Assembly (NCBI RefSeq): GCF_011047315.1
Contig: NZ_CP049259.1
Coordinates: 2,275,001 to 2,339,000, forward strand
Length of the DNA stretch: 64,000 nucleotides
From: Altererythrobacter sp. BO-6
Lineage (GTDB): Bacteria; Pseudomonadota; Alphaproteobacteria; Sphingomonadales; Sphingomonadaceae
Direction: 5' to 3'
Position numbers and translations under genes: made by a program
Shown here: positions 1 to 64,000 of the stretch, one piece after another
Numbering within the stretch: the stretch's first letter is position 1
Layout: the number at the start of each line of letters is the position of its first letter
The notes under the pieces: generated by a model
What the model was told of the DNA's origin: nothing
Databases searched by the model: none
What the model saw: only the letters and a program-made list of their open reading frames with translations

Positions 1-1085
<1,085 letters not shown>

Positions 1086-1219
1086 ATCCCACCATCAATG
1101 ACAGCCCTGCACTTGCAGGCTGGCGTTGAGGAGGAGGATCCTCTCATGCCAGATCAAGCCCACCCCCTCAGCAATGAGGGAATAAGCTGCATCGATTTAA
1201 CCCGTACTCGCCTGCTTCA

Positions 1220-1338
1220 TTGCTTGGTGACCATAGCGTCTGTGACCCACCCGATCCCATCTCGAACTCGGCCGTGAAACCGGATAGCGCCGATGGTACT
1301 AACGTCTAAGCGTTGGAAGAGTAGGTCGTCGCCAGGCA
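1220..1338 (+). rRNA. 5S ribosomal RNA
   Basis: Recognised from the conserved 5S core: 'ggtgaccatagcg' near the 5' end, 'acccgatcccatctcgaactcgg' in the middle and 'agagtaggtcgtcgccagg' at the 3' side. The 5' (ttgcttggtgacc) and 3' (gtcgccaggcatt) segments can form the terminal helix. Position, directly downstream of 23S, and length of about 119 nt fit a bacterial 5S gene. Both ends may be off by a few bases. Confidence 0.93.
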
Positions 1339-1436
1339 TTGCAGCCGGCGAGTGCGCGGAAAAAACCCATTCACAAGTCGAAGGGCTGACCCATAAGGGC
1401 GGCCCTTTTGGCGTCTTTGACGCCGACGCTCGGTAT

Positions 1437-1513
<77 letters not shown>

Positions 1514-1532
1514 GCCCTCAAGACAACCCATC

Positions 1533-1560
1533 AAGCCTCGCTTTTGCGGGGCTTTTTTGT
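1533..1560 (+). terminator. Intrinsic terminator of the rRNA operon
   Basis: An inverted repeat 'aagcctcgc-tttt-gcggggctt' forms a stem of about nine pairs (one G-U) with a TTTT loop. A run of six Ts follows directly. It lies 19 nt after the tRNA-fMet gene, so it should end transcription of the rRNA/tRNA operon before the acyl-CoA dehydrogenase gene. Confidence 0.85.
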
Positions 1561-1662
1561 TGTGCTGCCCCCTCGTCGCCATCGAGCCTGCCCAAATCGC
1601 GAGGTGGCACGTTCTCCTGCGCTACCTATTGCCTGAAGCAAGACATTCGAAGGGATAGGCAG

Positions 1663-2850
<1,188 letters not shown>

Positions 2851-2882
2851 CCGGGCGCGTTCCGCCGATCACGCGACTGGTC

Positions 2883-4684
2883 TTAGCCTTCGCGGACCTT
2901 CTTCAGGAATTCATGCACCTGGCTACGCAGGGTCGATGCCTGTTCTTCGAGATCGGTCGATGAGGACAGGACTTGCGAGGCCGCCGTGCCGGTCGAAAGC
3001 GACAGCTCGCGTACATCATCGATGTGGCTGGAAACGGCGTCGGTCGCGCGGGCAGCCATGTCGATGCTGCGCGCGAGGTCCTGCCCGGCAACCGATTGCT
3101 GATCCACTGCCGACGCAATAGAGACCGCGGTCGCTTCCAGTTGCTCGACCTGCCTGGCAATGCTGCGCAAGGCGCCGACGCTGGCGCCGGTCGTATCCTG
3201 CATGGCGCGAATCTGCTCTGCCACCTTTTCGGTCGCACGGCTGGTCTGCATCGCCAGTTCCTTGACCTCGGAAGCGACCACTGCAAAGCCGCGTCCCGCC
3301 TCGCCGCCACGCGCCGCTTCGATCGAGGCGTTGAGGGCGAGCAAATTGGTACGCTGGGCGATGGTCTTGATCAGCTCGACGATCTGGCCAACTTCCTCTG
3401 CCGAATGGGCCAGTGCGGAGATGGTCGCGTCCGCCTTGCCGGCAGACAGGCTCGCTTCGCGCGCCAGCTCGGCCGACGATGCCGCCTGGCGGCTGATCTC
3501 GCCAATCGACATCGCAAATTCGTCACTGGCTGCAGCCGCCGCCGTCGCGCCGGCATTCGCGTCATCCATCGATTTCGAGACGAGCGCCGTCTGCCGGGTC
3601 GATTCCTCGGCGGTCTTCGCCATTGCGGCCGCAGTCGTCTGGAGCTGGCTGGAAGCGGCGGCAACACCGCCCACGACATCGCCTACGGTCCGTTCGAACT
3701 GGTCGGCGAATTCGCGCAGCATGTGGGATTTCTCCAATCGGGCCTTTTCGCGGGCTTCGAGTTCCGCCGTGGCGCGCTCGGCGCGTTCCTTGGCCCAATG
3801 CTCCAACTTGATATTGGCGCGCTTGAACAATGCCAGCGCGCGCAACATTTCCCCGATCTCGTCCTTGCGCTCGATCCCGTCGATCTCGAAGTACCGGTTG
3901 CCTTTGGCCAGCATGGTCATGCCGCCGGTCACTTCCGCGACCTTTGGGCGAAATCGCGTGACAGGTATCGCAGGCCAAATACCATGACCGCTGCAGCCAA
4001 GGCTGTAACGGCGATGAAGATCTTGATCATGTTGAAGAAATAGTCGAGGCCTGACTGCTCGATGCGGCTGGCGGCGAGTGACAAATCCTGCTCGAAATTG
4101 CTCGACAGCGCGAACAGTGCATCGCCCTGCACCGAAAGTTCGCTGGCGAGAGCGGTCGATCTCCCGTTCCGCCCGTCCTGTGCCAAATTGGCGCGCAGCT
4201 CTTCGAACTTGGCGTTATAGGCGGCCATAGTGGCGCCCAGCTCGTCAACCCGGCCGCTGAATTCGGGCACGCGCCGGTCAATCGTTTCGCCGATTCCCTC
4301 GATCCTCTCGCGTGCCTTGGCGAAGCTCTCCTGCTGACGTTCAAGCGCGGCCTGTTCCGAACCCAAGACATAGCGCACCGAGTTGTAACGCAATTCGCCA
4401 TTGATGCTGCGCAGATCGGCTGAGGCTTGCACCGCACCCTGAACCTCTGCGTGCAATTGATAGCGTTCGTAAAGCTGGGCCAGGCCAATGCCCAGGACCA
4501 GCGACATGATCGCCATTATCAGCAGGAACGATCCGAACACCGCGCGGATCTTGCCCGCCAGCGGCAAGTCATGGAACCAGGCCTTGAAACCACGGCGGCC
4601 TTGCGGCTGCGCCAGCGCGCTTTCGACTATGTCGGAAGCTGTTTCGGCCTGGAGTTGCTTGGCAACGTCTTCGATCGCACTCAT
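2883..4684 (-). pseudogene. Methyl-accepting chemotaxis protein, split by a frameshift in HAMP
   Basis: Two adjacent minus-strand frames together make one chemoreceptor of about 600 aa. The first (4684 to 3929, 251 aa) has a cytoplasmic N-terminus, a membrane segment near residues 46-70, a periplasmic helical sensor and a second membrane segment near 218-240, and stops after RDFAQRSRK. The second (3932 to 2883) opens inside HAMP ([12 protein letters not shown]) and carries the whole signalling hairpin, including [20 protein letters not shown]. Reading on in the second frame upstream of its GTG gives [10 protein letters not shown], the normal HAMP continuation, so one base appears lost around 3940-3950 in a 'cgcccaaagg' context. 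The gene overlaps the end of the GGDEF-EAL gene by 4 nt (ATGA). It may be a sequencing error or a genuine lesion. Confidence 0.8.
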
Positions 4685-6210
4685 GCGGCACCTTTATGGA
4701 TCTGCTGCACCGGCTGGCTCTCAGCCGCTATTTGTAAATGCTGGGCGACTTGGACGGCCGGCATGGCCTTGAAATACAGCCAGCCCTGGATCTGGTCGCA
4801 ACCGGCGATGCGCACCATGTCAGCCTGTTCCTGTGTTTCGACGCCTTCTGCCGCGACATCCATTTTCAGCGCGCGGGCGACCGTGATGCTGGAAAGCATC
4901 ATGGCGCGCGAGCCCTCGTCTTTCCCGGCATCGACTACCAGCGAACGGTCGAGCTTGAGCTTTTCGAAACGGAACTGCCGCAGGAAACCGATCGAGGCAT
5001 AGCCGGTGCCGAAATCGTCGAGCGAAATATTGACGCCGAAGCTGCGGATAACGTCGAGGTTGCGTTCTGCCACCACGGGATCGAGCACCAGGCAGGTCTC
5101 GGTGATTTCCAGCTCGAGCCGCTCGGGCGGAAAGCCGGTTTCCTCAAGGATCTGGCCAAGCTGGACAGGAAAATCGGAATTGCGCAGCTGTGCTGCGGAT
5201 ATATTTACCGACAGCATTATTTCGCCCCAGGCCAGCGCGTCGGTGCACGCCCGGCACAGCACCCACACGCCGATCTCGTTGATCAGGCCGGATTCCTCGG
5301 CGACGGGAATGAAAATATGCGGCCCGATCTGCTGGCCGTCGGGCCGGTTCCAGCGGATCAGCGATTCCACCGCCACGATGACGCGCGTTTCAGCGTCAAC
5401 CAGCGGCTGGTAATGCAGCACGAATTCCTCGTTGGCGAGCGCGCGGCGGAGCTCGGTGTCGAGTTCGCGCTGCGCCTCGCGGTTGCGGTCGAGGTCTTCG
5501 ATGAACCAGGTGCAGCGCATCTTGCCTGCCCGCTTCGAGGAATACATGGCGACGTCGGCACGGCGCAGCAGTTCGGAAGATCCGAGCCGTTCGCGTCCAT
5601 TGTCGCGTGACAGGCCGATGCTCGCACCGACCATGATTTCATCCTCGCCCACGATCATTGGCTTGGCCAGACGCTCAAGGATCTGTCGGCAAATCCCCTC
5701 CAGGATATTGCCGGCGACCGGCCCCCTCATCGACAGCGCGAATTCGTCGCCACTCAGGCGATAGCACCGTGCCTCATCGGCACATACCTCGCTGATGATC
5801 GCTGCGCAGTCACGGATCAGCTGATCGCCCACCAGATGGCCGTAATGGTCGTTGACCTGCTTGAAGCTGTCGAGGTCGATCAGCGCGATCGCAATCTCCT
5901 CACCCGCAACGTGGAACTGGTCGATATCGCGATGCAAGGCGCGGCGACTGGGCAACTGGCTGAGCATGTCGGTATCGGATGCGCGGTCTCCCGCCGATAA
6001 GGGCATGCGGATCGAGCCGCGACGGGCGAGGTAGAGCGCGATGGCAGCTGCGAGCACGACTGTCGCCACCATTGAAACGTCATCCAGCTTTGGCCAGATG
6101 GTCTGCCCGTTGAAGGTAAGCACCGTCGCCGCACCAAGCAACCCGGCCAGCGGCATCGCCAGCCAGGGCACCCTGATGCTTTGCACTCGTTGCCAATCCA
6201 GCTTCAACAT
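4681..6210 (-). CDS. Membrane GGDEF-EAL protein (cyclic-di-GMP turnover)
   Basis: A 509-aa protein with two N-terminal membrane segments (about residues 14-33 and 45-62), a diguanylate cyclase domain and a C-terminal phosphodiesterase domain. The GGDEF signature reads SGDEF (near residue 152). The EAL signature reads ESL (near 281), with EITET, LDDFGTGYAS and AAEGVET present, so the metal-binding residues of the EAL domain look intact. I chose ATG 6210 because 'aaaggggg' stands 2-3 bases before it; the longer frame to 6258 has no ribosome site. It follows cheR and overlaps the chemoreceptor gene by 4 nt, linking c-di-GMP to motility control. Which activity dominates is unknown. Confidence 0.9.
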   Translation of the reverse strand: MLKLDWQRVQSIRVPWLAMPLAGLLGAATVLTFNGQTIWPKLDDVSMVATVVLAAAIALYLARRGSIRMPLSAGDRASDTDMLSQLPSRRALHRDIDQFHVAGEEIAIALIDLDSFKQVNDHYGHLVGDQLIRDCAAIISEVCADEARCYRLSGDEFALSMRGPVAGNILEGICRQILERLAKPMIVGEDEIMVGASIGLSRDNGRERLGSSELLRRADVAMYSSKRAGKMRCTWFIEDLDRNREAQRELDTELRRALANEEFVLHYQPLVDAETRVIVAVESLIRWNRPDGQQIGPHIFIPVAEESGLINEIGVWVLCRACTDALAWGEIMLSVNISAAQLRNSDFPVQLGQILEETGFPPERLELEITETCLVLDPVVAERNLDVIRSFGVNISLDDFGTGYASIGFLRQFRFEKLKLDRSLVVDAGKDEGSRAMMLSSITVARALKMDVAAEGVETQEQADMVRIAGCDQIQGWLYFKAMPAVQVAQHLQIAAESQPVQQIHKGAA

Positions 6211-6291
6211 GGCCCCCTTTGGCGCGAATTCGCGCAATATCCCCGGATTAGCCTGCATTCGCTAAGGAAGCGTAAACCCGATATTTACCTT

Positions 6292-6317
6292 GAAAACGGC
6301 GCCTTCACGGCGCTTTG
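6292..6317 (-). terminator. Weak hairpin with T-run after cheR
   Basis: Read on the minus strand, GCGCC-gtgaa-GGCGC followed by gTTTTc lies about 20 nt after the cheR stop. The stem is only five pairs and the T-run four bases, so this is at best an attenuating terminator between cheR and the GGDEF-EAL gene. Confidence 0.35.
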
Positions 6318-6336
6318 CACGGTTCGACCTGCAGCT

Positions 6337-7188
6337 TCACCGCGCCAGGGCAAGCACCTGCTGCGCGGGCACCGGTTGCGGTGCATAGAGGCTTGTGAAG
6401 CCTTCGGACGGGGCAAACAGTTCGGTCTGGCCGACAACGGTTTCCCCGGCGCCCAGTATCAGGAATCCATCATCCGCGACGGCCTGGCGTAGCCGGGCGA
6501 AAGCCTGCTTGCGGGTCTCTCCATCGAAATAGAGCAGGACATTGCGGCACAGGACAAGGTCGAACGGCTGGCGACCTGGGGGTGGTTGCAGCACATTGTG
6601 CCGCTCGAACCGGACGATCGCGCGGGTATCCGCATGCAGCTGCCAGCCCGAAGCAGTTTCATCGAAATGATCCAGCATCTGCCGCACGCTCAAGCCGCGC
6701 TGCACTTCGAACTGGCTGTAATGCCCGCTCCGCGCGGTCTGGATCACCGATGCCGATATGTCGGTGCCAAGGATGTCGATCGACCATCCTTCCCATTGCG
6801 CCGCCTGCTCGGCGAACTGGATCGCCAGCGAATGGACTTCTTGCCCGGTCGAACAGCCGGCGCACCAGATCTGCAGCCTGCGACGGTCGGCGCGCCGCTG
6901 CGCCAGTTTGGGGAAGATGCCGGCCGGCAGCTGGTCAAACGTCGGCTTGTCGCGAAAGAAATAGGTCTCGTTATTGAGCAGCGCTTCGACGACATCCTGT
7001 TCGAGGCTCGAATCCCTGCCGGTCGCGAGCAGGCACGCCAGCTGGTCGACGTTGGAGATGCCGCGCTCGCGGAACACGCGCGACAGCGCCGTTGCGACCC
7101 GCCAGCGGCGGGACTCGGTAAGCTGCTGGCCGGTGTGCTCCGCCAGCAGGTCGGCAATCAGTTCCAGCGCGGGGCTGTTCACTTCCAT
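6337..7188 (-). CDS. cheR: Chemotaxis protein methyltransferase CheR
   Basis: A 283-aa S-adenosylmethionine-dependent glutamate methyltransferase that modifies chemoreceptors during adaptation. It has the all-alpha N-terminal domain, then the Rossmann-type catalytic domain with the SAM loop IWCAGCSTGQEVHSLA (near residue 109) and the LCRNVLLYF strand. The start at ATG 7188 (MEVNSPALE) gives the normal family length and a 10-nt overlap with the end of cheB, which implies translational coupling. The longer frame upstream to 7290 lies wholly inside cheB and is discounted. The C-terminus lacks an added TPR domain. Confidence 0.93.
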   Translation of the reverse strand: MEVNSPALELIADLLAEHTGQQLTESRRWRVATALSRVFRERGISNVDQLACLLATGRDSSLEQDVVEALLNNETYFFRDKPTFDQLPAGIFPKLAQRRADRRRLQIWCAGCSTGQEVHSLAIQFAEQAAQWEGWSIDILGTDISASVIQTARSGHYSQFEVQRGLSVRQMLDHFDETASGWQLHADTRAIVRFERHNVLQPPPGRQPFDLVLCRNVLLYFDGETRKQAFARLRQAVADDGFLILGAGETVVGQTELFAPSEGFTSLYAPQPVPAQQVLALAR

Positions 7189-8291
7189 GCCGCGACCCCG
7201 GTGAACTCGATGATCTTTCCGACCAGTTGCGCGGGCGGCAATGCGAGTGACGCTATGCCTTCCCTGACCACTGCGCCAGGCATGCCCCACACTGCCGAGC
7301 TTGCCTGGTCCTGCGCGATCACGGTCCCGCCAGCCGCGACGAGCTGCGCCGCGCCCTCAACCCCGTCGCGCCCCATGCCGGAAAGGATCACGGCAATTGC
7401 GTGACCGCCCAGATTTTCGGCGAGGCTGGCCAGCATCGGATCGACCGAGGGCAAGCATCCGCTGCGGGCCGGGGCTGATGATACGCTGGTTATCAGCCGC
7501 TCACCCCGCCGTTCGACCAGCATGTGTCCGCGCCCGGTGGCAATGGCAATGTCTCCCGGGCCGATGATTGCCCCATCTTCTGCAATCACGGTGCGCCGGG
7601 CGGCGACCGTTTCCATCTGCCGCGCGAAAACGGAGATAAAGCTGGCAGGCAGGTGCTGCGTGATCAGGATCGGCAAGTCGAAGCCGCGCGGCAGGCCGCG
7701 CAAGATCGTGTTGAGCCCCTGGATCGCCCCGGTCGAGCCGCCAATCGCCAGCACTTCAGGCTGTCGGGCGCGCAACGCCTTTACAGCAGTCGTCGCTTTG
7801 CCCGCGGCTGTTGGTATGGCTGTATCGCCCGCGTCGCTGCCACCCAGCGCATGGATCCTTGCGAGCAATGCGCTGCGATAGGATGCGTCGAACTGGCCCG
7901 GACCCGGCTTGGCCATGGTATCGGCGGCGCCCATCGCCAATGCAGTGAGCGTGTGTTCGGCGCCATCCTCGGTCAGTGAGGAGACCACGAGGACCTGAGC
8001 CCTTGACGCTACCTCCAGCATGCGCGGCAAGGCCTCAAGCCCGCCCATCCCGGGCATTTCAAGGTCCAGCAGGATGACATCGACCGGTTTGCTGCGCAGG
8101 ATCGCAATGGCACGCTCGGCATTGCTGGCGGTGGTTACCAGCGCCAGCGCCGGATCATCTTCGATCAGGCGCGAAAATGCGGTTCGCACGGTAAGCGAAT
8201 CATCGACCACCATCACGCGGATCGGCTGCCCCGCCGGCCTGCGTGAGCGAAGCGGGAAAGCCGAGGTGGGGGAGGAAGCGCGCGGCTCCAT
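7179..8291 (-). CDS. cheB: Chemotaxis response regulator, protein-glutamate methylesterase CheB
   Basis: A 370-aa protein with an N-terminal receiver domain (MVVDDSLTVR; phospho-acceptor Asp in VILLDLEMPG near residue 75) and a C-terminal methylesterase domain. The catalytic triad is recognisable: Ser in AIGGSTGAI (about 183), His in ITQHLPASF (about 211) and Asp in GMGRDGVEGA (about 308). Phosphorylated by CheA, it would remove receptor methyl groups and oppose CheR. It is 11 nt behind cheY and overlaps cheR. No cheD is seen in the cluster. Confidence 0.95.
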   Translation of the reverse strand: MEPRASSPTSAFPLRSRRPAGQPIRVMVVDDSLTVRTAFSRLIEDDPALALVTTASNAERAIAILRSKPVDVILLDLEMPGMGGLEALPRMLEVASRAQVLVVSSLTEDGAEHTLTALAMGAADTMAKPGPGQFDASYRSALLARIHALGGSDAGDTAIPTAAGKATTAVKALRARQPEVLAIGGSTGAIQGLNTILRGLPRGFDLPILITQHLPASFISVFARQMETVAARRTVIAEDGAIIGPGDIAIATGRGHMLVERRGERLITSVSSAPARSGCLPSVDPMLASLAENLGGHAIAVILSGMGRDGVEGAAQLVAAGGTVIAQDQASSAVWGMPGAVVREGIASLALPPAQLVGKIIEFTGVAAWK

Positions 8292-8302
8292 CGCACCAGG
8301 CC

Positions 8303-8668
8303 TCAGTTGAAGCCGACCAGCTGCAGTTTGATCTGGAGTGTCTCGTGGTCGAAGGGTTTCATCACATATTCGTCTGCCCCGGCGCTGATTGCCTGGCGGA
8401 TGTGAGCCACATCGTTTTCAGTGGTGCAGAAAACGACCTTGGGCTTGTCGCCACCTGGGCGCTGGCGCAGCTGGGTGATGAATTCGATCCCGCTCATGAC
8501 CGGCATGTTCCAGTCGAGCAGGACGACATCGGGCATGCGTTCCTCGCAGCGGTCCAGACCTTGCTTGCCGTCCTCGGCTTCGTCGACGGTAAAGTCGAGC
8601 GTTTCGAGAATATGTCTCGATACCCGGCGGATCACCCGCGAATCGTCAACGATCAGACACGTTTTCAT
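8303..8668 (-). CDS. cheY: Chemotaxis response regulator CheY
   Basis: A 121-aa single-domain receiver. It has the acidic pair in CLIVDDSRVIRR, the phospho-acceptor Asp in VVLLDWNMPVMSG (about residue 51), the Thr of FCTTEND and the Lys of VMKPFD. It should carry the CheA signal to the flagellar motor. ATG 8668 is preceded by a good ribosome site (aaaaggggtttgc), so the longer 150-aa frame is rejected. It is separated from cheW by 52 nt that contain a 12-bp palindrome. Confidence 0.94.
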   Translation of the reverse strand: MKTCLIVDDSRVIRRVSRHILETLDFTVDEAEDGKQGLDRCEERMPDVVLLDWNMPVMSGIEFITQLRQRPGGDKPKVVFCTTENDVAHIRQAISAGADEYVMKPFDHETLQIKLQLVGFN

Positions 8669-8707
8669 GCAAACCCCTTTTTGTGGTCTCCGTGATAGAG
8701 CGAACCC

Positions 8708-8719
8708 GTAAATATTTAC
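8708..8719. promoter_or_regulatory. 12-bp perfect palindrome GTAAATATTTAC before cheY
   Basis: The cheW-cheY gap contains gtaaatatttac, its own reverse complement, in otherwise GC-rich DNA. It stands about 40 nt upstream of the cheY start, touching the cheW stop. The 11-mer atatttacctt recurs at 6281-6291 upstream of the GGDEF-EAL gene. It may be a promoter element or regulator site; the binder is unknown. Confidence 0.3.
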
Positions 8720-8720
8720 C

Positions 8721-9161
8721 TTAAGCTGCGTCGGCGTGCCTAGCCGGCGCTTCAATCAGCGCCGCAATATCGAGCAGGAGCATTGGCCCAAGGTCGGTTT
8801 CGACCATGCCATGCGCGACCCGGTCCCACATCTTCCCAAAGCCGCCGGGAAGGTTTTGCGGATCGTCATGGGCCGTCGCGACATCGTCAATCGCATCGAT
8901 CAGCAGGGCGTAGGCGTGCCCATCGACCTGGACCACAGCGGCGCGGCTTTCGCTGTGCCATTCGGTTGGGGCTTCCCCCACGGCCACGCGGCAGTCGATC
9001 ACGGTTAGCGCCTGGCTGCGCAAGGCGGTGATTCCCAGCACATGGGGCGGTGCCAGCGGCACAGGCGTGATCTCGGTCATCTCGATCACCGAACGTACGT
9101 CTTCGGAACGGAAGGCGCATTTGCGCCCGGCGACTTCGGCCAGGACGACCAGGCGGTTCAT
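8721..9161 (-). CDS. cheW: Chemotaxis coupling protein CheW
   Basis: A 146-aa protein consisting of one CheW domain (begins MNRLVVLAEVAGRKCAFRSE; core PPHVLGITALRSQALTVIDCR). It bridges chemoreceptors and the kinase CheA. Its ATG overlaps the cheA stop by 4 nt (ATGA), so it is translated together with cheA. The C-terminus, LLLDIAALIE, is the usual last strand of the domain. Confidence 0.92.
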   Translation of the reverse strand: MNRLVVLAEVAGRKCAFRSEDVRSVIEMTEITPVPLAPPHVLGITALRSQALTVIDCRVAVGEAPTEWHSESRAAVVQVDGHAYALLIDAIDDVATAHDDPQNLPGGFGKMWDRVAHGMVETDLGPMLLLDIAALIEAPARHADAA

Positions 9162-11518
9162 GCTGCAATCCCCCTGCTGGCCGCTCGCAGCGCCTTGAGC
9201 ACGCCGTCGCGATCATAGCGATAGATCGATCCGGCGAGATCTTCGTCACTGGCGTGAACGTCAGGCAGGCTGCGCAAGCGGACGATTGCGGCCTTCTCTG
9301 CGGGGGCAGTCTGCGCATCGATCACTATTGCCACATCGGCCGAAGCGGCATCTTTGGCCAGGCGATACCCCGCCGCCTTGACCAACGGCGCCAGGATGGC
9401 CTGCGCCCAGTCGCCGGTTGGCAGATGGCACGTCAGCGCCGAGATCGGGCGGGGTACCGCCCCGTGCCGCGCGAACAGGGTGTGCCCGTCAACAACAGGG
9501 ACCGGTTTGCCATCGACCAGTGCCATTCCTTCGATCGCCGGATCGTCGCGCGATGGGGCCAGTTCGCTGGCCAGCGGAACGGCATCTTCCACCTTGGCGA
9601 CGGCATAGAGCACTTCGCTCGTGCCATCGGACAGGCGCAACATCCTGACTTGCGGCACATTTTGCGGCACGGCGTCCATGCCAACCATCGGCACGATTTC
9701 GCCATCGATCACCGCTTGCGGTGCGGCCATGCCGAAATCGATCGCATCGCAAGGCACGGTTTCGATGCGGTGCACCAGTTCCAGCCTCACGCCGCGGCGG
9801 ATTCCGTCCCAGCCGCGGAACAGCATGATAAGTTCAGGGGGTGCAGCGGCTTCGGCAGCAGGCCGGCGCTCGAAGGTCAGCGCCTTGAATTCGCGCGAGT
9901 GATCCAGCAAGCCGTGCAGCTCGGCAATATTGGGGATGTCGAGCATCAGGATCGGGCGCCCGTTGTCGAGCAGTGTCGAGCCGGCGAATACGCGGCTGCG
10001 CATGACGGCGGGGGCCAGCGGCTTGACCACCAGGTCAGCGTGATTGTGGATTGCGTCTACGGCCAGCGCAAACAGGTCGCCCTGGGCGAGTTTCAGCATG
10101 ACGAGCACTTTGCCTTTCCCGGTATCGGGCTCGTCGAGCTTCAGTACTTGCGCCAGGTGCAGGCAGGGGACGCGCTGCCCGCGGAAGCTGACCATGCCGG
10201 CATCACCGACAACGGCCCGTTCCAGCCCGGCTGCCTCGCCATGGACGATTTCCTCGACGAAGCCCTGCGGGATAGCGAAATGCTGTCCGGCCGCCTCCAC
10301 CGTGATCCCCGCGATAATGCTGAGGGTCAGGGGAATGCGCAGAGTGAACTGGCTGCCGATCCCTGGCTCGCTCGCCACTTCAATCGCCCCGCCGACCTTT
10401 TCCAGATTGGCCCGTACGACGTCCAGGCCGACGCCGCGACCGGACACTGCAGTGATCTGTTCCGCAGTCGACAGGCCCGGTGCGAACACGAATTGCAGGA
10501 TCTCGTCGCGCGTCATGGCCTTGAGCTCGCTGCGCGACACCAGACCGGCCTCGACCGCCTTTGTGGCAATACGATCCTGATCGAGGCCTTTGCCATCGTC
10601 GCTGATCACGATCGAAATGGTGTTGCCGGACTGGCGCGCGGCGATGGTGAGCAGGCCGAACTCGCGCTTGCCGGATTTGAGCCGCGTAGCGGGCGGTTCG
10701 AAACCGTGGTCGATCGCATTGCGGATGATATGCGTCATCGGATCGCGGATCATTTCGATCATCTCGCGGTCCAGCTCGACATCGCCGCCGTCGATATCGA
10801 GCATCACTTGCTTGCCCAGCTCGCCAGAAAGGTCGCGCACCAGCCGGGGAAAGGCGCTAAACAGGTGGTCGATCCGTTGCATCCGCATCCGGGTCACAGC
10901 GTCGCGGACATCGGTGAGGATCGATGTCAGCCGCTCGAACGGGCCATCGATGGTCGGCTGGGTACCTGCTTCGCGCAGGCGATGGGCCAGGTCGTTGCGT
11001 GCCAGAACCATGTCGGACACGCCGCTCATTACCCGGTCGAGCAGATCTACCGGCAAGCGGATCGAGCGCGGCGTGGCGGAAGAGCTTGCGTTTGCCGGGG
11101 CGCCCGACCGATCAGGCACCGGCGCTGGAGCGATTGCGACAGCTTCGCCAGCTTCGTCGGCAAGCGCAGCGATCAGCTCGTCATCGCCACCTTCGGGAAA
11201 ATCATCCCCGGCGTCGAGCGCGTCGACCATCTGCGAAATCCGGTCGATGATCGCCAGCACGGCGGAAACCAGCGGGGCGTCAGCTTCGCGGCGGCCCTTG
11301 CGCACATCGGCCAGCGCGTCTTCGGCGGTGTGGCTCAAGCGTTCAAGGCGCGGCAGATCGAAGAAGCCGCAATTGCCTTTTACGGTGTGGACGAAGCGGA
11401 AAATCGTATCGAGCCGCGCGCGATCGGCCGGATCGGCTTCCCAGGCGATCATCTCACCTGCGATTGCCTCCAGCAGTTCGCGCGTTTCCTCGATGAAATC
11501 CGCCAGCAGGTCGTCCAT
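9158..11518 (-). CDS. cheA: Chemotaxis sensor histidine kinase CheA
   Basis: A 786-aa hybrid-free CheA. The N-terminal HPt domain carries the phosphorylated His in FVHTVKGNCGFF (about residue 46). The dimerisation helices follow, then the ATPase domain with the N-box DPMTHIIRNAIDHGFE and G-boxes (DDGKGLD, GRGVGLDVV), then a CheW-like regulatory domain. The C-terminus has about 140 further residues resembling a second, degenerate CheW-like region. It phosphorylates CheY and CheB. ATG 11518 and the in-frame GTG at 11521 are both possible starts; 'aaggg' lies about 10 nt upstream. It is the first gene of the chemotaxis operon. Confidence 0.94.
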   Translation of the reverse strand: MDDLLADFIEETRELLEAIAGEMIAWEADPADRARLDTIFRFVHTVKGNCGFFDLPRLERLSHTAEDALADVRKGRREADAPLVSAVLAIIDRISQMVDALDAGDDFPEGGDDELIAALADEAGEAVAIAPAPVPDRSGAPANASSSATPRSIRLPVDLLDRVMSGVSDMVLARNDLAHRLREAGTQPTIDGPFERLTSILTDVRDAVTRMRMQRIDHLFSAFPRLVRDLSGELGKQVMLDIDGGDVELDREMIEMIRDPMTHIIRNAIDHGFEPPATRLKSGKREFGLLTIAARQSGNTISIVISDDGKGLDQDRIATKAVEAGLVSRSELKAMTRDEILQFVFAPGLSTAEQITAVSGRGVGLDVVRANLEKVGGAIEVASEPGIGSQFTLRIPLTLSIIAGITVEAAGQHFAIPQGFVEEIVHGEAAGLERAVVGDAGMVSFRGQRVPCLHLAQVLKLDEPDTGKGKVLVMLKLAQGDLFALAVDAIHNHADLVVKPLAPAVMRSRVFAGSTLLDNGRPILMLDIPNIAELHGLLDHSREFKALTFERRPAAEAAAPPELIMLFRGWDGIRRGVRLELVHRIETVPCDAIDFGMAAPQAVIDGEIVPMVGMDAVPQNVPQVRMLRLSDGTSEVLYAVAKVEDAVPLASELAPSRDDPAIEGMALVDGKPVPVVDGHTLFARHGAVPRPISALTCHLPTGDWAQAILAPLVKAAGYRLAKDAASADVAIVIDAQTAPAEKAAIVRLRSLPDVHASDEDLAGSIYRYDRDGVLKALRAASRGIAA

Positions 11519-11566
11519 CACTCCAGCCCTTGGTTCCGGCCACTTGGCTGAACTCTATGAGCGAAG

Positions 11567-11574
11567 ATGGTTAA
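11567..11574 (-). promoter_or_regulatory. Possible CtrA half-site TTAACCAT upstream of cheA
   Basis: On the minus strand TTAACCAT lies about 49 nt before the cheA start. This octamer is the CtrA half-site known in Caulobacter, and motility operons are common CtrA targets in alphaproteobacteria. A single 8-mer is weak evidence. Confidence 0.25.
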
Positions 11575-11581
11575 CGAAGCG

Positions 11582-12925
11582 TCACTTGTGCCCTGGCCGG
11601 CGCATCACGCGCCACACCAGGAAGCCTGCCAAAAGCCCGCCAGCGAGGTTCGCCGCCAGCTCCGCCGCATAGATCGCCGCAGGCCCGGCAAATGCGCGCG
11701 CCAGCCACCCCAATGGCAGCATCACCAGAAATACCCGCATGAAAGATTGCAGCAGCGCGTGGTTGGCCTTGCCGAGGGCATTGAGCGCACCATTGGCAAC
11801 GATCAGTACGCCGAAACCGGCATAACCCCAGGCGGCGATCCGCAAATAGCTGGAAAACTCGGCATTCACCTGTGGGTCGTCGCTGAAAAAGTCGGCGAAC
11901 CACGGCCCGCCCCATGACAGGAGCGCGGCAGTGACGAGCCCGTAACCCACGCAGAACAGGCCGGCGAGCCACATCGCTTCACGCGCGCGGCCATATTCCT
12001 TGGCGCCCCAGTTCTGCCCTACGATCCCGCCGATCGCGCCGGACAGCGCGAGCAGCGGGACGACTGCAAAGCTCTGCACCCGGCCGGCGGCGCCAAACCC
12101 GGCGACCGCTGCCGCGCTTTCCGATGCGATTAGCGCGGTCAGCACCGACAGCCCCACCGGATTGATCGAGTTTGATAGCGCCGCCGGGCCTGCCACGCGC
12201 AGGATCGCGGCAGAGGATTCAGCGATATTGCATTGGCGCAGCAGCACCAGATTGATCGGCAGTGCGGCGCGCCGGACCAGCCACAGCGCCACGCCAACGC
12301 CGATCGCCCAGCCGATGATCGTGGCATAGGCCGCGCCGGGCATGCCGAAGCCCTCAAAGCCGAAAGCGCCGGTAATCAGGATCGGGTCGAGCACCCAGTT
12401 CGCCGCCGCATAGCTGATCGAGACGATCGAGGTCTTGCGCGCCTCACCCTGGCCGCGCAGCACGCCATTGATCCCCATGATGGCCATCATCAGCGGGAAA
12501 CCGAGCGCGAAGGGCTGCATATAGCTGCGGATCAGCGGCAATTCGCGCGGGGATGCTTCCATTAGCGTGAACAGCGGATCGAGCAGCAAGAACAATAGCC
12601 CGCCGACGATCACGCCGGCCAGCACCGCCAGCACGATCCCGAAGTTGGCGCGGCGCGCGGCGCGATCGTCATCGCCTTCGCCCAGCGCGCGGGCGATCAC
12701 CGAGTTGATGCCGACCATCATGCCCACGCCCAGGCTGGTGATGGCCACGCTGATCGGGAAGATGAAGGAAATCGCAGCCAGCGCATCGCTGCCCAACTGG
12801 CCGATGAAATAGGCATCGACGAGGCCGATCGACATGACCGCGGCGACCCCGATGATCATCGGCAAGGTTTGCGTGACGAGATGCCCGCGGATCGATCCGC
12901 GCGTCAGTTTGGCGTTCTCGCTCAT
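11582..12925 (-). CDS. MATE family efflux transporter
   Basis: A 447-aa inner-membrane protein with about twelve hydrophobic segments arranged as two repeats, typical of the multidrug and toxin extrusion family (cation-coupled drug export; NorM/DinF-like). The N-terminal half shows PMIIGVAAVMSIGLVDAYFIGQLG and the repeat-two equivalent IVGQNWGAKEYGRA. A start at 12925 (MSENAKLTRG) gives the family length; ATG 12955, ten codons upstream, is also possible, and neither has a clear ribosome site. The long open frame extending to 13597 overlaps the 2Fe-2S gene on the other strand and is not coding. The substrate is unknown. Confidence 0.88.
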   Translation of the reverse strand: MSENAKLTRGSIRGHLVTQTLPMIIGVAAVMSIGLVDAYFIGQLGSDALAAISFIFPISVAITSLGVGMMVGINSVIARALGEGDDDRAARRANFGIVLAVLAGVIVGGLLFLLLDPLFTLMEASPRELPLIRSYMQPFALGFPLMMAIMGINGVLRGQGEARKTSIVSISYAAANWVLDPILITGAFGFEGFGMPGAAYATIIGWAIGVGVALWLVRRAALPINLVLLRQCNIAESSAAILRVAGPAALSNSINPVGLSVLTALIASESAAAVAGFGAAGRVQSFAVVPLLALSGAIGGIVGQNWGAKEYGRAREAMWLAGLFCVGYGLVTAALLSWGGPWFADFFSDDPQVNAEFSSYLRIAAWGYAGFGVLIVANGALNALGKANHALLQSFMRVFLVMLPLGWLARAFAGPAAIYAAELAANLAGGLLAGFLVWRVMRRPGHK

Positions 12926-13060
12926 ACAGGCCGGACTAATCGAGAAGAGCGACATGGCAAGGCGAAACTTGTGAGAGTGGGGGCAAGGTCGGCTTGTGCG
13001 GTACCCGCGTGCATGCGATAGGCCGCGCACGTTCTGATCGCCGAGGGAAGCCGCGCATCC

Positions 13061-13615
13061 ATGCCGCGCATGACTGTCAACGACCGTCCGGTTGAATTCG
13101 AGATGGCCCCGGATACGCCGCTGCTGTGGGCGTTGCGCGATGCGGCCAACCTTACCGGCACCAAATATGGCTGCGGCACGGGCGACTGCGGAGCCTGCAT
13201 GGTGCTGGTCGACGGGGCAGCGCTGCGCAGCTGCCTGGTGACCATTGCCGAGGCGGAAGGGCGCTTTATCACCACGATCGAAGGCCTGTCGCGCGACCGG
13301 TCGCATCCGGTGCAACAGGCGCTCGTTGCCGAGCAAGCGATCCAGTGCGGTTTCTGTACGCCCGGGATTGCCATCGCCGCTGCCGCGCTGCTGCAAGGCA
13401 ACGCCAACCCCAGCGAAGCGGAGATCAAGGCCGCGATCCCCAATCTCTGCCGCTGCGGGGTCTATCCGCGGCTGGTGCGGGCAATCCAGCGGGCCGGGCG
13501 GGTTGCGCGGCGGGTGGAGACGATCAGTGCCGCTCCACCCCCCGGTATAAGTACGGAAGATGCCGCGCGGGTGGTGCCGGCCTTGCGACCGGCACAAGCG
13601 ACGGACGGCGACTAG
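13061..13615 (+). CDS. (2Fe-2S)-binding subunit of a xanthine-oxidase-family enzyme (orphan)
   Basis: A 184-aa protein like the small subunit of isoquinoline 1-oxidoreductase and aldehyde/xanthine dehydrogenases. The plant-type 2Fe-2S domain has KYGCGTGDCGACMVLVDG plus a later Cys (RSCLVT). The second cluster sits in the helical domain with IQCGFCTPG and CRCGVYPR. All eight ligands are visible. It normally passes electrons from a molybdopterin-binding large subunit, but none is encoded nearby: the neighbours are a divergent MATE pump and a convergent siderophore receptor. The C-terminal 30 residues or so are an unusual Pro/Ala-rich tail. The start at 13061 could also be ATG 13070. Confidence 0.85.
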   Translation: MPRMTVNDRPVEFEMAPDTPLLWALRDAANLTGTKYGCGTGDCGACMVLVDGAALRSCLVTIAEAEGRFITTIEGLSRDRSHPVQQALVAEQAIQCGFCTPGIAIAAAALLQGNANPSEAEIKAAIPNLCRCGVYPRLVRAIQRAGRVARRVETISAAPPPGISTEDAARVVPALRPAQATDGD

Positions 13616-13618
13616 CCG

Positions 13619-15730
13619 TTAGAGCTTTACGCGCACACCCAGCCGCGCACTCAGCGGACGGCCCGGCTGGATGTTGTTGTCACCATGCGCGCTGGGGAAA
13701 TAGTTCGCGTCGAACAGATTCTCGACATTGAGCTGCAGCGACAGCCGCTCGCTCACCGTGTAATAGGCTGCGGCATCGACCCGCAGGTAATCGGGCAGGG
13801 TCACCGCATTGCTGAAGCTGGCGAACTGCTCATCCTGATAGATCACGCCCAGGCCCAACCCGAAACTGTCCGAGAAATCATAGCGGGTCCAGGCACTGAT
13901 CTGGTGTTCGGGTAGCTGCTGCAGTCGCAGGCCCTCGGCGCCAAAGCTGCTGGTACTGGTGATTTCGCCGTCAAGATAAGTGTAGCCGATATTGGCCTGC
14001 CAGCGCGGCGTGATTTCGCCCACCAGGTTGAACTCCAGCCCCTTGGTCCGGCTTTCGCCAACCAGCGCTGTGAGCGAGGGATCCAGCGGATCGGGGCCCT
14101 TGGTATTGGTCCGGTCAAGCTGGAACACGGCGGCAGTCACGAACAGCTTTTCGCTCGGCGCCCATTTTACGCCCAATTCGTAATTGGTGAACTTCTCTGG
14201 CGCAAAGGCGGCATCGCCTGGTGATAGCAGGAAGAACTGGTCGCCAGCCTGCGGCAGGAAGCTAGTAGCATAGCTGGCATAGAGCGACAGTTGCGGGTTG
14301 GGCTTCACCACCAGGCCGAAGCGCGGGCTGACTTTCTCGTCCACCCGGTCGCCGCGATTGCCATTGAGCTGCTCGATCGTCCTGAGGTCGAAACGGTCCC
14401 AGCGCAGGCCAGCGATCAGTTGCAAATGTTCGCCGATGTCAATCTGGTCCTGCAAATAGGCGGAGAACACTTCCAGTTCGCTGTCGCGGTCACGCACCGG
14501 GCCGGTCAGGCTGATCGCCGGAAAGGCGAAGATATCGGTCAGCGCAGTGGTGAAGCGGCTGGTGGTGCCGCCCGTGCCATTGGCAAACAGCGAGTTGCTG
14601 CGGCCGTTGTTCGAATCCTGCCAGCTGGCTTCAACCCCGGCCAGGACCATGTGCTGAAGTGCGCCGGTGTCCAGCTCCCACACAAGGTTCGCCTGCGCGA
14701 TCCAGTTCTGGCGGGTCTGAGTGTCGCGATAGCCAGAGAACTGCACGTCCGCCCCGCCATTGCGCAAGCCGTCGGGCACGATGTTCTGGTAGGCCTTGTC
14801 GTAGTCGGCAAATTGCAGCGTGGCATTGGCGGTAAGACTGCTGGAGAACTCGTGATCGATCCGCGCGCGGGCAATGTGGACCCTGGAATCGGTGTCGTTG
14901 AAATCCGGATCGCCGAACAGCGTGTCGCGGAAACCGCGCAACGGGCCGCTGCCGTCGGCCGGAAGGCCGCGATCGACCAGCCGCTGGTCTTCGTCGTAGG
15001 AATAGGTCGCGGTCAGGCGGGTTGCCTCGCCCAGGTCAACCGTGACGGTGGGCGAAATGCCGATGAAATGGCCGCTGTAGAAATCGCGGTTGCTGTCGAA
15101 TTCCTCATAGGTGGCATTGAGGCGCGCTGCGGCGACGCCGGACAGCGTGGTGTTGACGTCACCCGAGAGCGAGAATGCGCCGAACGTGTCGACCGATGCG
15201 TCGACTTCGGCTTCGAACCCGTTGATGCGCGCGGTCTTGCTGACGCGGTTGATCACGCCGCCACCGCCGCCGCGCCCGAAGATCAAGGCATTGGCGCCCT
15301 TGAGTACTTCGACACGCTCGATGTTGTAGAGCGAACGATAATATTGCGCGTCATCGCGCAGCCCGTCGAGATAGAAGTCAGCGGTGGTTTCCTGCCCGCG
15401 AATGAAGATCTCGTCACGGTGGCCTTCGCCGGTTTCGATGCTGATCCCCGGCACATAGCGCAGCGCTTCGCCCAGCTGCCGGATCGACTGGTCCTCCAGC
15501 TGGTCCTCGGTCACGAAAGTGATCGTTTGCGGCACATCGATCACCGGGGTGGGGGTCTTGGTACCGGTCGAGCCGTCGTCCTCGGCATAGCCCTGGCGCT
15601 CGCCGGTTACGATGATGCCTTCGGGAAGGTATTGCCGGTCCTGCTCGGCAGTGCTTTCCGCCGCGAGTGCCGTCGCCGGTGCAATCAGGGCTGCGCCTGC
15701 GAGCCAGAATGCCTTGCCGAGATGTTTCAT
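13619..15730 (-). CDS. TonB-dependent siderophore receptor (catecholate type, Fiu-like)
   Basis: A 703-aa outer-membrane receptor. It has a signal peptide ending in ALAAES, a plug domain (VIDVPQTITFVTEDQLEDQ, EIFIRGQETTADFYLDGLRDD, GANALIFGRGGGGGVINR), then a 22-strand barrel ending ARLGVRVKL. The plug wording is typical of catecholate siderophore receptors. A near-perfect Fur box lies about 46 nt upstream, so expression should rise under iron limitation. ATG 15730 (MKHLGKAFW) gives the better signal peptide; ATG 15742 is four codons upstream. No periplasmic or ABC components are adjacent. Confidence 0.9.
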   Translation of the reverse strand: MKHLGKAFWLAGAALIAPATALAAESTAEQDRQYLPEGIIVTGERQGYAEDDGSTGTKTPTPVIDVPQTITFVTEDQLEDQSIRQLGEALRYVPGISIETGEGHRDEIFIRGQETTADFYLDGLRDDAQYYRSLYNIERVEVLKGANALIFGRGGGGGVINRVSKTARINGFEAEVDASVDTFGAFSLSGDVNTTLSGVAAARLNATYEEFDSNRDFYSGHFIGISPTVTVDLGEATRLTATYSYDEDQRLVDRGLPADGSGPLRGFRDTLFGDPDFNDTDSRVHIARARIDHEFSSSLTANATLQFADYDKAYQNIVPDGLRNGGADVQFSGYRDTQTRQNWIAQANLVWELDTGALQHMVLAGVEASWQDSNNGRSNSLFANGTGGTTSRFTTALTDIFAFPAISLTGPVRDRDSELEVFSAYLQDQIDIGEHLQLIAGLRWDRFDLRTIEQLNGNRGDRVDEKVSPRFGLVVKPNPQLSLYASYATSFLPQAGDQFFLLSPGDAAFAPEKFTNYELGVKWAPSEKLFVTAAVFQLDRTNTKGPDPLDPSLTALVGESRTKGLEFNLVGEITPRWQANIGYTYLDGEITSTSSFGAEGLRLQQLPEHQISAWTRYDFSDSFGLGLGVIYQDEQFASFSNAVTLPDYLRVDAAAYYTVSERLSLQLNVENLFDANYFPSAHGDNNIQPGRPLSARLGVRVKL

Positions 15731-15775
15731 GTAATCGTCCAATCGATTGAGTCGTGATCCGTGGGCACCCGCTAT

Positions 15776-15790
15776 TGAGAATTATTCGCA
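15776..15790. promoter_or_regulatory. Fur box (7-1-7 type) before the siderophore receptor
   Basis: tgagaat-t-attcgca is a 7-1-7 inverted repeat with one mismatch. Read on the receptor strand it gives TGCGAATAATTCTCA, very close to the alphaproteobacterial Fur consensus. It is centred about 53 nt upstream of the receptor start, a natural place to overlap its promoter. Confidence 0.7.
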
Positions 15791-15894
15791 AAAGCAACAG
15801 AGAAAGCGCACTTGCCCGAAAAAATGTCGCTCGCTAGGGCGCGCGAGCGAGCGGTACGCACCCCATGCGTGCGCTTTCGGAAGGAGAGTAGGCG

Positions 15895-16236
15895 ATGAAG
15901 GCAACGATCTGGCACAACCCCAATTGCGGCACTTCGCGCAAGACGCTGGCGATCCTGGAAGAGGCTGGCGTGGATCTGACCGTGGTCGAATACCTCAAGA
16001 CTCCGCCAACGGCAGAAAAGCTGGCGCAGCTTTATCGCGATGCCGGGATCAGCCCGCAGCAGGGTCTGCGCTTGCGCGGGACCGACGCCGCGGAGCGTGG
16101 CCTGCCGCAAGCGGGCGACGAGGTGGTGCTGGCGGCAATGGCATCCGATCCGATCCTGATCGAGCGACCGCTGGTCGAAACCGACAAGGGCGTGCGGCTG
16201 TGCCGACCGCAGGATGTGGTCCGCGAAATCCTCTAG
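15895..16236 (+). CDS. arsC: ArsC family reductase (arsenate reductase, glutaredoxin type)
   Basis: A 113-aa thioredoxin-fold protein beginning MKATIWHNPNCGTSRKTL; Cys11 in the NCGTSR loop is the catalytic residue that attacks arsenate. The length and the ERPLVETDKGVRLCRP segment match the ArsC/Spx-like arsenate reductase family. 'aaggagag' stands before the ATG. No arsR, arsB or acr3 gene is adjacent, so arsenic resistance is not proven and a general ArsC-like role is possible. Its stop shares a CTAG with the convergent MFS gene. Confidence 0.87.
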   Translation: MKATIWHNPNCGTSRKTLAILEEAGVDLTVVEYLKTPPTAEKLAQLYRDAGISPQQGLRLRGTDAAERGLPQAGDEVVLAAMASDPILIERPLVETDKGVRLCRPQDVVREIL

Positions 16237-17612
16237 CGCTGGTCGAGCATCAGATCGCGGTCGTGGGTCAGCTGGCGCCAGCCAAGCACGTAAACCGCCA
16301 GGCACAGCGCGCAGATCGCGGAAAAGCCGATCACCGGATGATGGCCGTAAAGCCACACCCCGATCGCTGGCGCGAAAACATAAGCCGCGCCATTGACCGA
16401 GGCTACCATGCCGCCGACCTGGCCCTGCTCCTTGCGGGTCACCGCCAGCGAAGCGCCTGACGTAAAGCCTGGTCGGTAAAGGCCGAAGCCAAGCGAAGCG
16501 ATGGCGAAGCCCAGCGAAATGGCGTGCAGGTCATATGAAACCGCAAAGATAATGGTGCCCGTTGCTGCCAGCGCCACGCCCCACATGGTCGAGGCCCGCG
16601 GGCCGAGCTTCAGCATGGGGATCAGCCCCCATTGCGCCAGCAAAGTGGCAATCGCTCCTGCCATCAGCACAAGACCGATAGGCCCGGCTCCAGCAGTAGG
16701 GTCGCCGCGCAGGCCCAGCCGGTCGAGGATGAAGAAGCCGATGATGCCCAGCGTTGCCGCCTGTGCATGGCCGCCCAGCAGCCCGGCGATGAGCCAGGGA
16801 CGCAGTCGGGGATCCTGCCATTTGAGGCGTGGAATGTCGCCTGCGCTGGGCGGTCCGCGGCCCTCGGCATCTGCGGGCGTGTCGTCGCTCTCGTCATCGC
16901 CCGCCAACGAGGAATTGGAGCTGGCGCTGAAGGGCGCAGCGACCACCACCCCTCGCGCGGCATAGCTCGGCGCGTCGTTCGGCAGGCGTAGCCGCAGCGC
17001 GACCAGCACGACTACCGCTATGGCGGCAAAGGCGAAAAATGGGCCGGGAAGGCCGACCGCAGGAAAGATCAGCAGCGGTGCAAGTGCCGGACCAATCACA
17101 GTGCCGAGGCCGAAACTGGAAGCAATGAGCGCGAGCGCTTGCGTCCGCTCGGCGCGCGGCGTGCGGCTGGCGACATAGGCCTGCACCGCTGGCGGCGCAG
17201 CCGAGCCAAACCCGCCGTAAAGGCTGCGCGCGGCGGCGAATAATATCAGCGTCGCGGTGGCTGACAGTAAGCCTGCAAGCCCGAACCACAGCATCAGGCC
17301 GCACAGCGCCATCGAGGCGATGAAGCCAACCAGGCCTACCGCCATCATCGATTTGCGCCCGCGATGGTCGGACCGGCGCGCCCAGAGCGGGGCGCAGATC
17401 ACCCACAGCAGGGCCGACCAGGTATAGGCAAGGCTGATCCACACGTCCGCCACCCCCAGAGCCGTGCCGATCGACGGCATGACCGATTGCATCGCTGTAT
17501 TGCCTGCCGCCGTTACCAGCATCACGGAAAACAGCAGCACCATCCGCCCGCGCGAGATGTGCGGCGCCTTGGGTAAGGAAGTTGAAAGGGGTGTTGGATC
17601 AAAGTCTGCCAT
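16233..17612 (-). CDS. MFS transporter (drug-resistance type)
   Basis: A 459-aa major facilitator superfamily protein with about twelve membrane segments. The loop between helices 2 and 3 carries the family motif (APLWARRSDHRGRKS), and helix 5 has the antiporter-type glycine/proline pattern (GLGTVIGPALAP). The central cytoplasmic loop (SSLAGDDESDDTPADAEG) is long and acidic. The gene resembles TetA/TCR-like exporters, but the substrate is not known. It ends tail-to-tail with arsC, sharing CTAG. Confidence 0.88.
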   Translation of the reverse strand: MADFDPTPLSTSLPKAPHISRGRMVLLFSVMLVTAAGNTAMQSVMPSIGTALGVADVWISLAYTWSALLWVICAPLWARRSDHRGRKSMMAVGLVGFIASMALCGLMLWFGLAGLLSATATLILFAAARSLYGGFGSAAPPAVQAYVASRTPRAERTQALALIASSFGLGTVIGPALAPLLIFPAVGLPGPFFAFAAIAVVVLVALRLRLPNDAPSYAARGVVVAAPFSASSNSSLAGDDESDDTPADAEGRGPPSAGDIPRLKWQDPRLRPWLIAGLLGGHAQAATLGIIGFFILDRLGLRGDPTAGAGPIGLVLMAGAIATLLAQWGLIPMLKLGPRASTMWGVALAATGTIIFAVSYDLHAISLGFAIASLGFGLYRPGFTSGASLAVTRKEQGQVGGMVASVNGAAYVFAPAIGVWLYGHHPVIGFSAICALCLAVYVLGWRQLTHDRDLMLDQR

Positions 17613-17712
17613 GACGCTTCAGCGCTAGGCCAGCGGCGTAGCGCTTGCAATGCGCGGCTGCATCTGCGACTTCGCACCCTCCTTTGGCAGAAAGCGGGTT
17701 GGACCAAATTCC

Positions 17713-18357
17713 ATGAATTCTACCGGAGTAGCAATCGAGCTGAGGCGCCGCCTGCGTGACCGGATGGCGCTCTATGCGGGGCAATGCGCGGTATTCTTTC
17801 GCGGATTCGTCGAGCACCCGCGGATGGTCGGCTCGATTATCCCGTCTTCGCGCTTCACTGTCCGCAAGATGCTGGAGCGGGTCGACTGGCGCAATTGCCG
17901 CCTGTTCGTGGAATATGGGCCGGGGATCGGCACCTTCTGCCGCCCGGTGCTGGAACGGCTGAGCGGCGATGCAACGCTGATCGTGATCGATACCAACCCG
18001 CTCTATATCGAGTATTTGCAGCGCACGATCCGCGACAAGCGGTTCCATGCGGTGCTGGGCTCCGCCGCCGATGTCGAGCAGATCATCGCCGATCACGGCT
18101 TCGACCATGCCGATTACATCCTCTCGGGCCTGCCGTTCTCGACCTTGCCTGCAGGTGTCGCACCGGCGATCGGCGCGGCGACGCACCGCGCGCTGAGGCC
18201 CGGTGGCGGCTTCCTGGTCTATCAGTTCACTGCCGCCTGCCTCGACTACATGCGCCCGCATTTCGCGCGGATCGATAGCGGCTTCGAATGGCTCAACATC
18301 CTGCCATGCAAGCTGTTCTGGGCGTGGAAGGGCGAGGCGGACCAGCCCGCCGGATAA
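17713..18357 (+). CDS. SAM-dependent methyltransferase, PmtA-like (phospholipid N-methyltransferase family)
   Basis: A 214-aa class I methyltransferase. The N-terminal stretch FVEHPRMVGSIIPSSRFTVRKML and the SAM strand LFVEYGPGIGTFCRPVL followed by VIDTNP resemble the short PmtA-type enzymes that methylate phosphatidylethanolamine towards phosphatidylcholine. DYILSGLPFSTLP is the usual post-motif. ATG 17713 (MNSTGVAIEL) is chosen because homologous sequence begins shortly after it and the upstream part of the frame is atypical. Its substrate could also be another membrane-associated acceptor. Confidence 0.78.
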   Translation: MNSTGVAIELRRRLRDRMALYAGQCAVFFRGFVEHPRMVGSIIPSSRFTVRKMLERVDWRNCRLFVEYGPGIGTFCRPVLERLSGDATLIVIDTNPLYIEYLQRTIRDKRFHAVLGSAADVEQIIADHGFDHADYILSGLPFSTLPAGVAPAIGAATHRALRPGGGFLVYQFTAACLDYMRPHFARIDSGFEWLNILPCKLFWAWKGEADQPAG

Positions 18358-18363
18358 CCTCGG

Positions 18364-19185
18364 CTATTCGAACACTTCGCCGAGCGCTTCGGGCCGGTCA
18401 CCTGCCAGTTGCTGGTGCACGCCGGCCAGCACCGCCAGGAAAATCACCACAAAGGCGGCGTTCGCCAGGCTGGCGACGATACCGTTGCCGATCAGTTCGA
18501 TCTCTCCACCCATCGCCGCGAACACCACGCCCAGCACCATCGTGACCAGCAGCGAGACCACAATGACGGCAACGAACAGCAGCACAAAGAACAGGAACAG
18601 CCGGAAGCTGTTGCCCTTGGTAAGCCGCCATGACCGCGCGATCGCTGCGACCGGATTGAGAATGCCGTCAATCGCGATTGCGGGCATGATCAGCGAAAAT
18701 TTGACCATCAGGTAGAAGATCAGCGGGAAGATCAGGAAGATGGCCAGCGCCGCAAAGATCGCGCCGCCCACCGAAACCACCAGCCCTACCGGCAGCGCCA
18801 CGATCACGACAATGGCGATCGCGGCAAGGATATTGGTCACGAAATAGGACGGGAAAGCGGTTGCCCCCCGCTTGAGCGCATCGCCTAGCGTCGGCCGCGC
18901 GCGGTCGGTCAGCAGCACCAGCAGCGCCAGCGTGCCGATGCCCTGCATGACGAAGATGATCAGCATGACCCACCAGTAATCGGCATAGGTCTGCATAACC
19001 GCGTCCATCATCGCCTGCATGTCTTCCGGATTGCCCGCCTGCGGTGCCATTGCCTCGGGCATCAGCAGCGCACTGGCAAGATAGGGCAGGAAGAAGAACA
19101 CCCCGGCAACCACCAGGATCACATCCTTGTTCTTGCCGATCAGACTGGTGGCCGTGTTCCAGGCCTGGCCCATGTCGAACTTCAT
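18364..19185 (-). CDS. Hypothetical multi-pass membrane protein
   Basis: A 273-aa protein with about six hydrophobic segments, for example [20 protein letters not shown] near the start, [22 protein letters not shown], and a Val/Ile-rich pair in the last third. It contains the segment [22 protein letters not shown], seen in integral membrane proteins of the GPDPase-membrane-domain/YciC type, but I cannot assign a function. 'ggaaggga' precedes ATG 19185. It is convergent with the PmtA-like gene and divergent from lipB. Confidence 0.75.
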
Positions 19186-19260
19186 CGTGCGTTCCCTTCC
19201 GGTCTCTCGCGCTGCATTTGCCCCTTGATAAGCGAGGCGATTGTCCCCACGCAATTGGCA

Positions 19261-19941
19261 ATGGATATGCAAACCACAGATGTGATCGACTGGCGGCGCG
19301 AGGAGGGGCAGGTTCCCTATCGTGAAGCGCTGGCCGAGATGGAGCGCCGCAATGCCGCCATCGCGACGGGCGACGCGCGCGAACTGGTGTGGCTGCTAGA
19401 GCATCCGCCGGTCTACACTGCCGGGACCAGCGCCGCTTCCGACGAGCTTCTGGACCCGCGCTTCGAAGTGGTCGAGGCCGGGCGGGGCGGGCGCTATACG
19501 TATCACGGACCGGGGCAACGGGTAGGCTATGTGCTGCTCGACCTGACGAAGCGCGGCAAGGACGTGCGCTGCTTCGTCCATGGGATCGAACAATGGGTGA
19601 TCGCCACGCTGGCCCTCTTCGGGGTGAAAAGCTGGGCCGTGGACGGGCGGGTCGGTATCTGGACCACCGATATCGACGGGCGCGAAGCCAAGATCGGCGC
19701 GATCGGCGTGCGGGTACGCCGCTGGGTGACGATGCACGGCTTCTCGGTAAACCTCGATCCTGACCTCAGCCATTTCACCGGCATCGTGCCGTGCGGGATC
19801 GAGGAATTCGGCGTCACCAGCCTGGCGCGTTTGGGCCTCGACATTTCACCGCAACAATGGGACGAGGCGCTGATTGCCGAAGCGCCGGGGTTCCTCGAAC
19901 ATCTGGCCCGGGTAAGTGGAAGGAATTCATGCGAAGCCTGA
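19261..19941 (+). CDS. lipB: Octanoyl-[acyl carrier protein]:protein N-octanoyltransferase (lipoate synthesis)
   Basis: A 226-aa cofactor transferase that moves octanoate from ACP to the lipoyl domains of 2-oxoacid dehydrogenases and the glycine cleavage H protein. Diagnostic parts are [21 protein letters not shown], the catalytic Lys in [15 protein letters not shown] and the catalytic Cys in [15 protein letters not shown] (about residue 179). ATG 19261 is used; 19225 and 19267 are alternatives and none has a strong ribosome site. The next gene starts 13 nt before the lipB stop. Confidence 0.95.
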
Positions 19942-20228
19942 CTCTTGTGTTCCTGCCCGCCGCGTTTGCGCTGGCGGCATGCGGCGACAGCGCTCTGCAA
20001 CGCGACAACGACGCGCGCCGGGCCGAAGGCGAAGTGCTGGGCGGGACGATCAGCGACGAGATGCTGCCGCTTGACCAGATCCAGTCGCAATCGCCGATCC
20101 TGCGCGAGACGCCCGCAGCCCCGGGCGCCGAAGGCGAGGAAGGCGAAGAGGCAGATGATGCCGCTGCGGAGGAAAGCGACGGGGCTCCGCCGGCTGAGCC
20201 GGCAGAGCCTTCACAGCCGCAGGAATAG
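19929..20228 (+). CDS. Small predicted lipoprotein with acidic tail
   Basis: A 99-aa protein whose first 18 residues form a lipoprotein signal ([18 protein letters not shown]) with the lipobox LAAC, so the mature protein would be acylated at Cys18 and membrane-anchored. The rest is hydrophilic and ends in a Glu/Ala/Pro-rich low-complexity tail. 'ggaaggaattc' precedes ATG 19929, inside the end of lipB (13-nt overlap), suggesting coupling. The function is not recognisable. Confidence 0.75.
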
Positions 20229-20233
20229 CCGGG

Positions 20234-21340
20234 TCAGGCGGTTGCCTGCTCTTCTTCCAGCGTTGGATAGTCGGTGTAGCCGGCCTCGCCCGGGAAGTAC
20301 CAGCTCTTGGGCACATCCTTGTTGGGATTCCAGTGGGCGCCGACGCGGATCCGCTCGGCCAGGTCCGGGTTGGAGATATAGGGTCGCCCAAAGCTGACCG
20401 CGTCGCATTTCCCGCTTTCGATGTCGGCCACGGCCTGCTCGGCGGTGTAATCGCTGTTGAGCACCAGCGGGCCGGAATAGATTTCGCGGATCAGCGGGCT
20501 TTGCTTGGGCACATCGGTTCGGCCGAATGTGCCATCCGGGCCCGGCTCGCGCAGTTCGACAAATGCCAGGCCCAGCTCCTCGCAGACCTTGGCTGCGGCG
20601 CCAAAGGTTGCGGGCGGGTTGCTGTCATCGGTGCCCTGCGAATCGCCATTGGGGGACAGGCGGATGCCGACGCGATCCGCGCCCCACACATCGATGAGCA
20701 CCTCCAGCACTTCGCGCATGAAGCGGGTGCGGTTTTCGGGTGAGCCGCCATATTCGTCGCTGCGATGGTTGGTTCCGTCGCGCAGGAACTGGTCGACCAG
20801 ATAGCCATTGGCGCCATGCAATTGCACCCCGTCGAACCCGGCGGCCTTGGCGTTCAGTGCCGCCCGGCGATAGTCGGCAATGGTGCGCTTGATATCCTCA
20901 TGCGTCATCTCGCGCGCAACCGCATATTCCTGCTTGCCCACCGGCGTATGCGCTTCGCCGGGTGCCTTGGTCGCGCTGGCGGAAAAGGGCGGCTCGCCGT
21001 CAAGGAAATACGGATGGACGATCCGGCCCATGTGCCACAGCTGCATCACGATCAGCCCGCCCTTGGCATGCACCGCTGCAGTCGAGGCCTTCCACGCTTC
21101 GGCTTGTTCGTCGCTCCAGATCCCGGGGGCAGAGGGCCAGCCCAGCCCTTCGCGGCTGATGCCCGTCGCTTCGGTCAGGATCAGGCCGGCGCCGGCCCGC
21201 TGGCCATAATAGGTCGCCATCAGATCATTGGGCACGAACATCGGTTCGGCGGCACGCCCGCGCGTGAGCGGAGCCATGAAAATGCGGTTCTTCGTGGTGA
21301 GTGCGCCGAGCCTGAGCGGCTGGAAAAGTGCGTCGTGCAA
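20234..21340 (-). CDS. Old yellow enzyme family alkene reductase (NADH:flavin oxidoreductase)
   Basis: A 368-aa FMN-dependent TIM-barrel enzyme that reduces activated C=C bonds with NAD(P)H. The N-terminus LFQPLRLGALTTKNRIFMAPLTRGRA, the strand IVMQLWHMGRI and the substrate-binding pair in GVQLHGANGYLVDQFLRDGTNHR (His-Gly-Ala-Asn) are typical of the NemA/OYE group. The only start giving the right N-terminus with a ribosome site is TTG 21340, preceded by 'aaagagga' at seven bases; the longer frame to 21379 has none. It is divergent from the DMT transporter gene. Confidence 0.9.
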   Translation of the reverse strand: MHDALFQPLRLGALTTKNRIFMAPLTRGRAAEPMFVPNDLMATYYGQRAGAGLILTEATGISREGLGWPSAPGIWSDEQAEAWKASTAAVHAKGGLIVMQLWHMGRIVHPYFLDGEPPFSASATKAPGEAHTPVGKQEYAVAREMTHEDIKRTIADYRRAALNAKAAGFDGVQLHGANGYLVDQFLRDGTNHRSDEYGGSPENRTRFMREVLEVLIDVWGADRVGIRLSPNGDSQGTDDSNPPATFGAAAKVCEELGLAFVELREPGPDGTFGRTDVPKQSPLIREIYSGPLVLNSDYTAEQAVADIESGKCDAVSFGRPYISNPDLAERIRVGAHWNPNKDVPKSWYFPGEAGYTDYPTLEEEQATA

Positions 21341-21426
21341 GGGGAAATCCTCTTTGGCTTGTCTGATTGCGATATGCACTTGGGGACGAACCGATTAAGG
21401 CGCAATGCTTGAAAAAGGGAAGGGGC

Positions 21427-22326
21427 ATGGAAAAAGACGGGGGCCTGCAAGATGCGCTTGTCCAGCCGCGCCAATGGCTGCTGCTGCTGGCTTTGCTGGC
21501 AGGCAATGTCGCGCTGGCGCTGGGCCCCTGGTTCGTGCGGCTGGCCGATACCGGGCCCGTTTCTGCCGGCTTCTGGCGGCTATTCCTGGCACTGCCCTTT
21601 CTGGCGCTGTTCGCCCGGGCAAGCGGACAGGCACTGACCGGTATTCCCCGCCGCACCCTGGCGCTGGTGGCATTGGGGGCGGTCACCTTCGGGCTCGACC
21701 TGGCGAGCTGGCATGTCGGCATCGGGCTGACCCGGCTCGGCAATGCCACGCTGTTCGGAAATGCGGGCAGCATCGTGATGCTGTTCTGGGGCTTCATTGT
21801 GGCGCGCAGCCTGCCGCAGGGCAAGGAATGGATCGCGATTGTTTTCGCGCTGGCGGGCGCCGCAATCCTGATGGGGCGCAGCGCGGAAATTTCCACGGAG
21901 ACGCTGGTGGGCGATCTGTTCTGCCTCACCGCCGGGCTGCTCTACGCAGTGTATCTGATCACCCTGCAGGGCGCGCGCCAGACGATCGGCAGCTGGAGCT
22001 TGCTGGTATGGGTCAGCATCTTCGCCTGCCCCGTGCTGCTGGCGCTGGCACTCGCGCTGGGGGAGCCGGTATGGCCGACGGACTGGGACCCGGTGGTGGG
22101 GCTGTTCATCGTCAGCCAGCTGATCGGGCAGGGGCTGCTGGTCTATGCCATGGGGCACTTTCCGCCGCTGGTGATCGGCCTTGCGCTACTGACCCAGCCG
22201 GCGGTGGCGGCGCTATATGGCTACAGCGCGTTCGGCGAAGTGCTGCTGCCGCTGGATATCATCGGGATGGTGTTGCTGGGCAGCGCGCTGGTGGTGGCTC
22301 GGGCGAGCCGGCCGGTTACGCGCTAA
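21427..22326 (+). CDS. DMT family transporter (EamA domains)
   Basis: A 299-aa inner-membrane protein with ten hydrophobic segments in two EamA repeats (first: WLLLLALLAGNVALALGPWF... GFWRLFLALPFL; second from about residue 160). The family exports metabolites or small drugs; the substrate is not known. ATG 21427 has 'aaagggaagggg' just upstream. It ends tail-to-tail with nadA, the two stops overlapping in CTAA. Confidence 0.88.
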   Translation: MEKDGGLQDALVQPRQWLLLLALLAGNVALALGPWFVRLADTGPVSAGFWRLFLALPFLALFARASGQALTGIPRRTLALVALGAVTFGLDLASWHVGIGLTRLGNATLFGNAGSIVMLFWGFIVARSLPQGKEWIAIVFALAGAAILMGRSAEISTETLVGDLFCLTAGLLYAVYLITLQGARQTIGSWSLLVWVSIFACPVLLALALALGEPVWPTDWDPVVGLFIVSQLIGQGLLVYAMGHFPPLVIGLALLTQPAVAALYGYSAFGEVLLPLDIIGMVLLGSALVVARASRPVTR

Positions 22327-23318
22327 ACTTTCCCCAGATCGCCTTTGCCAACGGTTCCAGCGGCCATTTCCAGCATCCGGTCGAGGCTCTTCTTGGCGGC
22401 GAGTCGCAGCTCTTCCTCGATCTCGATCCGCGGTTCCAGGTCGCGCAAAGCGACGTAAAGCTTCTCCATCGTGTTGAGCGCCATATAGGGGCAGATGTTG
22501 CAGCTGCAGTTGCCGTCCGCCCCAGGCGCGCCGATGAAGGTCTTTTCCGGCAGCGCCTTTTCCATCTGGTGCATGATGTGCGGCTCGGTCGCGACGATCA
22601 GCGTATCGCCTTCGAACTCCTTGGCGAATTTCAATATGCCGCTGGTCGAACCGACGTAATCGGCATGGTCGATGATCGAGGGCGGGCATTCGGGATGCGC
22701 GGCGACGGGCGCGCCCGGATATTGCTCTTTCAGCTTGAGCAGCTCGGTTTCGCTGAAGGCCTCGTGCACGATGCACACACCCGGCCACAACAGCATCTCG
22801 CGGTTGAACTTGCGGCTGAGATAGCCGCCCAGGTGCCGGTCAGGCCCGAAGATGATTTTCTGTTCGGGCGGGATCTGGGCAAGGATCGTCTCGGCGCTGG
22901 AACTGGTGACGATTACGTCGCTCAGCGCCTTCACCTCGGTCGAGCAATTGATGTAAGTCAGCGCGATGTGATCCGGATGCGCCTCGCGGAAGGCCTTGAA
23001 CTTTTCCGGCGGGCAGCTGTCTTCCAGGCTGCAGCCGGCGTCCATGTCAGGCAGGATCACGATCTTTTGAGGGCTGAGGATCTTGGCGGTTTCGGCCATG
23101 AACTTGACCCCGCAGAACGCGATCACATCGGCATCGGTTTCCGCCGCACGCTTCGAAAGCTCCAGCGAATCCCCCACGAAATCGGCAATGTCCTGGATAT
23201 CCGCCGTCTGGTAATAATGCGCCAGGATCACCGCGTTGCGCTCTTTGCGCAGCCGGTCGATCTCTGCCAGCAGGTCCTTGCCGGTGGGAACTTTGGTCTC
23301 GACGCTCATCAAACTCAT
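22323..23318 (-). CDS. nadA: Quinolinate synthase A
   Basis: A 331-aa [4Fe-4S] enzyme that condenses iminoaspartate with dihydroxyacetone phosphate to quinolinate in de novo NAD synthesis. The three pseudo-symmetric domains and cluster cysteines are recognisable: DMDAGCSLEDSCP (about residue 95), AAHPECPPS (about 210) and CNICPYMALNTME near 280. The N-terminal AVILAHYYQTADIQDIADFVGDSL is diagnostic. ATG 23318 and ATG 23309 are both possible starts. nadB and nadC are not in the window. Confidence 0.96.
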   Translation of the reverse strand: MSLMSVETKVPTGKDLLAEIDRLRKERNAVILAHYYQTADIQDIADFVGDSLELSKRAAETDADVIAFCGVKFMAETAKILSPQKIVILPDMDAGCSLEDSCPPEKFKAFREAHPDHIALTYINCSTEVKALSDVIVTSSSAETILAQIPPEQKIIFGPDRHLGGYLSRKFNREMLLWPGVCIVHEAFSETELLKLKEQYPGAPVAAHPECPPSIIDHADYVGSTSGILKFAKEFEGDTLIVATEPHIMHQMEKALPEKTFIGAPGADGNCSCNICPYMALNTMEKLYVALRDLEPRIEIEEELRLAAKKSLDRMLEMAAGTVGKGDLGKV

Positions 23319-23381
23319 CCGTCAGTTGCCGCTGGAGCCCATATAGGACCCCGGCGGCGATTTGCGAGCGGGTTTCAGCGG

Positions 23382-24149
23382 TTACATCGAAAAGCCGGGG
23401 GGCATGAAGGCGGCCATCGGGCGTTCCGCTCCAGGAGTACCTGCCAGCACCTGTTCGGTCAGCGAAACGCCCAGCGGTGAATAGGCGATCAGGTCGGCGG
23501 CGATTTGCGCGCCCAGCACCAGCCCAACGCCCCAGAACCATGCGGGGTGGATCCGGCCGCTGCGGCGATAGTCCGCAACCATCCCGATCAGCGGGAAGAT
23601 CAGAGTGGCGGCGATCGTGATCCGCCAGGCATTGGGCATCATCAAGGGCAGGGGCAACAAGCGGCCAAGGCCCGGGCCGGTCAGGATCGCCATCGCGCAG
23701 AACATCAGCCGCCGATGCCAGCCGGTGTGCCGCCGCGCCTTGAGCGCAGCCAAACCCAGCCCGCCGAACACCAGCAACTGCAGCGAATTGCTGATCAGGA
23801 ACTCGTTCTGATCGAAGAAGAATGGGCCGCCCGTGCGGCGCATCGAGACGAACATGATCGTGAAGCCCAGCGCCACCATCAGCGGGATCCAGAGATAGGC
23901 GAGCTGGCCCAGCCGCTTGTGCAGCTCGATATTGCCGCCCGCGATGAATGTATTCTGCGCCAGGAAAATGCCGATCCAGCCCATGAAGACCATGCCATGG
24001 ACGTGGTATTGCCAGGGCACGGCGAAGCTTGAGCGGCCCATGGCCAGATTGAGCGAGAACCCGGCGACGATGATGAGCGACATCACCCAGGCCATAGTCA
24101 GGAAGAAACGCCGTTCAGGATCGGCGTGAACCTTGAAAGCTGTTGACAT
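23382..24149 (-). CDS. Uncharacterised seven-helix membrane protein with conserved-looking histidines
   Basis: A 255-aa protein with about seven membrane segments. Histidines or His-Arg pairs lie at helix ends: WQYHVHGMVFMGWIG, ELHKRLGQLAYLW, GWHRRLMFCAM and GRIHPAWFW. This layout recalls DUF2306 or b-type-haem membrane proteins, but I do not recognise the family with certainty. ATG 24149 has a strong ribosome site (gaggagggtttcaat). It is monocistronic, upstream of nadA on the same strand with a 63-nt gap. Confidence 0.75.
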   Translation of the reverse strand: MSTAFKVHADPERRFFLTMAWVMSLIIVAGFSLNLAMGRSSFAVPWQYHVHGMVFMGWIGIFLAQNTFIAGGNIELHKRLGQLAYLWIPLMVALGFTIMFVSMRRTGGPFFFDQNEFLISNSLQLLVFGGLGLAALKARRHTGWHRRLMFCAMAILTGPGLGRLLPLPLMMPNAWRITIAATLIFPLIGMVADYRRSGRIHPAWFWGVGLVLGAQIAADLIAYSPLGVSLTEQVLAGTPGAERPMAAFMPPGFSM

Positions 24150-24338
24150 ATTGAAACCCTCCTCGACCCCGCCCGCCTTTTACAGATTTGCGGCGTGGCA
24201 GGGAAGCGGAGCGCTCATGGCGGTTTAACCGGTCACGGCCATTTCCGGTCGATCAATGGCACGGCGCAATCGTTGGATGGCGCCGAGTGACGTCCGGCAT
24301 CGACGAATGACTCGCTATGACCTTCTCAAGTGGGGATC

Positions 24339-25148
24339 TTAACGGATGAAGTCGGTATATTGCGCACAATCGGGTGCCGGGCTGTCCATTTCATAGCGTC
24401 GACTCGCCGGGTTGAACTGTAATGTGCGCTGATAGCTGCATTCGAAATCGGTCCAGTGGCTCAGGTCGTCCTTGGTGAGCGGCGGCGCTTCGCTTGAATC
24501 CTCCCACAACCGCGCGGTTTGCGGGAAGGCGGTGGTCTGCGTGCGATAGGTCAGCGCGGGCATTTCGCCCCCGGCATTGTCAGGATCGAGCGCCAGGCTT
24601 GCGCCGAATTCATATTCATCATGGCATGCGCCCAGCCGCCGTTTCTGGTCATCCTTGTTGAAACAGGCGCGGATCAACTGCGAGGCGCGCCAGGGAAGGT
24701 CGAGCAGTTGTTTGCTCAAACCGGCTGTGCGACCCAGATAGAAGAGGTGCAGGTGCAGCCGCGTGCTGTCCCCACCGCCGCCCGAATACATGACGTGCGA
24801 GTTTTGCAGTACGCCGACCAGCCACGCCTGGCCTTCAGCCTGCCAGCCAGGTAAAGCGATGGCGTTCGGCCATATTTCCAGCCTGTCGCGATTGCCGGCG
24901 TGATATGAAAGCGCTTCATGCTTCGCGTTGCTGCCGTCGTTGGCGGCATCGGTCAGTTGTAGGCGATAATGGCCTTCACTGCGCTCGGGATCCGGTTCGA
25001 CCGCAAAACACACATCGGCATCGGGCAGGCACAGCCGACCATTGGATTGTCGCATCGGCGCAGGTTCGCCCGGTGCACCGGTCGGTCCCGGATCGGGTGA
25101 CGCCTGAACCGCTGCCGCCAGCGCCAGCGCGCCTATTGCAATGCCCAT
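24339..25148 (-). CDS. Hypothetical secreted protein
   Basis: A 269-aa protein with a short signal peptide (MGIAIGALALAAAVQAS). The mature part has about six cysteines (for example RLCLPDADVCF, FECSY, PAPDCAQ), which suggests a periplasmic disulphide-bonded fold. No family is recognised. Its start lies 16 nt inside the end of the metallo-beta-lactamase-fold gene, so the two are probably translated together. The roughly 190-base gap after it (24150-24338) shows no gene. Confidence 0.7.
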   Translation of the reverse strand: MGIAIGALALAAAVQASPDPGPTGAPGEPAPMRQSNGRLCLPDADVCFAVEPDPERSEGHYRLQLTDAANDGSNAKHEALSYHAGNRDRLEIWPNAIALPGWQAEGQAWLVGVLQNSHVMYSGGGGDSTRLHLHLFYLGRTAGLSKQLLDLPWRASQLIRACFNKDDQKRRLGACHDEYEFGASLALDPDNAGGEMPALTYRTQTTAFPQTARLWEDSSEAPPLTKDDLSHWTDFECSYQRTLQFNPASRRYEMDSPAPDCAQYTDFIR

Positions 25149-26071
25149 GCTCCCTGTTCTCCCGCCGCTACAAGCCCGCGCTTTTCGAGATCGAGCAGGT
25201 GCGCCAGCACGCTCATCTCGGCGGCCTTGTTTAGGCGGGGGTCTAGGCCCTTGTACATTTCCGGGATGAACTGGTGCGTTTCCCGCGCCCGCTCACCCAA
25301 CAGGCGCAGGATCTGGTGTTCGCGCTGGCGGCGGTGGCCCATCATCCCGCGCACCAGCTGCTGCGGCTTGGTGATCGGTTCGCCATGGGCCGAGTAATAG
25401 ACCCGGTCTTCGCGCGCCTGCAGCTTCTCCAGGCTTTTCATGTAATCGCCCATGTCGCCATCGGGCGGGATCACCACGCTGGTAGACCAGCCCATCACAT
25501 GGTCGCCGGTGAACAGCGCGCCGCTTTCCTCCAGCGCAAAGCAAAGGTGGTTCGAGGTGTGGCCGGGCGTGTGCACCGCGCGCAAAGTCCACCCGGTTCC
25601 AGTCATCGCTTCGCCTTCTTCCAGCACGCGATCGGGTGCATAAGTCGAATCGAAGCTTTCGTCGCTTCGCGGCCCCCACTGCTTCAGCTTCTCGCTGTCG
25701 ATCACCAGCGGCGCGCAGCCAACCACCGGCGCGCCGGTCTTTTCGCTAAGCGGCGCTGCTGCGGGCGAATGGTCGCGGTGGGTGTGGGTGCACATGATCG
25801 CCACGACTTTCGCCTCGCCGATCGCGGCCAGCACGGCATCAAGATGCGCCGGTTCGGCTGGGCCGGGATCGATCACCGCCACATCCCCGGCATTGCCGAC
25901 GATATAAGTCTGCGTGCCGGTGTAGGTATAGGGCGAGGGATTGGGTGCCAGCACGCGCCGCACCAGCGGCTCGCATTGCTCGGCAATTCCGGTGGGCCAA
26001 GGCTGAGGAGGTAATGCCATGGCTTGCATATGGGCGTGTTCTTGTTTCGCCTCAAGCGTCGGCGCTCGCAT
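25133..26071 (-). CDS. MBL-fold metallo-hydrolase (LACTB2-like)
   Basis: A metallo-beta-lactamase-fold hydrolase of up to 312 aa with a two-metal site. The HxHxDH motif reads CTHTHRDHSPAA; further ligands are the His of HTPGHTSNHLCF and the Asp of FTGDHVMGWS, with SAHGEPI later. The C-terminal winged-helix-like part (RERQHQIL..., MSVLAHLLDLEKRGLV) is typical of LACTB2/RNase-like relatives acting on thioesters or RNA. The exact substrate is not known. ATG 26029 is an alternative, shorter start. It is divergent from the glycerol kinase gene. Confidence 0.87.
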   Translation of the reverse strand: MRAPTLEAKQEHAHMQAMALPPQPWPTGIAEQCEPLVRRVLAPNPSPYTYTGTQTYIVGNAGDVAVIDPGPAEPAHLDAVLAAIGEAKVVAIMCTHTHRDHSPAAAPLSEKTGAPVVGCAPLVIDSEKLKQWGPRSDESFDSTYAPDRVLEEGEAMTGTGWTLRAVHTPGHTSNHLCFALEESGALFTGDHVMGWSTSVVIPPDGDMGDYMKSLEKLQAREDRVYYSAHGEPITKPQQLVRGMMGHRRQREHQILRLLGERARETHQFIPEMYKGLDPRLNKAAEMSVLAHLLDLEKRGLVAAGEQGAWALQ

Positions 26072-26187
26072 CCGCTCGCTTGGCTATCCTCGCTCCCTGA
26101 AGGTTGCTGCGGACGGGCAGTCGCCCTTGCGGTCGCAACGCGACCGGATTAGCGCTCAAGCAGCAAAGCGATAGCGCGGAGAAAAAC

Positions 26188-27656
26188 GTGAGTGAATTTA
26201 TCCTGGTGCTGGACGAAGGAACGACTTCGACCCGCGCGATGCTGTTCGATTCCGGCGGCAAGCTGCACGGCGTGGCGCAGCAGGAACTGACGCAGCATTA
26301 TCCGCGCTCAGGCTGGGTCGAGCACGATGCGGCGGAGATCTGGGACAAGACGCTGGCTTGCGCCCGCGCAGTCACTGAAAAGGCCGGCGGTGCCGATCGG
26401 ATCGCCTGCATCGGCATCACCACCAGCGCGAGACGGTGGTGGCATGGGATCGCCACAGCGGGCAACCTTTGGCGCGCGCGATCGTGTGGCAGGACAGGCG
26501 GACCGCCGATTTCTGCGAGGGGCTGCGCGCGGGCGGCAACGAAGCGGATGTGCAGCGCCGCACCGGACTGCTGCTCGACCCCTATTTCTCCGGCACCAAG
26601 ATGCGCTGGCTGCTCGATAACGAAGCTGCGGTGCGCGGCGCAGCGGAAAGCGGCACGCTGGCATTCGGCACAATCGAAAGCTGGCTGGTGTGGAAACTGA
26701 CCGGCGGAGCGCATGTTTCCGATGCCAGCAATGCCAGCCGCACGCTGCTGCTTGAGCTCGGCGGGGCAGGCTTCGACGAACGACTGGCTGACCTGTTCGG
26801 CGTGCCGCATGCGGCACTGCCCGAAGTGGTCGATAATGCCGGTGAATTCGGGATGTCCGATCCGCAATGGCTGGGGCGCCGGATCCCGATCACCGGGCTT
26901 GCGGGCGACCAGCAGGCGGCCACCATCGGCCAGGCCTGCCTCAGCCCTGGCGAAACCAAGGCGACCTATGGCACCGGCGCCTTCGTGCTGACCAACAAGG
27001 GCGGCGACATTCCCGCTTCGGCCAACCGGCTGCTGGGCACGGTGCTGTACCAGATGGGTGGCGAGCGGACCTATGCGCTCGAAGGCTCGGTCTTCGTGGC
27101 CGGCAGCCTGGTGCAATGGCTACGCGATTCGCTGGGGATCGTCGATGTCGCGGCGGAAACCGAGCGGCTGGCACGGTCGATCCCGCACAGCGGTGGGGTG
27201 ACCATCGTGCCCGCATTGAGCGGTCTTGGCGCGCCGCATTGGCGGGCCGAGGCGCGCGGCGTCATCACCGGGCTCAGCTTTGCCAGCGGCAAGGCAGAAC
27301 TGGCGCGCGCTGCGCTTGAGGCGATGGCGCACCAGACGCATGACCTTGCCCAAGCCTTCGCCGCGGATGGCGCCAAATGGGGCCGCCTCAGGATCGACGG
27401 GGGGATGAGCGCCAACGACTGGATGGCGCAGGATCTGGCCAACATGCTGGACCTGACCGTTGAGCGCCCCGGCATGGTCGAAACCACGGCGCTGGGCACT
27501 GCGATGCTGGCGGCCACTGGTGCGGGGCTGTACCCGGGGCTGGAGCAGGCAGCAGCCGCAATGCGCGGCGAATTGGCCAGCTTCGTGCCCGAAATGCCAG
27601 CCGATGTTCGGGAGGAACGCCTGGCGCGCTGGCGTGCAGCCTTGGCCGCCGCCTGA
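26188..27656 (+). pseudogene. glpK: Glycerol kinase GlpK, interrupted by a one-base deletion
   Basis: The gene encodes glycerol kinase (FGGY family; glycerol + ATP to glycerol-3-phosphate) but in two frames. From GTG 26188 (ribosome site gcggag) the protein reads SEFILVLDEGTTSTRAMLFD ... RIACIGIT, then TSARRWWHG, which is out of frame. The other frame resumes with VVAWDRHSGQPLARAIVWQDRRT and runs normally to 27656, including TKATYGTGAFVLTNKG and LRIDGGMSANDWMAQ. The invariant ITNQRET would be restored by one extra A near 26424 (accacc instead of accaacc). The remaining sequence is intact, so this may be a recent lesion or a sequencing error. No glpD or glpF is nearby. Confidence 0.88.
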
Positions 27657-27668
27657 ACTGATTGAAGG

Positions 27669-28127
27669 TCAGTGCTGGCTAAGCGCGCGGCCCAACCGCT
27701 CGTGCATGTTTAGCACCACCGGCTGGGCATCGAAATGGTCGCGCCATGCCTGGTCCAGCCGGGCAATCCGGCGATGCAGCCGGATCGTGTCCTGGATCAG
27801 CTCACGGGTCGCCGGTTCGAGCAGTGCGAGGTCTTCCTCGCGCGATTCGCGATCTGCCGGCAATTCGCCATGTCGGCGCAGCTGGTTCTCGTTCATCTCG
27901 CCCGAGAAATACGCGCGCTGGTTCAGCAACCAGGCCAGCACGTGCATCATCCGCGTGGTGGCCTTCAAACCTTCGCTCGACAGCGCCAGCCGCAACATGT
28001 CGCTGCCGCCCGACGCGGATTCGCCAATACCCATGGCAAAGACTGAGCGCACTTCGTCAGCCAGCAGCAGGGCCTCGCTGTAGAGCGACTCGATAATCGG
28101 GCGGGAAAGGCTTGTCGTACGATGCAT
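27669..28127 (-). CDS. DUF1465 family protein
   Basis: A 152-aa, largely helical, soluble protein of the alphaproteobacterial DUF1465 family (typical parts: ESLYSEALLLADEVRSVF, EGLKATTRMMHVLAWLLNQRAYF, LIQDTIRLHRRIARLD). Its biochemical function is not known to me. It is convergent with the broken glycerol kinase gene. A CtrA-like box (28222-28236) lies about 100 nt upstream. Confidence 0.8.
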   Translation of the reverse strand: MHRTTSLSRPIIESLYSEALLLADEVRSVFAMGIGESASGGSDMLRLALSSEGLKATTRMMHVLAWLLNQRAYFSGEMNENQLRRHGELPADRESREEDLALLEPATRELIQDTIRLHRRIARLDQAWRDHFDAQPVVLNMHERLGRALSQH

Positions 28128-28221
28128 GCTGCATGGCTAGTCCGGGCTTCCGGCAAAGGTCCAGAGCGGCAACCATATTGTCCGCGACTTCTCGTCGCAT
28201 TGTCCCAAAGCGGCACGGATC

Positions 28222-28236
28222 GTAAGCCGGAATTAA
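28222..28236 (-). promoter_or_regulatory. CtrA-like box TTAA-N7-TTAC upstream of the DUF1465 gene
   Basis: Read on the minus strand, ttaa-ttccggc-ttac matches the CtrA consensus TTAA-N7-TTAA in seven of eight positions. The plus strand also carries ttaaccat at 28233-28240. It lies in the 227-base gap between the DUF465 and DUF1465 genes, which otherwise shows nothing. Confidence 0.3.
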
Positions 28237-28354
28237 CCATCAAGACATTGAAAGACGTTGATTTTTGGCTGAACTGGACTGTCGAGAGCGATCGATCCCG
28301 CGGTTGCCGTTAACCGAAAGCGGACCTGATTAGGGCGGGCCTCAATCCGGCTGG

Positions 28355-28552
28355 TCAGGCGATGATATCCGGCAGCAGATAATCTTCGATCAGCGCGATC
28401 TGGTCCTTGAGTTTCAGCTTGCGCTTCTTCAGCCGGGCGATCTGTAGCTGGTCCTGCGAGCCGGCCTCGGTCAGCGCCGTGATCGCCGCGTCGAGATCGC
28501 GATGCTCCGTGCGCAGCAGTTCCAGCCGCTTGCGAAGCTCCTGCTCGTTCAC
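28355..28552 (-). CDS. DUF465 (YdcH-like) small protein
   Basis: A 65-aa highly charged helical protein. The segment LRTEHRDLDAAITAL followed by QIARLKKRKLKLKDQIALIEDYL is the signature of the YdcH/DUF465 family, predicted to form a coiled-coil hairpin. The molecular role is unknown. A second family member follows divergently at 28719. Confidence 0.85.
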   Translation of the reverse strand: MNEQELRKRLELLRTEHRDLDAAITALTEAGSQDQLQIARLKKRKLKLKDQIALIEDYLLPDIIA

Positions 28553-28718
28553 TCGCTCGTCTCCCGGGAATCGACTGGCCGCGCAAAACCGCGCCTGCGC
28601 CGAATACGTAGTATGTTCACCTTTTCAAGATAGGCAGATTATGTTTTGATGACAATTCGCGGTTCGTCCGCGTCAGGACGAGTCGCTTCTATGGTCAACC
28701 TGCCAGAGGAGAGCCTTG

Positions 28719-28874
28719 ATGGTATCGCCCCACGTCCAAGCGCTGCAATCCAAACATGCCGGTCTCGAAGCGCAATTGCGCGATGAAATGAACCGCCCAG
28801 CGCCGGACCTCGCGATCATCCAAAGGCTCAAGAAGCACAAGCTCAGGATCAAGCAGGAACTTGCTCAAGCCTGA
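28719..28874 (+). CDS. Second DUF465 (YdcH-like) small protein
   Basis: A 51-aa protein (MVSPHVQALQSKHAGLEAQL ... IIQRLKKHKLRIKQELAQA) with the same hairpin pattern as the neighbour: 'H-x-LE' then 'RLKKxKLxIKxEL'. It has an excellent ribosome site, 'agaggagagcc', before ATG 28719. It is short enough to be missed by ordinary gene callers. The two DUF465 genes are divergent with 166 nt between their starts. Confidence 0.82.
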   Translation: MVSPHVQALQSKHAGLEAQLRDEMNRPAPDLAIIQRLKKHKLRIKQELAQA

Positions 28875-28970
28875 GCGTCGGCAAGACTTTCCCGTGCCGT
28901 TGATCGCCGCGCTGGCAAGTGCGGCGATGCGGCGTTTCGTATTGCAACCAAGCTGCTATAGGCTGGGGTC

Positions 28971-31241
28971 ATGTCCGCCGCTGCATCCGCTCGCCTGATC
29001 CTCACCCGCCTGCACGAAGTGATGGCCTCGCGCCTGCACGCGCAAGGCAAGCTGGACCAGGTGGTCGACGTGATCGGGCAAAGCCTCGATAGCGAAGTGT
29101 GCTCGATCTACCTGCTGCGCGAGGGCATGCTGGAACTGTTCGCCACGCGCGGCCTGAACAAGAGCGCGGTCCACGTCACCCGCATGGCGATCGGGGAAGG
29201 CCTGACCGGCACGATCGCGGCCAATATCGAAACGCTCAACCTGGCCGAGGCCAAGGCCCATCCGGACTTCCAGTATCGCCCCGAAACCGGTGAGGAGAAG
29301 TTCCACTCCTTCGCCGGCGTGCCGATCGTCTACCGTGAGCGGGCCGTTGGCGTGCTGTGTGTGCAGCATGTCGATCCGCGCCGTTACGAGGATGTGGAGA
29401 TCGAAGCGCTGCAGACCACCGCCATGGTGCTGAGCGAACTCATCGCCAATGCCGGGCTGATCGACGAGGAAGAAGTGCTGGGCCTGACCGAGGCGCAAAC
29501 CGGCACGCACACCGTGACCGGGCTGACGCTGGTCAAGGGGCTGGCGGCCGGGCAGGCCGTTTATCACCAGCCGCGCGTCACCATCGACCAGGTCATGGCG
29601 GAGGACATCGAGGCTGAACGCCAAAGGGTCTATCGCGCGTTCGACCGGATGCGCGAGCAGATCGACAACATGGCGAGCCAGGCCGAATTCGGCGGCGGCG
29701 GCGAGCACGAGGAAGTGCTCGAGACCTACAAGATGTTCGCCTATGATGAAGGCTGGAGCCGCCGCATCAACGAAGCGATCGACAGCGGGTTGACTGCCGA
29801 GGCCGCGATCGAGCGCGTGCAGCAGCGCACCCGCATGCGCATGCGTGAGATCGACGATCCGCTGCTGGCTGACCGGATGCATGACCTGGAGGATCTCTCC
29901 AACCGGCTGCTCAGGATCGTGTCAGGCCAGCTCGGCACTGCCGCGCAGCAGGGCCTGCCGCGCGATTCCATCCTGATCGCGCGCAACCTCGGCCCGGCCG
30001 AACTGCTCGAATATGACCGGCGGCGCCTGAAGGGCGTGATCCTGGAGGAAGGTTCGCTCACCGCGCATGTCGTGATCGTGGCGCGCGCCATGGGGATTCC
30101 CGTGCTGGGCCGGGCGCGGGGCATCCGCGGCATCATCCGAGCCGGTGACGAGATCCTGCTCGATGCGGACAATGCGACGGCGACGATCCGCCCCTCGCCG
30201 CAGGTGTCGGACACTTTCAACGCGCGGTTCGCCAAATCGCGCGAGAAGCAAGCGGCCTATGCCAAGTTGCGCGATGTCGAGCCGTTCACCCGTTGCGGCA
30301 CCCGCATCCAGGTGATGATCAACGCTGGCCTGCGCGATGATATCTCGGCGCTGGCGATGACCGGGGCAGACGGTGTCGGCTTGTTCCGCACCGAATTCCA
30401 GTTCCTGGTCTCGGCCACCCTGCCGCAACGCGAACGGCAGCTGAGGCTTTACCGCGACGTGCTTGACGCAGCGGGGGACAAGCCGGTGATTTTCCGCACG
30501 GTCGACATCGGCGGTGACAAGGCGGTGCCATACCTGCAGTCAGAACTGGCCGAGCACGACGAGAACCCGGCGATGGGCTGGCGTGCCTTGCGGCTGGCGC
30601 TGGAGCGCGAAGGCCTGCTGAAGGTGCAGGCCCGCGCGCTGCTGGAAGCGGCGGCCGGTCGCGAGCTCTATGTCATGTTCCCGATGGTGTCCGAACCGTG
30701 GGAATTCGATGCGGCCAAACAGGTTTTCGATGATCAGCTGGCTTACCTGCGCAAGCAGAAGAAGCTGCTGCCCGATGCGATCCGCTATGGTGCGATGCTG
30801 GAAGTGCCGGCGCTGGCCGAAATGCTCGACCTGCTGCTGCCCAAGATCCAGTTCCTGTCGGTCGGCACCAATGACCTGACGCAATTCCTGTTCGCGGCAG
30901 ACCGCGCCAATCCGAAGCTGGCAGAGCGCTATGACTGGCTGAGCGCGCCGATCCTGCGTTTCCTGCGCCGGGTGTCGCAGGCCATGGTCGGCTCCCATGT
31001 CGACCTCGGCATTTGCGGCGAGATGGGCGGCCGCCAGCTGGAAGCGCTGGCGCTGTTGGGGATCGGTTTCCGCCGCTTCTCGATCACGCCCGCCGCCGTC
31101 GGACCGATCAAGGAACTGGTGCGCAAGGTCGATCTGGCGGAGATCAGTGCGGCCATGACCGGCTGGCTGGCCGATCCGCAGGTTGACCTGCGCCGCGAAA
31201 TCAGGGCCTGGGCCGAAGAACGCGGGATCGAGGCGGAGTAA
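28971..31241 (+). CDS. ptsP: Phosphoenolpyruvate-protein phosphotransferase, nitrogen PTS enzyme I (EI-Ntr)
   Basis: A 756-aa enzyme that takes phosphate from phosphoenolpyruvate and passes it to NPr in the nitrogen/regulatory PTS. An N-terminal GAF domain (about residues 1-150; SICYLLREG-type core) precedes the EI domains. The phospho-His domain reads GSLTAHVVIVARAMGIPVLG. The PEP-binding TIM barrel has GVGLFRTEFQFL, FPMVSEPWEF, LSVGTNDLTQF and the active-site Cys in LGICGEMGG. The GAF domain separates PtsP from sugar-PTS EI. Partner genes (npr, eIIA-Ntr) are not in the window. The start is GTC-preceded ATG 28971, with no strong ribosome site. Confidence 0.95.
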   Translation: MSAAASARLILTRLHEVMASRLHAQGKLDQVVDVIGQSLDSEVCSIYLLREGMLELFATRGLNKSAVHVTRMAIGEGLTGTIAANIETLNLAEAKAHPDFQYRPETGEEKFHSFAGVPIVYRERAVGVLCVQHVDPRRYEDVEIEALQTTAMVLSELIANAGLIDEEEVLGLTEAQTGTHTVTGLTLVKGLAAGQAVYHQPRVTIDQVMAEDIEAERQRVYRAFDRMREQIDNMASQAEFGGGGEHEEVLETYKMFAYDEGWSRRINEAIDSGLTAEAAIERVQQRTRMRMREIDDPLLADRMHDLEDLSNRLLRIVSGQLGTAAQQGLPRDSILIARNLGPAELLEYDRRRLKGVILEEGSLTAHVVIVARAMGIPVLGRARGIRGIIRAGDEILLDADNATATIRPSPQVSDTFNARFAKSREKQAAYAKLRDVEPFTRCGTRIQVMINAGLRDDISALAMTGADGVGLFRTEFQFLVSATLPQRERQLRLYRDVLDAAGDKPVIFRTVDIGGDKAVPYLQSELAEHDENPAMGWRALRLALEREGLLKVQARALLEAAAGRELYVMFPMVSEPWEFDAAKQVFDDQLAYLRKQKKLLPDAIRYGAMLEVPALAEMLDLLLPKIQFLSVGTNDLTQFLFAADRANPKLAERYDWLSAPILRFLRRVSQAMVGSHVDLGICGEMGGRQLEALALLGIGFRRFSITPAAVGPIKELVRKVDLAEISAAMTGWLADPQVDLRREIRAWAEERGIEAE

Positions 31242-31374
31242 CCCTTCGACCGGCGCGGGCATTGGCCCCAAATGCAGGCCAATTCGTCTTGATCCTGATG
31301 TGACACGGGTTTGCCGTGCTTGACAGGCGCGGATGTGATACGTTTTGTCGCGTCAAACAAAGGGCCGCAGATCC

Positions 31375-32244
31375 ATGGTTGAGGAAGAAATTGCCGAAGC
31401 GGACGGGGAACTGCCGCTCGAAGGAGTGGGGCAAAAGCTGCGTCGCGCGCGCGAAAAGCAGGGTTTGAAGCTTGCCCAGATGGGTGAGCGCACGCGGATT
31501 TCGCAACGCCATCTGGAATTGATCGAGGACGGCGAATTTGCCGCGCTGCCAGCGCGCACCTACGCAATCGGGTTCACCCGCACCTATGCGCGCGAACTGG
31601 GGCTGGATGAAAACCGCCTGGTCGATGAATTGCGCCAGGAACTGGCCGAAGGCGGCGGCCACCGGCAGGCGTATACGCCTGCTTTCGAGCCGGGTGATCC
31701 GGCCAAGGTGCCGCCTGCGGCACTCGTATGGGCTTCGCTGATCGCTGTCGTGCTGCTGGCGATCGGGGTTTACGCCTTCTATTCGCGCTTCTTCGCAGCT
31801 GGTGCTGATCCCGCACCGCTGGTGGCCGAAGCCGAACAGGCTGCACCGGCCGGCATGTCAAACCCCGCCCAGGGAAGCGGCGTGGCGGCTCCAACAGTTC
31901 CCACTGCCAACCGCGACGAAGTGGTTTTCACCGCGCTTGAAGATGGCGTCTGGGTCAGCTTTTACGAGGCGGGCGGGCGCCGGCTGGAGCAAAAGCTGAT
32001 GGCAAAGGGCGAAAGCTTCGCGGTTCCTTCCGATGCAACCGATCCGCGTATCTGGACCGGTCGTCCCGATGCATTTGCCATCACGGTTGGCGGGCAACCG
32101 GTTGCCAAGCTGGCAGAAGAGCAGGTTGTGATCCGTGATGTGGCGATCGCGGCGGAAGCGCTCCGCGCAAGGCAGCCTGCGCAGCAGACGGGTGGAACGC
32201 CGCCTGCCGTAGCCCCGGCGCGCAACCCGGCTACCACCGGCTGA
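31375..32244 (+). CDS. RodZ-like helix-turn-helix membrane protein (DUF4115)
   Basis: A 289-aa protein with an N-terminal Xre-type HTH (GQKLRRAREKQGLKLAQMGERTRISQRHLELIEDGEF), one membrane helix (LVWASLIAVVLLAIGVYAFY, about residues 118-138) and a periplasmic DUF4115 domain. This is the layout of RodZ, which links MreB to the membrane in cell-shape control. ATG 31375 follows 'aaagggccgcag'; an upstream TTG (31345) is less likely. A perfect -35-like TTGACA lies at 31320 but without a convincing -10. The C-terminus is Pro/Ala/Thr-rich. Confidence 0.85.
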   Translation: MVEEEIAEADGELPLEGVGQKLRRAREKQGLKLAQMGERTRISQRHLELIEDGEFAALPARTYAIGFTRTYARELGLDENRLVDELRQELAEGGGHRQAYTPAFEPGDPAKVPPAALVWASLIAVVLLAIGVYAFYSRFFAAGADPAPLVAEAEQAAPAGMSNPAQGSGVAAPTVPTANRDEVVFTALEDGVWVSFYEAGGRRLEQKLMAKGESFAVPSDATDPRIWTGRPDAFAITVGGQPVAKLAEEQVVIRDVAIAAEALRARQPAQQTGGTPPAVAPARNPATTG

Positions 32245-32390
32245 AGATTTCCCACCATTTTGGCGCGCGCGCGGCTCGACTTGGGCAGCGGCTTTGAGGC
32301 AAGATTCGCCTGAGGTTCAGGCGCGCAGCGCTATCCACGCGGGATAGCTGTGCGATACCGCATCAGATTTGACCCGAGGAGTCCTTCGCA

Positions 32391-33362
32391 GTGAAATTGC
32401 AATCCCTTTCCCGCATGGCGGCCGCTGGCCTGGCATTGTCGGTGGCCGTAACGGCACCTGTGCCTGCCTTGTCGCAGGATGAAGTGTCCGAAGCGCGGGT
32501 GCGCAAGATCGAATCCGAAATCCGCGCCCTGCAGCGCAAGGTATTTCCGGGCGGTGATGCGCGCTTTTTCGAACCGGAGATCAGCACGGCCCAACCACAG
32601 GCTACCGGTGCTCCTGCCGCCACTTCGACCACCGCAGTGACTGACATCCTTGCCCGGCTTGATGCGATCGAGGGCCAGCTTCAGCAATTGACCGCGACCA
32701 GCGAGGAAAACCGCAATGCCGCGGCGCTGCTGGAAGAGCGCGTGGCGCGGATCGAGGCGAGCCTCAACCCGCCGACTCTGGAAGAGACGCCGCCTGCACC
32801 GGCATTGCTGCCCGCCGCTGCGCCCACGCCGGCAGCTACGCCTGCGGCCACACCACCAAGGGCAGCCGAACTGCCACCAGCGAAGCCTGCGGCGAGTTCG
32901 CCGCCCCCCGCGCAGGGGCCGAGCGCTGACCGGCTGGCCGGGGTGCAGGCGATCACCAAGCCGCAGACCGAAGACGCTGGCGATGACGAGTACACCTATG
33001 GCTTCCGCCTGTGGAACGCGGGCTATTTCCCCGAGGCGCAGCAGCAGCTGTCGCTATTCCTTGAAAAATATCCGAACCATTCGCGCGCGACCTATGGCCG
33101 CAACCTGCTGGGCCGTGCCTATCTTGATGACGGCAAGGCACGCGAGGCAGCACCATGGTTCCTGCGGAATTACCAGGTCGACAAGCAGGCCGCACGCGCT
33201 GGCGACAGCCTGTTGTTCCTGGCTGAAGCGATGATTGCCTTGGGCGACACCAACCGCGCCTGCATCGCCTTGGCCGAATTCGGCGAAACCTATCCGGCGC
33301 TCGCGACCGGGCGCCTGCAAAGCCAGTACGATGCTAACCGGCAAAAGGTGAAATGTAATTGA
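32391..33362 (+). CDS. Tol-Pal system / cell division coordinator CpoB-like TPR protein
   Basis: A 323-aa periplasmic protein. It has a signal peptide (MKLQSLSRMAAAGLALSVAV... ALSQ), a coiled-coil stretch around residues 85-125, a Pro/Ala-rich linker, and a C-terminal TPR domain beginning DDEYTYGFRLWNAGYFPEAQQQL. This is the domain order of CpoB/YbgF. It starts at GTG 32391 with ribosome site 'gaggag'. tolA, tolB and pal are not next to it. Its TGA overlaps the probable ATT start of tilS. Confidence 0.83.
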   Translation: MKLQSLSRMAAAGLALSVAVTAPVPALSQDEVSEARVRKIESEIRALQRKVFPGGDARFFEPEISTAQPQATGAPAATSTTAVTDILARLDAIEGQLQQLTATSEENRNAAALLEERVARIEASLNPPTLEETPPAPALLPAAAPTPAATPAATPPRAAELPPAKPAASSPPPAQGPSADRLAGVQAITKPQTEDAGDDEYTYGFRLWNAGYFPEAQQQLSLFLEKYPNHSRATYGRNLLGRAYLDDGKAREAAPWFLRNYQVDKQAARAGDSLLFLAEAMIALGDTNRACIALAEFGETYPALATGRLQSQYDANRQKVKCN

Positions 33363-34311
33363 TAGGGCGCTTCCCCCTGAACTGATCGCGCGATTTCGCG
33401 CCGCGCTGGACCGCCTTGGGGCGGGTTCGGCGCGGCTTGGCGTGGCGGTTTCGGGGGGACCGGACAGCCTGGCCTTGCTGCTGCTAGCCGCGCAGGCGCG
33501 ACCAGGCGAAGTCGAAGCGGCCACGGTCGACCATGGCCTGCGTCCTGAAAGCGCGGACGAGGCAGCCAGCGTTGCCCGCCTGTGCGAGCAACTCGGCGTT
33601 CCGCATACGACCCTGAAAGTGACCGTTGCTGCCGGAAACCTGCAGCAGGAAGCACGGCAGGCGCGTTACCGCGCACTGGCCGATTGGCAGGCAGCGCGCG
33701 GGCTGGACGCCCTACTTACGGCGCACCATGCCGATGACCAGGCCGAGACGCTGTTGATGCGGCTCAACCGCGGCAGCGGGCTGGGCGGGCTTGCCGGCGT
33801 CCGCGCGAAGGGGCGCAATCCTGTGAGTGGCGGTCTGGTGCTGCGCCCGCTGCTGGACTGGCGCAAGGCAGAGCTCGAGGCGCTGGTGCGGGACTGCGGC
33901 ATCGAACCGGTGCAGGATCCCTCAAACCGTGACGACCGTTTCGATCGCGCGCGCATCCGCAAGTCGCTGGCAGCAGCCGACTGGCTCGATCCGCCAGCTA
34001 TCGCGCAAAGCGCAGCGTGGCTTGAACAGGCGGAAGCAGCGCTGGTGCATTATGCCAACGCCGAATGGGATGCTTTGGTGGGGGTGAGCGAATCAGCGAT
34101 CACCTATCGCCCCGCGCCCGAAACCCCGCGCGAGATCCGCTTGCGCGTAATGGCGCGCGCGATCGCCCAACTGGGCGGGGAAACGCGCCTGTCGCAAGTG
34201 GCCGAACTGCTCGATGCGCTCGAGCGCGGGGAAAGCGGCAATCTCGCCGGGGTGCTGGCCCGCGCAACTCCGAACGGATGGATATTTACTCCCGAGCCGC
34301 CGCGTCGCTAG
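33358..34311 (+). CDS. tilS: tRNA(Ile)-lysidine synthetase (probable ATT start)
   Basis: A PP-loop ATPase that converts C34 of tRNA-Ile(CAU) to lysidine, an essential step for reading AUA. The P-loop is VAVSGGPDSLALLLL, followed by VDHGLRPES and TAHHADDQAETLLMRLNRG. The only ordinary start (GTG 33442) would cut off the sequence just before the P-loop and lose about 28 residues of helix (PPELIARFRAALDRLG). In that frame the only well-placed alternative is ATT 33358, with 'aaggtga' seven bases upstream and overlapping the preceding stop as ATTGA; this gives 317 aa. The gene shares CTAG with the ppc stop. Confidence 0.88.
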   Translation: MDRALPPELIARFRAALDRLGAGSARLGVAVSGGPDSLALLLLAAQARPGEVEAATVDHGLRPESADEAASVARLCEQLGVPHTTLKVTVAAGNLQQEARQARYRALADWQAARGLDALLTAHHADDQAETLLMRLNRGSGLGGLAGVRAKGRNPVSGGLVLRPLLDWRKAELEALVRDCGIEPVQDPSNRDDRFDRARIRKSLAAADWLDPPAIAQSAAWLEQAEAALVHYANAEWDALVGVSESAITYRPAPETPREIRLRVMARAIAQLGGETRLSQVAELLDALERGESGNLAGVLARATPNGWIFTPEPPRR

Positions 34312-37085
34312 CCGTGCGCCCCGAATTCGTTGGCGATAGCCGTCGATAGCCGCAAACACAGCGCATAGGCACGCTCTATAGGATCGATATAGTCGCGGCC
34401 GATCTGGGAATAGCCGGCGTTATCGCCGTCCGGGTAATCGCTCGGCGCATCGACCGCGAAATCGGTGATCTGCGGGAAATGGGTGGGATAGGCACGGCGC
34501 AACTGCGCCAGTGCATCGTCGACCCGCAGCGTGAACACCATTTCCAGCACGTCGTCGCGGCTGATGTCATTGGCGCGGCTGAACGCCGGGATCGACACCG
34601 CGCGCAGGAACATGTGCTGCAGCAGCGCCAGCCGGATCGCTTGCGCCGCGCCGATCGTGCGGCGGATATTCTCGCGATCCTCCAGCGGGTGCTCGTTCGG
34701 AATCAGCGCCAGCAGGCGGTGCAGCTTGAGCGCATCGACGCGCAGCCGCGAGGCAAGCCGCCGGAACACGCCGGTGCGGTCATCCTTGGTGAGATATTCG
34801 GCGAGCGCCTCGCATGCGTCCGACAGATGGCTTTCAGTGCCGCGATAGGGCCGGCTCGCCCAATAGGCGCTGTTGAACAGCTCGCCATAGGCGGCAACCG
34901 TCTTGATGCTGGCGAGCGCGTTGGAACTGCGCACCAGCCGGATCAGCTGGCGCCCGCGTTCGCTTTCCATGATCAGCTGCGCCAGCTCTTCATAGGTGCC
35001 ATCGGCTGCGCTGCCGACGCCGGAAATCACGTTCACCGGATAGCCGAGCTGCTGCAGGATCGCATTGTGCGGGATCGCGCGGATCTGGCGCAGGTTCATC
35101 TCGCGATCGGCGGCAAGGTCGCTCTGGCGGCGCGACACGCGGCTGCCAGTGGGGTTGAGCAGGCCCAGCCCGAAGGCGGTCAGTGCACGCGAATAGGTCT
35201 GGCTTTCCAGATGCTCGCGCTGGTGGCTGCGGATCGCGCGGTAGAAATCGAGGCTCAGGTCGGTGCGGCGATAGAACGGATCGGCCGGGGCATCGGGATC
35301 GGTTTCGGCCGGGCGCAGTTCGGCAATCCGGGTCAGCGTGGCCCGCGCCAGCTCTGGCGTGGCAAAGAACAGATAGCCGTCGCCGCCCTGGAAGCTGACT
35401 TCGGGTTCGAGCCGGATTCCCGCGCGCTGGAAACGGCGCTTGGCCCAGGGGCTGAGCGGCCAGGTCAGCCGGTCCTCGAAACTGTCAGGGTGCGCGCCGC
35501 GGCCCATGCTCTCGCCATGGGTGTTGAAGATCAGGGCGGCAACATCGGTGAGGCCGTTGGCGACCATTGCCTCGCTCAGCCGACCTTGCAGGCGCTCGAT
35601 CGCCAGGCTTGCGGGTATCTGGCCGACGAAGCGACCGGCGTCGGAAAAGCCGGTCTGGATTGCCAATCGCCCGCGCTGGCGGACGTACTGCTGATAGCTT
35701 TCCTCGGCACACAGCGCGTCGAGGAAGCGGCCGCCGTGTTCCAGCGCGCTTTCGGTTTCGAACAGCGGCGAGACGTCGACTTTGCCGTCGATCCCGAACA
35801 GCTTGGCGAAATAGAGCGCGGCCAGGATCGTGGTCGGCTGTTCGCATTCGGCGATCAGCATCCGGATCGGCGCGTCGGCATCCACATGCGCCAGAATCTG
35901 CGCCATCGCCAGGAACTGGCGGATCGCGGTAGAGCTTTCGATCGCCAGCGCGGCGAAATTGCTGCGCAGCGGCTTTACCTTGGCCAGGATGTCGCGCAGC
36001 GCCGCGATTGCTCCCTGGCTGGCCAAGTCGAGCGTGTTGTCGGGGTCGATCCGGCGGCGGATCGCATTGTGGAGCTGGCTCGAATTCACCCGGAAGTGGA
36101 TCCAGCCCATGCCCAGCCCGTCGGCGCGCATGGCAGCGGCGAGCGTCTTGAGCGCCACGGCGGCTTTCCCTTCGGCCTCGCGCGCTTCACGTTCAAGCTG
36201 TTCGATGATCGGCGCAAGGCTGCTCAGCTTATCCGGATGATCGGCGGTCAGGCGATTGGCCGCTGCCGAAAGCGCCTCTGGCTCGGATAGATCCGCCGCG
36301 AATTCTTCCGCGCGTTCCTGCGCATAGGCCGCCGCGCCAGAAAGCTGCGCGACCAGCGGGTGGCCCGGCGCCGCCTGCTCCAGCTTCTGCGCATAGCGCC
36401 CCAGCCGCTGTGCCTTTTCCGCCAGTCGGAAGCGGATCGAAGTGTACCAGGCGATATCGGTGCGCCCGTCCATGTCATAGCCGACCCAGCTGGCGAAGCG
36501 GAACGGCAAGGGTGCCAGTTCCTGCCATTGGCCGGGCCATTGCGCGGCGGCATGATCGAGCACTTCGGTGACGATCGCATCGCGCGCGTCCTGCGCATGG
36601 GCGATCGCTCGCATCGCCCGGTCGTGCTCATGCTCCAGCGTGACCGCCGGGCGCGGGTGGTGAATCAGGCAGACTTCGTCGCCAATCTCCCCGCTGCTGC
36701 TGGCCGCTTCGGCCACCGCGGCGGACTGATCGGGGGTAAGCAGGAAAGTGGGGTGCGCGGTGAACACGGCGTGCAGCTGCGGCCTTTCCCAGCGCGCGCG
36801 AAATGTCGCAAATTCGCTTTCCGTAAGTGTAGAAGTCAGCGCTTCCCTGTTCTTGTCCGGAGCGACCGGGGCGACCAGCCGCCTGAGGCGAGCGGCGCGG
36901 CTCTGCATGCTGTCGCATTCGAGCTCTGCCACCAGCGCTTCGATCGCATCAAGGTCGATCTCTCCGGACTCAAGCTGGCGTGATAGGTCCAGCCCCAGCT
37001 GGAAAACCGGATTGAACAGCGGGGTTTCCTGCGTCCGCGTGTGGAGCTGGCTCAGCCGCTCGATGAGGTTGTGGACCGTCCTCAT
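34308..37085 (-). CDS. ppc: Divergent phosphoenolpyruvate carboxylase
   Basis: A 925-aa protein with PEP carboxylase architecture (PEP + bicarbonate to oxaloacetate). Family landmarks are present but altered: TAHPTF (usual TAHPTE), GYDMDGRTD (usual GGDRDGNP), GFSDAGRF where SDSxKDxG is usual, and HGESMGRGAHP where the Gly/Arg-rich GRGGxVGRGGGP loop is usual. VSPLFETESALEHGG and GGDGYLFF are also seen. It closes the Entner-Doudoroff operon and overlaps eda by 4 nt, where anaplerotic PEP use would fit. ATG 37085 ([11 protein letters not shown]) is chosen for that overlap; the frame to 37247 is inside eda. Catalytic competence is uncertain. Confidence 0.82.
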   Translation of the reverse strand: MRTVHNLIERLSQLHTRTQETPLFNPVFQLGLDLSRQLESGEIDLDAIEALVAELECDSMQSRAARLRRLVAPVAPDKNREALTSTLTESEFATFRARWERPQLHAVFTAHPTFLLTPDQSAAVAEAASSSGEIGDEVCLIHHPRPAVTLEHEHDRAMRAIAHAQDARDAIVTEVLDHAAAQWPGQWQELAPLPFRFASWVGYDMDGRTDIAWYTSIRFRLAEKAQRLGRYAQKLEQAAPGHPLVAQLSGAAAYAQERAEEFAADLSEPEALSAAANRLTADHPDKLSSLAPIIEQLEREAREAEGKAAVALKTLAAAMRADGLGMGWIHFRVNSSQLHNAIRRRIDPDNTLDLASQGAIAALRDILAKVKPLRSNFAALAIESSTAIRQFLAMAQILAHVDADAPIRMLIAECEQPTTILAALYFAKLFGIDGKVDVSPLFETESALEHGGRFLDALCAEESYQQYVRQRGRLAIQTGFSDAGRFVGQIPASLAIERLQGRLSEAMVANGLTDVAALIFNTHGESMGRGAHPDSFEDRLTWPLSPWAKRRFQRAGIRLEPEVSFQGGDGYLFFATPELARATLTRIAELRPAETDPDAPADPFYRRTDLSLDFYRAIRSHQREHLESQTYSRALTAFGLGLLNPTGSRVSRRQSDLAADREMNLRQIRAIPHNAILQQLGYPVNVISGVGSAADGTYEELAQLIMESERGRQLIRLVRSSNALASIKTVAAYGELFNSAYWASRPYRGTESHLSDACEALAEYLTKDDRTGVFRRLASRLRVDALKLHRLLALIPNEHPLEDRENIRRTIGAAQAIRLALLQHMFLRAVSIPAFSRANDISRDDVLEMVFTLRVDDALAQLRRAYPTHFPQITDFAVDAPSDYPDGDNAGYSQIGRDYIDPIERAYALCLRLSTAIANEFGAHG

Positions 37086-37696
37086 CGACCGATCGTTGCC
37101 GCAGCGCGGGCGCTTGCTTCGATGGCGGCCTGGTCTGGCGCCCCGCGCGGTGCCACCCAGCTGCCGCCCACGCACAGCACCGGCTCGAAGGCCAGCCATT
37201 CCGGCGCATTTGCTTCGCTGATCCCGCCGGTGGGGCAGAACAGGCACTGGCCGAACGGTGCGGCGAGCGCCTTGAGCGCGGGCAGCCCGCCCGAGGTTGC
37301 GGCAGGAAAGAACTTGAAGTGGGTCAGGCCCAGGTCGAGCCCGCGCATGATGTCGCCAGCCGTCGCCGTGCCGGGCAGGAACGGCACGTCGGCTGCGATG
37401 GCGGCTTTGCCCAACACTTCGGTCAGGCCCGGAGAAACGATGAACTCGCTGCCCGCCTTGAGCGCCGCATCCAGCTCATCCGGATTGGTCACCGTGCCCG
37501 CGCCGACGATTGCGCCGGGGACCTGCTTCATCGCGGCGATCGCTTCCAGCGCAGCCGGTGTCCGTAGTGTGACTTCGAGCACGCGCAGCCCGCCTGCGAC
37601 CAGCGCTTCAGCCAGCGGCACGGCGTGCTCGACTTCGTCGACCACGATCACGGGGATTACCGGCGCGGTGCGCATGATGGTTTCGATGGGCTTCAC
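37082..37696 (-). CDS. eda: KDPG aldolase (2-dehydro-3-deoxyphosphogluconate aldolase)
   Basis: A 204-aa class I aldolase splitting KDPG into pyruvate and glyceraldehyde-3-phosphate, the last step of the Entner-Doudoroff pathway. The Schiff-base Lys is in [13 protein letters not shown]. The base-bearing strand [11 protein letters not shown] and [10 protein letters not shown] are typical. ATG overlaps the glk stop, and its stop overlaps the ppc start, each by 4 nt, so all are co-translated. Confidence 0.96.
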
Positions 37697-38679
37697 TTGG
37701 TAGATTTCCCGTGTTCGGAGGCAAAGGCCGCCGCCGCACCGAACAGGCCCGGTTGCGGATGGACGATCAGCTTGACCGGGATCGAAGCCATCAGCTCCTG
37801 GAACCGGCCCTTGGCCTTGAAACGTTCGGCAAAGCCCGATTTGAGCAAGGTCTCGCGGATGCGGTAGCCGAGGCCGCCGGCGATCACGACGCCGCCGAAG
37901 CCACCCTGGGCCAGCGCGATATCGCCTGCCACACTGCCAAGCGACATGCAGAAGCGATCGACCGCAGCGGCAGCCAGGCTGTCGCTGCCATCCTGCCCAC
38001 GGGTCCAGATGGCGATGTCATCCTCCTCGGCCACCGCCTTGCCCTCCATCGCGGCGAGCGTCTGGTAGATGTCGGAGATGGCAGGCCCCGCCACCACGCG
38101 CTCCACCGAGACGCGGGTATGGCGTTTGCGCAGCCGGGCAAGGATCGCATCGTCGATCGCATCGAGCGGGGCGAAGTCGATATGCCCGCCTTCGGTTGCG
38201 GAAACGCGATAGGTGCCATCCGCTTCACGATAGAGATGGGCTACGCCAAGGCCCGTGCCGGGGCCGAGGACGCTCAGCCGCCCGGTCGGTGCCAGCGGCT
38301 TGTCGGGGCCGGTCAAGTGGACGAACTGGTCCTCGCTCGCCCGCGCCACGGCATGCGCCACGGCTTCGAAATCGTTGACGATGGTGTAATTGTCGACGCC
38401 CAGCTTTTCCTTCACCAGCGCCGGGCGGATGATCCACGGGTTGTTGGTGAAGCGGATCACATCCCCGCCCACCGGGCCAGCGATCGCCATGCTGACCGCG
38501 CGGGGCAGGGTGCCGCCCATCCGCTCGCGGAAATCCTCCCATGCGGTCTGGAAGCTGGCGTGATCGACCGTGTGGAGCGTTTCGGGCTCGCCCAGCGTGA
38601 TGCCGCCATCCTTGGCGATAGTGGCGATGGCAAAGCGGGCATGGGTGCCCCCGATATCTACGGCAACGACCTGTGTCAT
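37693..38679 (-). CDS. glk: Glucokinase
   Basis: A 328-aa ATP-dependent hexokinase-fold enzyme making glucose-6-phosphate. [15 protein letters not shown] at the N-terminus is the phosphate-1 motif; [10 protein letters not shown] and [13 protein letters not shown] are the glucose- and ATP-site motifs. It belongs to the bacterial glucokinase (Glk) group rather than ROK. It lies between edd and eda with 4-nt overlaps on both sides. Confidence 0.95.
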
Positions 38680-40481
38680 AGTCCTGCAGTCGCCAGCATC
38701 GCGCTGCCGCCTTTCTCTGCGCCATCGGCAAACTGCCGGAACATGGCAAAAATTTCACGGCCAACGCCCATTGCCGGGCGCGGATCGGGTGCGGCGTCGC
38801 GCGCATCAAGGTCTGCTGTGGTCGAGAGTTCTCCAGTCACCGCGCAGACTTTCACCAAATCTCCATCTCGCAGCTTGGCGAGCGGGCCGCTGCCCAGTGC
38901 TTCCGGCGTCACATGGATCGCCGCCGGCACCTTGCCCGAAGCGCCTGACATGCGCCCGTCGGTGACCAGCGCCACGCGATACCCGCGATCCTGCAGCACG
39001 CCCAGCGGCGGGGTCAGCTTGTGCAGTTCGGGCATGCCGTTGGCGCGCGGACCCTGGAAGCGGACCACGACCACCACATCCTTGTCGAGCTCGCCCGCCT
39101 TGAAGGCCGCGGCAACCGATGCCTGGTCTTCAAATACGCGGCAGGGCGCTTCGATCGTCCAGCGCTCGCGCTCGACCGCCGAGCTCTTGAAGCAGCCGCG
39201 GCCGAGGTTGCCCTGCACCAGCCGCATCCCGCCGTCGGGCTGGAACGGATCGCTCGCCGGGCGCAGCATGGTATCATCGCCACTTTCGCCGACTTCGCGC
39301 CAGACTAGGTCCTCGCCGTCGAGGCCGGGTTCTTTGGCGTAGTCGGCCAGGTCGCCATCCCACACCGTCAGGATGTCGCGATGGGCCAGCCCTTCGCTCA
39401 GCAGCGTGCCGATGACATAGCCCATGCCGCCCGCGTCGTGGAAATGGTTCACGTCGCCCGAGCCGTTGGGATAGACCCGCGCCACCAGCGGTACAACGCT
39501 CGACAGCTCGCTCAAATCGTCCCAGTCGAACTGCACGCCCGCCGCGCGCGCCATCGCCGGGATATGGATCGCATGGTTGGTCGATCCGCCAGTCGCGAGC
39601 AGGCCGATCGCGGCATTGATGATCGCCTTTTCGTCGACGCATTTGGCCATGGTGCGTTCCCGCGTGCCGGCAAGGGCCGCGATCCGGTGAACCGCCGCCC
39701 GGTCGAGCGCCTGGCGCAGCTTCGTGCCCGGCTGGATAAAGGCGGAGCCGGGGATGTGCAGCCCCATCATCTCCATCATCATCTGGTTCGAATTGGCAGT
39801 GCCGTAGAAGGTGCAAGTGCCGGGCGAATGGTAACTGCCCATTTCGCTCGCGAGCAGCTCGTCCCGGCCCACCTTGCCTTCGGCATAGAGCTGGCGCACG
39901 CGCTGCTTTTCCTTGTTGGCGACGCCGCTGGGCATCGGGCCGGACGGCACGAAGACGGCGGGCAAATGGCCGAACCGCAGCGCGCCGATCATCAGCCCGG
40001 GCACGATCTTGTCGCAAATGCCAAGCAGCGCCATCCCGTCATACATCGCGTGGCTGAGCGCGACCCCGGTCGAGAGCGCGATCACGTCACGGCTGAACAG
40101 CGACAGCTCCATGCCGTCTTCGCCCTGCGTCACCCCGTCGCACATCGCGGGGGTACCGCCCGCGACTTGCGCGGTGGCGCCCACTTCGCGGGCATAGATC
40201 TTCATCCGTTCGGGGTAACGACCATAAGGCTGATGCGCGGACAGCATGTCGTTATAGGCGGTGACGATGCCGATATTGGGCGCACCGCCCGCCTTCATCG
40301 TCGCCTGGTCATCCAGCGCCCCGGCAAAGGCGTGGGCGAGGTTGGAACAGGAGACCTGGCTGCGATCGGGCGCGCGATCGGCCTCGCGCTCCATCAGGTC
40401 GAGATAGGCCTGGCGGCTGCCGCGCGATTTTTCGATCACCCGCTGGGTGACTTTCGCGATGGTGGGGTTGAGATCACTCAT
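38676..40481 (-). CDS. edd: Phosphogluconate dehydratase
   Basis: A 601-aa IlvD/Edd-family iron-sulphur enzyme converting 6-phosphogluconate to KDPG. Family landmarks are [68 protein letters not shown] and the C-terminal [23 protein letters not shown]. The cluster cysteines in these segments are intact. It overlaps zwf by 8 nt upstream and glk by 4 nt downstream, within one operon. Confidence 0.96.
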
Positions 40482-41937
40482 GCCAGCTCACTCCGTCACG
40501 CTCGGCCAGGGCAATTGCGGCGCTCGGCCCCCAGCTGCCGGCGGTATAGGTCTTGGGTTTCAGGCCATCGGCCTGCCAGCCAGCGCGGATCGCATCGATC
40601 CACTGCCATTGCGCCTCCACCTCGTCGCGGCGGACGAACAGCGTCTGGTCGCCTTCGATCAGGTCGAGCAGCAGTCGTTCATAGGCGATCCGCCGCACCT
40701 TGCCGGAAAAGGCATCGGCCATGGCGATGTTGAGCGGAACTTGCCGCAAGCGGATGCCTTCGCGGTCAAGCCCGGGCACCTTGGCCATCAGCGACAGGGT
40801 GATGTTTTCTTCGGGCTGGATACCGATCACCAGCCGGTTGGGCTGCATGGTCGCGCCTTTGCCGGCGAAGATCGAATGCGGAACGCAACGGAACTGGACG
40901 ACGATTTCCGTCACGCGTTCGGGCAGGCGCTTGCCGGTGCGCAGGTAGAACGGCACGCCTTTCCAGCGCCAGTTGTCGACGTGGGACTTGATCGCGACGA
41001 AGGTTTCCGTGTCCGAATCCTTGCCCAGTTCTTCGTCATAGCCGGGCACCGCCTGCCCGCCGATCGCCCCGGCGCGATACTGCCCGGTCACTGTCTCGCC
41101 GGATTCGACCCCACGCAGCGCCCGCAGCACCTTGACCTTTTCGTCGCGCACGGCGGTGGCATCGAAACTGCCGGGCGGCTCCATCGCCACCAGCGCCAGC
41201 AGCTGCAGCATATGGTTCTGCACCATGTCGCGCAGCGCGCCGCTGTCATCGTAATAGGCGACCCGCGATTCCAGCCCGACCGTTTCCGCCACGGTGATCT
41301 GGACATGGTCGATATGCGCCGCATTCCAGATCGGCTCGAACATCAGATTGGCGAAGCGCAGCGCTAGCAGGTTCTGCACCGTTTCCTTGCCCAGATAGTG
41401 GTCGATCCGGAAAATCCGGTCTTCCGGGAAGGCGGAAGCGACCGCATCATTGATTTCGCAGCTGCTCGCGAGGTCTGTCCCCAGCGGTTTTTCGAGGCAC
41501 ATCCGGACGTTGGCACCATCCAGTCCCGCATGCTGCAGTCCCTTGATGGTCGGCTCGAACAGGCTGGGCGCGGTCGACAGGAAAATGGCGAGGCCATGCT
41601 TGGGGTCGCCGACCTTTTCAGCCAGCGCCTCGTAGCCTTCCAGCGTAGTCGCATCGAGCGACTGGTAGCTGAGCCGGTTGAGGAAATCGGCCATCCCGCC
41701 GCGCCGCTCGGCCGGCAGGTATTTTTCCAGCGCTTCACGGGCGAAATTGCGAAACTCATGGTCCGTCATCGGGGACCTTGCGGTGCCGATGATCCGAAGG
41801 TCTTCGTGAATCAGCTCGTCCGCGTGCAGTGCGCATAGCGAAGGCAGCAGCATCCGCTGCGACAGGTCACCGGTCGCGCCGAACAGCAGCAACCGGTCGG
41901 CGGTGAAGCCGCTTCCGGTGATCGAGGCTACATTCAT
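40474..41937 (-). CDS. zwf: Glucose-6-phosphate 1-dehydrogenase
   Basis: A 487-aa enzyme oxidising glucose-6-phosphate to 6-phosphogluconolactone with NADP or [21 protein letters not shown] is the nucleotide site and [22 protein letters not shown] carries the active-site DHYLGKE. ATG 41937 (MNVASITG) follows 'gggagaagcgagcag' and gives the usual length; the frame runs on to 42009 without support. It is first of the operon zwf-edd-glk-eda-ppc. No 6-phosphogluconolactonase gene is included, so that step must be encoded elsewhere or be spontaneous. The LacI-type regulator is divergent, 123 nt away. Confidence 0.96.
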
Positions 41938-42060
41938 CTGCTCGCTTCTCCCGTGCATCGTGCCATAGACATCTAGCGTGCCAGCCAAATGTCGGCCATA
42001 GCATCGCATAGCTATTCACACGCCGCAAAGCATGAGCGGACGGGGGCAAGGAAAGAGGAT

Positions 42061-43083
42061 ATGGAAACGCCGCGCAAGCCCGTGCGGGTGACCAGTTTCG
42101 ACGTCGCGGAAAAGGCCGGGGTCAGCCAGTCGACGGTGTCGCGCGCACTGTCGGGTTCCTCGGTCATCACCGAAGCGACGCGGGTGCGTGTGCTCGAAGC
42201 AGCGCGCGAGCTGGGCTATTTTGTTGACGAGCGCGCTGCACGCCTGCGGCGCGGCCACACCGGTACGCTTGCCACCGTGGTGATCTGCAAGCCGGGCCAC
42301 AGCGCCAAGGACGTCAATCCGTTCTCCTATGCCCTGCTGGGCGGTATCTGCACTGCAGCGTCAGAACGCGGGCTGGAAGTGCTGGTGTCGCTGCAGGCGG
42401 AGGAAGACCGGCTGTTCGGCCATTATGTGGAGCGCGGCCAGGCCGAGGGGCTGATCGTGATCGGTACCACCGCCAATCGGCCCGCGTGGGAATTTTTCCG
42501 CAAGATAGGCGAAACCAGCCAGCCGGTCGCCTATTGGGGCTCGCCGATGGGCGATCTCGACTGGGTCAGTTCGGACAACCATGCCGGCGCGCGGCTGGCG
42601 GCCGAGCATCTGGCCGATCGCGGCTGCAAGAAACTTGTCTGCATCGGGTCGCATGGCTCGGTCCAGCGCCAGTTTGCCGAACGCACGGACAGTTTTCTCA
42701 CCCGCGCCAAAGAGCTGGGCCTTGATGCACGGCTGGTGTCGATCGAGCAGGGGAAGGACCGGCGCGAGCAAGGTCGCCTGGCGGCTGCGGCCCTGCTGGA
42801 AAGCGGGGAAGCATTCGACGGCGTGTTTGCCGTGTGCGATGCGATCGCCTTCGGCGTGCTCGAAGCCTTTAACGCGGCGGGCGTGAAGGTGCCTGATGCA
42901 GTGAAAGTGGTAGGCTTCGACGGTCTGCCCGCTGGCGAGCTCAGCAATCCTCCGCTGACCTCGATCGAACCCGATCTAGATCTTGCCGGGCGGCTGCTGG
43001 TCGAAGCGGTAACGGCTGAGGACGGGGTGCACCCCAGCATCCGCCGCGTGCCGGTGCGCTTGCTGGAACGCGGCAGCAGCTGA
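42061..43083 (+). CDS. LacI family transcriptional regulator, divergent from the ED operon
   Basis: A 340-aa repressor with an N-terminal LacI-type HTH (VTSFDVAEKAGVSQSTVSRALSGSS, hinge helix RAARLRRGHTGTLA) and a periplasmic-binding-protein-like ligand domain (WVSSDNHAGARLAAEHLADRG, VVGFDGLPAGELSNPPLTSIE). The divergent placement suggests that it controls zwf-edd-glk-eda-ppc in response to a sugar or sugar phosphate. ATG 42061 follows 'ggaaagaggat'. The 123-base intergenic region holds the 8-bp palindrome atagctat but no convincing CG-centred LacI operator. Confidence 0.9.
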   Translation: METPRKPVRVTSFDVAEKAGVSQSTVSRALSGSSVITEATRVRVLEAARELGYFVDERAARLRRGHTGTLATVVICKPGHSAKDVNPFSYALLGGICTAASERGLEVLVSLQAEEDRLFGHYVERGQAEGLIVIGTTANRPAWEFFRKIGETSQPVAYWGSPMGDLDWVSSDNHAGARLAAEHLADRGCKKLVCIGSHGSVQRQFAERTDSFLTRAKELGLDARLVSIEQGKDRREQGRLAAAALLESGEAFDGVFAVCDAIAFGVLEAFNAAGVKVPDAVKVVGFDGLPAGELSNPPLTSIEPDLDLAGRLLVEAVTAEDGVHPSIRRVPVRLLERGSS

Positions 43084-43092
43084 TTCCCCAAG

Positions 43093-44469
43093 TTAGCCGG
43101 TGATGACCCCGAAAAGGTCATGCGCGTCGGCGTCTTCCACTTCGACGCTGACGATGTCACCCTGCTTTAGCGAGGCCGGGACATTGCGAAGATAGACCGC
43201 GCCGTCGATCTCCGGCGCATCGGCCTGTGAACGCCCTGTCGCGCCAATGTCGCCATCTTCGTCGGGTTCGCCGACCTCGTCGATGATGACGGGCAGCACC
43301 TTGCCGATCTTCGCCTGCAATTTCGCCGCGCTGATCCGCTCGGTCACTTCCATGATCCGGGCGTAGCGCTCTTCCTTGACCGCTTCGGGCACCGGATCGG
43401 GTAGAGCATTGGCCGCTGCGCCTTCGACCGGTTCGAAGCGGAAGGCGCCGACCCGGTCAAGCTGCGCTTCTTCGAGCCAGTCGAGCAGGTAGCGGAAATC
43501 GTCCTCGGTCTCGCCGGGGAAGCCGACCACGAAGCTGGAACGGACCGCGATATCAGGGCAGATTTCGCGCCAGCTCTTGAGCCGTTCAAGCACCTTGGCC
43601 TCATTCGCCGGGCGCTTCATGGCGCGCAACACCGATGGCGATGCGTGCTGGAACGGGATGTCGAGATAGGGCGTCAGCAGCCCTTCCGCCATCAGGGGGA
43701 TCACCGCATCAACATGCGGGTAGGGGTAGACATAGTGCAGCCGCACCCAGGGGGTCTCGCCTCCCGGAGTGCGCAACTGGCCCAGTTCGCGGGCCAGGTC
43801 GGTCATATGCGCGCGGACAGGGCGGCCTTTCCACTCGCGTTCTTCATGCCGGATATCGACGCCATAGGCAGAGGTATCCTGACTGATCACCAGCAGTTCC
43901 TTCGTCCCAGCCGCAACCAGCTTTTCCGCTTCGCGCAGTACGGCATCGACCCGGCGGCTGGCGAGCTTGCCGCGCAGCTGCGGGATAATGCAAAAGGCGC
44001 AGGAGTGGTTGCAGCCTTCGCTGATCTTCAGATAGCTGTAGTGGCGTGGGGTGAGCTTAATGTCCGGCTGCGGGATCAGGTCGATGAAAGGACCCTGCGA
44101 AGGCGGCGCGGCCTCGTGCACGGCTTCGACCACCTGCTCGTATTGATGCGCGCCGGTAACCGCCAGGACCTGCGGGTATTTGGCGCGGATCACATCCGCT
44201 TCCTCGCCCATGCAGCCGGTGACGATCACCCGGCCGTTCTCGGCGATCGCTTCGCCGATCGCGGCGAGGCTTTCTTCCTTAGCGGAATCAAGGAAGCCGC
44301 AGGTGTTGACCAGCACCACGTCCGCCCCGGCGTAATCGGGGCTCATCGCATAGCCGTCGGCGCGCAGCCGGGTAAGGATGCGCTCGGAATCGACCAGCGC
44401 CTTGGGGCAGCCGAGGGAAACCATGCCGACCTTCTTCTGGTCGGGGATCAAGGTGGACGTAGTGCTCAT
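43093..44469 (-). CDS. rimO: Ribosomal protein uS12 methylthiotransferase RimO
   Basis: A 458-aa radical-SAM enzyme that methylthiolates Asp of ribosomal protein S12. The N-terminal UPF0004 domain supplies three Cys for the auxiliary cluster ([35 protein letters not shown]). The radical-SAM CxxxCxxC is in [22 protein letters not shown]. The SLGCPK/CGF wording fits RimO rather than MiaB. A C-terminal TRAM domain follows (PVIIDE...). It is downstream of the potassium channel gene with a 40-nt gap. Confidence 0.94.
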
Positions 44470-44509
44470 AGACGGCGCGCCCCTACACCAGCGCGGCGAC
44501 TTGCGCCAG

Positions 44510-45586
44510 CTAGGCTTTGCCGTTCCCGGTCGGGACGATTTCGACGATCACATCGCCTTTCTTGAGGCTCTGGCATTCGGCTTCCCAGAAACCGAGCGCT
44601 TCGCCATCGCGGTAAATCCTGAGCCCGCGCCCGCCGCTCGTCAGTGCGTCGATCGCGCAACCGCATTCATCGTCAGTGATTTCGCGTTCGACCAGCTGGA
44701 CGCGGCCCGTTACCGAAGCAAGATCGGCCAGGTAATCGGCGATATGCGCGCCGCGTGCGCTGCCCGCGAGCAGCAAGCCGGTAAAGCGCACCGGGTTGAT
44801 CACGGTATTGGCGCCAGCTTGCCGCGCGAGCGATTCATTGTCATCCGCGCGCACCACCACGCTGATCGGCACATCGGGCGCGAGCGCGCGCACCGTCAGC
44901 ACGATCAGGATCGAAGTGTCGTCGCGTCCGGCGGACACCAGCACGCGCTGGGCGCTGGCTATGCGCACGGCATCGAGTGTGGCATCGCGCGTCGCATCGG
45001 CGGCCATGACATTGCAGCCCAGCTTTTCGGCCTCGGTGAGCCGCTCCTCGCTGGGATCGACCACCACGATATTGTGCGGATCGACCCCGCGCTCGATCAG
45101 TTCGTGCACGCTTTCGGAGCCGGACACGCCGAACCCCAGCACGACAATGTGATCGGCAAGAGTTTCCTGGATACGTTCCATGCGCCACTTCTCCCAGCTG
45201 CGCTTGATGATGAAATTATAGGCCGTGCCAACGAAAATGAAGAACACGGCAAAGCGGATCGGCGTGACGATGATCGCTTCGATCATCCGCGCGCGGTCAG
45301 TCACCGGGGCGATATCGCCGAAGCCCGTGGTGGTGATCGAGATCATCGTGAAATAGACGATGTCCGAAAAGCTCACTTCGCCATCCACGCTGTCGCGCAG
45401 GCCACCGCGATCGAACCAGTGGATCAACACCACAAAGAACACCAGCGCCAGCGCCAGGCCGATGCGGATGAAGAAATCGCCCCATACGGGCACTTTCACC
45501 GCGCGCCTTAGTGGCTTGAAGTGCGGCCCGCGATAATGGCGCGGCGGCCGGGCGGGGACGATCCGGTCGAGCTGTTTCTCCGTCAC
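44510..45586 (-). CDS. Potassium channel with RCK/TrkA-N domain
   Basis: A 358-aa inner-membrane protein. Two membrane helices ([21 protein letters not shown] and [18 protein letters not shown]) flank a pore loop [13 protein letters not shown], a variant of the TVGYGD selectivity filter. A Rossmann RCK domain follows ([40 protein letters not shown]), then a TrkA-C-like end. A two-helix channel with one RCK domain forms tetramers gated by a nucleotide or ion. It lies 13 nt after surE. Confidence 0.88.
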
Positions 45587-45599
45587 ACCCTCTGCCTTA

Positions 45600-46364
45600 C
45601 TATCCGCCGAAGCGCTGCGCCAGCCCGGAGAGCGAAGCGTGATGGGTCAGATCGAGCTGGAGCGGGGTGACCGAAACATGGCCTTCGCCGATCGCTTCAA
45701 GGTCAGTGCCATGGTCGGGCGTATGCTCGATCGCGTCGAGCCCGAACCAGTAATAGCGCTGGCCGCGCGGATCGCGCCCTTCGATCACCGAAGCGCGGGC
45801 ATAATCGTGGAAGCCCTGCCGCACCACGCGGATGCCGCGCACCTCTTCCGGGGCGAGGCAGGGGAAATTGACCGTCACCAGCGTGCGCGGTTCGAACGGG
45901 GCGCCGATCAGTGGCTGGATCACCTTGGGGCCCCATTCGCGCGCGGTGGCAAAGCGATCACCCCAGGCCGGGCGTTCCTGCTTCATCACCTGGCTCAACG
46001 CGATCGACCGGATCCCGGCCAGCGCGCCTTCCATCGCGGCGGAGACCGTGCCCGAATAGGTGATGTCGTCGCCCAGATTGGCACCCGCATTGATGCCCGA
46101 CAGGATCAGGTCGGGCGGGCTGTCGAGCACCTGCTTGAGCCCGATCGAGACCGCATCGGTTGGCGTGCCGGTGACCGAAAAGCGCCGCTCGGCATGTTTG
46201 CGCAGCCGCACCGGCAGCGACAGGGTGAGCGAATGGCCCGCGCCGGTCTGGTTGTCGGATGGCGCACATACCCACACATCGTCGCTCAGTTGCCGGGCGA
46301 TTTCCTCAAGCAGCGCGATGCCAGGGGCATGGATGCCATCGTCATTGGTAACGAGGATGCGCAT
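45600..46364 (-). CDS. surE: 5'/3'-nucleotidase SurE
   Basis: A 254-aa metal-dependent nucleoside monophosphatase. It begins [21 protein letters not shown] (the metal-binding Asp-Asp pair) and has the diagnostic SGINAGANLGDDITYSGTVSAAMEG. Its start codon overlaps the serS stop by one base (TGATG), so translation is coupled. serS-surE pairing is common in alphaproteobacteria, often followed by pcm, which is absent here. Confidence 0.95.
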   Translation of the reverse strand: MRILVTNDDGIHAPGIALLEEIARQLSDDVWVCAPSDNQTGAGHSLTLSLPVRLRKHAERRFSVTGTPTDAVSIGLKQVLDSPPDLILSGINAGANLGDDITYSGTVSAAMEGALAGIRSIALSQVMKQERPAWGDRFATAREWGPKVIQPLIGAPFEPRTLVTVNFPCLAPEEVRGIRVVRQGFHDYARASVIEGRDPRGQRYYWFGLDAIEHTPDHGTDLEAIGEGHVSVTPLQLDLTHHASLSGLAQRFGG

Positions 46365-47659
46365 CAGGTGCCCATTCTCTCTTGGGTGGTCTCCAGCCTG
46401 GTGACGCCGCCCATGTATGGCGCGAGCGCCTCCGGCACGATCACGCTGCCGTCTGCCTGCTGGTAGTTCTCGATTACTGCCACCAGCGTGCGCCCGACCG
46501 CCAGGCCCGATCCGTTGAGCGTATGGACGAAGGCGGTCTTCTTTTCACCCTCGGGGCGATAGCGCGCATTCATGCGTCTCGCCTGGAATTCGCCGCACCA
46601 GCTGACCGAGCTGATCTCGCGATAGGCGCCCTGGCCGGGCAGCCACACCTCGAGGTCGAACGTCTTGCGGGCGCCAAAGCCCATGTCGCCGGTGCAGAGC
46701 AGCATTTTGCGATAGGGCAGGCCCAGCGCTTCGAGCACGCCCTCAGCGCTCTTCACCATATGCTCATGCTCAGTCGCGGCGTCCTCGGCACGGCAGATGC
46801 TGACCAGCTCGACCTTTTCGAACTGGTGCTGGCGGATGAAGCCGCGGGTGTCCTTGCCCGCTGCGCCCGCTTCGCTGCGGAAACAGGGGGTGAGTGCGGT
46901 CATGCGGATCGGCGTGGAGAGATCGTCGATGATCTGCTCGCGCACCGCGTTGGTCAGCGAAACTTCGGCGGTGGGGATGAGCCAGCGGTCATCGGTGGTG
47001 CGGAAATTGTCTTCCGCGAATTTGGGCAGCTGGCCGGTGCCGTAGAGCGATTCCCCGCGCACCAGCAGCGGCGGCGCGCATTCTGTATAGCCGTTTTCAC
47101 TCGTCTGCTTGTCCAGCATGAATTGCGCCAGCGCGCGGTGCATCCTTGCCATGCCGCCCTTCAGGAAAGTGAAGCGGGCGCCGCTGATCATCGCGCCGGT
47201 TTCGAAATCCATCCCCAGCGCCGGCGCGATATCAGCGTGTTCCTGCGGCGTGAAATCGAACTGCGGCTGCTCGCCCCAGCGGCTCACTTCCACATTGTCG
47301 TTCTCGTCCGTGCCTTCGGGCACATCGTTGGCGGGCAGGTTTGGGATCGCTGCCAGCAAATCCTCGAGCTGGCGGTCCGCCGCGCGGCCGGTTTCTTCCA
47401 GCGCGGGCAGTACTTCTTTCAATTCAGCAACTTCGGCCTTTAGCGCTTCGGCCGTGTCTTTGTCGCCCTTGGCCATGGCCTGGCCAATCAGCTTGGAGGC
47501 TTCGTTGCGGCGGTTCTGCGCTTCCTGCAGGCTCGTGGCGGCGGCGCGGCGCACCTCGTCCGCCTCGAGCAGATGGGCGGCAACCGGCTCCAGCCCGCGC
47601 TTTGCCAGCGCGGCATCGAAAGCTTCAGGGGTTTCGCGGATAAAGCGGATATCGTGCAT
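46364..47659 (-). CDS. serS: Seryl-tRNA synthetase
   Basis: A 431-aa class II synthetase. The N-terminal long coiled-coil arm (about residues 30-105) binds the tRNA-Ser variable arm. Class motif 2 reads [24 protein letters not shown] and motif 3 is in [19 protein letters not shown]. It starts [25 protein letters not shown], the standard N-terminus. It is first of serS-surE-channel-rimO on the minus strand. Confidence 0.97.
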
Positions 47660-47711
47660 GGGCAGGGCCTATGCACCAGCGGCATAGGCATTTCCAGCTA
47701 CGATTCCGCAA

Positions 47712-47906
47712 TCATTTACGCCGCTGGCAGGTGCTTAGCCCGAAAATCGAGTAGGCCGGGCATCTGCGGGTAAGACCGGTCAGAAGCGGAACAAGTCCGA
47801 TCCAGCCCCAGGGCGTCTGCGGACCCACAAAGACCATCGCAATCAGCGCCAGGCCCACTACCAATCTCAGGATGCGATCCATATTGCCCACGTTGACCGA
47901 CAGCAT
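47712..47906 (-). CDS. DUF2892 (YgaP transmembrane-like) small membrane protein
   Basis: A 64-aa protein, MLSVNVGNMDRILRLVVGLA..., with two short hydrophobic segments (LRLVVGLALIAMVFVG and WIGLVPLLTGLTRRCPAY) and a C-terminal Cys pair (RRCPAYSIFGLSTCQ). This matches the DUF2892 domain found alone or fused to rhodanese in YgaP. ATG 47906 has a strong ribosome site (aaaggagaagcgtg); the longer frame to 48032 has none. Confidence 0.85.
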   Translation of the reverse strand: MLSVNVGNMDRILRLVVGLALIAMVFVGPQTPWGWIGLVPLLTGLTRRCPAYSIFGLSTCQRRK

Positions 47907-48043
47907 CACGCTTCTCCTTTGACCAATGGAGCAATCCTGCCACGATTTGCGCAGCAGTTCATTGATCAGGATCAATCGTATCCGAATGGGGTTCGGGCCG
48001 GCGGCTTCATGGGAGGGGATGCCGCCGGCCACAGGGAGGGAGG

Positions 48044-50389
48044 CTAGAAGTTGAGCGTACCCGTCACGAACACCTGGCGCGGATTGCCGTAGAAGGCGGT
48101 CAGCGTGCCTTCGGGGCCCAGTGTCGGGACAACCGGAGCGCCATTGGTACCCGGGATGATCGCACCGGTCGTGGGGTTGACTGCCACGAAGGTATAGCCG
48201 CTGGTCTTGTATTCCTTGTCCAGCAGGTTCTTGCCGTAGACCCCGATCGTCCAGCGGTTGCCCGGTGCCTTGTAGACCAGGCTGGCATCGACCAGCGCAT
48301 AGCCGTCCTGGTCAAGATATGGATTGGGGATTTCGAACTGGTAGGTCTTGCTGCGATAGCTGACGCCCACATTCATGAAGACGTCGGCCTCGCCCACCGG
48401 CATGGTATAGCTGAGGTTGGCCGATCCGGTGAACTCGGGCGTGTTCTGCACCTTGCGGAATTCGGCCACATCGGTGGGCGTGTTGCCGATATTGGTGATA
48501 TATTCGTCATACTGGGCGTCGACCCAGCCTGCGGTCACCGCCAGGTTGAAGCCATTGCCGAAGCGCGCATTGCCTTCGAATTCCAGCCCCTTGATCGTGG
48601 CCTTGCCGGCGTTTGAAACTACCCCGCAGAAACTGGGCAGGCCGGAAACGGTGCAGGCGACAGAGCCGGGGATCTGCACGTCGGTATAGTCGGCATAGAA
48701 GGCTGCGACCGCGACATTCACTGCGCCGCCCGCCAGCGAGCCCTTGTAGCCCACTTCGTAGCTGTCGACCTGCTCGGGCCGGAAGCTCAGGAACTGGGCG
48801 ATTTCGGCGTCGGACCTCGTGCCGTTGTTATCAAGGTCGGGCGCGTTCGTACCCACGCCGCGCGGGTCAAACCCGCCGCCTTTGAAGCCTTGCGAATAGC
48901 TGGCGTAGATATTGTGATCGGGCGTCGGCATGAAGCTGATCGAAGCGCGCGGGGTGAACTTCTTGAAGTCGCGCGAACCGTCGAAATTGGTGCTGGGCGC
49001 GCCGAACGGAATACCTAGCCCGCCGAACTCAGGCGAACCGCCGCCCAGGTAATTCTGGCGCAGGATTTCAGCGGAGCGTTCGTCCCAGGTGTAACGCCCG
49101 CCGACCGAAACCGAAATCTGTTCGGTCACATCGAAGGTGAAGTCGCCGAACACGGCATAGGTTTCCGTGTCGACATTGGCCTCGGTATAGGCGGTGAGGC
49201 CGGCAAAGGCCGTGAACAGGCGCACGTCGAACAGTGTGTCCGCCTTGGCGTCGAGGTAATAGAAGCCCAGCAGGCCGGACAGCGGCCCGTCATTGTCCCA
49301 CAGCAGCTGCACTTCCTGGCTCAGCTGCTCGTTGAGGTAACGGCCCGGCACGTCAAGATCGACTGCAGGGAGCGCGTCGAAGTCGATCGGCGTATCGCTG
49401 GTATCCTTGCGCCATGCCGAGATCGAACGAAGCTGCAGCGCATCCGACAGGTCGATTTCGGCATTCATCATCACGCCATAGGCTTCGACGTCCTGTTCGG
49501 GATCGTTCAGCCCGCCGCGCGTATCGAACACGTTCTTGAGCACAGGGGCGCCCGAAACGAGGCCCGGGATCAGGCGGTGGCCGCCACGCGGATTGCTCTT
49601 GTCGCGCGTGTAGTCGCCTTGGATGCGCAGGAACACTGGCTCGCCATAGCCGCCCATTTCCATGCTCAGCCGGCCGGCCCAGATATCCTTGTTGTAGTTC
49701 TCGAGCCCGGTGGTGAGGTTGTCACCAAAGCCGCCGCGCGACAGGCGCGCGACTGACCCGCCGACCCGCACCAGGTCGCTCACCGGTGCGCCGACCGAAA
49801 CCACGCCTTCAGCCTGGTCGTAAGTGCCATAGGTTGCGCGGGCTTTCAGTGTGACATCCTGCGGCAGGCGCTTGGTGACATATTTCACCGCGCCGCCAAT
49901 GGTGTTGCGGCCATAAAGCGTGCCCTGGGGCCCGCGCAGCACTTCGATCCGCTCGACGTCATAGATGTCGAGCACGGCGGCCTGCGGACGGTTGAGATAG
50001 ACATCGTCGAGATAGATGCCGACGCCTTGTTCGAAGCCCGAAACCGGGTCCTGCTGGCCGATGCCGCGGATGAAGGCGGAGAGGGTGGAATTGGTGGCGC
50101 GCGAAGTCTCGAGCGTCACATTGGGGGCCAGGTTGCCGACATCGGTCAGGTCGAGCGCGCCCTGGTCAGCCAGTTGCTGGCCGGAAATTGCGGTGACGGC
50201 GATCGGCACATCAATCGCGCGTTCCTCGCGCCGGCGTGCGGTGACGATGATGACATTGCCTTCCTCGCCCGTGCTGGCTTCGGGCATGCCATTACCGGCG
50301 TCCTGCGCTGAAGCGGGCGCGGCCACGAGGGCAGCGGCGGCGCAGCCAACCAGGAATGCGCTGCGGCGAATCAAAACGGCGGAATTCAT
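48044..50389 (-). CDS. TonB-dependent receptor (sphingomonad type)
   Basis: A 781-aa outer-membrane receptor. It has a signal peptide ending PASAQDA, a TonB box region (NVIIVTARRREERAIDVP), a plug domain (LSAFIRGIGQQDP, GVGIYLDDVYLNRPQ, EVLRGPQGTLYGRNTIGGAV) and a beta-barrel finishing in Phe (GTLNF). The plug wording is that of the large family that expands in Sphingomonadales for varied organic substrates rather than classical siderophores. 'gggaggagatcaccg' precedes the ATG. It is divergent from a TetR regulator, with an inverted repeat between them. The ligand is unknown. Confidence 0.9.
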   Translation of the reverse strand: MNSAVLIRRSAFLVGCAAAALVAAPASAQDAGNGMPEASTGEEGNVIIVTARRREERAIDVPIAVTAISGQQLADQGALDLTDVGNLAPNVTLETSRATNSTLSAFIRGIGQQDPVSGFEQGVGIYLDDVYLNRPQAAVLDIYDVERIEVLRGPQGTLYGRNTIGGAVKYVTKRLPQDVTLKARATYGTYDQAEGVVSVGAPVSDLVRVGGSVARLSRGGFGDNLTTGLENYNKDIWAGRLSMEMGGYGEPVFLRIQGDYTRDKSNPRGGHRLIPGLVSGAPVLKNVFDTRGGLNDPEQDVEAYGVMMNAEIDLSDALQLRSISAWRKDTSDTPIDFDALPAVDLDVPGRYLNEQLSQEVQLLWDNDGPLSGLLGFYYLDAKADTLFDVRLFTAFAGLTAYTEANVDTETYAVFGDFTFDVTEQISVSVGGRYTWDERSAEILRQNYLGGGSPEFGGLGIPFGAPSTNFDGSRDFKKFTPRASISFMPTPDHNIYASYSQGFKGGGFDPRGVGTNAPDLDNNGTRSDAEIAQFLSFRPEQVDSYEVGYKGSLAGGAVNVAVAAFYADYTDVQIPGSVACTVSGLPSFCGVVSNAGKATIKGLEFEGNARFGNGFNLAVTAGWVDAQYDEYITNIGNTPTDVAEFRKVQNTPEFTGSANLSYTMPVGEADVFMNVGVSYRSKTYQFEIPNPYLDQDGYALVDASLVYKAPGNRWTIGVYGKNLLDKEYKTSGYTFVAVNPTTGAIIPGTNGAPVVPTLGPEGTLTAFYGNPRQVFVTGTLNF

Positions 50390-50425
50390 CGGTGATCTCC
50401 TCCCAAAACTCTTTCCTCCCCAATA

Positions 50426-50448
50426 TTGAAAGTTGAACCACCTTTCAA
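50426..50448. promoter_or_regulatory. Inverted repeat between TonB receptor and tetR (candidate operator)
   Basis: ttgaaag-N9-ctttcaa, a perfect 7-bp inverted repeat of 23 bp in total, lies 37-59 nt upstream of the receptor start and about 50 nt before the TetR start. Its size and central position suit a TetR-family operator controlling both genes. Confidence 0.45.
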
Positions 50449-50497
50449 GTTCTGATTTTGCATGCTAACAGGCGATGTATCGGTCAGGTGAGGGGTG

Positions 50498-51118
50498 ATG
50501 ACGGGGATGCAGCCAGTCGAGACGGACAAGACGCCGCGCACAGAACGCGGGCGCCGCACGCTGCGCAAGCTGCTCGATGCGGCAGCGGTGGAGTTCGGCG
50601 AAAAGGGCTTCCACGATGCTTCGATCAGCTCGATCACGCGGCGGGCTGGGGTCGCGCTGGGCAGCTTCTACACCTATTTCGACAGCAAGGATGCGCTGTT
50701 CCGCGCGCTGGTGAGCGACATGAGTGATGCGGTCAAGGTCAGCGCCCGCAGCGCGCTGACCGAAGACATGAAGCCGCTGGAAGTCGAACAGGCCGCGCTG
50801 GCGGCGTTCCTGGATTTCGCGCGCGAGCACAAGGAAGTCTATCGCATTATCGACGAAGCCGAATTCGTCGACCCCGCCAGTTATCGCGCCCATTACGAGA
50901 CGATCGCCAAGCTGATCGAACAGCGCCTGAAGGCCGGGGGCGAAAGCGGCGCATTCCGGTCCGGCCTGGGCGAAGTGCAGGCCTGGGCATTGATGGGGAT
51001 GAACGTTTTTGTCGGCCTGCGCTTCGCGGTCTGGGACGAAATCGGCCGCGACTCCGATGAAATTGCCGCCCTGGTAAACACCATGCTGGCCCAGGGCATC
51101 GCGGCCGGGCACGGTTAG
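50498..51118 (+). CDS. TetR/AcrR family transcriptional regulator
   Basis: A 206-aa regulator. The N-terminal HTH is clear: RRTLRKLLDAAAVEFGEKGFHDASISSITRRAGVALGSFYTYFDSKDALFRALV. A helical ligand/dimer domain follows. It is divergent from the TonB receptor gene, which it probably represses together with itself. ATG 50498 follows 'gtgagggg'; GTG 50495 and ATG 50507 are alternatives. The effector is unknown. Confidence 0.9.
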   Translation: MTGMQPVETDKTPRTERGRRTLRKLLDAAAVEFGEKGFHDASISSITRRAGVALGSFYTYFDSKDALFRALVSDMSDAVKVSARSALTEDMKPLEVEQAALAAFLDFAREHKEVYRIIDEAEFVDPASYRAHYETIAKLIEQRLKAGGESGAFRSGLGEVQAWALMGMNVFVGLRFAVWDEIGRDSDEIAALVNTMLAQGIAAGHG

Positions 51119-51230
51119 CCAGACCATCCTTCGGGAACCGCAGGTCGCCTTGCGCGGTTGCATGCGGTAGACGTTCCGCACATCGGCCGCTTACGGTTCG
51201 ATTCCGGCACAGCAGGGGGGATTGAAGCCC

Positions 51231-52508
51231 ATGCGTGATCATGAACTGCGCAAACTGGCCGTTGGCGAAATGCACCTGCGCCGCTGGCCGCAGCTGGATG
51301 TGCCCTGTGTGATCGTCCAGTGGGTGCTGATTGTCGATGACGACGAGCGCGCCGACGAACTTGCCGCGATTGAGGTCAAGGCGCTGCCGCAGGATGTGCT
51401 CGGCAATCCCAGCTATCGCGCAGGTCGGCTGGGCGAGGACGTTCGGTTCGTCTGGGAACGGCACAGCGAAGGCACCAGCCTGACCTTGTTTGCGGTAGGG
51501 GCCGCAGCCGATGCCTTCCTCGATCCTGACAGCCATGCCGAACTGCAGGCGGCACTTGACTGGGCGACCGCGCTGCCCGGCCGGATCGTGCGCAGTACCC
51601 GGATCTGGGTCGCGCAGAGCGACCGCGAGATCGAAGCGATCCTGCCCCAGGTCGGCTTCATTCCCGCAGAAACGGTGTCGTGCCATTTCGGTGGTCCGCT
51701 GCGCATGTGGTCCGACTTCCGGCTCAAAGACGATGGCTATGGCCGTCTGCTGGTTGCGGCGAATGGGGCCGATCCGGCGGAAATCACGCGCCAGGTCCAG
51801 CGGCTGCAGGAATTGGGCAATTACCGCAACCGGGCCCTGCTGGGGCTGCCGGTCGCGCGCGAATGCTGGCCCAAGCTGGATGAAGCCGAGGCCCGCCTGC
51901 GAGATCTTGCCGCGCGGATCGGCAATCGCGACGAAACCGACGACCAGCTGATGGACACCTTGTCCGAACTGTCGCTTGAGCTTGCGGCGATCGAGACATC
52001 GATCTCCTTCCGGATGGATGCGACCAAGGCCTATGCCCAGCTGGTGAACGACCGGCTGGCGCAGGTCGATCCGCGCCCGATTGCCGGCTTTGCCTCACTG
52101 ACCGATTTCACCCAGCGCCGCTTCTTCCCGGCGATGAACACCTGCGAAGCGACCACCGCGCGGGTGCGCCAGCTGGCGCTGCGTGCAGTCCAGCTGTCCT
52201 CGCTCCTTCGCGCCCGGATCGAAACGCGGATCGAGAACCAGAACGCGCAATTGCTCCATTCGATGGAGCGCAGCACACGGATGCAGGTTCGGCTGCAGCA
52301 ACTGGTCGAGGGATTCTCGGTCGTCGCGCTCAGCTATTACCTGATCGGCCTGATCGGCTATCTGCTCGCAGGATTGCCGCTGAAGGATTATGGGCTCGAC
52401 AAGACCTATGTGATCGCTGCGCTGGTGATCCCAGTTGTGTTGGTGATCTGGATCGGGATGCGCGTGCTCAAGCGGCGCCTGTTTCCCGATGGCGGAAAAC
52501 CCGGCTGA
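51231..52508 (+). CDS. DUF3422 family membrane protein
   Basis: A 425-aa protein with a large N-terminal soluble part (MRDHELRKLAVGEMHLRRWP..., FVWERHSEGTSLTLFA), a helical middle region around residues 200-340, and two C-terminal membrane segments (VVALSYYLIGLIGYLLAGL and VIAALVIPVVLVIWIGMRVL). The layout matches DUF3422 proteins, of unknown function. ATG 51231 follows 'agcagggggg'. It is the last gene before the photosynthesis cluster and on the same strand; its stop is about 50 nt before bchI. Confidence 0.83.
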   Translation: MRDHELRKLAVGEMHLRRWPQLDVPCVIVQWVLIVDDDERADELAAIEVKALPQDVLGNPSYRAGRLGEDVRFVWERHSEGTSLTLFAVGAAADAFLDPDSHAELQAALDWATALPGRIVRSTRIWVAQSDREIEAILPQVGFIPAETVSCHFGGPLRMWSDFRLKDDGYGRLLVAANGADPAEITRQVQRLQELGNYRNRALLGLPVARECWPKLDEAEARLRDLAARIGNRDETDDQLMDTLSELSLELAAIETSISFRMDATKAYAQLVNDRLAQVDPRPIAGFASLTDFTQRRFFPAMNTCEATTARVRQLALRAVQLSSLLRARIETRIENQNAQLLHSMERSTRMQVRLQQLVEGFSVVALSYYLIGLIGYLLAGLPLKDYGLDKTYVIAALVIPVVLVIWIGMRVLKRRLFPDGGKPG

Positions 52509-52520
52509 TCACTTAATCGC

Positions 52521-52549
52521 TTGTCCTGACGCTGCAACTTGTCCAGAAC
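52521..52549 (+). promoter_or_regulatory. Candidate bchI promoter (TTGTCC -35, N17, CAGAAC)
   Basis: TTGTCC at 52521-52526 and CAGAAC at 52544-52549 are spaced by 17 nt; the -10 is poor. The TTGWCC box stands exactly 38 nt before the ATG, as at crtF, which is the main reason to propose it. Transcription would then start at or next to the start codon. Confidence 0.4.
52522..52539. promoter_or_regulatory. Degenerate PpsR/CrtJ site abutting the bchI operator
   Basis: tgt-N12-act matches TGT-N12-ACA in five of six fixed bases. It directly adjoins the perfect site at 52540 with no gap and overlaps the TTGTCC box. PpsR/CrtJ often binds paired sites, so this could be the weaker partner. Confidence 0.35.
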
Positions 52550-52557
52550 AGTGGACA
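52540..52557. promoter_or_regulatory. PpsR/CrtJ operator one base before bchI
   Basis: tgtcca-gaacag-tggaca is a perfect 6-6-6 palindrome matching the TGT-N12-ACA consensus of PpsR/CrtJ, the aerobic/light repressor of photosynthesis genes. It ends one base before the bchI ATG (52559). Confidence 0.85.
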
Positions 52558-52558
52558 G

Positions 52559-53560
52559 ATGGCGCGTTTTCCCTTCTCTGCGATTGTTGGCCAGGACGAG
52601 ATGAAACTGGCGCTGCTGATCGCCTCGGTCGATCCGTCGATCGGCGGCGTCATGGTGTTTGGCGATCGCGGCACGGGCAAGTCCACCGCCAGCCGCGCGC
52701 TTGCATCCTTGCTGCCGCCGATGACCACGGTCGAGGGCTGCCGTTACCACTGCCTGCCCGAACAGCGCGGCACTTGCCCTGACCCTTGCACCTCGGGCCG
52801 TAATGCAAAGCGCGCGGTCCCGTTTGTCGATCTGCCATTGGGCGCGACCGAAGACCGGGTGGTGGGTTCGCTCGATCTTGAGAAGGCACTCAGGCAGGGT
52901 GAAAAAGCGTTCGAGCCCGGCCTCTTGGCGAAGGCGCATCGCGGGTTCCTTTATATCGACGAGATCAATTTGCTTGAGGATCACCTCGTCGATTTGCTGC
53001 TCGATGTGGCGGCATCAGGTGAAAACGTGGTCGAGCGCGAGGGGCTGTCAGTGCGCCACCGCGCCAAATTCGTGCTGATCGGCAGCGGCAACCCCGAAGA
53101 AGGCGAGCTGCGGCCGCAATTGCTCGACCGCTTTGGTCTGTCGGTCGAGGTGCGCACCCCGCGCGAAATCGAACAGCGGGTCGAGATCATGCGCCGCTGC
53201 GGCGCGCAGGAACGCGATCCGGAAGGCTTTGCCACAGAGTGGCAGGCAGAAGACGACAAGATCGTCAAGCAGATCGCGCGCGGCCAGAAACGCGTCCAGA
53301 CAATCGAGCTGCCGGACGATGTGCTGGCGGATGCAGCGCAGCTCTGCATGGCGGTGGGCGTTGACGGGCTGCGCGGCGAACTGACGCTGATGCGTGCAAG
53401 CCGCGCCTATGCGGCGCTTGCCGGTGCGCGAAAGGTCAAGCGCGAGCATGTGCTGGCGGTTGCCCCGATGGCGCTGCGCCACCGCTTGCGGCGCGATGTG
53501 CTTGACGAAACCGGCTCGACCGTGCGGATCGAACGCGCGGTGGCCGAGCTCTTCGGATGA
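52559..53560 (+). CDS. bchI: Magnesium chelatase ATPase subunit I
   Basis: A 333-aa AAA+ ATPase. With BchD and BchH it inserts Mg into protoporphyrin IX, the first committed step of bacteriochlorophyll synthesis. [21 protein letters not shown] is the standard start; Walker A is GDRGTGKST (about residue 37-45), Walker [11 protein letters not shown], and sensor [20 protein letters not shown]. The start is fixed by homology, yet there is no room for a ribosome site other than the operator arm tggaca. bchD overlaps its stop by 4 nt; bchH is not in the window. Confidence 0.97.
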
Positions 53561-55269
53561 GCATCGGCGCGCCTGCGCCGGAGCCTGCTTTCGACCCACT
53601 GGCCGATGCGCTGCTGGCGGCGCGCCTGCTGGCAATTGCACCTACCAGCCTTGGCGGGATTTGCCTGCGCGGCGGCGGCCCGGCGCGCGACCTGGTGCTG
53701 GAGCGCCTTCGCGCTGCCTTGCCTGAAAGCGCTCCTTGGCGGCGACTTCCGGCCAATGCCGATGACGAGGGACTGCTCGGCGGGATCGACGTCGCTGCCA
53801 GCCTAGCCGAAGGCCGCGCGGTGCAGCGCTGCGGACTATTGAGCGAAGCGCAGGGCGGCGTGGTGCTGGTGCCGATGGCCGAGCGCATGCGCGAAGCAAC
53901 CGCCGGGCGGCTGGCGCAGGCGATGGACGATGGCGCAATTGCCCTGGTGCTGCTGGATGACGGGCGCGAGCCTGATGACCGGCCTGCGGCGGCACTGCGC
54001 GATCGGGTGGCGTTCGAGTGTGACCTTTCGCGTGTGGCATCGATCGACGTTGCAGATACTGCCGATACGAAGCCGTTTTCGATCAGCCAGGTGGCAGGGC
54101 TGGATGACGAGCAGCTTGCCGCGCTCGCTGCCGTTTCGGCCGCGCTGGGGATCGACTCGGTGCGTCCATTGCTGTTTGCGCTGGCCACGGCACGGGCGCA
54201 TGCCGCGCTCAACCGGCGCAAGAAGGTGCGGCAAGAGGATCTGGCTGCTGCGGTTCGGCTGGTGCTCAGCCCCCGTGCCACCCAGCTGCCCGAAGCGCCC
54301 GCAGACGACGATGCACCCCCTCCGCCCGATCAGGGCGAGGATTCGTCCGATGGCGAGAAACAAAGCTCAGGCGAAATGCCGCCGGACGAAATGCTGGTCG
54401 AAGCCGCGCTCGCCGCGATCCCGCCCGATGTGCTGGCTCAGATTGCCGCGGGCAAGATGCGGAGGAGTGCGCAAGGCGGAGGCGGCGGCAAGCGCAGCAT
54501 GTCGAAGCTGCGCGGCAAGCCGCTCGGCGCGCGGCCCGGCATCCCGCGTGGCGGGGCGCGGCTGGCGCTGATCGACAGCCTGCGCGCGGCGGCGCCATGG
54601 CAGCCGCTGCGGCGGCACGAACGCGGCGAAAGTGCGATGACCGCGCTCCATATCGAGAAAGACGATCTGCGCATCCGCCGGTTTGAGGAACGCGCGGGTT
54701 CGGTGACGATCTTCTGCGTCGATGCTTCAGGCTCTGCGGCGATCGCGCGGCTGGCCGAGGCCAAGGGCGCGGTCGAGCGCATCCTGGCGCAGGCCTATGT
54801 CAAACGTAGCGAAGTGGCGCTGATCGCCTTTCGCGGCGAAGGGGCGGAAGTGCTGCTGCCCCCGACCCGCTCGCTAACTCGCGCGCGGCGTGCCTTGTCG
54901 GAACTGCCGGGCGGGGGCGGCACACCGCTGGCCTCCGGGTTGCAGCTCGGCTTGCAGATGGCGTTGGCGGTGGCGTCGCGCGGGCGCACACCCTTTGTGG
55001 TTTGCCTGACCGATGGCAGCGCCAATATCGCCGCAGATGGCGCGCCTGGGCGGACGCAGGCAAAGGAAGATGCGCTGGCGGCCGCGCGCGGGTTTGCCCT
55101 GCGCGGGATCGAGGGGATCGTGATCGACATCTCGCCGCGTCCGCGCCCCGAAGCGGCGGAGCTCGCCAAGGCGATGCAGGCGCGCTACCTGCCGCTGCCC
55201 CTGGCCGATGCCGCCGCGCTTGAGCGGGCGGTGAGCGCGGCCCAGCCTGCGCCGCAATTCGCACGATGA
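53557..55269 (+). CDS. bchD: Magnesium chelatase subunit D
   Basis: A 570-aa partner of BchI. The N-terminal AAA-like domain lacks an intact Walker A. A Pro/Asp/Glu-rich linker (PADDDAPPPPDQGEDSSDGE, about residues 248-270) follows, then a C-terminal von Willebrand A domain with the MIDAS motif CVDASGSAAIARLAEAKG (near 390) and CLTDGSANIA. ATG overlaps the bchI stop, and its own stop overlaps bchO (ATGA), so I, D and O are co-translated. Confidence 0.96.
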   Translation: MSIGAPAPEPAFDPLADALLAARLLAIAPTSLGGICLRGGGPARDLVLERLRAALPESAPWRRLPANADDEGLLGGIDVAASLAEGRAVQRCGLLSEAQGGVVLVPMAERMREATAGRLAQAMDDGAIALVLLDDGREPDDRPAAALRDRVAFECDLSRVASIDVADTADTKPFSISQVAGLDDEQLAALAAVSAALGIDSVRPLLFALATARAHAALNRRKKVRQEDLAAAVRLVLSPRATQLPEAPADDDAPPPPDQGEDSSDGEKQSSGEMPPDEMLVEAALAAIPPDVLAQIAAGKMRRSAQGGGGGKRSMSKLRGKPLGARPGIPRGGARLALIDSLRAAAPWQPLRRHERGESAMTALHIEKDDLRIRRFEERAGSVTIFCVDASGSAAIARLAEAKGAVERILAQAYVKRSEVALIAFRGEGAEVLLPPTRSLTRARRALSELPGGGGTPLASGLQLGLQMALAVASRGRTPFVVCLTDGSANIAADGAPGRTQAKEDALAAARGFALRGIEGIVIDISPRPRPEAAELAKAMQARYLPLPLADAAALERAVSAAQPAPQFAR

Positions 55270-56159
55270 GCGGCGCCCTGCGCTGGGACGTCGAAGGGCG
55301 TGACTGGCCGCATCGCGGGGCCAGCCGCTTTGTCGAAGCTGATGGCCTCACCTGGCATGTGCAGCAGATGGGGGAGGGGCCGCCAATACTGCTGCTCCAC
55401 GGCACCGGCGCATCGAGCCACAGCTGGCATCGGGTGACACCGCTTCTTGCCCAGAACGTCACGGTGATTGTGCCCGACCTGCCGCTGCATGGTTTCACCG
55501 GGGGCGACCCGGTGAGCCATCGCGCCAGCCTGCCCGCAATGGCGCGGGCCGTGGCGGCGCTTGTGGTCGCGCTTGGTGTGGAGCCGACTGCCTTGGTAGG
55601 CCATTCCGCCGGCGCGGCGATCGCGCTGCAGATGGCCCTTGATGGCGTGGTCGATCGGCGCACGCCAGTGGTCGGCTTCAACCCCGCGCTAACCCCCTTT
55701 CCCGGGGCGGCGGCGCAGATCTTCCCGGGCATGGCCAAGCTGTTGTTGCTTAATCCCTTTGTGCCGAAAGTCTTCTCCGGCGTGTCGCGCCTGGCGGGCG
55801 ATCCTTCGCGTTTCCTTGAGCGTTCGACCGGTTCGCGCACCGATCCGGTCTCGCTGCGCTGCTATGCCCGGCTGTTTGCCAGTTCGCATCACACGCGCGG
55901 CGCGCTGGCGATGATGGCGCATTGGGACCTTGAGGCATTCTCGCGGCGGCTCGGCGATGTCGCCAATCCGGTGCTGCTGGTCCATGCCCGCGGTGACACC
56001 GCTGTGCCGCTCGGTTCGGTCGAAGCGGCAGCAGCGCGCATCCCGGGTGCGCGGCTGGAACTGATGGGAAATCTGGGCCATCTTGCGCATGAAGAGGCGC
56101 CAGATCAGGCCGCGGCGTTGATTGAATCAATTGCGCAGCCGATTTCAGCGGGAGAATGA
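55266..56159 (+). CDS. bchO: BchO, alpha/beta-fold hydrolase linked to Mg chelatase
   Basis: A 297-aa alpha/beta hydrolase found with bchI-bchD in photosynthesis clusters. The oxyanion segment ILLLHGTGASSHSWH and the nucleophile elbow VGHSAGAAIALQMAL are clear. The terminal His is in GNLGHLAHEEAPD. Its exact reaction is not established, but it is regarded as a Mg-chelatase accessory. It overlaps bchD and the following small ORF by 4 nt each. Confidence 0.93.
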   Translation: MSGALRWDVEGRDWPHRGASRFVEADGLTWHVQQMGEGPPILLLHGTGASSHSWHRVTPLLAQNVTVIVPDLPLHGFTGGDPVSHRASLPAMARAVAALVVALGVEPTALVGHSAGAAIALQMALDGVVDRRTPVVGFNPALTPFPGAAAQIFPGMAKLLLLNPFVPKVFSGVSRLAGDPSRFLERSTGSRTDPVSLRCYARLFASSHHTRGALAMMAHWDLEAFSRRLGDVANPVLLVHARGDTAVPLGSVEAAAARIPGARLELMGNLGHLAHEEAPDQAAALIESIAQPISAGE

Positions 56160-56326
56160 CGATGTGGGAGGCGTTTCGCAGCTTCGTTGGCAGCAATTTC
56201 GCCATCGTCGAAGTGCTGTTCACCGCCACCGTCGCGCTCGGTTTCGGGGCGTACCAGATCTGGTCGGTCAATCGCGAAATCGCCAAGGACAAGGCGAAGA
56301 AGGCCGAACGCCGCGACGCCGAATGA
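56156..56326 (+). CDS. Small single-helix membrane protein downstream of bchO
   Basis: A 56-aa protein (MTMWEAFRSFVGSNFAIVEV...) with one membrane helix (about residues 16-37) and a charged tail rich in Lys, Arg and Glu (NREIAKDKAKKAERRDAE). Its ATG overlaps the bchO stop (ATGA), so it is the fourth gene of bchI-D-O; ATG 56162 is a second possible start. The stop is directly adjacent, with no spacer, to the end of convergent crtC. It is too short for many gene callers and I recognise no family. The position suggests a membrane anchor or assembly factor for pigment synthesis (inference). Confidence 0.75.
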   Translation: MTMWEAFRSFVGSNFAIVEVLFTATVALGFGAYQIWSVNREIAKDKAKKAERRDAE

Positions 56327-57334
56327 TCAGTCCTTTCTGGGCATCCGGTACGGCAGCATGAATTGCACCACTGGCGAAGCGAAGCGGTCCAGATCGAGGC
56401 TTTCCTGCACCGCCACCACCTGTTCGCCATAGAGCCGCGAAGCGAGCGTCGAGCGGGCATAGAAGGGCGCATCCTCCCAGGTCTTGAGCACGCTGGCATG
56501 GCCGCGATCGGCGCGGGTCCGGCGCGTCATCTGCCACAGCGTATTGGGCAAGGGCGCGACCAGCGGCAGCTCCGCCTCGTGCGGCGTGCCCGAGGCATCA
56601 AACCGCAGCGCACTGGCAAAACCGCTGCCATCGCGGCGGACACCTTCATAGCAGACGACTGCCTCGCGTCCGAGATGCGCGCGCGACCAGTGCCATACGC
56701 GAAACCCTTCTTCCAGCGACTCGCGGCCGAAATTGGAATCGAGATAGGCCTCGCCGCTCCAGCGCAATTCTGGCTGCGTCATCTCCACTTCCACCCGCGC
56801 GCGCGGGGCAAGGCAATGCCACAGGTGGTGCCCTTCCGGATCGAGCGCAAAGGCGGTCGAATTCAGCGTCTCAGGGTAGAGCCGCACCGTGCCGCGCACG
56901 TGCCGACGCCACGGAATGCCAAGCCGTTTGTCGCGCTCGACGATGTCGATTTGCAGATGGTCGCCGTACCAGCGCACCGCGCTGGGGCCGACCTGCAACG
57001 TGTCGCGATCGCGGCGCACCAATGCGCTCTGCCGCTCGGTCATGGTCCAGCGCGCGCTCGGCCCATAGAGCGCGACGTTGAGCGCCGCGTGGTTTTCCGG
57101 CTCGTGCCGCCCGCTGGCCCTGTAATAAGGTGAGAAGACGCTGCCGACGAAGGCGATGATGGTCAGCCCGTGCCTTCGGTCTGCGCTGAGGGCATCGATA
57201 TACCACCAGCCATAGCCGCCGGGTAGGATTTCCGCATCGAAGCAAGGTCTTGCAGCACCGTCGCGGCTGCCAGCTGTCCGGACAAGGCCGCCATCGGCAC
57301 GCCCGCCCCGGGATGGGTACTGCCGCCCGCGCAA
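56327..57334 (-). CDS. crtC: Hydroxyneurosporene (acyclic carotenoid) 1,2-hydratase; start uncertain
   Basis: CrtC adds water to the end group of neurosporene/lycopene-type carotenoids. Family segments are FDAEILPGGYGWWYIDALS, LTIIAFVGSVFSPYYR, HAALNVALYGPSARWTMTER and LDSNFGRESLEEGFRVWHWSRA. The sequence resembles CrtC from about 57241 downwards, but no ATG, GTG or TTG lies between there and TTG 57334, 57 nt or more inside the crtD 3' end; ATG 57388 is the next. TTG 57334 is used here provisionally (335 aa). The overlap with crtD is therefore at least about 80 nt and perhaps 172 nt. The minimal conserved protein is about 305 aa. Confidence 0.85.
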   Translation of the reverse strand: MRGRQYPSRGGRADGGLVRTAGSRDGAARPCFDAEILPGGYGWWYIDALSADRRHGLTIIAFVGSVFSPYYRASGRHEPENHAALNVALYGPSARWTMTERQSALVRRDRDTLQVGPSAVRWYGDHLQIDIVERDKRLGIPWRRHVRGTVRLYPETLNSTAFALDPEGHHLWHCLAPRARVEVEMTQPELRWSGEAYLDSNFGRESLEEGFRVWHWSRAHLGREAVVCYEGVRRDGSGFASALRFDASGTPHEAELPLVAPLPNTLWQMTRRTRADRGHASVLKTWEDAPFYARSTLASRLYGEQVVAVQESLDLDRFASPVVQFMLPYRMPRKD

Positions 57335-58725
57335 TAGAGCGCAGGGATCCGCGTGCGTGTGCCCTGGCGGAGGAAGGACGCCGCCCATCCGTGCGAGGCC
57401 CGTCCATAGATCGCTCCGCCGGTCGAGGGCCAGAGCCTCTCGAATGTATTCGGCGTCGCCAGCTGGTGCGCGAAGGGTTCCTCCAGTTCCAGTCCGCAGC
57501 GGCTGAGGCTGCGCGTCATGGCGGTGGTGCATCGCTCGATCTCCTCGGAAGTATAGGCATGGGTGTCGCCATCGGCTGGCGCATTGACGATGATCTGTAG
57601 CCGTTCGCGGCCTGTTGGTTCGGGGGCACCAACCACGGCGCCGCGATCCTGCGCGCAGACATAGACAGTCGGGTCAGACGGCAGGGAGCCGTCAGCGATG
57701 TCGGCGAACTCGCGCGGATAATCCGGCGAGAAGAAGACATTGTGCCGCACCAGCGGAAAGCCCGTCGATTTGCTGTGCGCATACCAGACGAAGGCGGAGA
57801 GCGAGCGCTTGCCAGCCGGGTAGGCGCTGACCGCGCGGGCGGCGTGATTGCCGAACCGGCCAGCGGCAATCGCTGCCGGATCGGCATTGGTGATCACGGC
57901 ATCGGCAGCAATCCGCTCGCCATTTGCGAGTATCACGCCGCTGGCGCGCCCGCCCGTTAGCTCGACCCGTTCAACCGCCTCGCCGAAGCGGTAGTGCGCA
58001 CCATGGCGCTCACCCAGCTTTTGCAGCGCAGCGGCCAGCGCGCTCATCCCGCCATCGATCAGCCACACGCCCATCGCCTCGACATGGGCGATCAGCATCA
58101 GCGTAGCGGGCGCGGCAAAGGGCGATGAACCGCAATAGGTCGAATAGCGCGCGAACAGCTGGCGCAGCCGCTGGTCCGGGAAATGGCTGCCCAGCGCATT
58201 CCACATCGATGTGTAGGGGTGGATGGCGTGCAGGTCAGCGATATTGGCGAGGCCGATCCGCCACATCAGCGCGGGCGGCCAGGCGGGCTTGCTGGCGCGC
58301 AGCATCGTGTCATTGAGCGTCGCATAGATCCGCCGGGCATCGGCCCTGAATGCGCGGTAACCCGCTGCTGCAGCCGCTCCGGCAAAATCGCCGATCCCTT
58401 CCTCGCTGCGCTGTGGGTCAGCGTAGAGATCAAGTTGAGCTTGATCGTCCCACGCATGCCGCGCCAGGATCGAGGCTCGGCTGGTCGACACGTAATCGTC
58501 CAGTTCTGCGCCCGCTGCTCGGAAAATGCCATCGAACACATCGCGCAGGGTGAAGACGGTCGGCCCGCCGTCGATCATCGCGCCATCGACCTCGACGGTG
58601 CGTGCCTTGCCGCCTGCCCAGCTATCTTTCTCGACCACGGTGACGTGGCATCCGCGCGCGGCAAGCAGCGCCGCACAGGCGAGACCGCCCATGCCGGCAC
58701 CGATCACTACCACGCGTCCGGCCAA
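57163..58725 (-). CDS. crtD: Methoxyneurosporene/hydroxyneurosporene 3,4-desaturase (CrtI-type)
   Basis: A 520-aa FAD-dependent carotenoid desaturase. The N-terminal dinucleotide site is RVVVIGAGMGGLACAALLAARGCHVTVVEK, and the C-terminal FAD segment is YCAGGSTHPGAGVPMAALSGQLAA. With CrtC and CrtF it makes spheroidene/spirilloxanthin-type pigments. The start is TTG 58725, directly preceded by 'gggaggggcga'; the longer frame to TTG 58773 enters the PpsR operator and has no ribosome site. It is divergent from crtF; the shared operator lies 42-59 nt upstream. Confidence 0.93.
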   Translation of the reverse strand: MAGRVVVIGAGMGGLACAALLAARGCHVTVVEKDSWAGGKARTVEVDGAMIDGGPTVFTLRDVFDGIFRAAGAELDDYVSTSRASILARHAWDDQAQLDLYADPQRSEEGIGDFAGAAAAAGYRAFRADARRIYATLNDTMLRASKPAWPPALMWRIGLANIADLHAIHPYTSMWNALGSHFPDQRLRQLFARYSTYCGSSPFAAPATLMLIAHVEAMGVWLIDGGMSALAAALQKLGERHGAHYRFGEAVERVELTGGRASGVILANGERIAADAVITNADPAAIAAGRFGNHAARAVSAYPAGKRSLSAFVWYAHSKSTGFPLVRHNVFFSPDYPREFADIADGSLPSDPTVYVCAQDRGAVVGAPEPTGRERLQIIVNAPADGDTHAYTSEEIERCTTAMTRSLSRCGLELEEPFAHQLATPNTFERLWPSTGGAIYGRASHGWAASFLRQGTRTRIPALYCAGGSTHPGAGVPMAALSGQLAAATVLQDLASMRKSYPAAMAGGISMPSAQTEGTG

Positions 58726-58747
58726 TCGCCCCTCCCACGCATTGTGT

Positions 58748-58776
58748 TTGACCTTTACATAACAGATGTCCAATCA
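58748..58776 (+). promoter_or_regulatory. Candidate crtF promoter (TTGACC -35, N17, CAATCA)
   Basis: TTGACC at 58748-58753 and the AT-rich CAATCA at 58771-58776 are spaced 17 nt. The TTGWCC box is exactly 38 nt upstream of the crtF ATG, as at bchI. The start of transcription would fall at the start codon. Confidence 0.45.
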
Positions 58777-58784
58777 AATGGACA
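58767..58784. promoter_or_regulatory. PpsR/CrtJ operator between crtD and crtF
   Basis: tgtcca-atcaaa-tggaca, a perfect 6-6-6 palindrome of the TGT-N12-ACA type with the same arms as the bchI site. It ends one base before the crtF ATG (58786) and can serve both divergent genes. Confidence 0.88.
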
Positions 58785-58785
58785 C

Positions 58786-59934
58786 ATGGAGTCGTCAAGC
58801 TCTCAAAAATCCTCTGGAGCCGCCTCCGGATGGAAACTGCGCTGGATCGCCTGGCGCAATCGTGTGCTGGCCGATCCGCGCTTTCAGGACTGGGCCGCGC
58901 GCAACTGGCTGACCCGCCGCGTGGCGCGGCGCAAGGCACGTGAAGTGTTCGATCTGGTCGCAGGCTTTACCTACACGCAGACCCTGCTGGCAGTGCTGGA
59001 AAGCGGATTGCTCGATCGGCTGGGCGAGGGGCCGTGCAGCCTTGCGGACGCGGCGGCCGTTGCGGGCCTGGGCGAGGCAGCGACCGAGCGACTCGTCAAG
59101 GCGGCGGCCGCGCTCGATCTCGCCGAGGAAGTCGCGCCAAAGGTATGGATGCTGGGGCAGCGCGGCGCAGCGTTGAGCACCCAGGAAGGGGCGAAGGCGA
59201 TGATTCGCCATCACCCGTTGCTTTATCGCGACCTGGCCGATCCGCTGGCGCTGCTGCGGCAGGACCGGTCAGCGCCGACCGAGCTGTCAGAATTCTGGCG
59301 CTATGCCGCGCGCGCGGACGCCGATGCGGAGGCCGAGTCGGCGGTCACGCCTTATTCGCAATTGATGGCGGCCTCACAGGCGATGGTCGCGCGCGAAGTG
59401 CTGCGCGCCTATCGCTTCGGCAGGCATGCGGCGCTGCTCGATGTCGGTGGCGGGCACGGGGCCTTCGCCAGCGCGGTTGCCGAGCACTACCCCGCATTGC
59501 GACTCGGCATCTTCGACCTGCCGGGTGTTGTTGCCGGTTCAGCCGAACGACTTGCGCGGCAGGGAGTGGATCAGGTCGAGCTCCACGGAGGCGATTTCTT
59601 CAAAGACCGATTGCCGCAAGGGTATGACTGCATCTCGCTCGTGCGCATCCTGCACGATCATGACGATGATGCTGCGCAGGCGATCCTGGCCGCGACTCGG
59701 AAGGCACTGCCTGAAGGCGGTCGGCTGCTGATTGCCGAGCCGATGGCTGGAATCCGCGGCGCCGAGGCGATGGGTGACGCCTATTTCGGCCTCTACCTGT
59801 GGACAATGCGCTCTGGCCGGCCGCGCACCCGCGACGAGCTGGAAACGATGCTGCGCAAGGCGGGATTCGGCCGTTGGCAGCACCTTTCGCCGGCTCAACC
59901 GCTGATCACAAGTGTCACTGTCGCTTTTGCCTGA
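58786..59934 (+). CDS. crtF: Demethylspheroidene O-methyltransferase
   Basis: A 382-aa SAM-dependent O-methyltransferase that methylates the 1-hydroxy group of carotenoids. An N-terminal winged-helix dimer domain (FDLVAGFTYTQTLLAVLESGLLDRLGEGP) precedes the SAM domain: LLDVGGGHGAFASAVAEHYP, then ISLVRILHDHDDDAAQAIL with the catalytic His, and FGLYLWTMRSGRPRTRDELETML. ATG 58786 has no ribosome site, the PpsR site filling the space just before it. bchC follows after 114 nt with its own promoter. Confidence 0.95.
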   Translation: MESSSSQKSSGAASGWKLRWIAWRNRVLADPRFQDWAARNWLTRRVARRKAREVFDLVAGFTYTQTLLAVLESGLLDRLGEGPCSLADAAAVAGLGEAATERLVKAAAALDLAEEVAPKVWMLGQRGAALSTQEGAKAMIRHHPLLYRDLADPLALLRQDRSAPTELSEFWRYAARADADAEAESAVTPYSQLMAASQAMVAREVLRAYRFGRHAALLDVGGGHGAFASAVAEHYPALRLGIFDLPGVVAGSAERLARQGVDQVELHGGDFFKDRLPQGYDCISLVRILHDHDDDAAQAILAATRKALPEGGRLLIAEPMAGIRGAEAMGDAYFGLYLWTMRSGRPRTRDELETMLRKAGFGRWQHLSPAQPLITSVTVAFA

Positions 59935-59943
59935 CATCAAAGT

Positions 59944-59961
59944 TGTCTTGCATCATTGACA
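59944..59961. promoter_or_regulatory. PpsR/CrtJ operator 1 of bchC (covers -35)
   Basis: tgt-cttgcatcattg-aca fits TGT-N12-ACA exactly. Its right arm supplies the TTGACA -35 box of the bchC promoter. Confidence 0.82.
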
Positions 59962-59983
59962 CTCAGTACTGTCAGGCTATGAT
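59956..59983 (+). promoter_or_regulatory. bchC promoter (TTGACA, N16, TATGAT)
   Basis: A perfect -35 TTGACA (59956-59961) is followed after 16 nt by TATGAT (59978-59983). The start of transcription would lie near 59990, giving a leader of about 60 nt before the bchC ATG. Both boxes lie inside PpsR sites. Confidence 0.65.
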
Positions 59984-59987
59984 GACA
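59970..59987. promoter_or_regulatory. PpsR/CrtJ operator 2 of bchC (covers -10)
   Basis: tgt-caggctatgatg-aca fits TGT-N12-ACA exactly. It is 26 bp from operator 1, centre to centre, and covers the -10 box. Confidence 0.82.
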
Positions 59988-60048
59988 GAGGGAAATTATA
60001 TCCATCGCGAAAGGGTTGGTCGCGACGACTCAAGGGGATGTCCATTTT

Positions 60049-60984
60049 ATGGACGCGATCGCGGTGATTCTTGATGCGCCAAAGCGGCTGTCGGTTCGGC
60101 AGCTGGCGTTGAATCCCGCGGGTACTTGCGATGTCATTGTCGAAACGGTCTGGAGCGGCATCAGCAGTGGCACCGAAAAGCTGCTGTGGTCCGGCGAAAT
60201 GCCGCGCTTCCCCGGCATGGGCTATCCGCTGGTGCCGGGATATGAATCGGTTGGCCGGATTGTTGATGCTGGTGCGGATGTGCAGGAGCGGATCGGCGAA
60301 TGGGTCTTTGTCCCCGGTGCCAATTGCTACGCTGAAGCGCGAGGATTGTTCGGCGGCACAGCCAGCAGGCTGATCGTTCCCTCTGCCCGGGCACTCACCA
60401 TTTCCGAATCGCTCGCTGAAAAGGGCGTGCTTATCGCTCTCGCTGCAACCGCGCTGCATGCGCTCGGCGCGGGCGACCCGCCCGAACTGATCGTGGGGCA
60501 TGGCGTGCTGGGGCGCTTGCTGGCGCGGCTCACGATCGCGTCGGGCGCACCGGCGCCGGTCGTGTGGGACAACAAGGCCGAACGGCGCGGCGGCGCGCGC
60601 GGCTATGTCTGCATCGCCCCCAAGGATGATGACCGTCACGACTACAAGGCCATTTATGATGCCAGCGGCTATGCCCACGGGCTCGACAACCTGATCTCGC
60701 GGCTCGGCAAGCGCGGCGAGATCGTCCTCGCCGGCTTCTATTCCGACCGGCTGAGCTTCGGCTTTGCGCCCGCTTTCCAAGCTGAGGCGCGGCTGCGTAT
60801 CGCGGCCGAGTGGACGCCCGAGGATCTCGCTTCGACTCAGGCGCTGGTCGAAACCGGCGCGCTCGATCTCGATGGTCTCATCTCGCACGTGCAGCCCGCG
60901 AGTGAGGCCGAGTCCGCCTATCCGGCGGCATTCAATGAACCCGACTGTCTCAAGATGGTGTTGGACTGGAGCAGTTACACATGA
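60049..60984 (+). CDS. bchC: Bacteriochlorophyllide a dehydrogenase (chlorophyllide synthesis) BchC
   Basis: A 311-aa zinc-free medium-chain-dehydrogenase-like protein that oxidises the 3-hydroxyethyl group of the bacteriochlorin during bacteriochlorophyll a synthesis. The segments MDAIAVILDAPKRLSVRQLAL, GISSGTEKLLWSGEMPRFPGMGYPLVPGYESVG and ELIVGHGVLGRLLARLT are typical. ATG 60049 is used, with 'caagggg' about 11 nt upstream; the earlier in-frame TTG (60016) is unlikely. It is first of bchC-X-Y-Z and overlaps bchX by 4 nt. Confidence 0.95.
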   Translation: MDAIAVILDAPKRLSVRQLALNPAGTCDVIVETVWSGISSGTEKLLWSGEMPRFPGMGYPLVPGYESVGRIVDAGADVQERIGEWVFVPGANCYAEARGLFGGTASRLIVPSARALTISESLAEKGVLIALAATALHALGAGDPPELIVGHGVLGRLLARLTIASGAPAPVVWDNKAERRGGARGYVCIAPKDDDRHDYKAIYDASGYAHGLDNLISRLGKRGEIVLAGFYSDRLSFGFAPAFQAEARLRIAAEWTPEDLASTQALVETGALDLDGLISHVQPASEAESAYPAAFNEPDCLKMVLDWSSYT

Positions 60985-61964
60985 CGATGCTTGATACCGA
61001 AGCCCTGCGGCAGGAGGCGGCGATCGAGCCCGATCCCGTGCACACAGGCGAAGTAACCAGCGAAACGCAGGTTATCGCGATTTATGGCAAGGGCGGGTCG
61101 GGCAAGAGCTTTGCCCTCTCCAACCTCAGCTACATGATGGCGCAGCAGGGCAAGCGCGTGCTGTTGATCGGCTGCGATCCGAAATCGGATACCACCAGCC
61201 TGCTGTTTGGCGGCAAGAGCTGCCCGACCATTATCGAAACCAGCTCCAAGAAGAAGCTGGCGGGCGAGGAAGTACGGATCGAAGATGTCTGCTTCCAGCG
61301 CGACGGGGTGTTCGCAATGGAACTGGGCGGTCCCGAAGTCGGCCGCGGCTGCGGCGGGCGCGGGATCATCCACGGCTTCGAACTGCTCGAAAAGCTCGGC
61401 TTCCACGAATGGGGTTTCGACTACGTCCTGCTCGATTTCCTGGGTGACGTTGTGTGCGGCGGCTTCGGCCTGCCGATCGCCCGCGACATGTGCCAGAAGG
61501 TGATCGTCGTCGGCTCGAACGATTTGCAATCGCTCTATGTCGCGAACAACGTCTGCCATGCGGTGGAATATTTCCGCAAGATGGGCGGCAATGTCGGCGT
61601 AGCCGGCATGATCGTGAACAAGGATGACGGCACCGGCGAAGCCGCCGCCTTCGCCAAGGCGGTCGATATTCCCGTGCTCTGCGCGATACCGGCGGACGAG
61701 GACATCCGCCGCAAATCAGCCAATTACCAGATTATCGGAAAGCCGGGCGGCGAATGGAGCGGGCTGTTTGAACAGCTTGCAGAAAATGTCGCCAAGGCGC
61801 CGCCGCGCCGGCCCACTCCCTTAGACCAGGATGGACTGCTTGGCCTCTTCTCCCCCGAAGACACCGGAGGCGATATCCAACTCGTCCCGGCGACCCAGGC
61901 CGATATGCGCGGCGGCTCGTTCGAACCGCGCCCGTCGCTCGAGGTGATCTATGACGAGGTGTAA
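60981..61964 (+). CDS. bchX: Chlorophyllide reductase iron protein subunit BchX
   Basis: A 327-aa nitrogenase-NifH-like ATPase dimer that feeds electrons to BchY-BchZ for reduction of ring B of chlorophyllide. The P-loop is IAIYGKGGSGKSFALSNL (about residue 34-48). The two [4Fe-4S] cysteines are in GRGCGGRGIIHGFE and LGDVVCGGFGLP. Switch segment LIGCDPKSDTTS is present. It is 3 nt before bchY. Confidence 0.97.
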   Translation: MTMLDTEALRQEAAIEPDPVHTGEVTSETQVIAIYGKGGSGKSFALSNLSYMMAQQGKRVLLIGCDPKSDTTSLLFGGKSCPTIIETSSKKKLAGEEVRIEDVCFQRDGVFAMELGGPEVGRGCGGRGIIHGFELLEKLGFHEWGFDYVLLDFLGDVVCGGFGLPIARDMCQKVIVVGSNDLQSLYVANNVCHAVEYFRKMGGNVGVAGMIVNKDDGTGEAAAFAKAVDIPVLCAIPADEDIRRKSANYQIIGKPGGEWSGLFEQLAENVAKAPPRRPTPLDQDGLLGLFSPEDTGGDIQLVPATQADMRGGSFEPRPSLEVIYDEV

Positions 61965-61967
61965 CGG

Positions 61968-63503
61968 ATGACCGACCTCGGCGCCCCGATGCGCGAACGC
62001 GACACGCTCGACTTTGGTTCGTCCGAAGGAGGGGCCTGCTCGAGCAAGGACACCATGCGCGAAGCGGCGCGCAAGGCGGGCAATAGCGACGTGCTGGATC
62101 GCTATGCCGCCGATTATCCGGTCGATCCCGCGCGCGGGCCGCACGACCAGCCGCAATCGATGTGCCCGGCCTTCGGGTCGCTCCGGGTGGGCCTTCGCAT
62201 GCAGCGCACTGCGACGGTGCTCTCAGGTTCGGCCTGCTGTGTTTATGGCCTGACCTTCACTTCGCATTTCTACGGCGCGCGCCGCACGGTCGGCTACGTC
62301 CCGTTCAATTCAGAATCGCTTGTGACCGGCAAGCTGTTCGAGGACATCAAGGAAGCGGTCGAACAGCTCGCCGATCCTGCAAACTACGACACGATTGTCG
62401 TCACCAATCTGTGCGTTCCCACTGCCAGCGGCGTGCCCTTGCGGCTGCTGCCCAAGGCGATCAACGGAGTGCGCATTATCGGGATCGACGTACCTGGCTT
62501 CGGCATTCCAACCCATGCCGAAGCCAAGGACGTACTCGCTGGCGCTATGCTGCAATATGCGCGCAGTGAGGCCGAGCAGGGTCCTGTCGCCGCTCCGAAA
62601 CAGCGCTCGGATCGACCGACAGTGACTCTGCTCGGAGAGATGTTCCCGGCCGATCCGGTTGGGCTTGCCCAATTGCTGGCACCACTTGGGCTGGCCGCGG
62701 GGCCAGTCGTGCCGACGCGCGAATGGCGTGAGCTTTACGGCGCGCTCGATTGTGCCGCGGTCGCCGCGATCCATCCCTTCTACACCGCCAGCGTGCGCGA
62801 ATTCGAAGCGGCGGGCCGCAGTGTGGTCGGTTCCGCCCCGGTCGGGCGCGAAGGTACCGCTGCCTGGCTTGACGCCATTGGTGCCGCTTGCGGTGTGTCT
62901 CAGAAGCAGATCGACGCCGCGAAGAACGGCGCACTCCCGGCAATCGAAGCGGCATTGGCCGCAGCTCCGATCAAGGGGCGGGTGACTGTCTCGGGCTATG
63001 AAGGCTCCGAACTGCTGGTCGCGCGGCTGCTGATCGAAAGCGGGGCGGATGTCCCCTACGTCGGCACCGCCTGCCCGAAGACGCGCTGGTCCGATTCCGA
63101 TCGCGAATGGCTCGAGGCACGCGGCGTGCGGGTGCAATATCGCGCTAGCCTGGAACAGGATATCGCTGCGGTCGACGAATACCGACCCGATCTGGCGGTC
63201 GGCACCACCCCGGTAGTGCAGCATGCAAAGCAGGCAGGCCTGCCCGCAATGTACTTCACCAACCTCATCTCGGCTCGTCCGCTGATGGGCGTAGCGGGTG
63301 CTGGCAGCCTGGCGCAGGTGATCAACGCTGCGATCGGCAACAAGGAACGGTTCGCCCGGATGACCGCCTTTTTCGAAGGGGTGGGCAAGGACATGAGCGC
63401 AGGCGTGTGGGAAGACGTCCCGCAGGATCGCCCGCTGTTCAAGAAAAAGTTTGCAGCGCAGAACATTGCGGCCCGCAAGGCGGCCGAGGCGGTGGGCGAA
63501 TGA
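61968..63503 (+). CDS. bchY: Chlorophyllide reductase subunit BchY
   Basis: A 511-aa nitrogenase-NifD-like subunit of chlorophyllide a reductase. The catalytic core begins with [19 protein letters not shown] and [22 protein letters not shown], containing the cluster cysteines. Later landmarks are [18 protein letters not shown] and [10 protein letters not shown]. It pairs with BchZ, whose ATG overlaps its stop by 4 nt. Confidence 0.97.
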
Positions 63504-64000
63504 GCCTGATCCTCGATCATGACCGGGCCGGTGGCTATTGGGGCGCGGTCTACGCCTTCACCGCAATCAAGGGATTGCAAGTGGTGATTGACGGGCCGGT
63601 CGGCTGCGAGAACCTGCCGGTTACCTCTGTCCTGCATTACACTGACGGGTTGCCGCCGCATGAGTTGCCGATCGTGGTGACCGGGCTGGGCGAAGAAGAG
63701 CTGGGCAAGACCGGCACCGAAGGCGCGATGAAGCGCGCCTGGCAAACGCTCGATCCCGATCTGCCTTCGGTGGTGGTGACCGGGTCGATCGCCGAAATGA
63801 TCGGCGGCGGGGTGACGCCTGAAGGCACGACGATCAAGCGCTTCCTGCCGCGCACGATTGACGAGGATCAGTGGGAAAGCGCGGACCGTGCGCTCAGCTG
63901 GCTGTGGACCGAATTCGGGCCAAAGAAGATGCCCGCACGGCGCGAGCGCAAGGAAGGCGAAAAGCCCAAGGTCAACATCATCGGCCCGTCATACGGCATG
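63500..64000 (+). CDS. bchZ: Chlorophyllide reductase subunit BchZ (3' truncated by window)
   Basis: The first 167 codons of the NifK-like subunit are present. Recognisable parts are [76 protein letters not shown] and [15 protein letters not shown]. The rest lies outside. In this gene order pufBALM usually follows, but that cannot be checked here. Confidence 0.95.

Follow-up and report, generated by a model that had tools for sequence, protein, structure and literature searches.

A PpsR-type operator, a -35-like box and an adjacent AUG in fixed array at crtF and bchI of Altererythrobacter sp. BO-6, with a mini-ORF overlapping the crtF start in relatives

The palindrome TGT-N12-ACA is the target of PpsR/CrtJ (PMC10890935), and the closest described counterpart of the promoters reported here is that of bchF in Dinoroseobacter shibae. 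As described in the accessible sections of that paper, TGT-N12-ACA palindromes lie there over the -10 element and the start, and are proposed to block the sigma-70 RNA polymerase; two sites are involved, on the -10/start and on the -35, the ACA half-site that was mutated being at -30/-28 relative to the translational start (PMC10890935). On the side of translation, the available parts of three other sources are pertinent. In Escherichia coli, 5'-terminal AUGs load ribosomes and open short upstream ORFs (uORFs) that can affect the downstream gene (PMC4965119). In Sinorhizobium meliloti, trpL is leaderless and encodes the 14-residue leader of a transcription attenuator (PMC7298713). Finally, a review of translational coupling describes NTGA, TGATG and TAATG overlaps, and short upstream ORFs that deliver the ribosome to the next gene (PMC12548453).

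We analyzed a stretch of 64,000 nucleotides of Altererythrobacter sp. BO-6 (hereafter the window; contig NZ_CP049259.1, positions 2,275,001 to 2,339,000), and compared its crtF and bchI promoters with those of relatives in the genus and the family. Our main finding is that, upstream of crtF, a -35-like box and a PpsR-type operator stand at a conserved distance from each other, and that in most of the genus the operator is followed, after a single base, by an ATG that opens either crtF itself or a mini-ORF whose stop usually overlaps the crtF start. We consider it probable, if well short of certain, that both crtF and bchI have sigma-70-type, PpsR-occluded, near-leaderless promoters, and that the crtF AUG is either fused to the gene or coupled to it, stop to start, by way of the mini-ORF.

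Set beside the described systems, crtF resembles D. shibae bchF in that a palindrome overlaps the -10/start within a region common to divergent genes; unlike the two-site bchF of the sections cited, it has a single site, with just 1 nt between it and the AUG, and the tandem form is found in the window at bchC (PMC10890935). An AUG at the presumed 5' end opening a short ORF before a gene recalls the E. coli uORFs, although the downstream genes in that account, as far as its available part goes, carry a Shine-Dalgarno sequence (SD), whereas crtF has no clear SD and, in 62 of 70 genomes, a start that the mini-ORF stop overlaps (PMC4965119). Like trpL, it would be an alphaproteobacterial leader ORF starting at the 5' AUG of the transcript; unlike that attenuator leader, as the excerpted source presents it, the mini-ORF overlaps the next start directly and has no conserved peptide sequence, 65 distinct peptides being found among 70 (PMC7298713). 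The overlap types are those of the coupling review; compared with the cases in the portion available, the short ORF of crtF differs in being putatively leaderless, in lying directly under a repressor operator, and in being kept in most of the genus without a conserved peptide (PMC12548453). No report of this arrangement of operator, AUG and mini-ORF was found in the literature searched, most subscription journals being outside its coverage.

In the window, the O-methyltransferase gene crtF (58786..59934, + strand) is named from its position and domain, no NCBIfam model exceeding its cut-off. It is preceded by a -35-like box TTGACC (58748..58753, +), 13 nucleotides, the PpsR-type operator TGTCCAATCAAATGGACA (58767..58784, no strand assigned), which lies between crtF and the divergent crtD, a single c, and the ATG (58786..58788, +). 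The order at bchI (52559..53560, +; TIGR02030, 482 bits, over cut-off) is the same: TTGTCC (52521..52526, +), 13 nucleotides, the PpsR-type operator TGTCCAGAACAGTGGACA (52540..52557, no strand assigned), a single g, and the ATG at 52559. The original prediction had noted identical arms, a one-base gap and 38 nt from box to ATG at both genes, with different bases in between, and all of this can be read directly from the sequence. It had also called the two promoters unlinked; they are separate, yet a single photosynthesis gene cluster holds both, at a distance of only 6.2 kb. Upstream of bchI, the 50 nt between the stop of the adjacent DUF3422 protein gene (51222-52508) and the bchI ATG hold both box and operator.

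The genome-wide search that had been proposed, for TTGWCC-N13-TGTCCA-N6-TGGACA-N-ATG, returned two matches, crtF and bchI, in 3,035,715 bases, against none for the reversed-pattern control. The exact palindrome TGTCCA-N6-TGGACA is itself restricted to these two promoters. When up to 2 mismatches are allowed, it occurs at 98 places compared to 53 for the control, so that near-matches to the palindrome mean little.

Both operators fit the TGT-N12-ACA palindrome, and a PpsR is encoded in the same genome, about 8.8 kb past the end of the window (TIGR02040, 380.5 bits for a cut-off of 275.4; PAS domain and HTH_8, a Fis-type HTH). PpsR would accordingly be a plausible ligand of the two operators, judging from motif and gene content. 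At a threshold of at least 5 of 6 arm pairs, crtF and bchI each have a single site and no tandem palindrome. The contrasting case is bchC, with two PpsR-type sites 8 bp apart (59944..59961 and 59970..59987, no strand assigned); these enclose a TTGACA/TATGAT pair with 16 nt in between, unlike the sites of crtF and bchI. Among relatives, L016 and L118 have a second PpsR-like palindrome within the first codons of crtF, following the first palindrome after 8 or 6 nt, and the copy in L016 is imperfect. In the genus, often just a TGT is left at op+25 (each base at 65-68%; op positions are counted from the first base of the operator).

On the other side of the operator, crtD (57163..58725, - strand; NF045637, 648.8 bits, over cut-off) reads leftwards from a TTG whose first base, 58725, comes 42nd counting from the operator, in agreement with the original prediction, with a strong SD, GGGAGGGG (58729..58736, -), in front of it. 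BchI, CrtD, BchC, BchX and BchY all score over their NCBIfam cut-offs. A candidate extended -10 for crtD, TG-T-TATGTA (58756..58764, -), is placed by its position in the crtF spacer, and visual inspection shows a similar motif, TGNTAN, in some of the relatives. With this element just beyond the operator, the operator would cover the -35 region of crtD.

The genus set comprised 114 genomes, of which 85 encode CrtF and 82 have a usable upstream region; G436, G483 and G486, in which the N-terminus is missing, were left out. All 82 loci have TTGAC at a distance of exactly 19 nt ahead of the operator. Within the spacer, bases op-11 to op-5 drop to 36-67%, the others being at 68-91%. Elsewhere in the family, 56 crtF loci were fetched, and 41 have an operator scoring at least 10 of 12; TTG is at op-19 in 37 of these, over 24 genus codes, and absent from L174, L200, L212 and L216. 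In a separate named set, window included, 29 loci have a TGT-N12-ACA site; the TTG is at op-19 in 27 of them (all but L046 and L070), and an in-frame ATG stands one base past the operator in 23. The titles of L045 (Klebsiella), L031 (Tychonema), L029 (Myxococcota), L070 (Solirubrobacterales) and L079 (Archangium) clash with their proteobacterial-type CrtF; these sequences are probably misbinned or contaminated.

A fixed distance of this kind fits a -35 box whose -10 lies inside the operator. The putative crtF -10 region (58771..58777, +), assigned by position 17-18 nt from the box, is weak: the window has a poor CAATCA/AATCAA, and the genus consensus at op+5..10 is AATTAT. The corresponding bchI element, a putative CAGAAC (52544..52549, +), is also within its operator and has similar hexamers in relatives. 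A hexamer that could serve as a -10, spaced 16-18 nt from the box, is visible in many bchI orthologs and weak at the crtF of the window. The TTGWCC box could instead be a degenerate PpsR half-site or the site of another regulator, as TTGAC resembles the right arm of the PpsR palindrome and TTGTCC contains TGTCC. We find this improbable: upstream of the crtF box the genus consensus has no partner arm at palindrome spacing, the TTG at bchI is kept where no operator overlies the promoter (for example in L003, L004, L006 and L017), and the distance of the box suits a -35/-10 pair. We also rejected the idea that the crtF box belongs to a second PpsR palindrome, since the genus consensus has no left arm where one would be needed.

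The bchI orthologs give a different picture of spacing. BchI is encoded in 82 of 397 family genomes; 80 loci were read, window included, and 76 kept, L181, L183, L196 and L203 being set aside as their start could not be placed. Of the 76, 67 carry a TTG at -34 to -40, and 13 have it exactly at -38. A TA at -14 to -12, as would be expected of the -10 of a transcript starting at the AUG, amounts by weight to 23.6 of 32 genera (a locus with two TAs counting twice). The bchI of the window lacks this TA, common in other genera, and has CAGAAC instead; hexamers like it occur at -15 in L005, L008, L011, L015, L022 and L024 (operator) and in L004 (no operator).

An exact TGT-N12-ACA at -19 of bchI is present in just 6 of 76 loci (the window, L139, L140, L141, L143 and L149), all of them with a TTG 19 nt before it. 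Some operator-like site scoring at least 9 is found in 24 of the 76. In 15 loci the best such site starts at -30 to -15; 6 of these have the TTG 19 nt before it and 9 do not, L184, L192 and L217 among them. In the named set with the window (32 loci), all 12 with an operator score of at least 9 (11 named and the window) have the TTG 19 nt before the site. Both box-to-ATG and box-to-site distances thus vary across bchI orthologs, the very variation that had been named as counting against the prediction, and the 38-nt spacing is ruled out as a universal class. The proposed promoter class finds support at crtF in the -35-like box at fixed spacing, in a PpsR-type operator placed where the -10/+1 would be expected, in the single operator that separates crtF from crtD, and in the lack of a clear SD before the ATG; identical spacing as a general rule is not supported.

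With a TTG at -34 to -40 common and an operator at -19 rare, a leaderless-type bchI promoter appears to be widespread, and the layout shared with crtF to be lineage-specific. The crtF layout is strongly conserved, and the bchI layout is one lineage's solution. A genome-wide pattern for the bchI-type promoter without operator gave 6 matches, compared to 1 for the reversed control, and bchI is not among the 6. In four loci of genus code g2 (L154, L158, L162 and L163) a PpsR-like palindrome lies upstream of the bchI -35 box, at -59/-60, and not over the -10; the operator appears to have shifted in these loci, the TTG box having stayed near bchI. In L184, L192, L202, L207 and L217, TGT-N12-ACA lies over the bchI promoter at other spacings (start at -21 to -28), so that the register of the operator over this promoter is not fixed.

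The ATG next to the crtF operator stands at op+19 in 74 of the 82 genus loci. It opens crtF in frame in four (the window, L220, L223 and L224); in 70 of the 82 genomes it opens not crtF but a mini-ORF of 6-10 codons (8 codons in 54, 6 in 8, 9 in 7, and 10 in one). Overlap of the mini-ORF stop with an in-frame crtF start takes the form NTGA in 50 genomes, and that of a start at +2 (TGATG, TAATG type) in 12; the other eight comprise five with a 2-nt gap and L249, L262 and L287, which differ. Such an overlap is absent from the window, where ATG 58786 is in frame with crtF. When the interior of the mini-ORF was shuffled with the start position kept, overlap was obtained in about 16% of cases (60 overlapping loci). 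ATG or GTG is found at +2 in 12 of 19 loci without NTGA versus 4 of 51 with it (Fisher p = 5.3e-6; the overlap statistics, this one included, make no correction for shared descent). On a quick tree of the 82 flank sequences, in which 23 of 79 inner branches are unresolved, it takes no fewer than 23 changes to account for the eight junction states, and 7 for the +2 type by itself. Two loci of other genera, L202 and L136, have an overlapping mini-ORF, and L185, from another genus, has one that does not overlap the crtF start. L287 (G505) has a GTGA junction, as its relatives do, but crtF is out of frame with it by one; an assembly error in an incomplete genome may be the cause.

The op+19 ATG is missing from eight genus loci (L221, L222, L299, L235, L241, L247, L253 and L289). 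The first three are, on the quick tree, three of the four nearest relatives of the window; they keep the crtF box and operator, and their crtF starts at op+31/32 behind a good SD (-6.6). The crtD side, with crtD placed in all 82 loci, served as a control: 43 of 82 loci have an ATG one base from the operator; it is never the start of crtD, and the frame that it opens has a stop overlapping a crtD start in 4 of the 43. On these counts, crtD was rejected as a second leaderless gene on the shared operator.

These results bear on another reading, in which crtF has a conventional PpsR-repressed promoter and nothing more, the ATG reflecting a preference of the operator flank or of the initial transcribed region, the mini-ORFs being by-products, and crtF starting internally and independently of an SD. 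SD-independent starts are common in bacteria, eight genus loci do without the ATG, and its frequency on the crtD side, where there is no coupling, means that the flank could in part reflect a preference at the level of the DNA. We nevertheless hold this reading to be unlikely, though a serious contender, because overlap in 62 of 70 far exceeds both the shuffled value and the 4 of 43 on the crtD side, NTGA and +2 starts substitute for each other, and the same overlapping mini-ORFs recur in two other genera. Another possibility is a programmed frameshift near the mini-ORF stop, in place of reinitiation, yielding a CrtF extended at its N-terminus from the op+19 AUG. It could draw on the fact that 68 of the 70 mini-ORFs (all but L249 and L287) are in one frame relative to crtF and on the recurrent length of 8 codons in 54; we regard it as the least probable reading of all, since the start codon overlaps the stop in 62 of 70 and shifts position where NTGA is lost, and visual inspection of the listed genus loci showed no common slippery sequence. 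Reinitiation after the mini-ORF is the reading we retain.

The energy of SD pairing before the op+19 ATG averages -0.44 in the 70 mini-ORF loci, compared to -2.86 at random window positions. In the window, crtF (-2.4) and bchI (-2.5) are close to this background mean and crtD is at -10.4; with the canonical anti-SD, no clear SD is thus seen before the AUG. The canonical sequence, used in all these calculations, may not be the 3' end of the genome's own 16S rRNA, and a variant anti-SD core is reported for Erythrobacter litoralis in the available part of one study (PMC10783764). The 16S rRNA itself gave no match to RF00177 or to two conserved patterns; the genome is rated 99.8% complete and the gene is presumably missing from this copy. 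From the position of the promoter, which suggests where the 5' end lies, crtF and bchI would be leaderless, with a leader of 0-3 nt at crtF.

We propose the following mechanism. The TTG box would act as a -35, with a degenerate -10 about 17 bp further on, in a promoter so near the gene that the transcript starts at the AUG or within about 3 nt of it. The single PpsR palindrome would overlie the -10/+1, such that bound PpsR keeps RNA polymerase off crtF and, by way of the -35 region of crtD, shuts it out from the divergent gene as well. The first AUG would then be a leaderless entry point for the ribosome. The AUG of the window shares the frame of crtF and is fused to it; in the species with a mini-ORF, a ribosome loaded at the 5' AUG would terminate and restart on crtF, as the overlap of stop and start in 62 genomes suggests. 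Leaderless initiation and reinitiation at crtF are deduced here from sequence.

A broader interpretation, to which we give about even chances, is that operator and leaderless AUG form one conserved unit in the genus. The AUG would be the fixed entry to crtF, and the frame behind it would vary, being fused, coupled or replaced by an SD. If the mini-ORF merely delivers the ribosome to an SD-less start, the DNA stretch under PpsR control would also be the one that defines ribosome loading.

Overall, the original prediction was right in outline and wrong in its universality, the arrangement being strongly conserved at crtF and lineage-specific at bchI. The conserved AUG next to the operator, with its presumably coupled mini-ORF, is of more interest than the layout itself, and would be a variation on known kinds. 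Here the site of a redox/light repressor, a promoter that is near-leaderless and a coupled mini-ORF would come together in one 60-base stretch, of which 82 natural variants are at hand. One consequence is that annotations may be wrong for crtF starts and for leader peptides controlled by photosynthesis promoters. Moreover, the natural series of fused, coupled and SD-led forms can serve to test, in Alphaproteobacteria, whether leaderless initiation feeds a downstream gene by reinitiation.
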